Positions 1 to 64,000 of a DNA stretch of 64,000 nt are shown here, piece by piece. This DNA comes from Pseudeuparius sepicola. Its lineage: Eukaryota > Arthropoda > Insecta > Coleoptera > Anthribidae. Every line of letters begins with the position of its first letter. Within the stretch, counting starts at the first letter, position 1. The notes below the pieces were generated by a model. That model did not search any database, had not been told where the DNA came from, and was given only the letters and a program-made list of their open reading frames with translations. The DNA is taken from contig OY987298.1 of NCBI GenBank assembly GCA_963920635.1, positions 127,543,735-127,607,734 of the forward strand. Reading direction: 5' to 3'. Both the position numbers and the translations under genes were made by a program.

Positions 1-478
1 GGTAATGCATGGCGGGGACGAGATCATGTATAGGGTGGTGTCAAATATTGTCAGCTTATTGCGTTGCGCCGAGTCGCACAAGCCGGTACCGCTTCTACCG
101 CAGGTACACGCCGGCCACGAACCGTGGTTCTGTTGTGGTGCAGAACAGTGGCGTATTCAGGGGGGGGGGCAAAGGAAGCAATTGCCCCCCCCCCCCAGAG
201 CTGTCGAGAAAAACGAGATATGTAACATCAAAATTAATGATACCAAAAATGATATACTCCTGGCCTAATCTGAAAATGCAGTGAACATCAAACATCTACA
301 ATTTGTTATTTATTTCATCTTGTCTTCTCGAAATTAAAACCTGTGCAGTAGATTTGAGAACGTGCCGCCGGCGCCGTATATTATGCACACACTCCGTCGG
401 TCGCAGCGCGTAACGCGTAACCGTAAATTAGGCAAAACAAGCTACTAAACATATTTTACATAATTACAGTGTGCACCG
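1..478. other. No gene seen; hAT-like end motif at 146
   Basis: I see no convincing coding region. From 146 the sequence reads CAGTGGCGTATTCAGG, then a G run, a short linker and a C run up to about 198. A CAG start with a G-run/C-run palindrome is common at the ends of insect hAT elements. A possible partner end (reverse complement CAGCTGACGTTCTGG) lies at 2775-2789, but the eight bases flanking the two ends do not match, so no element is called. Confidence 0.3.
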
Positions 479-2005
479 CAGTGGCGGCTCGTCCGGGGAG
501 GCAGAGGAGGCAGTGCCTCCTCTGTAAGAGTAATAAATATAAAAGAAATAAAAAATAAGTTATTTAATTCACTATATAAATACAAATAGGTGGGTATTTT
601 GTGGCTTGTGCATTTATTTCTACAATAATCTCAATAAATTTATACCCCTCAAGAATTTATAATGACACTGGCGGTAATACTTCGAATAAAGGTGGTTCCA
701 CCATGGCGCAGGCTCCAAGGGGGCATGTCGCCGACGGAGAAACGTTTTTAGGTTACTTAGTAACTGTATTCGGCACGTGGGGGTATTGCCGTCCTTGTCT
801 GATGCATGCCGAGATACAGAAATGTCAAATCGTTTCACCCTTTCACATTAGACGAAGCCGGGGGCAAACACGCCCATGTCGCCCATTCACAGAAACGGAC
901 ACGGACGGACTCTAGCTAGGCAGGGTTCTTTCGGGTTGTGATTGTTCTATGTTTTATCGGATTTTTACTTGACTTTGTGCTTTGACTTTGGATATTTTAA
1001 AAGATATTATGGAGGTGGAAGAGAACGTGAGAAACGGTAAGGATGTCGTAGAATTTCTGATAAAAAAACAGATTCAACAGGCTGTCTTTGATGATAAATT
1101 GTTTATTAAGGGTTTAGGTGTACCCCTCATCCAGATTTAAGCAAAACACTAGTCAATCAAGGCAAACCTCCCCGTGGTTTTGTGAATTCTTGGTGCAGTA
1201 AATGCAATTGGTTAACTGGTACCTAGCTAGCGTAACTTTAAAAAAGTCGTTTTGTTGGCACTGTCTTTCAAATCGAGGAGAAGAAGTTTGGTCAAAAATG
1301 GGATATGACAGTCTCAAAAATTTGTACCGAGCGATAGAGAGGCACACAAAGAGTCAAAAGCACTTTATCAGTGCTTGTAAATTATTGCATCTCTTGGGTA
1401 AACAAAACATACTGAATGTCATTGTTTCTGCACGCCAAATAGAAATTCGAAAATTTAACGAGTCAGTACGAAAAAATAGAGACATATTAACACGCTTAAT
1501 TGATATACGTATCTCATATTTCTCTGCAACTAGGAATTATTTTTTCGAGGACATAACGAAAGTAGTCTTTAAATCGGGGCAAAATTTCGTACACTATATT
1601 TTATTACCTTTGAATATGATCGATGAGAAACTTAATTATGCTTTTAAATGCATTATGCATTAGGCATGTCCGAGGGTATGTCACATCGATCTACATTTTT
1701 TAGTAGTAAAATAAGTCCACGGAATCTCTACCACCTTCTTGTTGGTTTTGCCGAGCAAAAAAATATCTTGTAATATATAAAAACCACCATTTATTTTTTT
1801 TTGTGTGCTTTGGTATAACCTTCGGTATTCGATATAAGTTTCGATATACCTTTCTTGGATAGATAATATTCATATTCAAATTTTGTGTAGGTATATAAAA
1901 ATCCCGAGAAAAATACAACGATATTTTTTTGACCAAGTAGAGGTCCTTTTCCCAATTTATTAAAAAATCTGCCTCCCCAGATCAAATTGGCACGAGCCGC
2001 CACTG
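479..2005 (+). mobile_element. hAT-type DNA transposon, internally deleted
   Basis: The ends are a perfect 14-bp terminal inverted repeat, CAGTGGCGGCTCGT at 479-492 and its reverse complement at 1992-2005. The flanking octamers are GTGCACCG (471-478) and TTGCTCCG (2006-2013), matching at 6 of 8 positions, as expected for a worn 8-bp hAT target duplication. Both subterminal regions carry a GGGGAGGCA block. Inside is only the N-terminal part of a hAT transposase; the catalytic RNase H region is missing. The copy is therefore deleted and could move only with help from another element. Confidence 0.8.
1009..1663 (+). pseudogene. hAT transposase fragment (TTF-type zinc finger end)
   Basis: Reading from the ATG at 1009, one frame gives an acidic N-terminus. 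After a frame slip near 1118 a second frame reads PHPDLS...GKPPRGF...NWLTG, the usual start of the TTF-type zinc finger of ZMYM-like hAT transposases. A stop follows at about 1227. A third stretch (1202-1663) continues with FCWHCL, HTKSQKHF and KNRDILTRLIDI, matching the rest of the finger and the linker before the catalytic domain. The protein then ends, and none of the RNase H-like domain or C-terminal dimerisation motif remains. The family would bind hAT ends and transpose them; this copy has two frame breaks and no catalytic domain, so it is inactive. Confidence 0.7.
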
Positions 2006-5000
2006 TTGCTCCGCCACGCCAGAAAGAACATTTTCAAAACGGAAAATTTTAAAAATTTATGTTAGAAACAATATTAGCGAAAACCGACTGAATGGGTTAA
2101 CACTTCTTTATGTGTGCCCTGAAATACCCATATCTCCAGAGGAGATATTTTCGATTTTTTTAAGTAACTTTTTGAGCCGACAAAATTTTATTGCAAAAAA
2201 AACAACAAGTTAATTAAACTATCAAAAAACAAATGTGCTTGTTTATTTAAATTTTATTTTAAATTTAATTGCAAACGAGTGTCGATATGCACCTGCATCG
2301 ATGAAGAAATTTGAAAATTTCTCGATAACGATCACCTTTGGCGTTATTCACCAAGTATACCTTTTTTGCTTAGAAAACGTGTGGGAAGAGCATACATTCC
2401 CAAAATGTCGTGAAAGTTTATTGTCCAAAAAGTTAGGGCAAATTAAATTAAATAATGATAGCGTACGCAGCGCCCTCTACGGATTGCACCAAAAATAATA
2501 CCAAATTATGGCTCCTCTTCCCAAAAAAACCCCGGATACCAAATTTTTCAAGTTACTTAAAAAAATCGAAAATAAAATTTCAATTTCAAGACCTTGCATC
2601 TCAAAAACCAAACATCTGCGAACCCATGTTGTTCAGATGAACTTTTCGTCATATTTTCCCTTTTTCTTTTTAATTTTTCAAGTTGGTGTTTTGTTATAAA
2701 AAAGTTTTTGTTCTGTTTTCATTCATTAAAATTATCGACAGAGTTTTGTTATATTATATAACTGATTGCCCCCCCCAGAACGTCAGCTGTGACGCCCTTT
2801 CCTTTAACTATATACAGTTTGAGTCTTTTCGGTGAGGTAGCAATGAAATAAAGCTGTGGCATTTAAAATGGGACACTTAATGTTTGCGGTATAAATAATT
2901 CCTAACCCGCCATTACCTTTTGTCTATGCGTCTTCGGCATTTAATATTTAATTTTGTATACTGTAGATTAGCCCTTTCCCAAAGTAGTTTCAGGTTAATG
3001 TTTAATTGCGATAGAACTACAACTACTTGCTACAACTTTGCTTTGAATCTCGATTTTTGTTGCATAATTGCACTTCTATTAAAAATAAAAGAGAAGGTTA
3101 CATAGCGAAGGTATCGGTATACTTATTTAGACCAAATTTCAGCTTGATCTTTTCACTAGTTTTAAAAGTTTTAAAAGTTTCCATAGAACTTCGGATGACC
3201 CTATACTGCCCTCATACGAAAAAGCTCGGCATGTTGATAAAACGGCAAAATGAGAAAACAGTGTTGGCTCTTATGCCGTAGTTATATAATGAAATAATTT
3301 TGTTTCAATTACTAGTTTGCTTTGTTGTAAAACATAATGGAGTAAGTTATTTTTTCCAAATGTGGTGTTTTCCCAATTAAAATTCCACATTCCACCGCTA
3401 ATTACCTTATAAATTTGGCTTCACTTGCTAAGTATAATATATTTACTGTTACTATAGGTAGCGCAATTGTGGTTTTTGCATGTTACTTTATTTTGCTATA
3501 ACCTTAGAATTATTTTATATGAATTTAGAATTCCTCAGTTTATAATATAGACCAATGTCCATATGAAGTTTTATTCTGATCAAATACAACGTTGTGCAAA
3601 TTTTAAAAATGATTTAAAAAGGAGCCCTAGGTGGTATACAAAAATTTCGACTTAAAAACTGTGCGAGATACTCAATGTTAAAAAATGTATATAATTAAAA
3701 AATAGAAGTTGTTCTGGGACTGATTTATCATTGTATTGTACTACTTTAAAAATTTTCATTTTACTTTACTTAACCTATTATAATATTCTTTTTTCCAAAC
3801 ACCAATAATTCCCCCAACCCTATCGCAAATTATGTACTGGATAATTATATCTACAACTTTTTCAAATTATAGGAAAATATAGTGTTCATAATAATGAATG
3901 TCTACTAGTGTACCACTTCCTTGCTGTATAAAAAATATAATTCATAAAGAAAAACGCCATGGGTTTATCTTGCATACTTTTAGCGCGTTCTTCTTTCAAA
4001 CTTAAAGATATCATCCATGTGGATGTGGATCCCTCTATTAGCAAATTAACACCTTTCTTGTTCAATTCTTTCCTTCAACAAGGTTATTGTCTCCATGTGG
4101 ATCCGTCTCTATTAGCTCTTGTAAATCCGTCAATATCTACCGCATCCCATCATCAGCTTTACAAGAACTTTCTTTAAATTCAAACACTCTTTAACACATT
4201 AAACATCATTAATCCAACAATTCTTCATTATGAGTCAAGTCGCCCCCATAGGGGAAATAGGAAATCAATTATGAGCGAACCTGGTCATGGCCATCTTCAG
4301 TTTATGAATTTACAGGCCGTATAACACCGTAAGATCAACTTTTTAATTTTTGAACATATACTGCGTTTTCCTTTATAAGGGCAATATATACATGGTGTTA
4401 GTAAAGTAAGTGACAAGAAATTAAAAAATAACGAAAATGTTGACTAACTTTTCTTTAAAAAATAAATCGAAAACAAACTTGGCAGTCACATTTTTTAACA
4501 TTTAAGAAATCGAGTAGTCTAAGTTGTCCTAGCTGGTTGCAATTTTGCTATTTAACAGTAGAAAAATTACTTTATAAATTCGATCACAAAAGACGAGTTT
4601 GCCTTAAAACACCGATAGAGAGGAAGCAAAGTCGAAAGGGGACTTGTGTAGATAATTTTATGGTCTATTCAAAAGTCTTAACCCACGAACTAAGCCACTG
4701 AAAGCCACAGAAGACTAGTAGGTATACTACCATAATTTGGTATTCCAATCCTTAGGCCTAGCGTCTAAGTAAGTTTGGTTTCGATTTATTTATTCACAGA
4801 AAAGTATTCAAAATTTTCGATATTTTTCTCAAAATTTCAACATCCTGTATATCTCAAAAAGAAAGCCTGTAAGGAATAATATTCATATGAACTTTTTTTC
4901 TTAAAACCCAGGAATCTTCCCTTGAAATTTTGTCACATACTTTACTTACTTCATTTGGGCTAGATTCCTATTGACTCTGGGACTCCCTGTAGATTTGCAT

Positions 5001-5756
5001 CTAATATAGAATAATAGTGATCAAACAAGAACATTGGCCCTAAGTATCGGTTACTAAATTGACATAACCAACATATTTCTGTATATGAAAAATTAAATAA
5101 ATAAAATTTCATTATAATTCCTGGAAACCTAATTCGAGGATCTGGAGTTCTCCGGTCCACTGGGTTGACAAAAATCAGACCGGCCATTTATTTATCCTGC
5201 CGACCGATCCAGGTGGAAATCGACGAGAAGTTTCTGTTATATTTCATGTTTTCTTTCCTATCAGCTGCGTATTCGACATGCGTGTTATATCCCTAGAAAT
5301 TTGTGCCTTTTTAAAAGCAGGGATTCCGTTTTGCGGAGGATATCGATCATGTGCAGTATACTATACTATATAAAGTTTATTTCGTAAAAACGAAAAGGTT
5401 TGTTTTAAGTTGATGATAGGACACAAAAACAAATACGAGTATTCGTAGATTTATAAATTCATAGATTGATTTTCATATTTCTACCAAAATGTGAAAAATG
5501 TCTCGCATGGTTTGTCCCATATACGGCATTCGAATATCAGTGAGTACCTACCTACTATTTCGGGTTTACGACTCCTGTATGGGATTTATACGGGGTGTAA
5601 CTTTGATTAGAACTGAAATTTTTATTTGCGGTGGTTTCGACCCCCAAAAGCACGCCTATGAAGTTTATTTTTGAAAAAAAAATCGAAACAAACATGCTCT
5701 TAGAAGGTCCCATTATTGCTACGACGCTCCGCCAGGCCGGCGAGATAGCTGATCTT
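2006..5756. other. AT-rich non-coding stretch, no gene seen
   Basis: Only short chance reading frames with no recognisable family. Runs of A and T are frequent. Isolated remnants such as CATCCTGTATATC near 4848 and TATACGGGGTGTAAC near 5588 resemble worn Tc1/mariner-type ends, but no partner ends were found. Nothing here supports an RNA gene or an exon. Confidence 0.5.
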
Positions 5757-5866
5757 GGGTTTTTCGCCACCAAACTGGTTAAAAGACAACTTTTTCAAGT
5801 TGCCTGGAAAATTAATATATTCTTAACAGTAAATGAACTAAACTCTGAACGTGTAACTCAAAAAAG
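5757..5866 (+). repeat. Single-arm copy of the 11.4-kb fold-back repeat
   Basis: About 110 bp starting GGGTTTTTCGCCACC and ending near GTGTAACTCAAAAA match 11411-11518 almost base for base. The second arm present at 11538-11641 is absent here. This shows the sequence is dispersed rather than local, probably a small non-autonomous element or part of one. Confidence 0.7.
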
Positions 5867-6035
5867 AACTTCAACAAATTTGTTTTTCGAGCTTTCGGGG
5901 AATAAATCTTCCTCCTTTCTCAAAGATCATTTCACGACAAAGTGAAATCACAGATTAATAAATTTCAGGTTAAAATGTCATGACAACGGAAACAACAGCC
6001 CAGCCACCTGTCCGATATTGTACCCTGTGTTCTGT

Positions 6036-6347
6036 CTAATTATCTATACTAACTTCTCTTTCAATAAGTGGTAATAATATTTTACTGAATTCCACTGAAT
6101 ATTCTGCTAATTCTTTAATTTTTCGTCTATTTCCTACTTCTTCTTTGAGAACTGGTTTGGACCTATTCCACAAAATCCTATGATTGTTATTAAAAAAGTG
6201 TTCACATATTTTCGAGTTCGAAATTTGATTTTGCCTGATATAATTTTTATGTTCTTTTAAACGAGCGTTAAATGGCCTACAAGTCTCCCCAACATAGAAC
6301 TTTCCACATTCGCAAGGAATTTTATAAGAGCAATTTTTTGAACTTTG
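6036..6347 (-). pseudogene. Penelope GIY-YIG endonuclease domain
   Basis: About 105 codons carry KIPCECGKFYVGET, then R-x-N-x-R-L-K-E-H-K, and a C-terminal stretch ending REVSIDN. The cysteine pair before the YVG core, the arginine in RPFNARLKEH and the downstream glutamate are typical of Penelope GIY-YIG nucleases, which nick target DNA to prime reverse transcription. The domain itself is uninterrupted and has a normal stop at 6036, but it is cut off from its RT by the inserted pogo element. Confidence 0.8.
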
Positions 6348-6348
6348 T

Positions 6349-8737
6349 AGGGGAGGCCAAGGCAAAAATGTCATACTATCTTTAAATTGCTCAACAATTT
6401 GGCCATAATTATTGCACTTTTTACTTGAGACTTCTATATTTTGAAAGTGATAGTCATTGGCCTATACCTACCCAGAATACGTATTAAACACTTTGTAATG
6501 ACTGGATTACGAATTACATTTTTTTTAAGTGGAAATGTGTCATTTTGCCCGACTGTGGGAGGCAAAATGACATACCTTTTTCATATGCATAAAACGAAAA
6601 AGAAAAGATTTTCGCATTAGTTTTTTTTATTAAAAAAATAACAAAAAAAAATATTAATCTACGCACGCATCACAAATAAATCGTTATATCTTCCTCGACA
6701 CACCAGCACACTCTGCTGCACATCCTTTGCAAGTCTGACATTTTATCCACATTTCTCTTGACTTGGACCAACTAAACAAGTCATTGCAATAAATGCATGC
6801 ACAATCCCTATCGTCCTCAACATCTCCAAACAATTCTGATTCATCATCTGACTCAACAAAAACACGTTTTGTCATGCGAGCTCTTTCACTTTTCCTTAAT
6901 TTTTTTTTCTTTTCAAATTCATTTTCTTTTAAGTCGTTTAGATATAAAAGCACTTACAGTAAGAATGCTTTGTAATTATTTTTACCTCTGCTACGTGATT
7001 TTGAGCTAGTAGTCGGTACTGGCGATAATTCATTGAAAATTGCATAAATGCTTTCATTTCGCCCTTCTAGATCGTTGCTAACTGAACTTGTAGACGGTAC
7101 ATTTTGCAGCGATTGACCATCGCAAGCCTTGGAACTAATGTTACCTAAAGTTTCGGCATGCTTATTTAAAGAAATCGGAGTGTTGCCTACTAAAGTATCA
7201 CCAGCGGCTTTATTATTTGCATATGATTTTTGAGTATCCCCCGACAAACCGTCACTGCCAACTGTATTGGCTGGCATATCCGTAACTGAACCAGGTAGAA
7301 AGAGGTAATCTGGAAATATGTTGGGATTTAGCGGAGAAATACCTGTAGCTTTAAATCCACTAGTAGGTTTTCCAACGGTCGCAGCTATAGGCTTATCCGA
7401 ATAATGTTGCAATCTGGTATATAGAAACCGTTTGGCCTGGATGAGCTTTAAGCCACATAAAGCGGTTGAAACCGGTGTGTGCAGTGTGCTGGTAGACAAA
7501 ACAATATGACATGATTTTTTTTGCAAATTCCAACGACTCGAGGTGCTTGTGGCTCGCGTGCGCCTCATGAATGAGTAAAGCTTTATTGTTATTGGTGGGT
7601 CTAACGTATTGTACAAAATGCTTAAAGAATAATTCGCCTGTCCATCATACAATTTTTCATTATACTTTTTCCTAGCAAATATTAAACCTGGTGAGACAAA
7701 GTTTCCTGCACTGCTGACGCATACAACTGCCGTGGTATGAATTCGCCGTTCTGCGCTAGTTATAGCCCCTACTTGCTTCTTGCCTTTTTTAGCAATATTT
7801 TTTTGGGTTTTTTGTACTGTAGTGAGCCCTGTTTCGTCCATATTATAAATCATTGTTGGCTGAATGTTCTCTTTTACAATTGTTTCTTCCAACACCTTGA
7901 AATATTTTTGCACTTTGTGGTTTATTAAAAGCTTGTGCTCTGGGAGCCGACGTAGCATCCGGAATTCTTAATGAATTGATGGATGTCTAGATAAAAAACT
8001 GCGAAGCCATTCTTTGCTCGCCATCTTTTTTCTTTATTAAATTGATGCTGATGTCCACTATGTTCAGCATTTTTTTTCCATTTCTTCACTTAGTGATTTC
8101 TTAAAGTGACCCAAGCACTTTGCTGTGCCCCGAGCATGCATTTTTTTATTTAATGCACGTCTACGCAATGTCGCTTGAGGGACATTGAACATAACTGAAG
8201 CCTTTTTCCATCCCATTCTCTTTTGTTCGACAGCTTCTATTGCTGCAAGTCTTGTGTCGTTCTTTTGCAATTAGATACCATCTAAAACAAAAAAATGTTT
8301 AGGTAAGTGTGTCATTTAAACCGCAAGGCAAAACGACATACTTCATAATATCAGCTATGTCATTTTGCCCTGCTTGTAACTTTGTTGGTTTCTTAAAATT
8401 TTGAGGTTAGAATGTAAATCGTCATATCAAAATTGCACTGAACGCTATACTGAGCTAGATAATGAGAACGGGCAATTATGAAAACACACGAATTATTATG
8501 TGAAATTAAAATAAATTGAGATACAACTACAACTTACCCTTATGTTTTTTTTGTAGGAATCACAAAAAATATGATACGAAAACTCAGAATGTCGTCTCAA
8601 CTGATTTTAATAGAACAGACTCTTGTATTCAGGTAATGCGACAACCAGTAATACTCGCAAACATCTCAGGAAGCCGAAGCTAGCGATACATAATGTGTCA
8701 TTTTGTCTGCTATGTAATTTTGCCTTGCCCTCCCCTG
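6349..8737 (-). mobile_element. pogo-superfamily DNA transposon, decayed
   Basis: The ends match as inverted repeats: AGGGGAGGCCAAGGCAAAA at 6349 and, as the reverse complement of the right end, AGGGGAGGGCAAGGCAAAA to 8736, with a CAG start if 8737 is included. A motif TGTCATTTTGCC or its complement recurs close to both ends (about 6537, 6565, 8311, 8327, 8356, 8697). The left flank reads TA but the right does not, so the TA duplication typical of this group is not preserved. It encodes a broken pogo-type transposase on the minus strand and interrupts the Penelope reading frame. Confidence 0.75.
6684..8270 (-). pseudogene. pogo-type transposase, broken (HTH_psq, DDE, C-terminal zinc finger)
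   Basis: Reading down the minus strand, 8270-8064 encodes a Psq-type helix-turn-helix (KMGWKKAS-like and VPQATLRRRA). 7958-6954 encodes the start of the DDE domain (YNMDETGLTTVQ, then KKGKKQVGAITSAE) and its end (SGFKATGISPLNPN). 6953-6684 encodes a cysteine-rich tail (CIYCNDLFSW, WIKCQTCKG) of the PHD-like kind seen at the end of many insect pogo transposases. The middle of the DDE domain is damaged: the segment with the second aspartate is deleted, and the HEAHASHKH, THRFQPLY-like remnant lies in another frame (about 7570-7380). Part of the CENP-B-like DNA-binding region between 8064 and 7958 is also missing. Inactive. Confidence 0.75.
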
Positions 8738-9622
8738 GTTTAGTTTTAAGTAGCATCGATCTTAATATATTTTTGGTTTTAAATACTGTTCTGACATTAA
8801 AGCGATTGCCTATGAGTTTTAGATTATCTGATATTCCAGGATTATAAGGAACAATTAAATTTACTGGTCGGTCCACCAGATTTATTTCTCTAATTCTATT
8901 AGCATTGCTATTTTGTTGGCAATCCTGAAAAATTTGCTCAACAAATTCAATAGAATAACTACTATTCTTCTCAAGAACATGTTTTATATTTACTTATGTT
9001 TAATTTCTTCCTCAAATTTTGTGTTATTAGAACAAATATTTTTAGCCCTGTCATACAAACTTTTAATTACTCCTTTTTTTAACACTACCTAATATGATGA
9101 TTGGAGTTAAAATGGAGATATCTATCAGTATGTGTTGGTTTTCTATAGACACTAGTTTCTATACTATCTGATTTCAGTATAGAAACATCCAAGAAAGGTA
9201 ATTGATTATTATTTTCAATTTCTAAGGGAAACTTAATGAAAGGTTCTTGTGAGTTTATAAAATTTAATAAGGAATTTAAATCATCATACTCCATATTCCC
9301 ATATAACAAATATGTCATCTACATATCTCCACCAAACATTAGGTTGGTGAACATATCTAGTCAACTCATTTTGTTCAAAATCTTCCATAAATAAATTGCT
9401 TATGAATTTTGATATAGGAGACCCCATAGCAATTCCAAATTCCTGCTGGTAAAATTCATTTCCTAGTAGAAAATAAGTGGTTTCAACATAGAGTATTGTT
9501 AGTTCTAATATTGAATCTATATTCAAATTTGTCCTTTCTACTAAAGTCTGATCATTTTCTAACTTTCTGCGTAAAATATTCAATGATTTGTCAACAGGGA
9601 CATTAGTAAAAAGACTAACCAC
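8738..9622 (-). pseudogene. Penelope reverse transcriptase core and connector
   Basis: 9622-9284 carries SLFTNVPVDKSL, GIAMGSPIS and the catalytic WWRYVDDIF. After a frame slip near 9290, 9318-9085 continues with LPFLDVSI and SVYRKPTHTDRYLHF, which is diagnostic of Penelope RTs. Stops separate this from 8876-8738, where IGNRFNVRTVFKTKN leads to KTKP, the usual connector before GIY-YIG. The aspartate pair of the active site is intact, but frame breaks rule out a working enzyme. Confidence 0.8.
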
Positions 9623-10335
9623 ATCAAAGCTTTTTTCTAAAAATGATTACTGTTTTTGATAAATGAATTAGAGTTTCCTACTAACGGATTAAAAATTTAA
9701 AGTAAATATTTTGCTAATGAATGACATGGTGAATTTATTGAACTTACAATGGGGCCAAGAAGAATGTTATAGGTTTGTGTATTTTTGGTAAACCATATAA
9801 GTGTGGAGGTTTTGAATGATGCGGAGTTAAGAGTGTCCTTTGCCTCTGTGTGATTTGTTCGCGGTATTTATACAGTCCTTTTGTAAGTTTCTTCATTTAA
9901 TAAATATTTTAATTAATAAATATTTTAATTATCCTATCTTACTTAAGTGATCTAATTGCTGCTTTTTCATCCTTTGAAATATTTGACTTTGGTTTAAAAT
10001 ATTTTTCCAATATTATTTTTTGATCTTACTCTAAATTTTTGGCCTAATTCCTCAGGTAATGCTTGAGCTTTTTCCTCTACCGATGCTACTATGTCAAGCT
10101 TAGAAATCTTGTTTTCAGCAACACAAAAATTTTACCTTTTTGCCAAAACTAATTTTTCTGAAATTGTAAGTTCTCTATTAGATAAATTAGTTAATGTTCT
10201 GTTGACGAAATCATTGTCTATTTGATTCAATTCCTCACTACGCTTTTCCTCAAGTAGGTAGTCTTCGGAATTTGTTAATCTGCCTAAATTTGACTCTTTG
10301 ACGAGAAATATACAATTATGTTTTAAAATTTCCTA
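9623..10335 (-). pseudogene. Penelope N-terminal region, heavily decayed
   Basis: Short minus-strand pieces can be read through many stops, for example NLSNRELTISEKLVLAKR near 10190-10140 and VEEKAQALPEELGQKF near 10070. The first is typical of the N-terminal part of Penelope proteins just ahead of the RT. No continuous frame remains. Confidence 0.5.
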
Positions 10336-11363
10336 AAATAAGTATCACTTACCTATTAAGTCTACTAGGACGTGAACAGTAAAATATTTAGCACTTTTAC
10401 TTTTGGTTTCAACAATATTGTCTGCGATATTCACGAAGGTGTAATGTAAACACTCTTCAGTTACAGGTGGTTGCAGATGATTTTGGCCTTCTATGATTAT
10501 GGCGGCCGATATAAAACTCAAATACGGACAGTTGCAGTTTGCATTTATGTTTATGTAAATGTTAATATTAAAGACAACTGATTGGAATTGTAAACAAGAA
10601 ATCAAACTTAAAACATATTGTATTCTCTACGACTTTCGCGCCGCAAATGTTTGAAACAGCAAAATTTACAGAATTAAAAATTTATAAGATAATCCTCCGC
10701 TGCGATACTACACTAGTTTTTAATGAATCTGCTGTATTTTTTAATTCTCTTCAATTTTGCCCTCTTGGGTTTTTTTTTGATAAAATGTACCGTTTTAGAC
10801 TTTTTTTTTTCTAAAAAGTGCAAATTTTCAAGATGGCGGACGATTTTTTCTTATGACGCAACAACCGTACGAATGGGGACTTTTAGTATGTTAATAAGGG
10901 TTACTAATGCTAACTATTTTCAACAGTCGCAGCTTTATAAAAAAAATTGCAATTTCAACATGGTGAATTTCATAACTGCACTGGCGTTCTCTATCAAAAT
11001 GCCTATTATAGCTTATGCGGATACAATTTGATATGTAATTAAAATCCTAAAAAGATACACTTTCCCTAATATTTTCCTGTATTTTATTTATATCCCCGCA
11101 TAATTTGTTTACGTTACTTCTTCTTGATTCTTTCTCTTATCAGCATTATACTACATCGGAACAAAATTTTGCTACATTTCCTACTAGTAAAACTTTTACT
11201 GTAAAAGGTTCTTTTATACGAAATCCTTTTCGTATAATATCAGCTTATCTGCATTTACATAAATATGTCAATCAATTTTTTGCCTTAGATAATTTGAAGA
11301 ACTTCTTCTCTAATAATGTGAAATCATTGAAAACATTAAGCCCATACCATTGTTCTAAATATT
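10336..11363. other. AT-rich stretch, no gene seen
   Basis: Short open frames at 10345-10605, 10723-11031 and the first half of 11105-11503 have no recognisable motifs and a composition expected of AT-rich non-coding DNA. The tail of the last one is the fold-back repeat described next. Confidence 0.45.
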
Positions 11364-11641
11364 TTCTAAAATTTATTTGTGACTCAAACAGATCCATTGA
11401 ATTTTTAATAGGGTTTTTCGCCACCAAACTGGTTAAAAGACAACTTTTTCAAGTTGCCTGGAAAATTAATAAATTCTTAACAGTAAATGAATTAAACTTT
11501 TAACGTGTAACTCAAAAAATAACTTATATAATTATATAATTTTCCAGACAACTTGAAAAAGTTGTCTTTTAGCCAGTTTCGTGGCGAAAAACCCAATTAA
11601 AAATTCAATGGATCTGTTTGCGCCACAAATAAATTTTAGAA
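11364..11641. repeat. Fold-back inverted repeat, arms about 105 bp
   Basis: The left arm (11364-11470) and right arm (11538-11641) are reverse complements with few differences, separated by a roughly 67-bp AT-rich loop. Recognisable anchors are TTCTAAAATTTATTTGTG at 11364 matching CACAAATAAATTTTAGAA at 11624, and GACAACTTTTTCAAGTTG matching its complement. The core from GGGTTTTTCGCC also occurs alone at 5757. This is a hairpin-forming small mobile element or a remnant of one; no transposase and no clear target duplication were found. Confidence 0.75.
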
Positions 11642-12345
11642 TGTATTCTTATTCACTTAAAATCCTACTGTAAAATACCTAAACTCCAGAGTTTAAAACT
11701 TGAGAGTTCTTTCTTAAAAACTCGATAATAACGCAAGTAGCGCCATGCAAATATATCTAGAAGTTTTCTCGTTGCCGCAGTCGTCTTAATTAAATAAAAT
11801 GAGAATATTACTTATAAGTTAGTTCCAGACTCCCTCCTGAAGTTTGAGCAGTTCGTATATTATTTAATTATATTATTACCCTCAATTACGATCTTAGGCC
11901 ACATTCAATATTTGCGGTTATACTTACATTTAGGTAATTAATTTATTTAACTGTTACATTACATTTTTGCTTCCCTCTTCAAATTTATGAAATTTGATCA
12001 GTTTATATCGGTTTGTATTCAAAAGTATACATAGTAATATCTTTATACCTTTCGCAATTTTCGCGGTTCAGTTTATTCGGAAACTGAGAAATTTATGAAA
12101 TGGAAACACGAGACAAGCAGAGTTGACTGCCTATATAAGGAGAAAAATGAGGTAAATCCCCCGAATAAATTCATTCTTGGTGTTTTTCTTCATATTTATT
12201 CTTCTCCATTTGGTGGCAGTCGCGCAAAAAATAACTTTATAATAACAAGAAAATTGCCATACATTTTAAAATCATTGACTCGTTGTGTTGCACATATTAT
12301 CTACTCCCTAGAATCTAAAATGCTCCTTATTTTTGCGTCGATATG
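11642..12345. other. No gene seen
   Basis: AT-rich sequence without recognisable coding, repeat or RNA features. A 93-codon open frame at 12095-12376 shows no motif I can place. Confidence 0.4.
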
Positions 12346-14056
12346 GAAGAGATCCGAATTTGAGACACTTTTGTAAATTCTAAATAAAATTCACCGCGTT
12401 AAACAAATTTTTGTTAATATTGTATTAGAATACCTACTTGCTTAGTGTACTGACAAAACAATGATGCAAAGAAATTACATTAAAATAGCGATCTAGACAA
12501 ATTATTGAACTTAATTTTTTTGTCAATTGTCCCATAAAATAAAAGGTTGCCTAGTTTGAGACACACTGGCTAATTTGAGACAGACTGACGTCCCAATTAC
12601 GCACTGCCTTTATACAGCTTTTACCATAGCACGAGAGTCCCATTTATTGTATTTTTTTGGCATCTGTAATTAAAAAAATTAAAATATTGTAATGAAAAAT
12701 GCCTCTAAAGTTTTACATCAGCTTTCAATGAACATGTCTGCACTGTTTTCTAACAGTGACAGTATCTGACAAGTTTATTTGTGATTTGTGAAGGCTAAAC
12801 AATAAAGGCTGTAACCAAGACAACGAGTTTGGACTGTGATTTTTGAGATTCAGTAAATTTATTGTTTGGGTGCTTAATTTGAGATAGTCTCAATTACAGA
12901 ACCCATTTGGTATCTGAAATTAGGAATTTTCAGTATAAAAAACTGACGACAGTATTTTAGGTTAGTTATGAAAAAATACTGCCAAAGTTCAATCATTAAG
13001 CAATAGGTACCTCCTATACTACGACGACACATAATAGTATATTATACACATAATAGTATATACTTCGGTTGAGACGTTAGCCATTATCTACCGAGCTACG
13101 CGCCTCAGGATATAATATGCGAGGTAAATAATGGCCTTCTCGACCGAAGTGTATAGGTATAGATTTTTTTTACTACTAACATTGAAATATTGCTATATTT
13201 TAGTCATTTCTTGCATTTTTCAAATACTTCGAAATATCAAGTAGCCTGGGCGTTCAGTTGTCAAGCTGATAAAATGACACTAATTTTTAAATGTCATATA
13301 TAAAATTTTTCATTATTTACCTAGGTATTTTTTTATTATCATTATTTACCTAGGGAGAGAAATATTACTTCTCATTAGAGGAATGAGGTAAATAATGGTG
13401 ATTTCTCAGGTTAGTAGTAAAAAATAGTATATTATACACTTAGGTTGAGAAGTGAGCCATTATACACCGAGCTTTTTTATATCCTGAGGCGCGTAGCGCC
13501 GAAGGATATAATATGCGAGGTAAATAATGGCCTTCTCAACCGAAGTGTATATAGATTTTTTTTTACTACTAACATTGAAATATTGCCATATTTTAGTTTA
13601 TTTTAGTCATTTCTCGCTTTTTTCAAATACTTCGAAATATCAAGTAGCCTGGGAGTTCAGTTGTCAAGCTGATAAAATGACACTAATCTTTAAATGTCAT
13701 ATAGAAAATTTTTCATTATTTACCTAGGTATTTTTCTATTATCATTATTTACCTAGGGTGAGAAATATTACTTCTCATTAGAGGAATGAGGTAAATAATG
13801 GTGATTTCTCAGGTTAGTAGTAAAAAATTTTTTTACACCTTACCTTGACTGTAAAAATGCCGGTTCATTTACACCGTCAAATCACACCAAACGTGTTTTT
13901 GTACAGAAACAAACGAACTGAAGCGCTCAATGACCATTTTAATACTACACCGTAGTTCGTTTTAATTAGTCTACGCTATTTCTGTTAGATGGCTTACATA
14001 TATCCATATAAGGAGCTATCTTAAATTAGGCAAGTATCTCAAATTTGGGTCTCTTC
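12346..14056. mobile_element. Candidate non-autonomous DNA element with TTTGAGAYA motifs
   Basis: The left sequence GGAAGAGATCCGAATTTGAG and the reverse complement of the right, GGAAGAGACCCAAATTTGAG, agree at most positions and define a roughly 26-bp inverted repeat. Just inside, the motif AATTTGAGAYA recurs: twice at 12553-12585, once near 12879 and once, as AATTTAAGATAG, on the opposite strand near 14018. Reiterated end motifs are typical of cut-and-paste elements. No target duplication and no transposase were seen, so the call is tentative. Confidence 0.4.
13033..13830 (+). repeat. Two-copy tandem repeat, unit about 400 bp
   Basis: The block containing GAGGTAAATAATGGCCTTCT at 13121 recurs at 13517 (offset 396), and CTCATTAGAGGAATGAGG at 13371 recurs at 13774 (offset 403). 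The copies share a CGGTTGAGA or AGGTTGAGA start, AACATTGAAATATTG and ATTATTTACCTAGG. Each contains inverted pieces around CCTGAGGCGCG/CGCCGAAGG and GGTAAATAATGG/CCATTATTTACC, so the unit can fold. Differences between copies are mostly small indels. Confidence 0.8.
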
Positions 14057-15241
14057 CCCGTGTGGCGGGTCTTCCAAGAAGTGAGCCTGGCAAGAATTAG
14101 GACTACTTGGATTTAGAAGTTGCGATAGATAAAAACAGTATAGGTACAAATAGAACTAAGAGATAAAATTCAATTTCTAAATCGCCAGCAATCACCACTA
14201 CTGACTACTAAGTCGCGAAATCATCATGCCGTCAATGTCAGTTTACCGTGAGCCTGCTTTCGGCGGCTATGTACTTCTACCATATCAAAGAATCTCATTT
14301 TACAACTGTAATTGCTTTTTTGATTGCCGGAGTTCCAAGGTTCTCCACTGTAGGAGCATTACACTCGCTTGGTGAGCTTATTCAATTTGTACATTGTTTA
14401 ATCGCATTATCATACTCTAGTGCATTTGTAAATAGCGTTGGCGGAACTTTGTTTTTTATAATTCGTGTTTTCGCGAAACTAATTATATTCGTTTTCAGCT
14501 AATGAGACATATCGAGTACTAAATCCGTTGATAACAAAAGTTCATAACCAAATTGTGACGTATGAAAGCGGTGAGAACAGCTGCAACAAAACTTGTTTTC
14601 AGAAAAGCATTGCCGATGTCGATGAAGTAAAGATTGATAATAGTGTTTGCCATTGTTTTCTTGCCCAATCATGTGATTGGTGCTGCTATAGTCTGGAGTA
14701 TTTGCAGCACTGTAAATTATTATCTACAGTGTCCTCCAAAAACTTTGCAACATAGGGGGACAATTTTGAATTAAGGTTTTAATTTAATAATTCCGAAAGA
14801 AATTGATATTAGCGCTTTAAAACTCTGTTATGATTGATGCAAAATTGATGTAGTGTCAAACATTTAGGATATATTTTTTCCCTCAAATTTTCCAGTACAA
14901 AACTGATGCCAAAGTAATAGACTGAGCTTCTAATTTATCCTCCAAATGTTTCTTTATTGTCATGCTGGCTCTCAGAATGTGTTAATGAAACTTCTTTTTT
15001 TGAATTCCACTAGGCCCGGGACTTTTTTTTCGCCGAAACGCAGCAGCCTTTTGTCTATGGCCCGGGATAAAGTCGTCATCTTACCCGCCCCATACTAATA
15101 AGTCCGGGCACTCGGCCTTGTGTAAACAAACGTTTCCCTCTTGCCCTCTCCCGCTGTACACAGTGTAGCTGAGAGCGGTTCGTTCGCATTCTACCGGGTG
15201 CGCGCAAAATATTACCGACCGACTGTGACTGTGTTGTAGTG
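14057..15241. other. No gene seen
   Basis: Open frames at 14248-14502 and 14528-14755 show no family motif. Sequence from about 15000 is richer in G and C (CCCGGG twice, CGCGC near 15200) and lies directly upstream of the THAP-like fragment, so it could be an old promoter region; no core promoter motif is clear. Confidence 0.35.
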
Positions 15242-15570
15242 ATGCCTAGTAACGCTTTCTACTGCAGTGCGTATGGCTGTAAAACTAGTTCAAAAGACCA
15301 TATTACCCTTTTTTAATTTCCTAAAGACCCTGAAAAGTAAGATTGAGTTTGAGGTACCTACCTACAAAAATTAAGACATTTCTATGTGACACTTGAATAC
15401 TTAGGTAGGTATTAATTGAAGAATAATATAGATATAATATTAAAATATTGAAAATTTGAAGGTGCCAGCAATGGAAGAATGCCTCCGGAAAACGTTTAGT
15501 AATAACTGCTGTCCCCTCGACTGACCCATTAAGATTATTGCCAGAAACTTATGCATGCTTATGTAGGTAC
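15242..15570 (+). pseudogene. THAP zinc-finger domain fragment with one intron, broken
   Basis: From the ATG at 15242 the frame reads MPSNAFYCSAYGCKTSSKDH, then a stop at 15314, then FPKDPEK. M-P-x(4,5)-C-x(3)-G-C and FPKDPE are the hallmarks of a THAP DNA-binding domain start. A donor AA|GTAAGA at 15337 and an acceptor GAAG|GTGCC at 15461 frame a 125-bp intron. Joining them gives FPKDPEKCQQWKNASGK, the expected arrangement of the THAP tryptophan. The frame then runs through PLRLLPETYACLC to about 15570. The single in-frame stop, probably a point mutation, and the lack of the later Cys-His pair suggest a dead copy. It could be a host THAP gene fragment or part of a P-like transposase. Confidence 0.55.
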
Positions 15571-15796
15571 GTATGCGTAGATAATATTTTGTTCTGTATT
15601 GTTTATGTCAAATGCTTGTTGTATGTTTTGTTCAATTATTTAAATATCATAATATTTACTACAGGATGAAAAACTAGATATGATTAGTTTAACTTTTTCT
15701 CGTTAAATATTTATTTGTTATTTATGTTTTTGTCTGCTCCATGTTTTGCTAGGCTTTATTAAAAGCATAAAAAATTTCATTTTTATTCATGTTCCA

Positions 15797-15963
15797 ACCA
15801 AAGTCTACAGATATACCTGTAGACTTTGGTAATTTTGGTAATAGGTACCTTGTGTTATAATTTACCTGTACCTACAAAAAACTAACGGTACACTTCCCTA
15901 CACAAATAATGTTTTTCCAAAGTCTACAAATAGGTATAGCTACTAATATTTGTAGACTTTGGT
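15797..15963. repeat. Two adjacent hairpins with CCAAAGTCTACA arms
   Basis: CCAAAGTCTACAG and its complement lie at 15798-15830 around a short AT spacer. A second pair, CCAAAGTCTACAAAT and its complement, lies at 15919-15962. Four copies of one 12-bp word in alternating orientation within 165 bp is unlikely by chance. They may be ends of a very small mobile element. Confidence 0.6.
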
Positions 15964-16107
15964 AAATAATGGGAAGTCAATATGAACCTGCCCCCGTATA
16001 ACTAAGCTGATGTACGACCGGTCGCAAAAAATTGTCGGCTTTTCGGAGAGATCAAAGAAGTGAGCGGACTTTAGTATTTCTAGACTTTGCTTTTACGTTA
16101 TGTTTGA

Positions 16108-16143
16108 CCATTGAGTAAAGGAATAAATTCCTTTACTCAATGG
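16108..16143. repeat. Near-perfect 36-bp palindrome
   Basis: Seventeen-base arms CCATTGAGTAAAGGAAT and the complement face each other across two bases. No loop-terminator context exists, as this is a eukaryotic intergenic region. Confidence 0.8.
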
Positions 16144-16439
16144 TTTGACTTGGTTACCTACCTATTGACACTGAACACAGAATCAACCAAAACCGTATTG
16201 GCACCAATAAACAACTACTCTGACTAGCATCTGAGAACCATTTAATGTCAATACACCTTCAAACGTCACTGTGAAATCTTATAAAACGATAAAACGGCGA
16301 TAATAGAATAACACGTTGCCGCAAAGAAACGGAAGCATTTGATTCAAAACGATGTAGCAAAAGCACCCTCTTGCACTAGAAACTTAATTATTCTACTCTT
16401 GATAGTGATAGTGATAGTGTCAAAAATTACTGTTCGCTA
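16144..16439. other. No gene seen; short GATAGT repeat
   Basis: A small microsatellite of GATAGT units occurs at about 16399-16422. Otherwise non-coding. Confidence 0.4.
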
Positions 16440-17340
16440 AAAAATTAAGATCAGTTACCTACAAATTCAAAATGTTAAAAAAGGTTTTAAGTACACATGA
16501 CCTTAAAACTACTTACCACGCATTAGTGGAATCCTTACTCCAGTATGGGATTGCAGCTTGGGGTAGTACTTATAAATCTCATATGCATCGCCTCGAAGTA
16601 CTTCAAAAATCATTCCTAAAAATCTTACTTGGTAAAGACAGAATGTATCCCAGTATTTTATTATTCCAAGAAAGTAAGGTCTTAGATCTAAGACAATTAT
16701 TTTTTCAAAAAATCCTCAACTTACAATTTAAAAATAGAAATAAACTAATACATATATCACATAAATATCCTACCAAACATAAAGAACACAAACAAATTAT
16801 AACCTCAAAAGTTTCTAAACGATTAGCACAATGTTCCCTTGATTATATTGGCCCCCGTGTATACTGCTTATTGACTAAACAGATAAGATCAATTAACAAT
16901 TTAAGCTTGTTTAAACAAAAAACTAAAATATGGCTACAAGAAATTGATAAACAGATACTCAGAAATATATTTTAAATAGTTTAACCTACAATCTATTTGT
17001 TATTCGATAAGTTACTTACCTCACTTAAACTGCATACTTACCTGAACCAAAATATATATCTAATTACCTGCACCTGCATGCACTACTCATCTGCCACATT
17101 TAATGTATAATGCTTAATATCTACTTTAATGACATATTTGTATCCGGCCTGTTGTAGTACTATAAATACTTGGATTTAACCACGCACATATCAACAGTGG
17201 AATTCCGTTTATTTATGTTCTCAGCGGAATTCATAGAAATTATGGCTAATATTATTATTAAATTAATTAAATTTTATTATTAGCATACCATAAAATAAAA
17301 TATTGTAAAATTTTTGAGATAATAAATATCTACTACTAGT
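16440..17340 (+). mobile_element. 5'-truncated non-LTR retrotransposon (LINE) 3' end
   Basis: Holds the last 168 codons of a LINE ORF2 (16472-16975) followed by about 360 bp of AT-rich 3' sequence. No endonuclease or RT palm precedes it, as expected after incomplete reverse transcription. The protein is related to, but distinct from, the 3' part of the LINE at 29590-31024. No poly-A or (ATT)n tail is obvious, so the 3' limit is approximate. Confidence 0.7.
16472..16975 (+). pseudogene. LINE ORF2 C-terminal fragment
   Basis: Reads MLKKVLSTHDLKTTYHALVE, then SLLQYGIAAWGST and LEVLQKSFLKILL, the conserved region just after the RT thumb in jockey-like and related APE LINEs. The same landmarks occur at about 30570-30670 in the larger LINE here (SLLQYGISVWGSA, LEIIQKRFLKILL). 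The frame is open to a normal stop at 16975, but the polymerase and endonuclease domains are absent. Confidence 0.75.
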
Positions 17341-18075
17341 ACTACTATCTTATACCCACTTCGTCAACTTATCCGACTTTCCCATGCATTACCAAAATGC
17401 ACCAAATTGTTTTGTAGAAAGTTCTTAATTTATTTATTAAAAAATACCTATATTTTTCAAGTTATAATAAAAAAAATGCATGACATTATGAAGGTTAATG
17501 TAAAAAATATCTGACCATGACAGTACTCGCATTACTTTACTGACATTGTACTTTGTAGAGGTTACAATAAATGTATTTAGAAATTTATTTATTAGTCGAC
17601 AGTCACGTGATCAAAATCTGGTCCGTCTGGGAGATTAATACTGAACCCAGTTAACAAGTCGATTTGAAATGAGAACCTGTTCTCTCTTGTGATGGCCTGT
17701 ATATTTTATTAGGTACTTGAAATGCACTAGAGTCGTAGCTTCCTCCGCCCGCCATCAAAATGTATGGCGGTCTCGGAAAACTTCCAGCGTGACGTGCCCA
17801 GTTCATTCGTCACGACCGACTGGGCCACACCGTCCGCCGCTCAGATCAATATCTCGTTTGATTTCTGGTTAATATTCATTGCCAAATTACCTGTGGTCCG
17901 GGCGCGGCCCTCCGGAGAACCTCACATTTCACGGATTGGGGGATAACTATTTGAGCGCACTTACCTGTGTAAAATCCTTCAATTGCAGGTATTCATCAGA
18001 GAGACAGTTTGTACAAGTTGGCGTGTTTTAAGGGCACTAATGACACTATACCATCCGATTAAAAAAAAAATACAA
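17341..18075. other. No gene seen
   Basis: Non-coding, AT-rich with a somewhat GC-richer patch at 17730-17940. Open frames at 17764-17946 and 17983-18165 show no recognisable motif. Confidence 0.4.
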
Positions 18076-18182
18076 TATGTACCTCGGCACTGTAGTTCTT
18101 TTTATGACTCATGTGGAATTTGGTTGCCGAGGCCTCTGGCCGAGGCAAATAAACCGCAAAGTTGAACTTCAGTGCCTTGGTA
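18076..18182. repeat. Small inverted-repeat element, GTACC...GGTA ends
   Basis: Left GTACCTCGGCACTGTAGTTC and the reverse complement of the right, TACCAAGGCACTGAAGTTC, are a worn inverted repeat, with a central GCCGAGGCCTCTGGCCGAGGC palindrome-like core. Parts recur at 38416-38460 and 47514-47575 (AAGGCACTGAAGTTCAACTT, GTTGCCGAGGCCTCTG), so this is a dispersed family. The outer mariner-like element of the nest inserted in its right tip. Confidence 0.65.
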
Positions 18183-18856
18183 CAGGGTGGCCCATCCAAG
18201 CGGAAAAAGTGTGCTACGTGGAGACAGGTTAACACAAAATCGTCATTCAAAAAATGAGGTTATAGTAAAAATTAAGGGGAATTCGAGGGTGTACCCTAAT
18301 TTTGTATACGGGGGTCTGTAAAAAAAGTTATCGCGAAAAAACATATTTTGCAAAATAAAAAAATATTTTTTTACCTTCACATCCATTAAAGAACCTTTAA
18401 GTAGTATTCCCGAATATTCAGTTTTTTAATATAACTTCCAGTTATAGCGGAAATGAAAGTGCTTTTCTCTATTTTACAACTTAAACATTTCTCTTAACCA
18501 TCACAGGATTCCTTTTTTAATTCTGAATCCAACGATATATAACTAGACCTATTTATCTCCAACCGTTTCCGAGATATTTATCAGAGAAGCTCCATCAAAC
18601 TAGATACATGGTCTCATGGTCGGTGTCTGATGTTTGATCTGAGTAGGCCAAACAATAAAACCAAATTTATGACAAATCAAGTCAGCCATGATAATAAAAC
18701 TGACAAGCGAGTAGGCTGAATGTTAAAGTGGCTATAGCCATTCAACTGCATTCAACTTAATTAAAAATCTCGTGGAAATTATGAAACATTTATTATTTTT
18801 ACTACTGTTTTACAACAACAATATGATTAGTTATTAAAAATTAGTTAGAAGTTCAT

Positions 18857-20048
18857 TTACATTAAATGTTCAAAATGGTTTCCATTATTATTTACACATA
18901 ACCTAAGTCTTTTTAAGAAATTTTTTCGGACATTTTCAAAGATTAAGGGACGATTGTTTAAACTATCAATTTCTAATTTTACTCATCTTTTAATCTCCTC
19001 AACATTTTCGGGGAGGTTCTTATAAACTTTATTTTTTAAATGCCCCCACAAGAAAAAATCCAAGGGGGTTAAATCTGGACTACGTGGCGGCCACCTTATT
19101 GTTCCATGTTTACCAGTCAAATTTTCAAACGAATTGTTCAAAAATTCCGTTATGGGCACAGTTATGGAAGGAAGCGCCATCTTGCTGCCATATTAATTGT
19201 CTTTCTTGGAGTTGGTTAAGAAAAATTAATGGCAACTGGTCAAAGTATTGTTCCAATTCGTTCTGGATTAAATGTAGGTATTTCCTACCTGTCATACTTC
19301 CTGAATAAAATAGAGGGCCCATTATAAACTGGTCAAAGTATTGTTCCAATTCGTTCTGGATTAAATGTAGGTATTTCCTACCTGTCATACTTCCTGAATA
19401 AAATAGAGGGCCCATTATAAAATTTCCCACAATTCCGCACCAAACACCCACGGAATTTCTGCGGGATTTCACAACTTCACGAAATGCCCGTGGATTGTCA
19501 ACAGACCAAAATATACTATTTTTCCGGTTGTACATTCCCGCCGTTCTAAATGTAGCTTCATCGGACCAAATAATTTGTTTAAAAAATCCAGCTCCACCTC
19601 TTGCAAAATAAAAGTTTAACATTGTTTGACAATATTCCAGTCTTCTTGCAGCATCTCCAGGGAATAGCCTTTGAACTGGTAATATTTTGAAGGCTTTAAA
19701 TTTGCTTAATTTCATTACCCTTTGTATTGTAGACCGGGGAATTTGTAAGTCTCTCGCTGCATCTCTCTGAGATTTTTCGTTATTTCTTCTGAAATTTAAA
19801 ATTCGTTCTCTCTCGTCCTCACTAATTCTAAACCCTCTTTTTCTCTTGCTACTCACACTTCTTGTCGATCTGAATCTTCGATACAGCTTATATATAAATG
19901 AAGCACTCTGAACATTTCTATTTGGATATTTACGAGAATACTCCCTCAAAGTTTCTACGTATCTTTTATCATTTTTGATGAAGATCTCTAAAATATCACA
20001 GCATTCTAAGGTACATAAAAATATAAATAATATACTAACAAACAACAA
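18857..20048 (-). pseudogene. Tc1/mariner-type transposase with an internal 31-codon duplication
   Basis: Minus strand. An N-terminal helix-turn-helix region (LREYSRKYPNRN, then RRNNEKSQRDAARDLQIP) is followed by the DDE domain: WSDEATFRTAG, DGASFHN and WPPRSPDLTPLDFFLWG supply three acidic positions. A 93-bp unit (19234-19326) is repeated in frame at 19327-19419, doubling FIMGPLFYSGSMTGRKYL. A frame slip near 19150 shifts the last aspartate to another frame. A stop at about 18985 is followed by the expected C-terminus up to GNHFEHLM at 18857. The first residues are uncertain because the next transposon begins within about 50 bp upstream and there is no ATG in the readable part. Dead copy. 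Confidence 0.75.
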
Positions 20049-20170
20049 AAACGGGCATTTATATACCTGTTCTTAAAGACCATTTTTGCGAGCTACGCGT
20101 CTTGACACAAAAAAACTAAGTTTTTTTAATGCATGGATAGTGGGCTCGAACGCCAACGGTCTCGTACAGG

Positions 20171-20256
20171 ATGACACAATCGATAACTAACTTAGATGAA
20201 TTATACACACTATTAAAAAAATCAAGCGAAGATCAAACCAACAAATTATGTCAGGT
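20171..20256 (+). pseudogene. LINE ORF1, first 28 codons (separated by insertion)
   Basis: The ATG at 20171 starts MTQSITNLDELYTLLKKSSE and reaches the AGGT at 20253. Joining across the inserted element to 23579 with one AGGT kept gives LCQVSEQQTEV, in frame with the rest of ORF1. This fixes both the ORF1 start and the insertion site. Confidence 0.75.
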
Positions 20257-20520
20257 CGTCGTCAATCACACAAAGTGACGTATCTCATTTTTAATGATTT
20301 TTCAGGAGAACGATTTAAAAAAAATTGCAATGTTTGTCCTTTAACTGCGGTGCAAAAAAATATTCAGTGACAGGATGTTTGGCATATATTAATAGTATGG
20401 AGTGTTTCTAACTTAGTTTCGATAAGAAAAGTGTCATGTGGTTGACCACCCTTGAGATTTTGAAGTTACGACCATTTGTGAGATTAATATATTTTAGTGT
20501 CTGAGATACGCCAGGTAAAC
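20257..20520. repeat. Left-end subterminal motifs of the DUF7869-like element
   Basis: Besides the terminal copy at 20268-20288, weaker forms lie at 20472-20490 (GTTACGACCATTTGTGAGA) and 20502-20516 (CTGAGATACGCCAGG). They match the right-end set and are likely transposase binding sites. Confidence 0.6.
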
Positions 20521-20774
20521 TTTAAAGTTATAATAGCATATTATAGGGTTAACAGGGGACAGTTAAACACAAACTGTTAGTGAACAACTTTTTATTTTCG
20601 TAATGATAAGGGGGAACACTTATTAACATTAAACTTTAACTAAATGATTTCTTATTTCATAAAAAATATTGAACTGCAAGTGATACAATGAATAATATCG
20701 GAAAAAAAAAGATTCTTCTTAGGATTATTATCTACTGTTATTATATCCTACTACTAAATCTATATCTACCAATT

Positions 20775-23163
20775 TTAATGTGGTAGCGATTGATAAAAAT
20801 GTTTATGTACATCAAGCCTAATAACTGGAGTATCTCCAGTACACAAGGACTGTAAATCTGAGTATTTATCTTCAGAGATTTTATTACGCTCTGAATTTAA
20901 TTGTTTTGGAAATAACCTCTTAAGGTCTATGTTAAGACGTTTCAGTGATATCGACTTGTAATGTTCCTCAAGGTGACTGGTTTTGAAGAAGATTTGAGTT
21001 GAGAACTCTTTGGAAACTTTGAACTCCATGATGTCAGTCCATTTAAATGACTCTCCTGTTTCCGATGTTGTTTTTAATGTTAGAATACGTAAGTCCTTTG
21101 ACAGTGCCTTAAAATCTAGGAAATCGTCATACTGAAGAGGGTAAACAATGTATGGGTGCTGTTTCCTAGCTAGTCTAAATATTGGGTACAGTTGAGACGG
21201 AATAAAAATATTACCGGCATGTGCAATTGCATGAGAGATGGCGCTGTGTGCAGAATCACCCTCATTCTGGCCATGGAATGATTCGAAAAATTTCAGAGTA
21301 ATTTCTTCTATGTTTTCACTTTGTAAAACTGTCAGCAATAGCATCGTAGCCATGATGGAATTTTTATTCTGACCACTGCAGCCGTCAGAGTATAGAGAAA
21401 CTATCTTAAACCCTTTAGAATCATAGCTTTGCAAAGCTTTATGTACACAGGTTGCAATTTCTGACGCACCCCTTTTGCTATCACCTTCATACCAACAATA
21501 ACAGAAACAATCCTTGCTTGAGATATTATAAAATGTAAAGTTGAAGAGTGCTAAACGTCTTTTATAGAACACTGCACTTTCGTTAGTAATTGGTAAATAA
21601 ATAACCTGTTGCAGGTCAAAAGATGCACACAGAAGTGTTTGATCGTTCGCAGCTTTCTCTTTACAAGTTGCTTTGAGTTCTCTAACAGCTGTTTTCTCTG
21701 CATTGTGTTTTCTAAATTTGGCTTCTAATTGGGCTTTAATATTATCGTCTCCAGTTTTATACATCATGCATAATGAGCATTGATCCTTTTTAGGAGTGTG
21801 AAATGACAGTTGTTGGTTTGTCTTGAATACTCTTTGGTAGGTAGAGAAACTTGGTTTTGGATCATTTTCTGATAATGTTTGCAGGTACAAGTAATACATT
21901 TTGGAAAGTGAGAGGTCTGGATGTAAGTATTCTCTACTGGAACTGGACCGACAATAATGTGATTCCATTTTTGGAAATCTGTCAATGTGTTTTTGTATTT
22001 CAGAACGAACCATTTTGTCTCTTGCCACAATGGTTTCAGATTTTCGTCCACCTCTTTTGTCCATGTTAACAACGCCGATTTCATTTACCTTCTGCAGTGC
22101 AGTTCTTGCTGTTCTCTCCGAAATGCCCAAGGTATTTAAGAAAAAGGTCTTACAAACTGGAACACGATTCTTGCTGACTGAAAAATAATAACGAACACTT
22201 TGTTGTCTGCGTGAAACTTCACTTTTTGTTGTTTTCTGTTTTGTATCCATGACTTCTGAATGGTGCACGATAAATTCTCGTTGACGATTTATGTCTGCAA
22301 GAGCATAGTAACCATCAAAAATCTTAAACCTCTGGGAATCTTCAATTGTAGAACACAGCCGTCCTAGTTTTTTGCATGTGTCACCTTTGCATCTGCAACT
22401 TAAATACATGAAATTTAATGATTATGTAGTTCATTAAAACTTACCTTGGCTTCATAGCCTTAGGTGGAACTACTTTATTTTTCATCGTTATGTATTCTTT
22501 ACCAGAATTCCTTAAACACTTTGCTAATTTTTGTTTGTTAACACGGCGTTTTTTGTCGTGATCTCCTTCTTTGCTAGTTCCATCGACAATGTGCAGCTCA
22601 GGTTGAACATTACTATTTGAATTATAAAGTTTTGTAATCTTCGTTTTCTTCTTTCTTTTGTTTTTATGAGAGTCACAGTTCAAGTTATTTAGAAAGTGGC
22701 TGTGACATAGCAAGATCCAGCAACGGTGACAAGAGCTAAATACTTCAGCTTTACATTTGTAATATTCGCACGTTGCCACGTACGGAGGGTCTTTATCGGA
22801 ATCATAAAATACCTCTTCACCACTACTGCTTGCTTCCCTTTGAAAATCAGAACACAAACCTACACTTTTATCTTGGTTCGGGAGTTTCGACTTTATTTGA
22901 GCTAGTGGTATGTTATCATCTGATGAATCGCTCTCTTGTGTACCTACTACATCATTGACTTGTTGTAACTGTACATCACTTGATGATTTTGTTTTATCAC
23001 TTGATGAAACATCATATTCTGTATCTATTACCTTGCCACTATACCAAATATTTTTGTAAAACATTTTCACTTGTGTTCCTTTCTTAATCTGGCCGCGAAA
23101 CATAAGTTCGTTTGATGAAACAACATTTAACGTGCCATCTTTCCAAACTACAAGCACATCCAT
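20775..23163 (-). CDS. Putative transposase, DUF7869-like, two exons
   Basis: Exon 1 (23163-22445) starts with MDVLVVWKDGTLNVVSSNEL, a small chromatin-reader-like N-terminus, then acidic serine-rich sequence, a Cys/His cluster (CEYYKCKAEVF, CHRCWILLCHSHF) and a lysine-rich stretch. A 46-bp intron (22444-22399, CCAAG|GTAAGT to TTTAAG|TTGC) leads to exon 2 (22398-20775), which begins CRCKGDTC. It carries SERTARTALQKV (helix-turn-helix-like), CSLC, then SFDLQQV, WYEGDSKRG, YSDGCSGQNKN and GQNEGDSAH. The D/D/(E or D) spacing resembles an RNase H-like catalytic core; D265, D342 and E383 or D385 of the second open frame are candidates. About 780 residues, no stops or slips. I recall this family from many insect genomes as uncharacterised (DUF7869); the transposase role is inferred from its position inside TIRs. 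Confidence 0.75.
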
Positions 23164-23310
23164 AGTAATAATATTACGTTATTTCAAGAGCACGGCAATT
23201 CAACAGCGTACGCTACAATGTCTTGCGGACTACTACATCCAACAAACTGAGTACAGCACGCATAGCCCTAACAGAAATATGCAGTTCTCAACTCGTCTCG
23301 ACTTGCAGAA

Positions 23311-23574
23311 ATGAGATACGCCAGTGGTGCAAACATACGAATTATAGAATAGAATCTCACAAAGTGGCGTAACTCAAGATACGCCTATTTGTGAGATTAT
23401 ATATGCGCAACTTTTGAGATACGCCATCGACTAATGGTCTAAATGTTGGAAGACTATCGTTAGTTGAGTTACGCCACTTTGTGAGAAGAAAGAGCTTAAG
23501 AAATTATGTCATATTTTGGTCTTATCTCAAAATTCATTTTTTCTTAGATACGTCACTTTGTGAGATTGACGACG
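23311..23574. repeat. Right-end subterminal motifs of the DUF7869-like element
   Basis: Copies or half-copies of TGAGWTACGYCACTTTGTGA or its complement lie at 23312-23324, 23354-23377, 23378-23397, 23414-23426, 23463-23486 and terminally at 23546-23565. Orientation alternates. Confidence 0.7.
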
Positions 23575-23578
23575 AGGT

Positions 23579-24326
23579 ATCCGAACAACAAACAGAAGTG
23601 ATTAAAGAAGAAATCAAATATATTAAGGAAGAAATAAAAAGTCTAAAGGAGGTTTATCAGAAAATTGAATTTGTGGAGGAAGAGTTAACCCAACTAAAAA
23701 CAAAAAACATAAGGCTGGAACAAAAAATCAGAAAAAACAACATCATTGTGTTTGGATTAGAAGACGTGGATAAGAAAAATCTGCCTCAATATTGTGTTGC
23801 AAAGCTTAATGCTCTGTTGCAAATTCAGATATCAGAACAAGACCTCAACAACGCATATTTACTAAACAACACGGATACACCACACCTCGTAATAGAATTT
23901 ATATCCTTCCTTAAAAAATCACTAGTTATATCGCAAGCTGTAAAACTGAAAGGTTCGAAGATTTCGATAGCTAATGACCTTTGTTTTGAAGACAGAAGGC
24001 AGCAAAAAATCTTACGTTATCACTTGAATAAATCCAAAGAGCAAGGGTTTGTCTCAAAAATTAAGTCCGGTAAACTAATAGTTGGGCAAAAAACATACAC
24101 AGTGGAGCAATTGAAACAAATAGAAAACGACGAATATTCAGACGAAGAGTGCGAAGAAATAGAAGGTGAAAGCCAAGACATAGATAGTGTACAGAACCTA
24201 GACAAAAGGGAAGGACATAATAAGCATCTGAAGAAAAGAAAAAGACACAATACCCCGAGGAAAGGAACCATTGGTGCAAATATACAAACTCGAAGCCAAA
24301 AGAAAAGTACTGGTACTGATATTTGA
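23579..24326 (+). pseudogene. LINE ORF1 main part (coiled coil and RRM-like)
   Basis: Continues from 20171-20256. A coiled-coil heptad region (VIKEEIKYIKEEIKSLKEVY, then LEQKIRKNNIIVFGLE) is followed by an RRM-like domain and a basic C-terminal domain (KGSKISIANDL, LRYHLNKSKEQGF), then an acidic tail and a KKRKRH basic stretch, ending at 24326. This is the usual L1-like type of ORF1 protein, which binds LINE RNA. The frame is open apart from the transposon insertion. Confidence 0.7.
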
Positions 24327-24482
24327 ATTCTTGCAAATTGTTAATATTTATAACATAACATATCGATAAGTAGACTATATTTAGGAATAGAAAGTATAAG
24401 GTAATAAGTTAATAAGAATTTAGAATTTTTTGTTATTAAATTATTATATATATAGTAGATAACAGTAGTTATATGTATTGAG

Positions 24483-25978
24483 ATGGGTGAATATGTTAGG
24501 AAATTTAAAATAGATAAATGCAATTCATTAAATATTAATGGTGCTGCTGGTTTTTTTCAAGAGATTGAGGAGTTAAGTAATTGCTTCTTAATTTTCAACT
24601 GTAATATAAGAAGTATAAACAGGAATTTTGACGAATTGCTATTAACTTTAAAAACATTTAAATTTTGCTTTGATGTGATTGTTCTCAGTGAGACATGGAA
24701 GGTACAAGACCTAAACCTATATAGAATTGAAGGTTATGACTTAGTATACAACCACGGTGAAATAAACCAAAATGATGGTGTAATTGTTTATTACAAAGAA
24801 AGATATAAAGATCTTCAAACTGTCCAAATTAAGACAATTGGGAAAATTAAGGTACTATCCTTGGAATTGAATATCGGTGACAAAAAAATAATGATAGATT
24901 CTTTATATCGCGGGCCTGCTACTTGTCCATATACTTTTAATGACGATTTAAGAAGCTTTGTTACAAAAACACAGAAACTGCAAAAAAATCTATACTTTTT
25001 TGTGGGAGACATAAATATAAATATATCATCTAATAAAGACTATGCCATTGACTACTTAAATATACTTGGCGAGGAGGGATACCAACCTCTAGTAAACTCC
25101 TATACACGACTACATAGGGGATCGCAGACTTGCATTGACCATATATTTGTTAAAGGTCCGCATAACATAAGTCACAGTTCTTTTGTTTTAAATAATTCTA
25201 CGACTGATCACTTCCCAATCATATCTGCTTCAAAAATTCGTATACCTGCTTACAACGAACTACCAAAAACCACAAAAGTAAAAAAGATTGATAAAAATAA
25301 GTTGCAAAAACTTTTCAAATCGGAAAAATGGTTACAATTTTACACAGAGAATAATATAGACACAAAAACACAAATTTTTACAGATACTATAAAAAATATC
25401 ACAGATAAAGCCTCTACAGAAATAATTATAAAAAATACCTCTAAAAAGCGCCATCAGTGGATCACTAGAGGACTTATAAAATCAATAGCAATAAAACAGT
25501 CTATGTATAAACTTTGCATACTACATCCAGGAAATGTTGAATATGAAGTAAACTACAAAACATATAAAAATTATTTAGAAAAATTAATATATAGAGCAAA
25601 AATAAACTATTTTAAATACGAATTGGAAGGTAATAAAAAAGATAGCAAGCATGTTTGGAATGTTGTTAATAGATATATGGGAAAGGAAAAAGAACTGGTA
25701 GAAATAAAAAACATAGTCAGAAGGAAAAACATTAAACGATAAAAAAGAGATAGCGGATGCATTTAACCAATTTTACACCAGTTTAGGAGGGACTCTTGCA
25801 AGCAAATTAAAAAAACCGATACCGTCTGTCAGAAAAACCAAAAAATGCCAACAAAGTATATTTTTTACACCAGTCGATGAGAAAGAAGTAGAAGGCCTAA
25901 TAGCAGATTTAAAATTGAATAAAGCTCCGGGAAAGGATAAAATTACTTCAAATATATTAAAATGGTCATCAGAATATA
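24483..25978 (+). pseudogene. LINE ORF2, endonuclease and start of RT
   Basis: The ATG at 24483 opens an apurinic-type endonuclease: FNCNIRSINRN, VIVLSETW, YRGPATCPY, FVGDINI and TTDHFPI hold the asparagine, glutamate and aspartate/histidine catalytic positions. A linker follows. A one-base slip near 25735, in an A-rich run, ends the frame at 25742; the next frame continues with KKEIADAFNQFYTS and LKLNKAPGKDKITS, the first RT motif, up to SSEY at 25978. There the Tc1-like element begins. The rest of ORF2 resumes at 29590. Confidence 0.8.
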
Positions 25979-26579
25979 CAGGGTTAACTATGACTTAGTA
26001 CAAAAAATTTTACCACGTGCGCAGGATGGCTTAAGAAAACATAGAAAAATATTTTTAGATTTTTTTTACGATCTTTAAAAAAACGGGTAAAGACCCCTAT
26101 TTTCCCTGTAAATCGCCGCCTTTAATGACGTCATCCAATTTGGCTTCTGAAGGTACTGACAGCTGAAGTGATTTTCCGCGGTGTTGCCGTTGATTTAGGA
26201 ACGGTGAAAATACCTTTTTACTCAAACAAATTTAAAAAATACATAAATAACAATCGATTTGAATCTGTACAGATGCAGCGCTATTAGATTCCCCTTACCT
26301 TAGCTCGTATCCGGACCGGTTCCTACTCTCGCGGAAAGCTCATTACCGCGACACCACAAGCCGTCTCCCTTAATACCCCCGGAGCTCCTCTGATGAATTC
26401 TTGTCCACCATCTAACCTCTTCTGAAGCATAGATAAAGGATTTATTGTTCTGAAGCCTCGGCGGTATGAATTAAGCGACGTATCGGCCCGGTCGAGTCTA
26501 TGAAACGTTTTTTCGACTGCTCCGCGTTGCCCCGTTCGTCATTTCATAACTTCCTAGCTAGGCAACTAACTGTACATAC

Positions 26580-27650
26580 AAGGTTTGTTCCAACAGGGCC
26601 AATAACCGTTCTCAAGCACGTTCAGCGCATGCGCACTACCCCACTGGCTGTTCCAACTGAATTATGTACCTACCGACACGGGACGATACACGCACTGTTC
26701 CAGCCGATTTATGGATCATTTGTGTATCGTCCTTGTACGATAAAAACGGTGCCTGGTCTAAAGCAATAACCGCGTGTACTGACATGCGCAGTGTATGGTC
26801 GTGTGACAGAGATAAACATTAACCTCATATTTTTGTTTTTACGTAGATAGTTTTAAATCGATGGCTGGGATCGTGTTTTTTATTTCTTGTTGAGTAGGGC
26901 GGGGAATCGTTGAACAATTTTTTAGAGTGAAGAGTGAGGTTAGCCCACCGAACATTCGGTTAGCCACATATTAAACACGCAGGTTAGGTGCGGTCACAAA
27001 TATGATTTGGTCGATTTGATTCACAATCCGTTCCATCTGAAATTTTCTTTGGGATCATTTGTTCCAACTCGAATTTACGTACGGTCACAGAACTGTACAT
27101 GAACTAGATGATAACCCTTAAAGAACGCATGCGCTAGTTTTGCACCGTTCATGTGCGATCCCAAAGAAAATTTCAGATGGAACGGATTGTGAATCAAATC
27201 GACCAAATCACGTTTTGTGACCGCACCTAACCTGCGTGTTTAATATGTGGCTAACCGAATGTTCGGTGGGCTAACCTCACTCTTTACTCTAAAAAATTAT
27301 TGTTCAACGATTCCCCGCCCTACCCAACAAGCCAAAAACCAACAAGAAATAAAAAACACGATCCCAGCCATCGATTTAAAACCATCTACGTAAAAACAAA
27401 AATATGAGGTTATTGTTTATCTCTGTCACATGACTATACACTGCGCATGTCAGTACACGCGGTTATTACTTTAGACCAGGGACCGTTTTTATCGTACAAG
27501 GACGATACACAAATGATCCATAAATCGGCTGGAACAGTGCGTGTATCGTCCCGTGTCGGTAGGTACATAATTCAGTTGGAACATAGTGGGGTAGTGCGCA
27601 TGCGCTGAACGTGCTTGAGAACGGTTATTGGTCCTGTTGGAACAAACCTT
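26580..27650. repeat. Large palindrome, arms about 475-495 bp
   Basis: The left arm (26580-27056) and right arm (27157-27650) are reverse complements with scattered differences, around a spacer of about 100 bp. Outer tips read AAGGTTTGTTCCAACAGG. Inner edges meet at CTTTGGGATC/GATCCCAAAG. The arms contain no reading frame that I recognise. It lies within the Tc1-like element just upstream of the transposase gene. It may be a separate fold-back element; no target duplication was found. Confidence 0.85.
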
Positions 27651-27757
27651 TTCAAGTTTGGCTAGTAGCCGACGGAGGGCATTTGCGAATGTAACATGGC
27701 GTTATTTCCCAGTTTGGTCTTGACTTTCGCGGCAAATCGTTCAGCGTCTTTGTGAAA

Positions 27758-29024
27758 ATGCCGGAGTATTCGAACGCCGAGTTAACGGACATGGTTATAA
27801 TGTACGGGAGATGCGATGAAAGTGCACATCGAGCTGCAGCAGAATACCGTATTCGTTTTCCTAACAGGGCAAATATGCCTAACCCACGTACTTGTGAACA
27901 TTGTACAACGTATGCGAAACACTGGTGTTTTGCAAGCTCGAAGGGGTGGGCGAGCAACCTTCCATAAGCACTACAGCTATTGCAAGGAGATTGGGAATAT
28001 CTCAGAACAAGGCAAGTAAAATAAAACCAATAAAACTGACTTCTACCAAAGACTATCCCATGTGATGGGATTGTCTTTGCTTGCACCTAATACCTACATA
28101 AAATTTAAAATGTAACAATAAAATTATTTACAGGCATGGAGGATTCTAAGGGAAAACGGCCTTCACCCTTATCACATACAAAAGGTCCAAGCATTAGAAG
28201 CAAATGATTTTCCGGTGAGAATGACCTACTGCACTTGGCTACGTGATCGAATCGCCCAAGACCCAAACTTTGTTTTCAACATTCTTTGGACAGACGAATG
28301 CTGCTTCACACGTGCTGGGGTTTTAAACACGTATGTAAATTTTTACTTACTTATAGCTTTCTCTCCTCCATATTATCTTTTTTATTTATTATAAAATTGG
28401 CTATGTCAATCCTAACGCCTTCGCCAAAATTGTGAATATTTCTAATTTTCGTTTGTTTTTTTTTTTAGACACAACAGCCATATTTGGTCCGATGAGAACC
28501 CACATGCTGTTCGGCGGTTTAATTTCCAACGTCGGTTTTCCATCAATGTTTGGGCTGGAGTTTATGGAGATCGATTAATTGGACCATACATTCTACCGGA
28601 AAATTTAAACGCTGAACGATACTTGTATTTTCTGACAAATGTTTTGTTTGATAATTTGCCACTACAAGTACTGCATGACATGTGGTTTATGCACGATGGT
28701 GCACCAGCCCATTTTGCGAGACCTGTTCGTGCACTTTTAGACGACCAATGCCCCAACCGTTGGATCGGAAGAGGAGGGCCCATTGCATGGCCGCCACGAT
28801 CACCAGACTTGAATCCAATGGATTTTTGTATTTGGGGATTCATGAAGGCGATTGTGTACGAGCAGGAAATCGACAACGAGCAGCAGTTACGTGAACGAAT
28901 TGAAGGTGCAGCTGTTCAAATCCGGAATAATCATGGACTTTTTGCACGTATCCGGACTTCTTTAGTTAACCGAGTGAATTTGTGCATCGAAGTTAACGGC
29001 GGCCTCTTTGAACAGCTACTGTAG
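27758..29024 (+). pseudogene. Tc1/mariner-type transposase, three exons, two frame slips
   Basis: Exon 1 (27758-28011) starts MPEYSNAELTDMVIMYGRCD, the DUF4817-type helix-turn-helix, and continues, after one-base slips near 27900 and 27963, through VQRMRNTGVLQARRGG and TTAIARRLGISQNK. Intron 1 (28012-28133) has a GC donor (AAG|GCAAGT) and ends TTTACAG. Exon 2 (28134-28330) holds WRILRENGLHPYHIQ and LWTDECCF, the first aspartate. Intron 2 (28331-28468) is GT-AG. Exon 3 (28469-29024) holds HNSHIWSDENPHAV, FMHDGAPAHF (second aspartate) and PPRSPDLNPMDF (third), ending FEQLL. Exons 2 and 3 are open throughout. Only the slips in exon 1 argue against function. Confidence 0.75.
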
Positions 29025-29589
29025 TGCTTTGCATGTGCAATGTGTGCTAGTGCAGTTGTGATTTTTTGGTTACCCTTCGGGGTTTTCCTGGCGGAGGGGA
29101 TCTACCTCGTCGTGGTCGTCAGGCTGAGTACCTCGCTTCAAACAAAAGGAATAGCAGAGGGAAACCAAGAGATCCCCAACAGATTTAGAAAATGTGAATG
29201 TTGTGTTGTGTGACTTTTAATGTAAAAAAGCAAGAAAACAGAAAATGGTGCAAACAATCCTGGAAATGTCAGTAAGGTAGGTGTTTCATAGGCATTCTAC
29301 ATGTTCCTTAGAAAGTAATCGTTTTTAAAAGGAAATCGAAATTTTGTGGTGAATCCTCGGATAAATTGATAGACGTGGCAACGCCGCGCTATTGACATAC
29401 GCGAAATTTTTAGACATGTCGCGCGGGCGTCCATAGGTGGCGTTTTTTGAGGGGTTTAATACAATTTGAAAAAAAATTTTTTTAGGCTTAAGACAAATGT
29501 TAGAAAATTTTTGAAAATTTATTTTGGCAAGTCTAATTTTTCTTTATCTGCCATAAAAATTTTTGTACTAAGTGATAGTTAACCCTGTA

Positions 29590-31024
29590 TAAAGAAGCCG
29601 TTGACACAACTAATAAATAGTGTTTTTTCCTCGGGACACTTTCCCACACTTCTAAAGGTCGGTGTAATTAAACCCCTGTACAAAAAGGGAAAAAAGTCGA
29701 TTATTGAAAATTACAGACCCATTTCGTTGACATCTAATATAGCCAAAATTATAGAGAAAGCAATAAAAAAGCGCATCACAGGGTATCTTACGAGATTTAA
29801 TTTACTTTCGAAAAATCAGTTTGGATTTCGTGAAGGGCAGTCAACCGAAGACGCTTTATTATACCTGGTTAATAATATTTATACTAGTCTAGACCTGTAA
29901 TCTGTGTTTTCTTAGACCTGGCAAAGGCCTTTGATACCGTGGATCATGAAATATTAATTGACTCCCTCGAGGGCCTTGGCTTCAGAGGAATATCTCTTGA
30001 TCTTATGCGAACATATTTGGGTGAAAGAATGCAATTTGTAGAGATTGAAAATGTCATGAATAGTGTCGGTGTTGTGAAATTTGGTGTCCCTCAAGGAACT
30101 GTACTTGCCCCGATTTTATTTTCTATTTATATAAATGGCCTTCTCGATAGGGAGGATTTAGACTGTGACATTTCCTCGTTTGCAGATGACACGGTAGTTA
30201 AGTTTAGTGGGCAAACTTGGAGAGAAACAAAGGAAAAAGCGCAATATGCACTAGATACGATAAAAAAATGGTTTGACGAAATGTCATTAACCATAAACTT
30301 TGATAAAACAAAGTGTATTGCTTTCAGCTGCGATAAAAGAAGAATGCCCCATTTTGGAAATCTCAAAATTAAACAAGACTCTAATCCGCCAATAAATATA
30401 GAACAAGTGACTCATATCAAATATCTTGGTATAGAGATAGATCAGTGTCTAAAATGGGACATCCATATAGATAGTCTTATTAATAAATTAAGAACAGTTT
30501 TGTATAGATTTCGAGAAATAAAAAAGATTTTGGACTTGTCGCAGATGAGGACAATGTATTTTGCATTGGCTTATTCCCTATTGCAATATGGCATTTCCGT
30601 ATGGGGTTCTGCATATAAAACAAATATTAATCAATTAGAAATTATCCAGAAAAGGTTTTTGAAAATTTTGTTGCAAAAAACAAATACTTACCCTTCTGAT
30701 AAACTCTATAAAGAGAGTGGCCTCCTAGATATATATCAAATTTACTGTCTAAGAATTCTCACTGTACAACACAAGAACAGAAATTCACTAAATACTATAA
30801 GTCATATTCATAACACTCGATATAAAATAAAATCTAAAACTAAAACTCTTAAAATGAATAAAACAAAAAGCCAAAAATCCTTCTCATACCTTGGTCCTTA
30901 TATGTATTGTCAAATACCTGAAGAAATAAGAGCATTATTACAAATGAAAAGTTACAAAAAAGCCTTAACTAATTGGATTTTATCTGCTCAGCGTGCATAT
31001 TTCTATACAATGATAAATCGATAG
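29590..31024 (+). pseudogene. LINE ORF2, RT palm and C-terminal part
   Basis: Resumes after the Tc1-like insertion with TQLINSVFSSGHFP, LYKKGKKSIIENYRPISL and QFGFREGQSTEDAL. A slip near 29900 shifts frame to FLDLAKAFDTVDHEIL, then VPQGTVLAPILFSIY and the active site SSFADDTVV. The thumb and C-terminal region follow (KYLGIEIDQCLKW, LLQYGISVWGSA). It ends at 31024 with no cysteine-rich or RNase H domain. The FADD box is intact. Confidence 0.85.
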
Positions 31025-31479
31025 GTACGCAAGTACTGACTACAATTATTCTTCACTTAAGATATAAGTCTATTTACCTCAGTCTCTGAACATAACCACT
31101 GCGGCATTATTAGTTGAGATATTTTATTAGATTATAAGATATGGGTTTTTGATGAATTTTTTTCAATTTTTCCATTGTGCTTGGATAGATACTTTTTAGT
31201 TTTTTTTTTCTAGTTCCTTTTTTGCGTTTTTTATATTTTTTGTTCAATTTTTTATTTAAAAAAATGTTTTGGGCTTTTAGGGTAAGACAACATTATGGCA
31301 TAAGTCATGCGAAAGAGTATATTAGGGAGAATACTAGCCTGCGCACAAACCTTCAATGGTTTCAGCGGGTTTTCTTTTTTCTTATTTCCTCTGAAAACTA
31401 AGTTTTTTCTTATATACCGTTTGTTATTTTTTATAATATACCGTTTGTTGTTTTCTGTACGTGTATATATTTGGAAATA
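31025..31479 (+). other. LINE 3' untranslated region
   Basis: Sequence between the ORF2 stop and the (ATT)n tail. T-rich stretches at 31196-31262; no other feature seen. Confidence 0.6.
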
Positions 31480-31480
31480 A

Positions 31481-31524
<44 letters not shown>
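31480..31524. repeat. (ATT)n microsatellite, tail of one LINE and target of another
   Basis: About fourteen ATT units. It ends the plus-strand LINE and abuts the 3' end of the minus-strand R4-type LINE. A second (ATT)n run lies at the far end of the R4-type element (37755-37789). Confidence 0.9.
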
Positions 31525-33157
31525 CTCGACTTAGCCAAAAGGCATTCGCACTCCCTCTACGGGGAACATTCACTCAGATCCCGGGTATCCCGGATACCAA
31601 AAGGATCTGGCTCGGACGAGACCCTTGCCATGTTATCGGGCCTTAGGTGACATTGATGTTGTTGGACATTCCTGCACTCCCCATGAATTTCCTGACGGTT
31701 CGGGCTGTCGCAAGTAGTACCGCTTTCTGCATGGACCTGTAAAGACTATCAGTTAGACCCAGCTCCTTGATGTTCCTCAGCAAACTTTTTGGTATAACAC
31801 CAGTTGTTGACATGATGATTGGAATCGTCTGGACGTTCTCCATTTCCCATTGCCTTCTAATTCGTTCTTCTAAATCTCTGTACTTCGCGATCTTCTCGAC
31901 TTGTTTCACACGCAGGTTGTTGTTGTTCGGGATGGCCACATCAATCAGAGTTGTCTGCCTAGAAATTTTATCAACTATTATAAGGTCCGGTCTGTTATGG
32001 GCAACTCGTTGATCTGTCAGAACTGTACGATCCCAGTACATCTTGTAGTTGCTGTTCTCAAGAACAGGCTCAGGTGTGTAGTTGTAATATGGGACCCTCT
32101 CTGCCTGCACAAGCAGCAGCTTTTCCGCCAGTTCCTGGTGCAAGATCTTGGCAACCGAATCGTGTCGTTCCTTATATTCCGTTGATGCGAACATCTGACA
32201 TCCTCCTGTTATGTGCTGGATTGTTTCTGAAGTTGGGCACCCGTATCTGCATCTGTCATCCACTACCGATGCATCTCCTACAATGAATTTTAGGTAGTTG
32301 CGAGTTGGTATAACCTGATCTTGTATGGCCAGTAGGAAGCCTTTAGTCTCGGGGAACATTCGTCCCGAGGTCAGCCAATAGTTCGACGCTAACTTGTCGA
32401 CATGTTCCTGGTTAACCTCATTAGGATGCCTCCCGTGCAGCGGCTTCCCCAACCACCTCTGTAGTTTATCGTTGTCGGTTCGGTGGTGATTTTGACGCTC
32501 GTGTTCCGTCAGACGTAGCGGTGTTGAGACGTCTGCTCCGCATATAGCCCTATGTAGTGTGGAGCTGTTGGCCTGCCTGTAGAAATAATTACGCAGATTT
32601 AATATTTGTTGGTCCAATTGCTTACTGAGATCTGCCAATCCTCTTCCTCCTAGTTGACGTGGCAGAGTTGTTCTTTCTACGGCGCTACGGGGATGATGTT
32701 TATGAGCTTTTGTTAGTAGTGTCCTAACTTTTCGTTGCAGGTTGTTGATGTCCGTGTTGGTCCAATTCACTATTCCGAACGAATAGCTGAGTACAGAGCA
32801 CGCATACGTGTTCAGGGCCTTAAACAAATTCCTGCTGTTAAGATCAGTTCGCACTACTTGTCTTACTCTCTTGATGAATTCATTCGTTAAATCAGTCTTC
32901 ATTGTTCGATGGTGTATCCTTTGAGCTTGTTTCATCCCGAGATACTTGTATGTATCTCCCTTGCCCATTGCTTCGATCTCCCGGCCGTCCTGCATCTCGT
33001 GTGTGCTTTGTTCGAGCTTTCCCCGGATGATATTAAGGGTGCGGCACTTGTCCAGTCCAAACAGCATTCCGATGTCCCTGGAGAACTCCTCTACAATTTT
33101 AAGCATTTGCGTTAGTTGGTTTTTGGTTGCGGCGATCAGTTTTAAATCATCCATATA

Positions 33158-35088
33158 CAGTGTGACCCATTTGTTTTGGGGTCAGTCTGTAAAAAGTGTA
33201 TCAATCTTGCGATTTGGCTGATTTTTTTTTAAATTGTAGAGCTCGATGAACTGCACATTTTGAACAAAAATTGCCTGGTTCGCATAAAATCCAAAGCCTA
33301 CTATGACCATTTTTATGAGCAAAATTTTAAGAAACCATATTAGCGTTTTTTTTTTAAAAAATCTGTGTGCGCCAATGGATTGAGCACCCCTCGAAATGGG
33401 TATGTACAAAATTTCATCAAAATATTTCAAGTAATAACGATTTTGTAGAAAAATTAAAAATGCAGCCAAGGTACGTCTTTATTTTCAAAAATTCAAAGTT
33501 GGCCATGGAAAATAATTGAATTGTAATAATACAACCTTATGCTTATAAACACAAAACATAAAAACAATTAAAATTATAAAATTTTTGTAACTTCTACCAA
33601 GCCTCCATTTTCTACAATGCATTTGTCGTTCCTCTTGCGTACATTCAAAATTACATTTCGTATTTGCTGTGGAGTAATTTCCTCACAACTACGGTTTATC
33701 CTAGCTTGCAGTTCTTGTAAATTATGGGGTCTTGACTTATAAACATTTTGCTTAAGTGTACCCCAAAGAAAAAAATCTAAAGGAGTTAAGTCCGGAGATC
33801 TCGGTGGCCACTCACAGAAAGGACTATTTCGCCCTATCCAACAGTTTTCAAAATTATTATCTAGCCAGTTTCTGATTAAACGAGCATTATGAATAGGACT
33901 GCCATCTAACTGTAACTTTAAATTTAAACGGTATCTTAATGGTAACTCATCTAAAGCATTTCTAAATTCAATTTCTAGAAAATTCAAGAAGCCAGCCGCA
34001 TTCAAATTCCCTTCAAAGAAAAATGGGACAATTATTCTGTCGCATAGTATTCCACACCAAACGTTAATTTTTTGTGAATATTGTCTCCTTGCATTTATTA
34101 TAAACTCTGGATTTTCAGCTGACGGCAGTTTTGACTTGATACTACACCATTTGTAGTAAACGTGGCTTCGTCGGTGAATAAAATTTCATTTAAAAAGTTG
34201 CCATTATGGAGATATTCACCTTGCAGCCAATAGCAAAATCCTAATCTTCTCTCCTCATCTCCTGGTTCCAGGGTGTGCAAAAATTTTGGCTTAAACGGTT
34301 TTATTTTGTTTTGTCTCAAACATCTCCTTATACTCTCTCTGGGTATATGAAGGTCTAAACTAGCCGTTCGAACACTATTTCGAGGATTGTCACTAAAGTA
34401 TTGCAGAATTTGATTGTTATTTTCAACAAGTCCACGGCGTCCATTTTGCCTAGTTTTTAATAAATTTTTAGAAATCGATCCAGTTTCATCAAAAATATTG
34501 TTTATACGTTGTACAGTACTTCGACTCACTGATCTACCTGGGTGTCTATTGTTAAATTCGGCCGCAGCTTCTGCTGCCGAGCGCTCGTTGTCGCCCACGA
34601 GTCGAACAATTTCTATTTTGTCTCTTATGCTTAAATATTCCATAATTATGATAATTAATTGTATTGAGCACAAACAATTTCTGAACTCAATTTAGACAGT
34701 TTGACACTTAATAAAAGTAAACAATTCAATTATTTTCCATGGCCAACTTTGAATTTTTGAAAATAAAGACGTACCTTGGCTGCATTTTTAATTTTTCTAC
34801 AAAATCGTTATTACTTGAAATATTTTGATGAAATTTTGTACATACCCATTTCGAGGGGTGCTCAATCCATTGGCGCACACAGATTTTTTCAAAAAAAAAC
34901 GCTAATATGGTTTCTTAAAATTTTGCTCATAAAAACGGTCATAGTAGGCTTTGGATTTTATGCGAACCAGGCAATTTTTGTTCAAAATGTGCAGTTCATC
35001 GAGCTCTACAATTTAAAAAAAAAATCAGCCAAATCGCACGATTGATACACTTTTTACAGACTGACCCCAAAACAAATGGGTCACACTG
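33158..35088 (-). mobile_element. Tc1/mariner-like element with about 365-bp TIRs
   Basis: Ends CAGTGTGACCCATTTGTTTT (33158) and the complement at 35088, flanked by TA at 33156-33157 and 35089-35090. Inverted similarity runs about 365 bp (33158-33523 against 34727-35088) with few differences. Open frames inside the TIRs on opposite strands are by-products of the repeat. It contains one transposase gene. Near-identity of the arms and a single frame slip suggest a fairly recent insertion. Confidence 0.9.
33574..34643 (-). pseudogene. Tc1/mariner-type transposase with one frame slip
   Basis: The ATG at 34643 reads MEYLSIRDKIEIVRLVGDNE, a helix-turn-helix, then RSTVQRINNIF, RTASLDLHIPRESIRRCL and LFTDEATFTTNG (first aspartate). 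A one-base slip near 34135 moves the frame to SAENPEFIINARRQYSQ and INVWCGI. It continues through QLDGSPIHNARLI (second aspartate) and WPPRSPDLTPLDFFLWG (third), ending at 33574. The related element at 18857-20048 shares the PPRSPDLTPLDFFLWG block but has different TIRs. One repair-sized lesion separates this copy from coding capacity. Confidence 0.8.
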
Positions 35089-37344
35089 TATAATAGGTGA
35101 TTCAACTTGATCGCTTCTGCGTTGTTGCTTTTGATAGCGAAGCCGTATTTTGTAGAGTTCAACCGATGTGATAGAGGGTTCATCGCCATGCAGAACCACA
35201 GTGGACTGAGTGAATCTCCTTGGAAAATCCCTCTTCGGATGTTGATTGTGTCGGTCTCGATGTTACTGTCTGCGGTTCTGAGTTGTATCTTAGTGCGCCA
35301 GGTTGTCATAACGTGTTCTAAAAAGGAAACTGTATGATGATCTATTTTATACAGCTTTAAGATACCTGTGAGCCAGTCGTGAGGTACGGAATCAAATGCT
35401 TTTTTGTAGTCCACATAAGCCATGTGGAGGTTTCGTTGCTTGGAATGAGCCTGGTTGCAGATGACAGAGTCTATGATGAGTTGCTCTTTGCATCCCATTG
35501 CGCCCTTCGAGCAGCCCTTCTGCTGCATTGCAATGATGTTGTTCCGCTCGCAGTGAGCATATATTCGCTGCGTAAGGCAAGATGTGATTATCTTGTACAG
35601 CGTAGGCAAGCAGGTTATTGGGCGGTACTTGGCAGGGTTATCCATATTCCGCTGGTCTTTTGGTAACAGGTAGGTTGCACCCTGTGTAAGAAACAATGGC
35701 ATTTTCAGAGGATCGAGCAAGACTTCATTAATTAAGGTAGTTATCTGTTCATGCGTGCACCACAACTTCTTAATCCAATAATTTTGGAGATGATCTGGAC
35801 CTGGTGCCTTCCAGTTGTGGGATTTCTTGATGACATCGGAGACCTCAGCGGTTGTGAATTGCTCGTGTTGCATCTGGCTATAGTTCCGGCCCATCTCGCG
35901 TTCTTCGCTGATCCAGCTTGCACTGACATTGTATGGACCTGGTGTGGCAAGTTGATTTCTCCAGAAACCGTCGACCTGTTCTCTGCTAGGGTAACTCGCA
36001 ATTGTGGCATCGGCGCTAGAATTAAAAGCACGGTAGAAACCCTTTTCTGATCGTTCAAAGAGTTTGTTGTCTCGTTTCCTGTTGTTACTAGCCTTGTATC
36101 TCCTCAGACGCCCTGCAAAAACAGAAAGTTTTTGTTTTAATGTGTCAAGACATTGTTGAGCAGTGATGTTCGCGGGGTCATGCCGAGAATGCATTTGGGT
36201 GCGGCTCATTATTGCCTGCACCGCCCTCTGGATCCTTCTAGTTCTAACTCCTCTGATATATTCCGTCACTTGTCCTATGTCTTTACGGAGACTCTCGATC
36301 TTCCGATTTAGTCGCATTTCCCATTGAGCCATTCGTGGTTCTGGTCTTGCACGATTCAACTCTTGGGCCGTTCGGATCTTGGCACCCATTACAGTGGTGA
36401 CTGCCGTTGCGGCACAGTAGATTAACATGTGCATACGTTCTAATGTTGGTGTCACTGAAACATAGTTTGGTAAAATTCTTGTGTTCATAAGATCGAGCAC
36501 GATCGCAAGTTTCCTGGAAGAATTTAATCTTGGTAGCGGTGGCCTGCTCAGTGGGTCTGTGCCTTCGTATCGCAATACTGCCTGTCTCATATGTGCGTTT
36601 AAGCCTTCAAAATGTTCTTCGTTAACCGATTCCAGACTCTCGGTTGTTGGTTCTACCGTTTCGGCTTCTAGTTGTTGTCCAGGCGCTTGAAGTTCCTCAT
36701 TGTTGTTGTTGTCATCTATGTCTATGTGTTCGCCGTGGATCTCTAGCTCAACTTCCCGTTTGATAGCGTTAAGTCGCGTTTCTGGAATTCGGTTATTTCT
36801 TAGAATAGTTCGATACTGATCTGACACTCTTTGTTCAGACACTTGCATGTGTGGAAACTCCCTGCAGAACTCGGCATGCAGTTGTTGTCGGTAGCCGATC
36901 ATCTCTTGTCCTAAGTTTGTCACCCTGTAAAAAATACGCATAATCGATTCATTCATGGACACAGTCCATTTCATGCGTCGTCGTTGTAATCCCGCCTCTG
37001 TGAACGCTGGCTGAAGTTCCCGCGCAGCACCTTCGGTGGGTGAAACCCTAGTTCTCGTTTGGCTCCCATGTTGTAGATGTTTGTGTTGTTGTTGGGCTGT
37101 AGCTGTTTGTGCAACAGGGGCCCGCCTCATCAGCGCCCTGTCACCGACGTCCCGCTCGCTGTCATGTCCAGCGCCGGCTCCAGACATGCCCTGGCGATCC
37201 CCAGGCAGCGGCCCTATGACAAAACTCCTAGTAATCTCCATTCCATATGTTTCTCCCGTAACGTGGGAGTGACGGCCCTCGGTCGCCTTTTACGACTCGC
37301 GGAGCCACGATAGGAGTATTCTAACCCGCTACCCATACGGGTCA

Positions 37345-37752
37345 ACTAGGACAACGCGGGATCGTTACTCCCGAGGATCTGCCCCTGTCACCGGCCAAAC
37401 CCCTCCTTGCGTTAACTGGGAAACACGGGATCGTTACACCCGAGGATCTGCCCCTCTCACAGGCTAGACCCATCCCTGTGTAACTGGAAGTCGCGGGATT
37501 GTCACACCCGAGGATCAGCCCCCGTCACCGGCTAGACCCCTCCCTGCGCAACTGGATATCGCGGGATTGTCACACCCGTAGGTCTGCCCCTGTCACAGGC
37601 CAAGCCTCTCCATGCGTAACTGGGAATCGCGGGATCGTTACACCCGTGAATCTGCCCCTCTCACAGGCCAGACCCATCCCTGCGTAACTGGGGAGCGCGG
37701 GATTGTCACACCCGTGGATCTGCCTCTCTCACAGGTCAGATCCCCCCTGCGT
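37345..37752 (-). repeat. Six 68-bp tandem repeats in the R4-type LINE 5' region
   Basis: The word GCGGGAT(C/T)GT recurs at 37356, about 37425, 37493, 37561, 37629 and 37697, a period of 68 bp. Each unit carries ATCTGCCCCT, CACAGG or CACCGG, and GTAACTGG. Units differ by a few bases. Tandem promoter-like repeats in 5' regions are known from several LINEs and may drive transcription; that role is inference. Confidence 0.85.
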
Positions 37753-37753
37753 A

Positions 37754-37789
<36 letters not shown>

Positions 37790-38404
37790 TTTCAAAAACA
37801 TTTTTTAAACTGCAACTACTAACAGCTTCAGCAACAAAATTTTAGACTAATCTGACACGTAAATAGAAATATTGAATTGACAGCCTACTCGCTTGTCTTA
37901 TTATCATGGCTCACTTGATTTGTCATAAATTTGGTTTTATTGTTTGGCCTACTCAGATCGAACATCAGACACCGACCATGTATCTAGTTTGATTGAGTTT
38001 CTCTGATAAATATCTCGGAAACGGTTGGAGATAAATAGGTCAAATTATATATCGTTGGATTCAGAATTAAAAAATGAATCCTGTGATGGTTAAGAGAAAT
38101 GTGTAAGTTGTAAAATAGAGAAAACCACTTTCATTTCCGCTATAACCGGAAGTTATATTAAAAAACTGAATATTCAAGAATTCTACTTAAAGGTTCTCTA
38201 ATGGATGTGTAGGTAAAAAAATATTTTTTTTATTTTGCAAAAAATGTTTTTTCGCGATAACTTTTTTACCGACCCCCGTATACAAAATCCAAGTACACCT
38301 TCGAATTCCCCTTAATTTTTACTACAATCTCATTTTTTTAATGACGATTTTATGTTAACGTGTCTCCACGTAGCACACTTTTTCCGCTTGGATGGGCCAC
38401 CCTG
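37790..38404 (-). mobile_element. Right part of the outer Tc1/mariner-like element
   Basis: Resumes after the (ATT)n tract with about 80 bp of unique sequence, then the right TIR (37870-38404), which mirrors 18183-18735. It contains no coding sequence. Confidence 0.75.
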
Positions 38405-39811
38405 TAAATAAATAACTATTATGTACCAAGGCACTGAAGTTCAACTTTTTATGACCCATGTTGAATTTAGTATATTTCTTTTGAAATCGGAAAAAATGTT
38501 TTATTGGGGAAAAAAAATCATAAGTGATCACCCGTCAATGAACCGACTGCGCATTGCTTGACTTTGATAATTGCTCTCCGTATGGTCAAGTATGACGAGG
38601 CACAACGCTTCCCAAATAGAAACTCCAAACTGCTGCCTGTTGTGATAGATATTCAAACCTACTAAAATATTTATACTGAAGGATTGCGCTGCTATAGGTG
38701 TTATAATACTTGGTCACTTTTGACGGGCGATGGCTCCGCGTCTGACGTTTGATGTTTACATCTCGCCAAGGCCTACTTATTGAAAAAATCGTACAATAAT
38801 GGGCTATTTCAGTGCCCATTTCTGAGCTTTTACTGACGGTTTTGAGACACTTCACTGCCGATTTCAAGAAAAAGATTTTTGATGATAACTTTTTTATCGA
38901 CCCCCCGTATAAAAAACCGAGTACTCCCTCGAATTCCCGTTAATTCCTAATGCAAATTCGTTTTTGAATGATTAACCCATCTCCACGTAACACGCACTTT
39001 TTCTGTTTGGATGGGCCACCCTGTACCAAAACTTCAGTTCAACTGCCTAAAACTTTGCGAACAGCTCAAACACTGTTACCAAAAACTCAAAAAACTACAT
39101 TGCTAGGAGCATTTTTAGTATGTAAAATCACAAGTGCCTACTATAAAGATCCTGAATATAAATTAATGGTCTAGTTATTTTCTGGTAAAATCCTGAAAGA
39201 GAAGTGAAGCAAAGCGAAATGAAGCGAATCTCGGAATTTACCTGCAAATAAAAGGCCACTTTGTACGAGTGGTCTTGTTTAAGGGCAAAATAGCGCTTGA
39301 GAAGTCGATGCTAAGCAACGAAGTGATAAAGTTCCTTGGAATTTATCCTCTTTGTGAAAATTTATAATAATCCCAAGAGCATTAATCTCTATAGCAAGGA
39401 CATACATTATACATTGTAGTATCTACTGTTAAACATAATATTATACAAATCTTTATTTTTGGAGATAATTGCCTGAACTTTTTTATTTGCTTGTAAGACC
39501 TTCAAAAATGTCTTCTTTTGACCTTCCTGCTATTTTCAAAATGCAAATCAAGGGCTAGTTATACGATTTTTTTTATACCGCCGATTTTCCGATTTCACAA
39601 ACGCATTAAAATATTAATTTTTGTTCATCGCCATTACCAGGGATGACGTAGCGTTTTCAATGATTTTATTTGTTTGAAAGACCTTTGTCAACATGTAACT
39701 CCAGGACCGGCTACGGATTTTTATACCCCCAATTTTCACTAAATGTAGGTATTTAGCGATTTTTTTGAAAAAAAACCTTCATGTACATTGAATACATTGA
39801 ACAAAAGAATA
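38405..39811. repeat. Repeat fragments, including a solo mariner-like end
   Basis: 38416-38470 repeats the small element at 18076 (AAGGCACTGAAGTTCAACTT). 38825-38875 (TTTTGAGACACTTCACTGCC and ATTTCAAGAAAAA) recurs at 47590-47627. 38880-39023 resembles the inner side of the outer element's right TIR and ends GGATGGGCCACCCTG|TA, so it is a diverged solo end of the same family. 39024-39811 holds nothing recognisable. Confidence 0.6.
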
Positions 39812-40160
39812 GGTGATTGGAAAAAGGATAACATTCCTGCGAAGCTTTTTTCGGGAAATAAAAAAAAACTGTTTTGCGGAAAAACCGTTAGTTTTACAAA
39901 AATCATATCTATTGGCCAATTATTGTATCCCTTAACAAAGTGCGTTTAATGCCAAAGTACGAACGGTCTAAACCTATTAGGTAAGTAGTTATTGGTATTT
40001 ATAAGTACAAGAATATTATCCTTTTTCCACTCAAAATGGAAAAACTGAGTTAAACAAAATAAAAAAAGGGAATTTATAAAGAACTAGTGTATACTTAAGA
40101 AAGAAAGTTTATGAAAAATTACATTTATGTGCTTTTCAGTCTTCTGGATCACTGTTTTCT

Positions 40161-41893
40161 CTATTTTTTTGTGGGATTTGTAAGAATCTCATCATAGAAT
40201 GCCCCGCAGTCTTCAGTTATGTAATGGATTATTTTGGAAACGTCTTCTAGCTTCTTAACATTGATAAGAAGTTTACCATTGTAGGCTTTCGAATTGGGAA
40301 GGTCCAGATTGTCTTGTTTCTTCATATTAAAAAGTCCGTGGCTGAATCCATCAATGAATTCAGATGCCTTTATATAGCCTTTCATTGCTTGGGTATATGT
40401 TAAATGCCTGTATTTGCTTTTTAAAATATTGTGGCCATCAGCCTTTGAAATCAAGTATATCGATATTTTTTAGCCGCTTTATTTTTTCTTGGAATTTTTT
40501 ATAAAATTTAGATGTTCTTCGCATATTTTCGCTGTTTCGTTAAGAGCTGTAGACTTTATTTTGGCATTTAAATCTTCACAGGTCGAGCAAACGTTTACTT
40601 GAGGCCTACCAAACTGGTTGCCGTATTTTTTCGAAAATGTCTCAGATAATAGTCATATTTGACGATAGTTTTTAAATCAGGATTTTCATTAGTAAAGAGC
40701 TCATACAACTTAGTTACTTTTTACAGAAAGAAAGTTAGCGGCTTTATGGGACTATAAATTTTGGCAACTGGTAATATCATACCAACATCCAAGTTCTAAT
40801 GGATGTGCCGGTGTTTTCATATTTGAATCGTTCGAGAAGGTAGACTACGACAGCTGTTTACCCTTATTAGGTTCATCAAGGCAGCCATAATCTTCCCGAA
40901 CGACTCAAACCGACACGGTGGCACTTATAATAGTGTAACATGCACTTTGAGGTGAGAAACCAACCAGTGGCGCCATCTAGCATTAAGCTGATAGTACCAG
41001 AGCCGAAATTTCACAAAACATAGTAAACACCAACAAGGAAAAGTTAGGATGGTGTTGAATCCAGAAAACTACAAAATAATGTGAAGAAGAAGTGACACAG
41101 GAAACAGGCTCATTGGCCATTCACCACTGTATCTTCCAGATTTGTGGACATCAACAAGGATCTGACCGGGAGCCCTATCCTTGTGAAACTTGCATCTTAT
41201 AGCCGTAGAAATATTAAAAAGATGATAAAATTTCACGTCCCTAATAGATTTTTTGGATGTTGATATGATATTACCAGTTGCCAAAATTTATAGTCCCATA
41301 AAGCCGCTAACTTTCTTTCTGTAAAAACTATTGGGGACGTGAAATTTTATCATCATCTTAGTTACGTTCAAGCTTGCATCTAAGTAGTTAGTTAACTTAG
41401 AAGAATAATGAGACTCTTTTTTTGGAAATGATTTTATATAGGTATGGTCATCAATTTTGCATGCCTTCCTCTCATATGAGAGAGCATGCAAACTTATATA
41501 CGCATTGCGGCAAATTTCAATTCTTCACGTATCTTTCATAGCAAAATACTTGAAGGAATAAGCAGAATATCGTCTAGACTCTGCTGACGCAGGACGATGT
41601 CTGGCAACATCGTGTCTTTCGATTAACCCGATCAGGTACGTATCTTTTCCATTTTTTGGTCGTCCGCTCTAAAGGGTTTCGATGAAACCCGCCATACATT
41701 TCTTACGACAAGTACAATCCGGCCCGGTTATTTTCGCATTAACTATAGTTTACCTTTATGTGTAACAAACTCCGCCCCTTTTTGCCTTGCCAATTTTTCT
41801 ATTTCTTTTTGTGAAATTCCTTATTCAGCTTTTCGCTTTTTCCTGTGCCTTCATGCTTTCGCTCTGAATCCGACGAATTCGACGAATCAGACA
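40161..41893 (-). pseudogene. DUF7869-like protein remnant
   Basis: The start is at 41893 (MSDSSNSSDSERKHEGTGKS). Through several frame slips, CTCRKKCMAGFIETL follows (about 41720-41680), corresponding to CRCKGDTC of the intact relative. Then IKSFPKKESHYSSK and YLDASLNVTK (41450-41366) match FPKMESHYCRSS and YLHPDLSLSK. The fold-back insertion follows, then LYELFTNENPDL, QFGRPQVNVCSTCEDLN and KICEEHLNFIKN (40717-40490), which match the CSLC region. The last block, 40454-40161 (GHNILKSKYRHLTYTQ), is not recognisable in the intact relative, and the catalytic core is missing. Inactive. Confidence 0.6.
40718..41356. mobile_element. Fold-back element with 9-bp target duplication
   Basis: CTTAGTTAC flanks the insert on both sides (40709-40717 and 41357-41365). 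Inside, 40722-40795 is the reverse complement of 41256-41329 (AAGTTAGCGGCTTTATGGGA and others). A smaller inverted pair lies at 41218-41246 against 41330-41359, and another near 40805-40930 (ATCGTTCG). No transposase. A 9-bp duplication points to Mutator-like or similar enzymes, but the outermost bases are not inverted repeats. Confidence 0.7.
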
Positions 41894-42300
41894 TTTTCTA
41901 TACACAAAGATTAAATTTTAATATGTTTATTCAACGATCACTAAATACTAACTTACCGATTAAACAATTAACTTCTAGATTGCCAATAACTTTAAAAATC
42001 GAATATTCACTTTTAAAAGATCTGCTGACTCGACGAGATTGCAAAACAAACTGAAACACAGCTGTTAAGATGCCGAAGTTGTAAACAGAACGCGAATCTT
42101 ACAATGCTTGGAATAACGATATCATTCCAGGAATATTATTCTTTTTCCGGTCAACAACAAAATTATTACATGAAGGGAGCCGGCGATTTTATCTTTTTTG
42201 CGCTGAGAGGAAAGATCATACAAATATTAATAAATTATCTATCTCACTTTAATTCGCCATATTTTTGGAACATTATCCTTTTTCCAATGACCTACAATGA

Positions 42301-42331
42301 CGTACATATTTAAATTTTTTAAATATGTACG
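42301..42331. repeat. Perfect 31-bp palindrome
   Basis: Fourteen-base arms CGTACATATTTAAA and the complement around TTT. It abuts the right end of the DUF7869-like remnant and overlaps the left tip of the next small element by two bases. Confidence 0.85.
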
Positions 42332-42970
42332 AGGAGTTCCATTTGCCAGAGCACCAAACTTGAGCAAAAATACGAATTTTAAGGCATCTGGCAAGTGAAG
42401 TGTGCCATGGAATCCCCTCGAAACAGTTGAATGGTCGACAGGACTACTCAAAGTACTGATGTGCAAAGATTCATTATAAAATATACAGGGTGTCGTTCTC
42501 TGGGGCATATCAAAGTATTACTGATCTTTTTGTGGTCATAAATCGGGTATATCAATTCCGCTCCAGACACTACAAACGGACTAACTTTAAAAAATACAGA
42601 AGCCGGTTGCCAGTCAGTAAGTCCATATAGGTACCTAAGTTCTTCTATGATATACGTTAAGGCGGCTGGTGTGCCATATCAGGAAACACACAGAATATGT
42701 ATCGTCTTAGACAGTGACTTTGTTGAGAAAGGTTCGATAATTTAAATTGTTTTTTATTTGTTGGTTGGTACTACTTTTGTGTTTATTAGTATTTTTTCAA
42801 TAATTCCAGAACACTCTTGACCAGTATAAAGTTTCATAAACATTCAGAACTTTGAGATGGTTCAAAGAAAAATACCCTGTACATTTTTGTATTGAATCTT
42901 GCTCACCAAGACTTGACTTTAAAATTCTTATTTGTCTCAATTTTGACACCCTGCAGAATGGAACTCCCTG
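42330..42970. mobile_element. Small Tc1/mariner-type non-autonomous element (MITE)
   Basis: Flanked by TA (42328-42329, 42971-42972). The left end CGAGGAGTTCCATTTGCC and the complement of the right end, CAGGGAGTTCCATTCTGC, align for about 45 bp with indels. 641 bp, no coding capacity. A second internal TACAGGGTGTCG at 42483 may be an older nested end. Confidence 0.6.
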
Positions 42971-45900
42971 TATACTTTTTATTCAAGTTTGGTAAGTGGA
43001 GGTCTTGGTGTGATTAACTCTGTGGTGTCAAAGTTTAAATAAAAAAATCCCTAAATGGCTTTCTGGAAAATCGGGGGTAATTCAATGCCGGTCCTGAATT
43101 TTCATTATGAAAATTGTCGAAAGGTCAGATTTTTGAAGGCTTTTTAAACGAAAAAAAGGCGAGGCGATTATCTTAAAAGATAAAGGTTTTATAGATTTGT
43201 ATAATATGTAGATTCAGGGAGCTACCTTATTATATACAAGCAGTATGAACGCAATAATCGTTACGATATGAACATATTTTGCTTTATCTATGTCTACAGT
43301 TTCACATATACCCATGGACATAGCTTCCTTCAACTTTGCTCAATACGAGATAAGATAACAGCTACGTTTGCATTTCCTTAGAAGCTTCCTTTCCTTGGTG
43401 CATTTTGTTGCGTTTATCTCGAAGCGTTCGATCCGATTGAGTGAGGTTTGAATTCACTGGAGCGGATTCAAATAGACAGCGTAAACCCTACAGATTGAAA
43501 TTCAATAATATTTAAAATTTCAAGTCAAGCCGCTATTTCCAAACAGAAGTTGGCCAGAATCTGCACCAACCTACTGTGGAATAAGTATAATAAGTTAATG
43601 TCCCTAGAGAGGATTGAAAACCGTAGGATTCAATACTGATGATGTAAACGTAGAATTATAAAAGATTTGACATAACTCAATCGGATCCATTTCAATCCGA
43701 TCGAGTTGCCACGAGATAAACGTAGTCATGGTCTATGTTGTGAAAAATTTAGGGGACCCTGCACCCTGCCCAAATAGAACCCTCCTTTCCTGGACCCGTG
43801 TACCTAAATCTTCCATGGGTCACATATAGGTATGGAGAGTTATAACGACCTGTCCCCAGCATAATACCGATAACAACGTCAACTTGAAGAACTAGCACCT
43901 AGCGGACGCGAGATCAGGCCAATCAGCCATGGAGACATCGGCTGAGACGTATTTATCGCGAATGTGACAATAACTAACCGAATAATTATATCGCTCCGCT
44001 GAGAATTTCCGAACGGATTGGATCTGCACGTACCTCAGCGTGTTCTCGGATCTATCTATAAATACATGCAGTATTAAAGTTAGGCAAATGTGTGGCATAA
44101 TTTCTACGTAGCTTACTATAAATTTTGTACTCGTATTGGTTTAGACAGTTACCTTTCCTCTGCAAGATAAGTGAACATTTTAGGTATTAAAGAAAGTTAT
44201 ACAGAATAAAATTTCTTACATTTTACAGAGGAAAGGCACATTGCCTAAATAAAAAATAAAAAGTGCCAAAAAGTAAGTGCCTCGGAACACCCTGTGTATC
44301 GGTAATAATATGTGAATAGAAATTTTTTAGTGGGAATTTTTCTTGACGTGTGGACCCTCCCCAATGCTCTGGCTGCGCAACTTCTCACGGCTGTCACGCA
44401 AGACACATTTTTATGGAAAAAATACATGCAAAATACATTGTTAGCCATCAGCGCTATCTATTTTCCAGGACATGAAACTATAGCCGTGAAAAGGCTTAAT
44501 ACGTCAGTCAACCATAATAGGTTTTAAAATTTGAAACGCTGATACGCCATTGAATAATATAAGAAATACGCCACCTATAGGCTCAATGCTAAACTAGTCT
44601 ATGGGCCATGCCAACAATGAACAACAACAATGAACAACGCAGTGTAGACCCGGTGGCTAGCACCGTTCACCAGGTGACGGTGGCCCATATATTAGTTCGC
44701 ATAGTACCGTCGGGGCGTTGGCATCTTAAATTCAATCGCGTATAATTTTATCGAACTGTAGGTAAATATTTGACAACGGAAATGTCTGTCAAATGTCAAA
44801 TATTTTCTCGCTAAACAAACTATAGAGTGTTATGAGAAATAAAAATAAAATCCCCGACAGGGCTATCCAACGAAAAGGTCCACCGGGCCCATCCCACATT
44901 TTTATTTTTGACTCCAGAAACAAGAATTCAATATAAAAGTTGTGAAATGTGCACTACAGCTGTTATTTTATATTTTTTTTAGCTAAAAATAAAATTTAAT
45001 GTAGAATTTTATGGGGAATCAAATGTCAGTAATGACCAACTATAGAGTTACAAAAAATTGCCGGTTCTTATTTCTGAGTTTCGGTTTGAGCGAAAGTGAG
45101 CATTCTTGGACAATTTTTTTATATTTTGTTTATATATTTTTTAATAATATGCTTTTATCATTCCAGGCAAATATCACGTTTGGCGAAATTTATATAATAA
45201 AAATTCGTCACTCGGTTATTTATATAGAGATAACTACACAAAACTGTATATCGTTGGAAACATGAGAATAAAAGGAATCTAGGACTGAAAGACACAACAT
45301 GTGCATGGGCTGAACCGCCAATTTTTTGTAGTGGGTTTTCCGTAGTACATGAGCGAATGCTATCCTAGTTCTAGCGGGAAAAGTCAATCTCAAATCAATC
45401 TCAATCTCAAAGATATTTGTGGGGTAGGTAGGGGATATAGGAGTATAGAACAAACCTGTAGGGGTGCCGTAAAAAAACACAGTGGCGTCGCAAAAAAATC
45501 CGCGTAGGCGTTTATAAGCCTGCCGCGGTTTCAGCGCTTCGACAAATTGGCACCCCTCAAGTTGTTGGCGCTCCGAGCTCGGTACTTGTTGCATACTATA
45601 CTATGTCAATAAAGATGAAATAAATAAAGTCACCTCCACATTTTATACCGTCAATTTATTCTATACATACAGGTAAGGCTTAATAGTGACTAAATTAAAC
45701 CGGCTAATATATTATCATGCATTATTTAGGTTCATGCTCTTAACATAATGTCAGTACAGTCCGGAAACGTCGAAGTTCTTGCGTATGTGAGCTCTGGTAT
45801 GTCGGCAATCAATGCGTGGCCATTAAATGGCGCGAAGTTTAATACGCAATTAGGGTGAAATTGTCGCCATTATTGGAAAATTGCTGGTGTGCTATGTCGA

Positions 45901-46902
45901 CAAAATTTACTGATAATTTGGGCTAATGCCCTGTGATTGCTTTAGGAATTCTTCGTTTCCAATGAAAGAATTGACCCACATTAAGGTAAAATATAGGTCC
46001 AATTTAGCGATTTTTACACAACATTAATCCAGATATTCGGTGGCAAAAATTCGCAACATGAAGTCGGATATTAATAATTATTGTATATTACTATTCTTGT
46101 TTATGGAGACCTTAATCGGTGTATGACTTTTTCATAAGGATATGAGACATATAATAAATTGATGCAAATCGCAAATCTACCGCCACCAAAGAGCATGCAT
46201 GTGCCTGCTGTCGGTTTGTGACTGTCTCAATCTTTCTACGTATACAAGTGAGACATATATATCAATCTGTTTGCATGCGCTTCTTTTGCTTGGTCACGGT
46301 GATTGCATCGACTGAATTAGAGCATCCATAATCACGGAGCAACACGGGAGCCTCACTTTTCGCGAAGCCTATATCCAATGACGTCAGAACCTATAGACAG
46401 GTTTGTTTTGATAAACGCTTGACGCCCAGAACTAATCACAATCTAAGCGCTCCATTAAATTATTCCGAAAATGTCGCGATATTGTCAGAGATTGCCCCTT
46501 TTTGTCGAGCCGTAGCGAACTTATTTCGACTCTGGGCTCGGAGGCTGGCATCACTAGACCATCCCCCGAGTCTTCAGGTGAGGTTCCGATGCTTCCGGCG
46601 CCCCCAAACAAGAAAAAACATGCGATATCTAAGTGTGAACTATAACCGGGAATCACCGGGTGTATAGTTGGTTGATGGTTGACTTTCTTTGTTTGTTTGT
46701 AGCATGTTTTTAGAGTAGTATCGGTATATTTAATCTTGGAGTCAAAATAAAGGGAATTTTAACAATGGGGCACCACGTCTATAGATTTTGACGTCATTGC
46801 CTATATCCCAGATTGCAAACCTTCCATTACCGCGATGTCTCGCCATGCCCGCCTCTGATATAGCATCGCGGGGCAAAATCTAAAATGTTCCAATTTTTTT
46901 GC
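42971..46902. other. Mostly featureless; two weak inverted-repeat candidates
   Basis: No gene seen. 43411-43722 is bounded by CGTTTATCTCG and CGAGATAAACG and has GATCCGATTGA-like inner repeats, a possible small element without visible target duplication. 44151-44240 is bounded by CCTTTCCTCTG and CAGAGGAAAGG. Open frames such as 45220-45594 show no motif. Confidence 0.4.
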
Positions 46903-47212
46903 GGCGATATTATCGTGTGGCAAATGCGGTGTTGGGAAGGGTTGCCTGGCAAGAATTGGAAGTGCTAGGAAATCCCGCGATTTCTATTTAGAAATCGCGG
47001 GTGGTGGACTTTATTTTGGATAATTTCTTGTGGCTCTTCTGTGCATGGTGTTCCACTAGTCAATAAAAGATACCTAAAAAGAGTGCGGTACGCGATGCCT
47101 ACCTACCGCTACTCCGAAATCTCAGCATGTTGAATTCTTGCCAGGCCGACTTCCAGACAGGCATACCTCCCCAGCATCGCATTTGCCATATGATATCGTA
47201 GCCGGTTTTTCT
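46903..47212. repeat. Inverted repeat with arms about 80-100 bp
   Basis: 46903-46985 and 47112-47212 are imperfect reverse complements, sharing GGCAAATGCG, TGCCTGGCAAGAATT and flanking blocks. A perfect palindrome sits at the inner edge of the left arm (next entry). Probably a small fold-back element. Confidence 0.65.
46974..47001. repeat. Perfect 28-bp hairpin palindrome
   Basis: Arms CCCGCGATTTCTA and the complement around TT. It is much more GC-rich at its base than its surroundings. Confidence 0.85.
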
Positions 47213-47832
47213 CTTCACCGAAATACCAGCAGTCCGATTTTCTGTCTCTGCGTACCTATACTTGGTAAGTATTGACAAGTACCTACTTACCGAGGGTCGT
47301 AGGTACTTTTGGTCGACAGAAATAAATTCTATCATACAGGGTGTGTAAACAGTATGGAAAGGTGCTTATATTTTGTTATTAAAAAATATTTTAATAAAAG
47401 TTCTGGCGACCAACTTTGTTTTTGAAAATATATCATTTTTTCTGGATACGCCAGTAAAAAATTTCAATGGGGTTCCTTCCGTAAGAAAAAATTTAGAAAA
47501 ACAGTTATTTATGTCCCAAGGCACTGAAGTTCAACTTTTTATGACTCGTGTGGAATTTAGTTGCCGAGGCCTCTGAGCTTTTAATGACGATTTTGAGACA
47601 CTTCACTGCCGATTTCAAGAAAAATAAATTTTGAAAATAATCACCTCCTTTCTCGGCTGGACTTCAATAATCCACTTCTTATCAAGTTAGCAATGAAAAT
47701 CAATTGGAATATTGATGTCTAGGCACACAAAACTTGAATACAATGAAAATTATTATGATAATACTAAGAATTAGTACCATAAACGTTAAAAATGTTCACT
47801 ATTATTATTACATTACTACTACATTTAACAAA
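47213..47832. repeat. Dispersed repeat fragments
   Basis: 47514-47640 repeats pieces seen at 18076-18182 and 38416-38875 (AAGGCACTGAAGTTCAACTT, GTTGCCGAGGCCTCTG, TTTTGAGACACTTCACTGCC). TACAGGGTGTGTAAACAG at 47335 looks like a lone Tc1/mariner end. No gene seen. Confidence 0.55.
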
Positions 47833-49631
47833 GTGGAAGGCAATGCCATTCCTGCCTCTCCAGCTACTTTAGTTGTCAGATCTTTTAAATTAATGGCCTT
47901 TGTAGACTACATTCTTCCTTTCTTGATAAAAAGTGGATTAAAGAAGTATAACCGAAGTAGGTCACTTTTATAAAAGTTGTTTTTTTCTCAATTTTTTCTT
48001 ATGGAAGCCCACTAAAATTGTTTACTGACGTATCCAGAAAGAGATGGTCTTTCCCAAAGTACAAATAAAATCATATAGTTCCATGTAATAAGACAAAGTT
48101 GATTGCCATAGCACCGAAACGTTTACGTCGAGAAGAAATAAATAGAGCAAGTTTATGGCCAAAACTATACCTAACAACTTTTTTTGTTAAAACATATTTT
48201 GAAAAGCAACTTTCCTTACTTTTTATACTTATCCTGCATACAACGCTTTTACTTAAGATAAGCTGTGCAGTTGTTTTTATTTTGGAAGGCAATGCCATTC
48301 TTGCCTCTCCAGATACTTTAGTTGTCAGATCTTTCAAATTAATGGCCTTTATAGACTACATTCTATCCTTTCTTGATATAAGAAGTAGATTAATGAAGTC
48401 TAACCGAAGGTAACTTTTATAAAAGTTACTTTTTCTCAATTTTTTTCTTATGGAAGCCCACTAAAATTGTTTACTGACGTATCCAGAAAGAGATGGCCTC
48501 TCCCAAAGTACAAATAAAATCATACAGTGCCATTTAATAAGACAACGTTGATTGCCATAGCAACGAAACGTTTACGTCGAGAAGAAATAAATATAGCAAA
48601 TTTACGGCCAAAACTATGCCTAACAACTTTTTATGTTAAAACATATTTTGAAGAGCACCTTTCCGTACTTTTTATACTTATCCTGCACACAACGCTTTTA
48701 CTTAAGATAAGCTATGCAGTTGTTTTTATTTTGGAAGGCAATGCCATTCTTGCCCCTCCAGCTACTTTAGTTGTCAGATCTTTCAAATTAATGGCCTTTG
48801 TAGACTACATTCTATCCTTTCTTGATAAGAAGTGGATTAATGAAGTCTAACCGAAGAAGGTCATTTTTATAAAAGTTGCTTTTTCTCAATTTTTTCTTAT
48901 GGAAGCCCACTAAAATTGTTTACTGACGTATGCAGAAAGAGAAGGTCTTTCCCAAAGTACAAATAAAATCATATAGTGCCATTTAATAAGACAAAGTTGA
49001 TTGCCATAGCAACGAAACGTTTACGTCGAGAAGAAATAAATATAGCAAGTTTATGGCCAAAACTGTACCTAACAACTTTTTTTGTTAAAACATATTTTGA
49101 AAAGCACCTTTCCTCACTTTTTATACTTATCCTGCATACAATGCTTTTACTTAAGATAAGCTGTGCAGTTGTTTTTATTTTGAAAGGCAATGCCATTCTT
49201 GACTCTCCAGCTACTTTAGTTGTCAGATCTTTCAAATTAATGGCCTTTGAAGACTACATTCTATCCTTTCTTGATATAAGAAGTGGATTAATGAAGTCTA
49301 ACCGAAGAAGGTCACTTTTATAAAAGTTGCTTTTTCTCAATTTTTTCTTATGGAAGCCCACTAAAATTGTTTACTGACGTATCCAGAAAGAGATGATCTC
49401 TCCCAAAGTACAAATAAAATCATATAGTTCCATTTAATAAGACAAAGTTGATTGCCATAGCAACGAAACGTTTACGTCGAGAAGAAATATATAGAGCAAG
49501 TTTATGGCCAAAATATGCTTAACAACTTTTTATAAAACGTTTTTTGAAAAGCACCTTTCCGTACTTTTTATACTTATCCTGCACACAACGCTTTTGCTTA
49601 AGATAAGCTATGCAGTTGTTTTTATTTTAAG
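47833..49631 (+). repeat. Satellite-like tandem array, four 449-bp units
   Basis: GGCAATGCCATTC occurs at 47839, 48288, 48737 and 49186; GATTGCCATAGCA at 48101, 48550, 48999 and 49450, so the period is 449 bp. The array starts at GGAAGGCAATG and ends at TTGTTTTTATTTTAA, which together make one unit junction, so it holds four whole units. Units differ by a few per cent. Roughly 105-codon frames stay open in three units on the plus strand and in two on the minus strand, but the protein has no motif I know and frames open on both strands argue against coding. Confidence 0.9.
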
Positions 49632-49789
49632 TTGAGCGCAATTATGGTTGCCATTAATATTATCTACATCTGTTTAACACATGTAACCCCCTAACAGGGC
49701 ATTATTATACAAATTATAGGCGGTTACTAATAATTATTATTCTAATTGACGCCGACGTGGATTATTCCGCCCAATTAAATTCGGCATTG

Positions 49790-52700
49790 TTTATCCCTGA
49801 ATAACTTTAGAACCGCTGATTCGCCCCCCTTAACTAATGTTGTGAAATGTTTGGGAGCATTAGCATTTTCGTAGTAGGCAACTTCCGTCCCGATTTCGAC
49901 AATATCGATTTCGGCGCGTTTAGGGAAAATTATAATCTATGGGGACGGTGGGAGACCCGCCCACGCGGTGCTCCAGATATTCGCACTCTCATAATGGAAA
50001 TGTATTTCCTCGGGATACGTTTAAAATTCGTCGCTGTCAGGAAACTAGACAGGCACTTTTCCAAGCGTTATAAATTCCTAACGATCTTGGAAATTATGAT
50101 GGAAATGCAAACAGGGTTGCGCTATCGCTTAATACACATCAGATGGGATCTATTTTTTTTATAGAGGTAAGTAATAGCATAGGTCTGCCACCGTTCCCTT
50201 CCTAACCGAGGTTATATTGTGGAATAAATAAAACAAAAGAGGGTGGACATGATAGGGTTTATTGCCTGGTAAGCAATTCACAAGTAAAAGATCTTTTGAG
50301 GGGTTTACACCCTTGAGCCTGTTTGCCGTTTGTCCTTAAGGTGACCATACTAACGATGGGGTTAAGGCTCTACAATCGGAGCATCAGCCAAATAGCCTAC
50401 ACCTCGACTTAAACTATTTCTAAATATATGCGCTAAGCTACTTAAGCTACGTAATTAAATTATGTACTTAACAGTAAACAGCCGAAACTCTGTGACTAAG
50501 GATGGTGTGATGCGAAAGCTACTTAAGTAGGATAACATAAGTATAAACCATAAGAGCCAACACCGGTGGTGATGTGGAAGCCTTATAGGAAGGTGCTACG
50601 GGTGTATATGTCGCTGTGCAGACGTGCAAAATACTCGAGAAAATACTTCCAGAACTGATTACAAGACACTTATTACTACACTTAGCTGTCTGTTGGCCAC
50701 TTTGGGGCTCCTCGCATGGATCGTACGGGTGCTGTGGTCGTGCCTGCACCTGGCAGGGATCTACGGAGTGGTCCGATGCTTTCGAGTTAACCAGGTGGAT
50801 GACCAAGACTATACGTGTGCGATTCTACCACTAGGTAAGCGATGGACGTGCAGGAGGGTGTAGCAAGCAAGCGTGCGAGAAAGGAAGAGGCCTACAAGGG
50901 TTTTAAAGCAATCAGGACACAATCTTTCAGCGAGAAGATTTCAAACTAAGATTTGTACATGTTTTTGAAAGGTAAGCAATTAGTTCATACTCAATTATGT
51001 TTGTAGCAAGCTAGTAAACGCGAAAATCGGTTATTTATTTATCAAAGCAGTCATATCTCACCTTTGGTGTAGTGTGGCCACATGTACTTTTCACTTTCGT
51101 GTGAAAAGTTGCTTCTTTTTAAGTAAATACGACTCAAGAATAGGCTTAATCCGAACAAACTCGAAATATGGTGTAGAAAAGAATCTACCACCTCCAAAAA
51201 AGGGCCTAATCTTAACTTTACTTATTGTATCCGAAAGATTAAACTTTTCGAAGATATGCTCTCCCTTCAAGAATAAGAAGCAAAATGGACGATACTCTCA
51301 GGAACAGGAAATTCCAGTAACTTTCAAATCTAGGGAATTTTGATTGCAAATGGCACACATGTGACTTAAGTGGCATATGACTGACATTTGACATCTGTCT
51401 TTAATGTCAGTTTGACATTGACACTGTTGACAGTTCTGTTTGTTTATTTTTCTTTAAACAATTATTGAGCACAAACTATCGCCAAAAGGCTACTATATTA
51501 CTTAAAAGTTTATTGAGATTTTATATCAAAAACAGAGGTATTTATGACGCTATGTTTACATTTGTAAATCTTGATTTTTAATTCTTAAGGTTTATCCCTG
51601 AATAACTTTAGAACCGCTGATTCGCCCCCCTTAACTAATGTTGTGAAATGTTTGGGAGCATTAGCATTTTCGTAGTAGGCAACTTCCGTCCCGATTTCGA
51701 CAATATCGATTTCGGCGCGTTTAGGGAAAATTATAATCTATGGGGACGGTGGGAGACCCGCCCACGCGGTGCTCCAGATATTCGCACTCTCATAATGGAA
51801 ATGTATTTCCTCGGGATACGTTTAAAATTCGTCGCTGTCAGGAAACTAGACAGGCACTTTTCCAAGCGTTATAAATTCCTAACGATCTTGGAAATTATGA
51901 TGGAAATGCAAACAGGGTTGCGCTATCGCTTAATACACATCAGATGGGATCTATTTTTTTTATAGAGGTAAGTAATAGCATAGGTCTGCCACCGTTCCCT
52001 TCCTAACCGAGGTTATATTGTGGAATAAATAAAACAAAAGAGGGTGGACATGATAGGGTTTATTGCCTGGTAAGCAATTCACAAGTAAAAGATCTTTTGA
52101 GGGGTTTACACCCTTGAGCCTGTTTGCCGTTTGTCCTTAAGGTGACCATACTAACGATGGGGTTAAGGCTCTACAATCGGAGCATCAGCCAAATAGCCTA
52201 CACCTCGACTTAAACTATTTCTAAATATATGCGCTAAGCTACTTAAGCTACGTAATTAAATTATGTACTTAACAGTAAACAGCCGAAACTCTGTGACTAA
52301 GGATGGTGTGATGCGAAAGCTACTTAAGTAGGATAACATAAGTATAAACCATAAGAGCCAACACCGGTGGTGATGTGGAAGCCTTATAGGAAGGTGCTAC
52401 GGGTGTATATGTCGCTGTGCAGACGTGCAAAATACTCGAGAAAATACTTCCAGAACTGATTACAAGACACTTATTACTACACTTAGCTGTCTGTTGGCCA
52501 CTTTGGGGCTCCTCGCATGGATCGTACGGGTGCTGTGGTCGTGCCTGCACCTGGCAGGGATCTACGGAGTGGTCCGATGCTTTCGAGTTAACCAGGTGGA
52601 TGACCAAGACTATACGTGTGCGATTCTACCACTAGGTAAGCGATGGACGTGCAGGAGGGTGTAGCAAGCAAGCGTGCGAGAAAGGAAGAGGCCTACAAGG

Positions 52701-53391
52701 GTTTTAAAGCAATCAGGACACAATCTTTCAGCGAGAAGATTTCAAACTAAGATTTGTACATGTTTTTGAAAGGTAAGCAATTAGTTCATACTCAATTATG
52801 TTTGTAGCAAGCTAGTAAACGCGAAAATCGGTTATTTATTTATCAAAGCAGTCATATCTCACCTTTGGTGTAGTGTGGCCACATGTACTTTTCACTTTCG
52901 TGTGAAAAGTTGCTTCTTTTTAAGTAAATACGACTCAAGAATAGGCTTAATCCGAACAAACTCGAAATATGGTGTAGAAAAGAATCTACCACCTCCAAAA
53001 AAGGGCCTAATCTTAACTTTACTTATTGTATCCGAAAGATTAAACTTTTCGAAGATATGCTCTCCCTTCAAGAATAAGAAGCAAAATGGACGATACTCTC
53101 AGGAACAGGAAATTCCAGTAACTTTCAAATCTAGGGAATTTTGATTGCAAATGGCACACATGTGACTTAAGTGGCATATGACTGACATTTGACATCTGTC
53201 TTTAATGTCAGTTTGACATTGACACTGTTGACAGTTCTGTTTGTTTATTTTTCTTTAAACAATTATTGAGCACAAACTATCGCCAAAAGGCTACTATATT
53301 ACTTAAAAGTTTATTGAGATTTTATATCAAAAACAGAGGTATTTATGACGCTATGTTTACATTTGTAAATCTTGATTTTTAATTCTTAAGG
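49790..53391. repeat. Tandem duplication, two 1801-bp copies (flank plus partial LTR)
   Basis: 49790-51590 and 51591-53391 appear identical wherever I compared them. Each holds about 393 bp of sequence outside the Gypsy element (TTTATCCCTGAATAAC to GCATAG) and the first 1408 bp, in plus-strand order, of its 3' LTR. The break joins TTCTTAAGG of the LTR to TTTATCCCTG of the flank. This is a post-insertion duplication or an assembly duplication. Confidence 0.9.
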
Positions 53392-53743
53392 TTATGATTT
53401 CACTAATCTGTTTTTGTTTCAAGCAACAAGAGGATTGGAAAAGGGGCCCCAAATCTTCTGGGGACCTTCTTGGCAAAAAGTAACAATATTATGGCGGCCT
53501 ACCAGGACAAAGAGGAGGGGAACTGCAGGATCGAGGGGACTACTTGGGTAAGCTAGATAGCTAAGTTCAATGATCTTAACAATATTATCTATTCTATTCT
53601 TTTCCAGAACGTTAGAAGATTGGACCAGATTTGTTCCATATATGGCACCTTTAAATATTATCTCTGTAAAATAACTGGAATACATATTTATTTAGCAAAA
53701 TTCAGGTATTTTACTCAATAAATCAACTATGCAAAATAAGACC
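51984..53743 (-). repeat. Gypsy 3' LTR
   Basis: 1760 bp, matching 59815-61574. Most of it is also present a third time at 50183-51590 through the tandem duplication. Open frames within it occur in all copies and are not considered genes. Confidence 0.9.
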
Positions 53744-53966
53744 GTAACAACTCCATCAAATCTCATAAAAAAAAAAGAATAAAAAAAAAAGAAGTAAACC
53801 TACCAATGCAGAAAATTCCCTCGTGGTAAAACTAGGATGCTGGGATTTAGGACAACGGACAGTTGCTCTGATTGGTCGCCTTTTACGACCGGGGGAGATC
53901 CCTTGGCGTTATTCTTAGACCGACAGCCACACGGCCCTTGCATGATCACGAAACATAGGCAAGTGA
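53744..53966 (-). other. Gypsy 3' untranslated region
   Basis: Contains, on the minus strand, GGTCGTAAAAGGCGACC at about 53876-53892, a motif also present at the 5' end of the R4-type LINE (37280-37296), and two poly-T runs at 53768-53792. A normal purine-rich tract is not evident. Confidence 0.6.
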
Positions 53967-56900
53967 CTATCCAGTAGGAGCCGGATTGGGTGGATTGGGT
54001 GGATGCGCCTTGAGGTCTTTCGCGTGCCAGACCCCTAGGGCACGTCCATTCATGTCACAGAGTTCATACGACCATGGGGAAAGGATTCGCGAAACACGGT
54101 AAGGACCTGTATATTTTGGGGAAAGTTTTGCAGTGAATCCTTTCGAAGCATCTGATAAAACATGCGCACGTTTCCAAACTTGTTGGTTCAAGCTAAATCG
54201 TTCTTCCCTGCGGCGCAAATCGTATGTGTGCTTACTCCTATTGTAGGCAACTTTGATACGTTTCGCCACATCTTGGCATATCTTTTCCAAGACCTCGTTC
54301 TTGCGCAAATCTGGTTGGGGCGTGTCGACAGCAGGGTCATCAATTAGAGGTTTGGAATTTCCACTTATGGAAATCTTTCGTCCAAAATGGAGAAGATTTG
54401 GGGTGAGACCAGTCACTTCATGCCTGGCAGAACGGATGGCATAGGCAACCTTAGGTAAATACTTGTCCCAATCCCTTTGTTTATCTGCTACATATGACGT
54501 TAGCATTGTTTTCACTACTCGATGGACCCTTTCAACAGGGTTGGCTTGTGGATGGTAGTTTGCGGTGTGTTTGACCTCAACGCCATACCTCTCCATGGTC
54601 TCCTTGAAGAGCCTGCTTGTAAACTGGACTCCATTATCCACAATAATCCGACTCGGGGCTCCATGCACGAGGATGACTTGGTCTTCGAGCACACGTGCTA
54701 CTGCATTAGCTGTTGATGTTCTCAACGGGAAAAGAAGGACAAATTTTGTAAAACAGTCACATACTGATAGGATATAAACATAACCGGAGGAGGATCTGGG
54801 TAGTGGGCCAACGAGATCGGCACACAGTAGTTGCCAGGGTCGAGACACTGTCACGACCTTACTGAGCATCTTCCCTGCTGGGGCTTTTTGCTGTGGTTTG
54901 GTACTTAGGCATACTACACACCTGGTAATGTACCTTGCTACATCTGCTTTTAAGCAGGGCCAGTAGTATCGCTCTGAGATTCGCCCTACCGTCTTATATC
55001 CTCCTAAGTGCCCACATGTTGGGGGATCATGATTCTGCTTAATCACTGTTTGACGCCGCTCTTTTGGTACTACTTCCAACCAGTCATAGGTCGAATCTGT
55101 TAGGTCGGGATAGGAAGTCTTAGCGCGCTTGTAGAGCACCCCGCTCTCAAGCCGCCAAAGTGGGTATCGACGTGGCATCGAGGAGACTCGCTCACACATT
55201 GTGAGGTACCACTTGTCAGTCGTTTGAGGGGTCTCGGCCGCCACAGTAGTCACCATGGGGACCGATCGGGAAAGAGCATCCGGAACGACATGCTCTGCTC
55301 CTTTCCGGTGCACGATCTCAAAATCGTACTGTTGCAACCTGACCGCCCATCTCGCGATTCGACCAACCGGATCTCGGATGCTGTATAGCCATTTCAGACT
55401 GTAATGATCAGTTAAAACGGTGAATTTCGTTCCCTCTATGTATGGTCGCAACTTCTCCACTGCAAAGATAACTGCAAGACACTCTTTCTCTGTAGTGCTG
55501 TACCTGCGTTCATTCTTGGTAAGCGAGCGACTTAGGTAGCATATTACCTTTTCCTGACCTTCCTGAACTTGTGTCAGGACCGCCCCCAAACCAAAGTCAG
55601 ATGCATCAGTTTGCACCACAAAAGGGTGTTCGAAATTGGGACAACTGAGAACAGGCGCACTCACCAAGCGCTCTTTTATAGATTCCAGGGCACGTTGGCA
55701 TGAATCATCCCACAAGAATTCTTGATTTTTGCGAGTCAGATTTGTCATGGGTGCGACAACAGTAGAAAAGTTGGGTATAAATCTTCGGTAATACGAAGCC
55801 AGGCCCACAACTCTTCGCACCTCAGTGACAGTACGAGGGGTTGGGATTTGTATGACCGCCTCTACTTTTTGAGGATCCACCATGAGCCCCTCCGCATTGA
55901 CAACGTATCCGAGATATCGGAGTTCCGGTTTGCAGAACGTGCACTTATCCCGATTTAGGGTCAAACCTGCGCCCTTGATCCTCTTGACCACAGTTCGCAA
56001 AACCTCAAGATGCTTCTCAAACGTAGGGGTGCAGATTATCACATCGTCAAGATAAACGAACACATACTGTTCCAAATCTGCGCCAAGAACACGGTCGATC
56101 AAACGTTGCCACACCGCGGGGGCACTGTGCAACCCGAACGGCATTCGGCAGAACTGAAAGAGGCCACGGTTTGGGACCGTGAATGCCGTGTACGGTCTGC
56201 TCTCTGGGGCCACTGGTATTTGCCAATAAGCAGACTTTATGTCCAGAGTTGTTAAGTACCTCGCATCTCGCAGCTTGTCCAGGATAGAGCTCACCCATGG
56301 GATCGGGTAGGCATCTGGTTCACTCACCGAATTTAATTTCTTATAGTTGACGCAAAAACGCCACCGTCCGTCACCTTTACGAACCATTACTATAGGAGAA
56401 GACCAAGGCGACGTTGAGGGTTCAACGATCCCTTGCGCCAGCATGTCGTCAAGTTCATCATTGACATGCTTCTGCAGTGCTGGAGAGATGGGGTAGTAGC
56501 GTTGCTTTATAGGTGCCGACGTAGTTTTAATGTGGAGCTCCACAAGGGGCGTACAACCCAACTTATCACCCATGTCTGAAAATACCTCGTCTATTGTACT
56601 GGTCAACTGCCATCGTTGGTCCTCAGTCAAGGACTCATAGGGACATATAGCACTGATCATACACCTTCGTTCCACGATGTCCGACCCAAATGACCACTCC
56701 CCAGCGTTGAGATCTGGGATTATGTCCATTTTCTTCCAAAAATCGACCCCTAGGATAAGAACATGGGGTAGGGATGGTACCACCAGGACCTGAATAACCC
56801 TAACTCTGTCCCGAAGGGCTATTGGTATACAGACAGTACCCCGACTGGTACAAACTTGACCATTGGCCACGGTACAGTTTGGCCGTTCCTCCGAATTAAT

Positions 56901-57053
56901 AGAGCAATGCTCTTTCATGATTTCCCAACCTGGTTTACCTATGATGGTGTGACTAGCTCCACTATCTAGCAGACCCAGAAAGGACAATCCATAAATTTTC
57001 ACCGTTAGGTAAGGACGCTCATCATCCTTGGCATGTTCGGTAATAAAATCCAA
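53967..57053 (-). CDS. pol: Gypsy pol polyprotein (protease, RT, RNase H, integrase)
   Basis: About 1028 residues, open to the stop at 53967. The protease has LLDSGASHTIIG (near residue 30). RT has LDIKSAYWQIPV and VYLDDVIIC. RNase H has TDASDFGLGAVL. The integrase has a zinc-binding H...CVVC region (CGHLGGYKT to RCVVCLSTK), then CADLVGPLP, IIVDNGVQFTS and NPVERVHR for the catalytic D, D and E, and ends with a GPY-type module (YTGPYRVSRIL). Its frame is -1 relative to gag, and no ATG lies at its start, so expression by -1 frameshifting from gag is likely. All catalytic positions are present. The start given is only the beginning of the readable frame. No envelope gene follows. Confidence 0.9.
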   Translation of the reverse strand: MDFITEHAKDDERPYLTVKIYGLSFLGLLDSGASHTIIGKPGWEIMKEHCSINSEERPNCTVANGQVCTSRGTVCIPIALRDRVRVIQVLVVPSLPHVLILGVDFWKKMDIIPDLNAGEWSFGSDIVERRCMISAICPYESLTEDQRWQLTSTIDEVFSDMGDKLGCTPLVELHIKTTSAPIKQRYYPISPALQKHVNDELDDMLAQGIVEPSTSPWSSPIVMVRKGDGRWRFCVNYKKLNSVSEPDAYPIPWVSSILDKLRDARYLTTLDIKSAYWQIPVAPESRPYTAFTVPNRGLFQFCRMPFGLHSAPAVWQRLIDRVLGADLEQYVFVYLDDVIICTPTFEKHLEVLRTVVKRIKGAGLTLNRDKCTFCKPELRYLGYVVNAEGLMVDPQKVEAVIQIPTPRTVTEVRRVVGLASYYRRFIPNFSTVVAPMTNLTRKNQEFLWDDSCQRALESIKERLVSAPVLSCPNFEHPFVVQTDASDFGLGAVLTQVQEGQEKVICYLSRSLTKNERRYSTTEKECLAVIFAVEKLRPYIEGTKFTVLTDHYSLKWLYSIRDPVGRIARWAVRLQQYDFEIVHRKGAEHVVPDALSRSVPMVTTVAAETPQTTDKWYLTMCERVSSMPRRYPLWRLESGVLYKRAKTSYPDLTDSTYDWLEVVPKERRQTVIKQNHDPPTCGHLGGYKTVGRISERYYWPCLKADVARYITRCVVCLSTKPQQKAPAGKMLSKVVTVSRPWQLLCADLVGPLPRSSSGYVYILSVCDCFTKFVLLFPLRTSTANAVARVLEDQVILVHGAPSRIIVDNGVQFTSRLFKETMERYGVEVKHTANYHPQANPVERVHRVVKTMLTSYVADKQRDWDKYLPKVAYAIRSARHEVTGLTPNLLHFGRKISISGNSKPLIDDPAVDTPQPDLRKNEVLEKICQDVAKRIKVAYNRSKHTYDLRRREERFSLNQQVWKRAHVLSDASKGFTAKLSPKYTGPYRVSRILSPWSYELCDMNGRALGVWHAKDLKAHPPNPPNPAPTG

Positions 57054-57118
57054 GACTGCTCGGCGACTATAGAAGCTTTTGGTGCAAAGACATAAAGACA
57101 GCGAGCTCGACGTGCACC

Positions 57119-58888
57119 CTACTGCCGGCTCGCTTTGGCTTTTTTTGCCTTACAGTCCGGACAAGCCGTTGCAATAACACCCACTCGCCCACACCTAAAG
57201 CAGTGGATTCGCTTTGGCTCCGGACATTGCTTGAACCGATGGCCTGCCTTTTCACAATTCCAACACTCGACAGAGACAGATGTTGTCTCTACAGCGTCGA
57301 CTTTAAGTTGTTGGTTGGGCTGGACAGGGCTTATTTCAGCTCGAGATAAGTTACCTCCAGTCCTACGATATGCAAACTCCGGTTCTACCAGGAATTTTGT
57401 ATTCGTCGGTGGTGGACAGAACCTTTGAACTCGCAGTTCGGTTTCCTCCACAAACCGTCCGATGCGCAGTAGCTCATTTACTGAAAAAATAGGGTGGACT
57501 GCCAAGTGCGTCTGGATACTAGGCAGAAGGTTTCTCCTGATAATTTGGACTCTAGATGCTTCTGGTGGAATTTCCGACAAGCGTGAGAACATATTCTCCA
57601 TCACAGACACATAATTTATGAGTCGTTCCTGAGCTCCTTGGGTCCTCCTTCTAATCTCTTCCCATAGAGTGTACTCATAATCATATGGTTGGAATGCTTC
57701 TTTGAGTTGCTTGACGAGATCATCCCAGGACACAAATCGACCCATGCGGTACCAAAGCAAGGCGTCTTTTGTAAAAAGCTCTGGTGCGGCCCGAAGCAAC
57801 TGCTCCTTTGACACGCCTCGTGACATACGAAGCTCCTCCACCCGCTGCAGAAAATTGATTACGCTTCCCGCTCCATCATATTTAACGTTCCACCGGCCAA
57901 CATCTACAGGACGAGATAGCACATTATACGTTCCATCATCCAGAGAGGGAAAATGTAAATTTTGCAGGCGACCTGCTAGAGGATCCACAGTTGAATTGGC
58001 CACATTCGTCTGGAAGTGTGGTTGAGGGTAAGTATCTTCATAAGTTCGAACAAGGTCCTGAAAACGTACCGATGGTGCGTACTCGTTTACATTGGGAGCC
58101 CTGGGGAGAGCATATGCATTGAGGTTGTTACCATCTGTGGGAGGTAGGTGTGCCTGTGAGTGTGATTGGGATTCCAGGGAGTGTACTTGTGGCATGTGCG
58201 AATGGTTATAAGTTGATGGTACTAATATCTGCCGAGAGAATTGTTGATGCTGTGACGTTTCAACTGAAAGCCTGGGGTTTACGGAATGAGAAGTCTGAGG
58301 CTCATGAGAGCTCCGGATTGAAATCATGTTGCTTCTTAGAGGGGTGGCAGCTGCTTCCCCTGCCTCACAACGAACATCTCGAACACCGTGAGCATTCTGT
58401 GGACTGTCAGAAGCTGGTTCCACCTGATGGTCTTGCATCGGGGGTTCTCCCCTTACTGACGATTCCTCTTCCGAGTATGTGTCCTCATATACCGACATGA
58501 GCGACACAATCAGCTGTTGGTCAGTGGCAAGTAGTGATTTTCTCCTTATCTCCATCGAGGGTTCACCTTCTGTAGCTATCCTGTTCAGACGAGCCTGCAG
58601 CTGCAACAATCGGGATCTAACCCTGAGGAATTCATTCCTCTTCTTTTCCACCTTAAAGTTCTGGATATCCCCTGCTAAAACGTTCAGCTTCCGCTCACAC
58701 TCTTCCAAGTCCTCGACTGGATTTATGTTAGAAACCAGAGGTGCTGTCGCTTCTCCTAAACGTTCTCTTCGCCACGCAGCCCTGACGGCTTCTCGTTTGT
58801 CTGAAACAAGATCTCTCAAAGGTTTTAAGCCTCTAATCCCCATTTCGTAGTCCAGATCGTCTCCTGCCAATCGGTTAATGTCCACCAT
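57119..58888 (-). CDS. gag: Gypsy gag polyprotein
   Basis: The first ATG is at 58888 (MVDINRLAGDDLDYEMG), 589 codons to the stop at 57119. The N-terminal half is helical and charged (ECERKLNVLAGDIQ). A retrotransposon gag capsid-like region follows (FLQRVEELRMSRGVSKEQLL, LWEEIRRRTQGAQERLINYV). Near the C-terminus is a canonical zinc knuckle CWNCEKAGHRFKQC, then a second, CFRCGRVGVIATAC, in which the usual histidine is absent. A basic tail KAKKAKASRQ ends the protein. It would form particles and package RNA. Pol follows in the -1 frame after about 65 bp. Confidence 0.85.
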   Translation of the reverse strand: MVDINRLAGDDLDYEMGIRGLKPLRDLVSDKREAVRAAWRRERLGEATAPLVSNINPVEDLEECERKLNVLAGDIQNFKVEKKRNEFLRVRSRLLQLQARLNRIATEGEPSMEIRRKSLLATDQQLIVSLMSVYEDTYSEEESSVRGEPPMQDHQVEPASDSPQNAHGVRDVRCEAGEAAATPLRSNMISIRSSHEPQTSHSVNPRLSVETSQHQQFSRQILVPSTYNHSHMPQVHSLESQSHSQAHLPPTDGNNLNAYALPRAPNVNEYAPSVRFQDLVRTYEDTYPQPHFQTNVANSTVDPLAGRLQNLHFPSLDDGTYNVLSRPVDVGRWNVKYDGAGSVINFLQRVEELRMSRGVSKEQLLRAAPELFTKDALLWYRMGRFVSWDDLVKQLKEAFQPYDYEYTLWEEIRRRTQGAQERLINYVSVMENMFSRLSEIPPEASRVQIIRRNLLPSIQTHLAVHPIFSVNELLRIGRFVEETELRVQRFCPPPTNTKFLVEPEFAYRRTGGNLSRAEISPVQPNQQLKVDAVETTSVSVECWNCEKAGHRFKQCPEPKRIHCFRCGRVGVIATACPDCKAKKAKASRQ

Positions 58889-59802
58889 TTTGTTTGCTAT
58901 CGCCTCTCCCACCACAGAAAATATTTTCAGCACTGACACTGACTTAACTTGTTTTCACTAACCAATGCCTATATTCTCTATAACTACCTAATTTTACTTA
59001 CTAACACTACTTTTCACTAACTAAATTAACACTAACTTAAGACTAACTCACTGTAACTAGCACTACCTATATACACTAAACTTACACTAAGTATAACACA
59101 CTACAATATAAGTTATAACACGAGTTAGGATGAAAGTTGTATCCTTTTATGTGTACTTTCACAAACCACAATCTCAAACTTTCCCTTTCCAAAAAAGAAA
59201 AAAAAGGAAAAAAAAGGGGGGGGTAGGAAGTCGATGTCGTATACTGTCGCTTACACCTCAGTAGAGTCGCACAATAATTTCAATTTAGATTTGTTTATTG
59301 TAATACCACCCTGTATCTATCAATGTATTTCTCAAAATCTAAATGTATTTCAAGAAACTAAAACCAAGCTTTAATCGTTTGCCAAATGTGTTCTTTTATT
59401 TCTTCCGATACCTTATACTCGAGAAAAAAAATCATTTGCAACTAAAACTTTTTAAAAAAATTAACACCCTGTGTTGAATCTGACTGCCGCTTGCTGTGAA
59501 AACAACTAAGTGCAGTAAGTAGCTCAAAATAACTGCAAAATATGCCAGTCAATTGTTTCGGATCACCACAATGGTGAACAGTGTTGCACTAGAACCTAAA
59601 TGGAAAGTAGCTTTCTACATTTACAAATCTACCACCTAACAGTACTAACCTTCATATTTTGTGTGATCTACCAATCTACTGTCACCGTCTTAGAGGTTAC
59701 CCTCGATATATTCTTAAGACGAAAATCAAAGGCAAAACACCAACAAAGAGGCTCAAAAGTCACTCAAAACTATAACATCTGTTCGTAATGATTTACTAAA
59801 CA
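58889..59802 (-). other. Gypsy 5' leader
   Basis: Sequence between the primer-binding site and the gag ATG. It contains reiterated ACTAACTT/ACACTAACT words (58955-59100), an A/G-rich run at 59186-59225 and ACCACCCTGTATC at 59308. No frame of note. Confidence 0.6.
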
Positions 59803-59814
59803 CGTTGGGCGCCA
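59803..59814 (-). promoter_or_regulatory. Gypsy primer-binding site
   Basis: The minus strand reads TGGCGCCCAACG directly after the 5' LTR. TGGCGCC is a standard tRNA 3'-end complement (tRNA-Lys-like sites begin this way), used to start minus-strand DNA synthesis. It fixes the inner LTR edge at 59815. Confidence 0.8.
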
Positions 59815-61574
59815 GTTTGCCACCGTTCCCTTCCTAACCGAGGTTATATTGTGGAATAAATAAAACAAAAGAGGGTGGACATGATAGGGTTTATTGCCTG
59901 GTAAGCAATTCACAAGTAAAAGATCTTTTGAGGGGTTTACACCCTTGAGCCTGTTTGCCGTTTGTCCTTAAGGTGACCATACTAACGATGGGGTTAAGGC
60001 TCTACAATCGGAGCATCAGCCAAATAGCCTACACCTCGACTTAAACTATTTCTAAATATATGCGCTAAGCTACTTAAGCTACGTAATTAAATTATGTACT
60101 TAACAGTAAACAGCCGAAACTCTGTGACTAAGGATGGTGTGATGCGAAAGCTACTTAAGTAGGATAACATAAGTATAAACCATAAGAGCCAACACCGGTG
60201 GTGATGTGGAAGCCTTATAGGAAGGTGCTACGGGTGTATATGTCGCTGTGCAGACGTGCAAAATACTCGAGAAAATACTTCCAGAACTGATTACAAGACA
60301 CTTATTACTACACTTAGCTGTCTGTTGGCCACTTTGGGGCTCCTCGCATGGATCGTACGGGTGCTGTGGTCGTGCCTGCACCTGGCAGGGATCTACGGAG
60401 TGGTCCGATGCTTTCGAGTTAACCAGGTGGATGACCAAGACTATACGTGTGCGATTCTACCACTAGGTAAGCGATGGACGTGCAGGAGGGTGTAGCAAGC
60501 AAGCGTGCGAGAAAGGAAGAGGCCTACAAGGGTTTTAAAGCAATCAGGACACAATCTTTCAGCGAGAAGATTTCAAACTAAGATTTGTACATGTTTTTGA
60601 AAGGTAAGCAATTAGTTCATACTCAATTATGTTTGTAGCAAGCTAGTAAACGCGAAAATCGGTTATTTATTTATCAAAGCAGTCATATCTCACCTTTGGT
60701 GTAGTGTGGCCACATGTACTTTTCACTTTCGTGTGAAAAGTTGCTTCTTTTTAAGTAAATACGACTCAAGAATAGGCTTAATCCGAACAAACTCGAAATA
60801 TGGTGTAGAAAAGAATCTACCACCTCCAAAAAAGGGCCTAATCTTAACTTTACTTATTGTATCCGAAAGATTAAACTTTTCGAAGATATGCTCTCCCTTC
60901 AAGAATAAGAAGCAAAATGGACGATACTCTCAGGAACAGGAAATTCCAGTAACTTTCAAATCTAGGGAATTTTGATTGCAAATGGCACACATGTGACTTA
61001 AGTGGCATATGACTGACATTTGACATCTGTCTTTAATGTCAGTTTGACATTGACACTGTTGACAGTTCTGTTTGTTTATTTTTCTTTAAACAATTATTGA
61101 GCACAAACTATCGCCAAAAGGCTACTATATTACTTAAAAGTTTATTGAGATTTTATATCAAAAACAGAGGTATTTATGACGCTATGTTTACATTTGTAAA
61201 TCTTGATTTTTAATTCTTAAGGTTATGATTTCACTAATCTGTTTTTGTTTCAAGCAACAAGAGGATTGGAAAAGGGGCCCCAAATCTTCTGGGGACCTTC
61301 TTGGCAAAAAGTAACAATATTATGGCGGCCTACCAGGACAAAGAGGAGGGGAACTGCAGGATCGAGGGGACTACTTGGGTAAGCTAGATAGCTAAGTTCA
61401 ATGATCTTAACAATATTATCTATTCTATTCTTTTCCAGAACGTTAGAAGATTGGACCAGATTTGTTCCATATATGGCACCTTTAAATATTATCTCTGTAA
61501 AATAACTGGAATACATATTTATTTAGCAAAATTCAGGTATTTTACTCAATAAATCAACTATGCAAAATAAGACC
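59815..61574 (-). repeat. Gypsy 5' LTR
   Basis: 1760 bp, matching 51984-53743. As the 5' LTR in minus-strand sense it should hold the promoter. I could not place a core promoter or polyadenylation site with confidence. Confidence 0.9.
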
Positions 61575-62987
61575 ATACTGTATGGAACCAGTTCGAATAT
61601 AACATTGCTGATTTTCACTTATTATCTCTCTAGTACACCAATTATTTTCTACAATTAGTTTTTCTAGCTCGCGAATACGAAATTTTAATAAAACACAAAT
61701 TATATATGTTAACACAGAAAAATCAAATAAACATTGCAGTAGTAGGTGTTCGAACTGAGCTTATTGCTCACTGTCGGAGCTGATGAATTTATCTCAGCCT
61801 ATTTTATTATTCTATAGTTAACCGAATTAACAGATTTAAATGATCATCGATTCTACTAGATTCTTAAATTGTATTTGTATTTTGTATCCATTTTATTTCT
61901 TAGTTCATGGATTTTATAAATTAATGTATGTAATACATGTTTCCTACCTTCTCTACTAAACAGATCACATGATTCTCCCATCCTAAATTTCGATCCACTA
62001 TGATGCCTAGATACTTAATATTTTGATTTTTTACGAAATACAATATGGTGGTCAAAACTTCAGGAATCTACAGAAAACGTCAAAATAAGTACATTTTTAC
62101 CATATCAACTTGTACCAAAATCCTAACGGTTTCTGATATACAATTATTTTATAAAGTCTTCTTGTCTTTTTTCTAAAGGAAGACAGTTAACGCAAACATA
62201 TTTGGTACAGTTTAGAAACACTTAAAATACTATAATTTAAAAATAATTCGACCTGTCTATACTTAAACCAGTGCGCTGGAGAGGGTGGTCTACCATCATA
62301 TTTTCTAATAAAAAAAATTCCCAATCAATTCTAAGAAAAAACTATTCTCGATTTTTTTTCGAATGTGTAGGTACCGTTTTTGACAAATTTAATTTTTTTA
62401 ATTACATATTTAATAATAGTGGACAAGTAAAGACAATATATTTAATTTTGTGAGTTTTAAATTTATTAGCGGAAGAAAATCAAAGTAGGTCTAGGCTCTT
62501 TAATTTGCACATCTATTCAGGTTTTAATTCTGAACAACTTTCCTTTACAACATTTTGCTGTAAAATCTACACAAAAGGTAATTTACTACTGCGGAAATGA
62601 GTTGAGTTTTTTTTTTATTTCAAGGACACATGATTTCTCGAATCTAGAAACCCTTTTTTACATTTTTAAGACAAAAGATCTGCCAAATATTAAAATCATA
62701 AACCTACTTACATGTCTATATATGTAGGTGACTAAAACGCACAATAATTAATTTTTCAAAAAACGGTACATTTTTGGAAAAAAGGCAAGAATATTTTTTT
62801 CTTAGAACTGATGAGGAAATTTAATCAAGGCAAAAAAGATTACTTTTGACGTACCACTTTTTATTAAAAAATATTATGGTTGGCTCTCTCCTTTCTAGCT
62901 CTGGTGGAAGTAGAAGCCAGAATGATTTTTAATTTTTAGCATTTAATTTTTCTAAACTGTAGACCGAGAGATAGTGAAAGAATTTTT
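61575..62987. other. No gene seen
   Basis: AT-rich sequence with many T runs. No family motif in any frame; no repeat shared with the rest of the window was noticed. Confidence 0.45.
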
Positions 62988-63193
62988 CCACGTTTCTGAA
63001 CAGGCTGCCAATGAGAAGTATGCAAGTTCTTCTTATGAAACTGCTGAAAAAGGATGGCATACCGTTTGCGCATGTACAAGTACAGTTTAAATATAGCTTG
63101 GACATGCGCCAACGGTATGCCATCTTTCCTTCAACAGTTGTATGGCAAGAACTTACATATTTATCATTAGCAGCCTGTTTAGAAACGTGGAAG
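62988..63193. repeat. Hairpin-forming inverted repeat, arms about 90 bp
   Basis: From CCACGTTTCTGAACAGGC (62988) to its partner GCCTGTTTAGAAACGTGG (63193), the arms pair with roughly 85% identity, including GATGGCATACCGTT, around a loop of about 25 bp. It could be a small mobile element or the precursor of a small RNA. Confidence 0.75.
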
Positions 63194-63576
63194 AATTAAG
63201 TGATAATAGTAGCTCTTTGGGTCCACGTGAACGGTATGCCTAAGAATTTTCTATTGTGAACTTAATTATAAAACACATTGCAGCCTGACGAAAATCATAT
63301 CAGATCGCATATTTTTCGAATAAATAAAAACTCACTTTTCCATATGGAGAACCCGATGAATCTCTGATTCATACCTTATTATTGTGAGAATATACGCATT
63401 ATAATGCCCTTTGAAAGGCGTACTGAGTAAAGTCACGTCCAAACAAATCTGTCACTATCTATGTTTATATTCAAGTGAAGTAAGTTATGGTTAAGCTAGG
63501 TTTTAATTTTATATATAAGTTTCCTGCCCTCTGAAAAGCCTCCTCCCATGACCATCCCTTAATAGAGCATCTCACC

Positions 63577-63601
63577 AGTGACTATAGATTCTATAGTCAC
63601 T
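63577..63601. repeat. Perfect 25-bp palindrome
   Basis: Twelve-base arms AGTGACTATAGA and the complement with one central base. Confidence 0.85.
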
Positions 63602-63846
63602 GATCTCACAGAATGTCTAGCAAAACGAAGCCTACGATAAAGACAGGCCATGGCGCACAAAAATCACGTGACCATCTTAGTCCGGCGTTACATGTCATTT
63701 GTCACATAACTGAAAGCGGCAGCTTGAGTTTTGAGAAGTTTTAAATGTTCAAAGTGTTTTTAAACGTCATCGTTTATATTTTATAAACAAGTTTGTGTCT
63801 AGTGCGCGTGTGTCCTGGCGGAGGGGAACCGCGCCCTGGTGTTATT

Positions 63847-64000
63847 ATGGCCTCTGGGTGGGAGCCGTGCCGTCCAGGAGTATTGGTGCCGCTCGCGCCG
63901 ACGCGTGAGCGCTGTAAGGGGAATTCTCCCCCGGAATGGACTCAATGGATAGTGGAGTCTGAGACACAGACGGGTGAACTGCTTACGGGAGATCCGCGAA
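63847..64000 (+). CDS. Partial open frame running off the right edge, GC-rich
   Basis: The ATG at 63847 starts MASGWEPCRPGVLVPLAPT and stays open for 51 codons to the end of the window (ELLTGDPR). The region from 63800 is far richer in G and C than anything nearby and has a plausible upstream leader with CCTGGCGGAGGGG (63814-63826), also found at 29087-29099. GC-rich leaders followed by such a frame are common at the 5' ends of insect LINEs, so ORF1 of a LINE is my first guess; a host first exon is possible. No domain can be recognised in this length. Confidence 0.4.
   Translation, partial: MASGWEPCRPGVLVPLAPTRERCKGNSPPEWTQWIVESETQTGELLTGDPR

Follow-up and report, generated by a model that had tools for sequence, protein, structure and literature searches.

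The Sola superfamily, with its Sola2 group, reportedly goes back to Bao et al. in 2009. In the accessible part of one account (PMC10741241), Sola elements possess a DDD transposase, 4-bp target-site duplications (TSDs), a length mostly of 2-9 kb and terminal inverted repeats (TIRs) of 11-1124 bp. For Sola2 of slime moulds, an excerpt of a further paper (PMC3627910) gives TIRs of 12-21 bp and AT-rich 4-bp TSDs of the form AWWT, namely ATAT, AAAT and ATTT, and the available portion of a third (PMC4455052) treats Sola1, Sola2 and Sola3 as divisions of a single superfamily and gives E < 0.005 as the Repbase threshold for convergence.

The element described here spans 3,318 bp (20257..23574, gene on the minus strand) of the window, i.e. 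the whole 64,000-nt stretch of Pseudeuparius sepicola DNA that was analysed. From sequence and structural models we read it, with a probability of roughly 0.9, as an autonomous class II DNA transposon whose sole long gene would encode a transposase with an RNase H-like DDD core. The element is complete, precisely bounded and very recently mobile, and its insertion was accompanied by a 4-bp duplication. The outermost bases, CGTCGTCAATC...GATTGACGACG, form an exact 11-bp inverted repeat within a 29-bp TIR; in agreement with the inverted ends of the initial annotation, CGTCGTCAATC was found at 20257 (+) and at 23574 (-), and six other full-length copies stop at identical ends. The left TIR (about 29 bp, 20257..20285, +) matches the right one (about 29 bp, 23546..23574, -) at 28 of 29 positions, and the longer arms 20256-20305 and 23526-23575 are 82% complementary. 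AGGT stands on both sides as annotated (20253..20256 and 23575..23578), and the 4-bp duplication drawn from it holds for the window copy, but AGGT is atypical: the other six copies are flanked by AAAT (four) or ATAT (two). The inverted ends are accompanied by a feature that the initial annotation omitted, a 24-bp subterminal repeat (core AATCTCACAAAGTGGCGTATCTCA) present in six copies with at most 6 mismatches, which in a search of the 64-kb window was confined to the two end regions. These copies lie at 20264..20287 (+), 20462..20485 (-), 23353..23376 (+), 23375..23398 (-), 23465..23488 (-) and 23544..23567 (-), the last mostly inside the right TIR; 200 single-base shuffles of the element ends gave one copy at most. 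At the edge of the second copy the window element is without 10 bp (at 20463) that are kept in all six other full-length copies, a loss that could affect its mobility.

Beyond the seven copies of the window's own family (A), 28 loci were retrieved from another five families of the genome (B, C, D, E and F), picked as multi-copy or fairly close relatives, single-copy relatives being left out. The CG that opens the TIR was taken as the boundary in each family, a choice that followed inspection of the first alignments. Among these 35 loci the right end was not found in one (L039). TIRs combined with a TSD of fixed length at independent insertions, the mark of class II TIR transposons, were present in 33 of the 34 paired copies from six families, each of the 33 having identical 4-bp duplications and none a 5-bp extension. 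The exception, L027 of family C, has intact TIRs with unequal flanking tetranucleotides (GATT and ATAT) and is perhaps a recombinant or carries a mutated duplication. The 33 duplications comprise ATAT (18), AAAT (8), ATTT (3), AGGT (2), ATAA (1) and AACT (1), so that 29 are of the AWWT type (ATAT, AAAT, ATTT) and the AGGT of the window is an exception. Because AAAT, AGGT and AACT are non-palindromic, the TSD length is fixed at four; a 3-bp duplication with TCG ends was rejected as incompatible with the copies bearing these sequences. Judged from one copy per family, the proteins of families B-F are 32-49% identical to the window protein, and the TIRs of all six families are perfect or almost so across about 19-34 bp; the elements measure 3.1-3.9 kb. 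The ten copies of family B (L015-L024; G000 C1, C2, C3, C6, C8, C9, C11) share 99.8-100% identity with L015; all have an open frame of 757 codons and perfect 4-bp duplications and represent a similarly young expansion.

These properties can be set against the Sola traits. The 4-bp TSDs (33/34) accord with the accessible text of PMC10741241, as do TIRs of about 19-34 bp (range 11-1124 bp) and lengths of 3.1-3.9 kb (mostly 2-9 kb), and the AWWT preference reported for slime-mould Sola2 recurs in 29 of 33 duplications. The DDD motif has its predicted counterpart in D259, D336 and D379 (numbering of the exon-2 protein), which are placed on an RNase H-like model and are invariant in 89/89 close relatives (alignment A1) and in 30/30 of a diverse set (A3). 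On this match of traits the element is probably a Sola2-type member of the Sola superfamily, and the initial proposal of a new DNA transposon group is not supported. One alternative is a lineage outside all described superfamilies, similar to Sola2 merely in target preference and general build. It draws on the window protein, which matches no Pfam transposase family and, by sequence, no solved structure convincingly; on the names DUF7869 and PF25273, for which no paper was found in a literature search covering few subscription journals (a word search for the motifs likewise retrieved nothing relevant); and on the Sola placement itself, which was reached through traits. Nor could Sola2 be reached through slime-mould proteins: no slime-mould name occurs among the matches listed in three homologue searches (in one of them, 120 of 398). 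Yet the DDD residues, the 4-bp AWWT duplications, the size and the TIRs agree with published Sola and Sola2 traits, and a family so abundant in animals would be unlikely to be absent from Repbase. We thus regard a separate lineage as doubtful. That DUF7869 elements constitute a widespread and recently active animal lineage, an independent DDD RNase H-like branch converging with no described superfamily, seems improbable as well. The transposon group has probably been described already, though it is poorly studied.

The single long spliced gene without stops that had been annotated was recovered as complement(join(20775..22392, 22445..23163)), which encodes 778 aa with no internal stop and is the transposon's only long gene, of DUF7869 type. 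Exon 1 (22445..23163, -) comprises the start codon, the N-terminal part and a Cys/His-rich stretch; in some relatives this part resembles a zinc finger of the Transp_Tc5_C type, with P0052 over the cut-off and P0070 slightly under it. The intron (22393..22444, -; 52 nt, GTAAGT..TTGCAG) has identical first and last six bases in 7/7 copies. Exon 2 (20775..22392, -) contains a possible winged-helix region, the DUF7869-homologous RNase H-like core, the C-terminal part and the stop. The gene model is supported by the relative P0003, since KPRCKGDTCKK, which spans the splice junction, is read there in a single frame just as in the spliced window gene. With the exon-2 protein, hmmscan gave merely weak matches to PaaX and CTU2, regarded as chance save for the possible winged helix. 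Sequence searches against solved structures gave one match (E 0.071) and, in another search, two (E 0.088 and 4.4), none of which was used.

Pfam assigns DUF7869 (PF25273) no function. Our homologue search retrieved 398 proteins; among the 120 matches listed, many carry the PF25273 label, and the named ones come from beetles (including Ceutorhynchus), a butterfly, a moth, a gnat, a psyllid bug, sea snails, limpets and a crab, to which further searches add echinoderms, thrips and mosquitoes. Four homologues bear the database names DNA repair protein rhp54 (P0149), polyketide synthase PKS1 (P0165), Treslin (P0166) and PstB 2 (P0175), apparently mis-annotations or fused gene models. The profile search suggested in the initial annotation had a mixed outcome: hmmscan gave no PF25273 match for the window exon-2 protein up to E 10, while, against a cut-off of 26 bits, the profile scores just too low in P0005 (70% identical; 22.5 bits) and high enough in P0061 (49% identical; 29.2 bits). 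In the genome the profile detects at least 150 places, all above the cut-off (150 scored of 534 candidates); of the six families, C and D exceed it, and the 150 places listed include none of the copies fetched from A, B, E and F. For these four, the link to DUF7869 therefore depends on homology to C, D and the labelled relatives. The annotated resemblance nevertheless stands, through homology of the window protein with PF25273-labelled relatives and with families C and D, though its own score is below detection. Fourteen control genomes gave no PF25273 match. No homologue was confirmed in viral and prokaryote contigs, nor the TIR pattern in the viral ones.

The proposed RNase H-like centre was borne out at the level of prediction. 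AlphaFold2 models (pLDDT 91.6 and 92.0), together with an integrase match in VIA, indicate an RNase H-like domain at exon-2 residues 253-391 (21219..21635, -) with the topology b1-b2-b3-a1-b4-a-b5-a, in which b1, b4 and the last helix carry the acidic residues. With the whole exon-2 model as query, no Foldseek match fell below E 0.001; the top entries were unrelated, poorly scored and discarded. For the catalytic piece one match fell below this value (6.6e-4), a herpesvirus terminase nuclease; such nucleases lead the list, with IstA fourth and RNase H entries lower, an order that agrees with an RNase H-like fold and points to no family. The integrase ranking of the core derives from VIA re-alignment. 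The sole eukaryotic superfamily in the VIA lists is mariner-type, with Mos1 (rmsd of the rows 13.5-20 A) and Metnase (3.2 A), and the absence of others from these lists is uninformative.

Two acids of the annotated D/D/E centre were retained and the third was revised. The predicted catalytic D259 (FDLQ; 21615..21617, -) and D336 (SDGC; 21384..21386, -), as well as the probable third residue D379 (EGD; 21255..21257, -), are the aspartates that are invariant in A1 and A3, as is H382 (89/89 and 30/30). E377 is glutamate in 86/89 sequences of A1 and 21/30 of A3, with A, D, S, T or P in the remaining sequences. In 74/89 sequences of A1 the three aspartates are spaced D-76-D-42-D. Position 386 is E in 27/30 sequences of A3 as opposed to 6/89 in A1, and E311 is replaced by S in family E. 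A crude pattern applied to 204 retrieved proteins found motifs 1 and 2 in 181, of which 176 have the third motif x-x-D..H and five have none; the remaining 23 are fragments or variants. A tested copy of each of families B-F retains D259, D336, E377, D379 and H382 (5/5). Because D379 is constant in A1 and A3 and E377 is not, sequence conservation makes D259, D336 and D379 the better placed triad, with E377 as second choice. The same transposon could instead use D259, D336 and E377 (DDE), D379 being structural. E377 is, after all, kept in most relatives and in one copy of each of the five other families, and in the model it stands at the start of the helix that bears D379; but some relatives have S, T, P, A or D at this position, against the constancy of D379 and H382 in both alignments, and this makes the variant unlikely.

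Genome copies of the window's own family were sought with the exon-2 protein (769 Mb, 16 contigs; at least 80 matches, 79 of 1298 candidates scored). The seven full-length copies, including that of the window, align across all 3,318 bases with pairwise substitution differences of 0.06-0.31%, and this near-identity argues for recent activity. The reading frame is intact in four, which differ by at most 0.12% substitutions, and disrupted in three by indels of 1-49 bp. Left and right duplications are equal in 7/7 (AGGT in the window, AAAT in four, ATAT in two). The further TIR-bounded copies anticipated in the initial annotation thus exist, and the six additional ones, with exact ends and 4-bp duplications of their own, uphold its view of the element as a DNA transposon. 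When the left 304 bp served as a DNA query, the seven copies and eight shorter end-like matches were recovered; all eight were retrieved, and one of them (L043:45-1148) is a non-autonomous relative of 1.1 kb with both family-A-like ends and AATT on either side.

The presence of such a relative, and a transposase role predicted from sequence and modelling, would suit the notion that the gene for the DUF7869-type protein is a passenger or belongs to the host, the element being mobilized by a different protein. But this is the element's only long gene, six divergent families with differing TIRs all carry its like, the tested copy of each of the five non-window families retains D259, D336 and D379, and the predicted fold is integrase-like; we consider a passenger very improbable. 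The transposase role proposed in the initial annotation is, as a prediction, strengthened by the integrase-like core and by the lack of another long gene. The 11-mer end pair by itself is unremarkable (13 of 100 shuffles contain two or more matches when one mismatch is allowed), and this doubt is removed by the six further full-length copies with identical end bases and their own 4-bp TSDs. Chance inverted repeats flanking a host gene, or a single insertion multiplied by segmental duplication, would fit such a near-chance pair, but they are refuted by the differing duplications and by 400-bp flanks that show no similarity between any of the seven copies, and may practically be dismissed.

The window copy interrupts ORF1 of a LINE, with the start at 20171..20256 (+; ATG at 20171) and the remainder at 23579..24326 (+). 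When the flanks are fused with one AGGT, the frame is open through ...LCQ|VSEQ..., the very repair that had been claimed for removal of the element and one AGGT. Downstream follows an ORF with an endonuclease/exonuclease/phosphatase domain (24459-25742, +), probably the beginning of LINE ORF2. The window also contains a DUF4817/HTH mariner-like ORF (19125-20072, -), in which the 31-residue FIMGPLFYSGSMTGRKYLHLIQNELEQYFDQ occurs twice in tandem and in frame, and a Ty3/Gypsy-type element (53967-58954, -) with protease, reverse transcriptase, RNase H and integrase in a single 1060-codon frame, adjoined by a frame of 611 codons that matches nothing in Pfam at E 0.001.

Taken together, a possible mechanism can be outlined. 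The zinc-finger-like N-terminal region and the possible winged helix presumably bind the subterminal and terminal repeats, upon which the protein would cleave at the CG ends and join them to a target site staggered by 4 bp, with a preference for AWWT and the 4-bp duplication as the expected outcome. We assume cut-and-paste as the default mode because of the TIRs and the fixed short duplication. Four intact copies with at most 0.12% substitutions, known ends and a known target preference make a direct transposition assay possible. On this reading an orphan Pfam domain present in many "uncharacterized" animal proteins gains a testable function, on a scale of 398 homologues and at least 150 PF25273 places in the Pseudeuparius sepicola genome. 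Gene annotation would do well to check such proteins, including homologues that bear unrelated names such as "DNA repair protein rhp54" and "Treslin", and to mask them as transposon-encoded.

Compared with known systems, the predicted core shares its RNase H-like topology with the retroviral integrase core (e.g. FIV 4mq3), IS21 IstA, Mos1 and Metnase, and in the model, as in the integrase core, the acids lie on b1, on b4 and on the helix that follows b5. It differs from retroviral integrase by an identity of 5-14% in the integrase rows, by having no rve or DDE Pfam match, by a third acid that is probably D, and by a second-to-third spacing of 42 instead of about 35. Ginger1 likewise has 4-bp duplications and an integrase-like fold (predicted here), but was rejected because no rve integrase profile matches up to E 10. 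Kolobok duplicates TTAA. Neither it nor piggyBac, which also duplicates TTAA, fits, TTAA occurring in 0/33 duplications, and the 2-bp TA of Tc1/mariner (accessible part of PMC10741241) conflicts with duplications of 4 bp such as AAAT and AGGT. To DUF7869 (PF25273) the protein is tied by the many homologues that bear this label, and by P0061 and two of six families over the cut-off; it departs from it in that the window protein is below detection and that none of the copies fetched from B, E and F appears among the 150 places listed. Sola2 AWWT duplications are not matched by AGGT (2), ATAA (1) and AACT (1) among the 33 recorded here, but the element resembles Sola and Sola2 in its DDD transposase (here predicted), 4-bp and mostly AWWT duplications, TIRs of tens of bp and a length of 3-4 kb.
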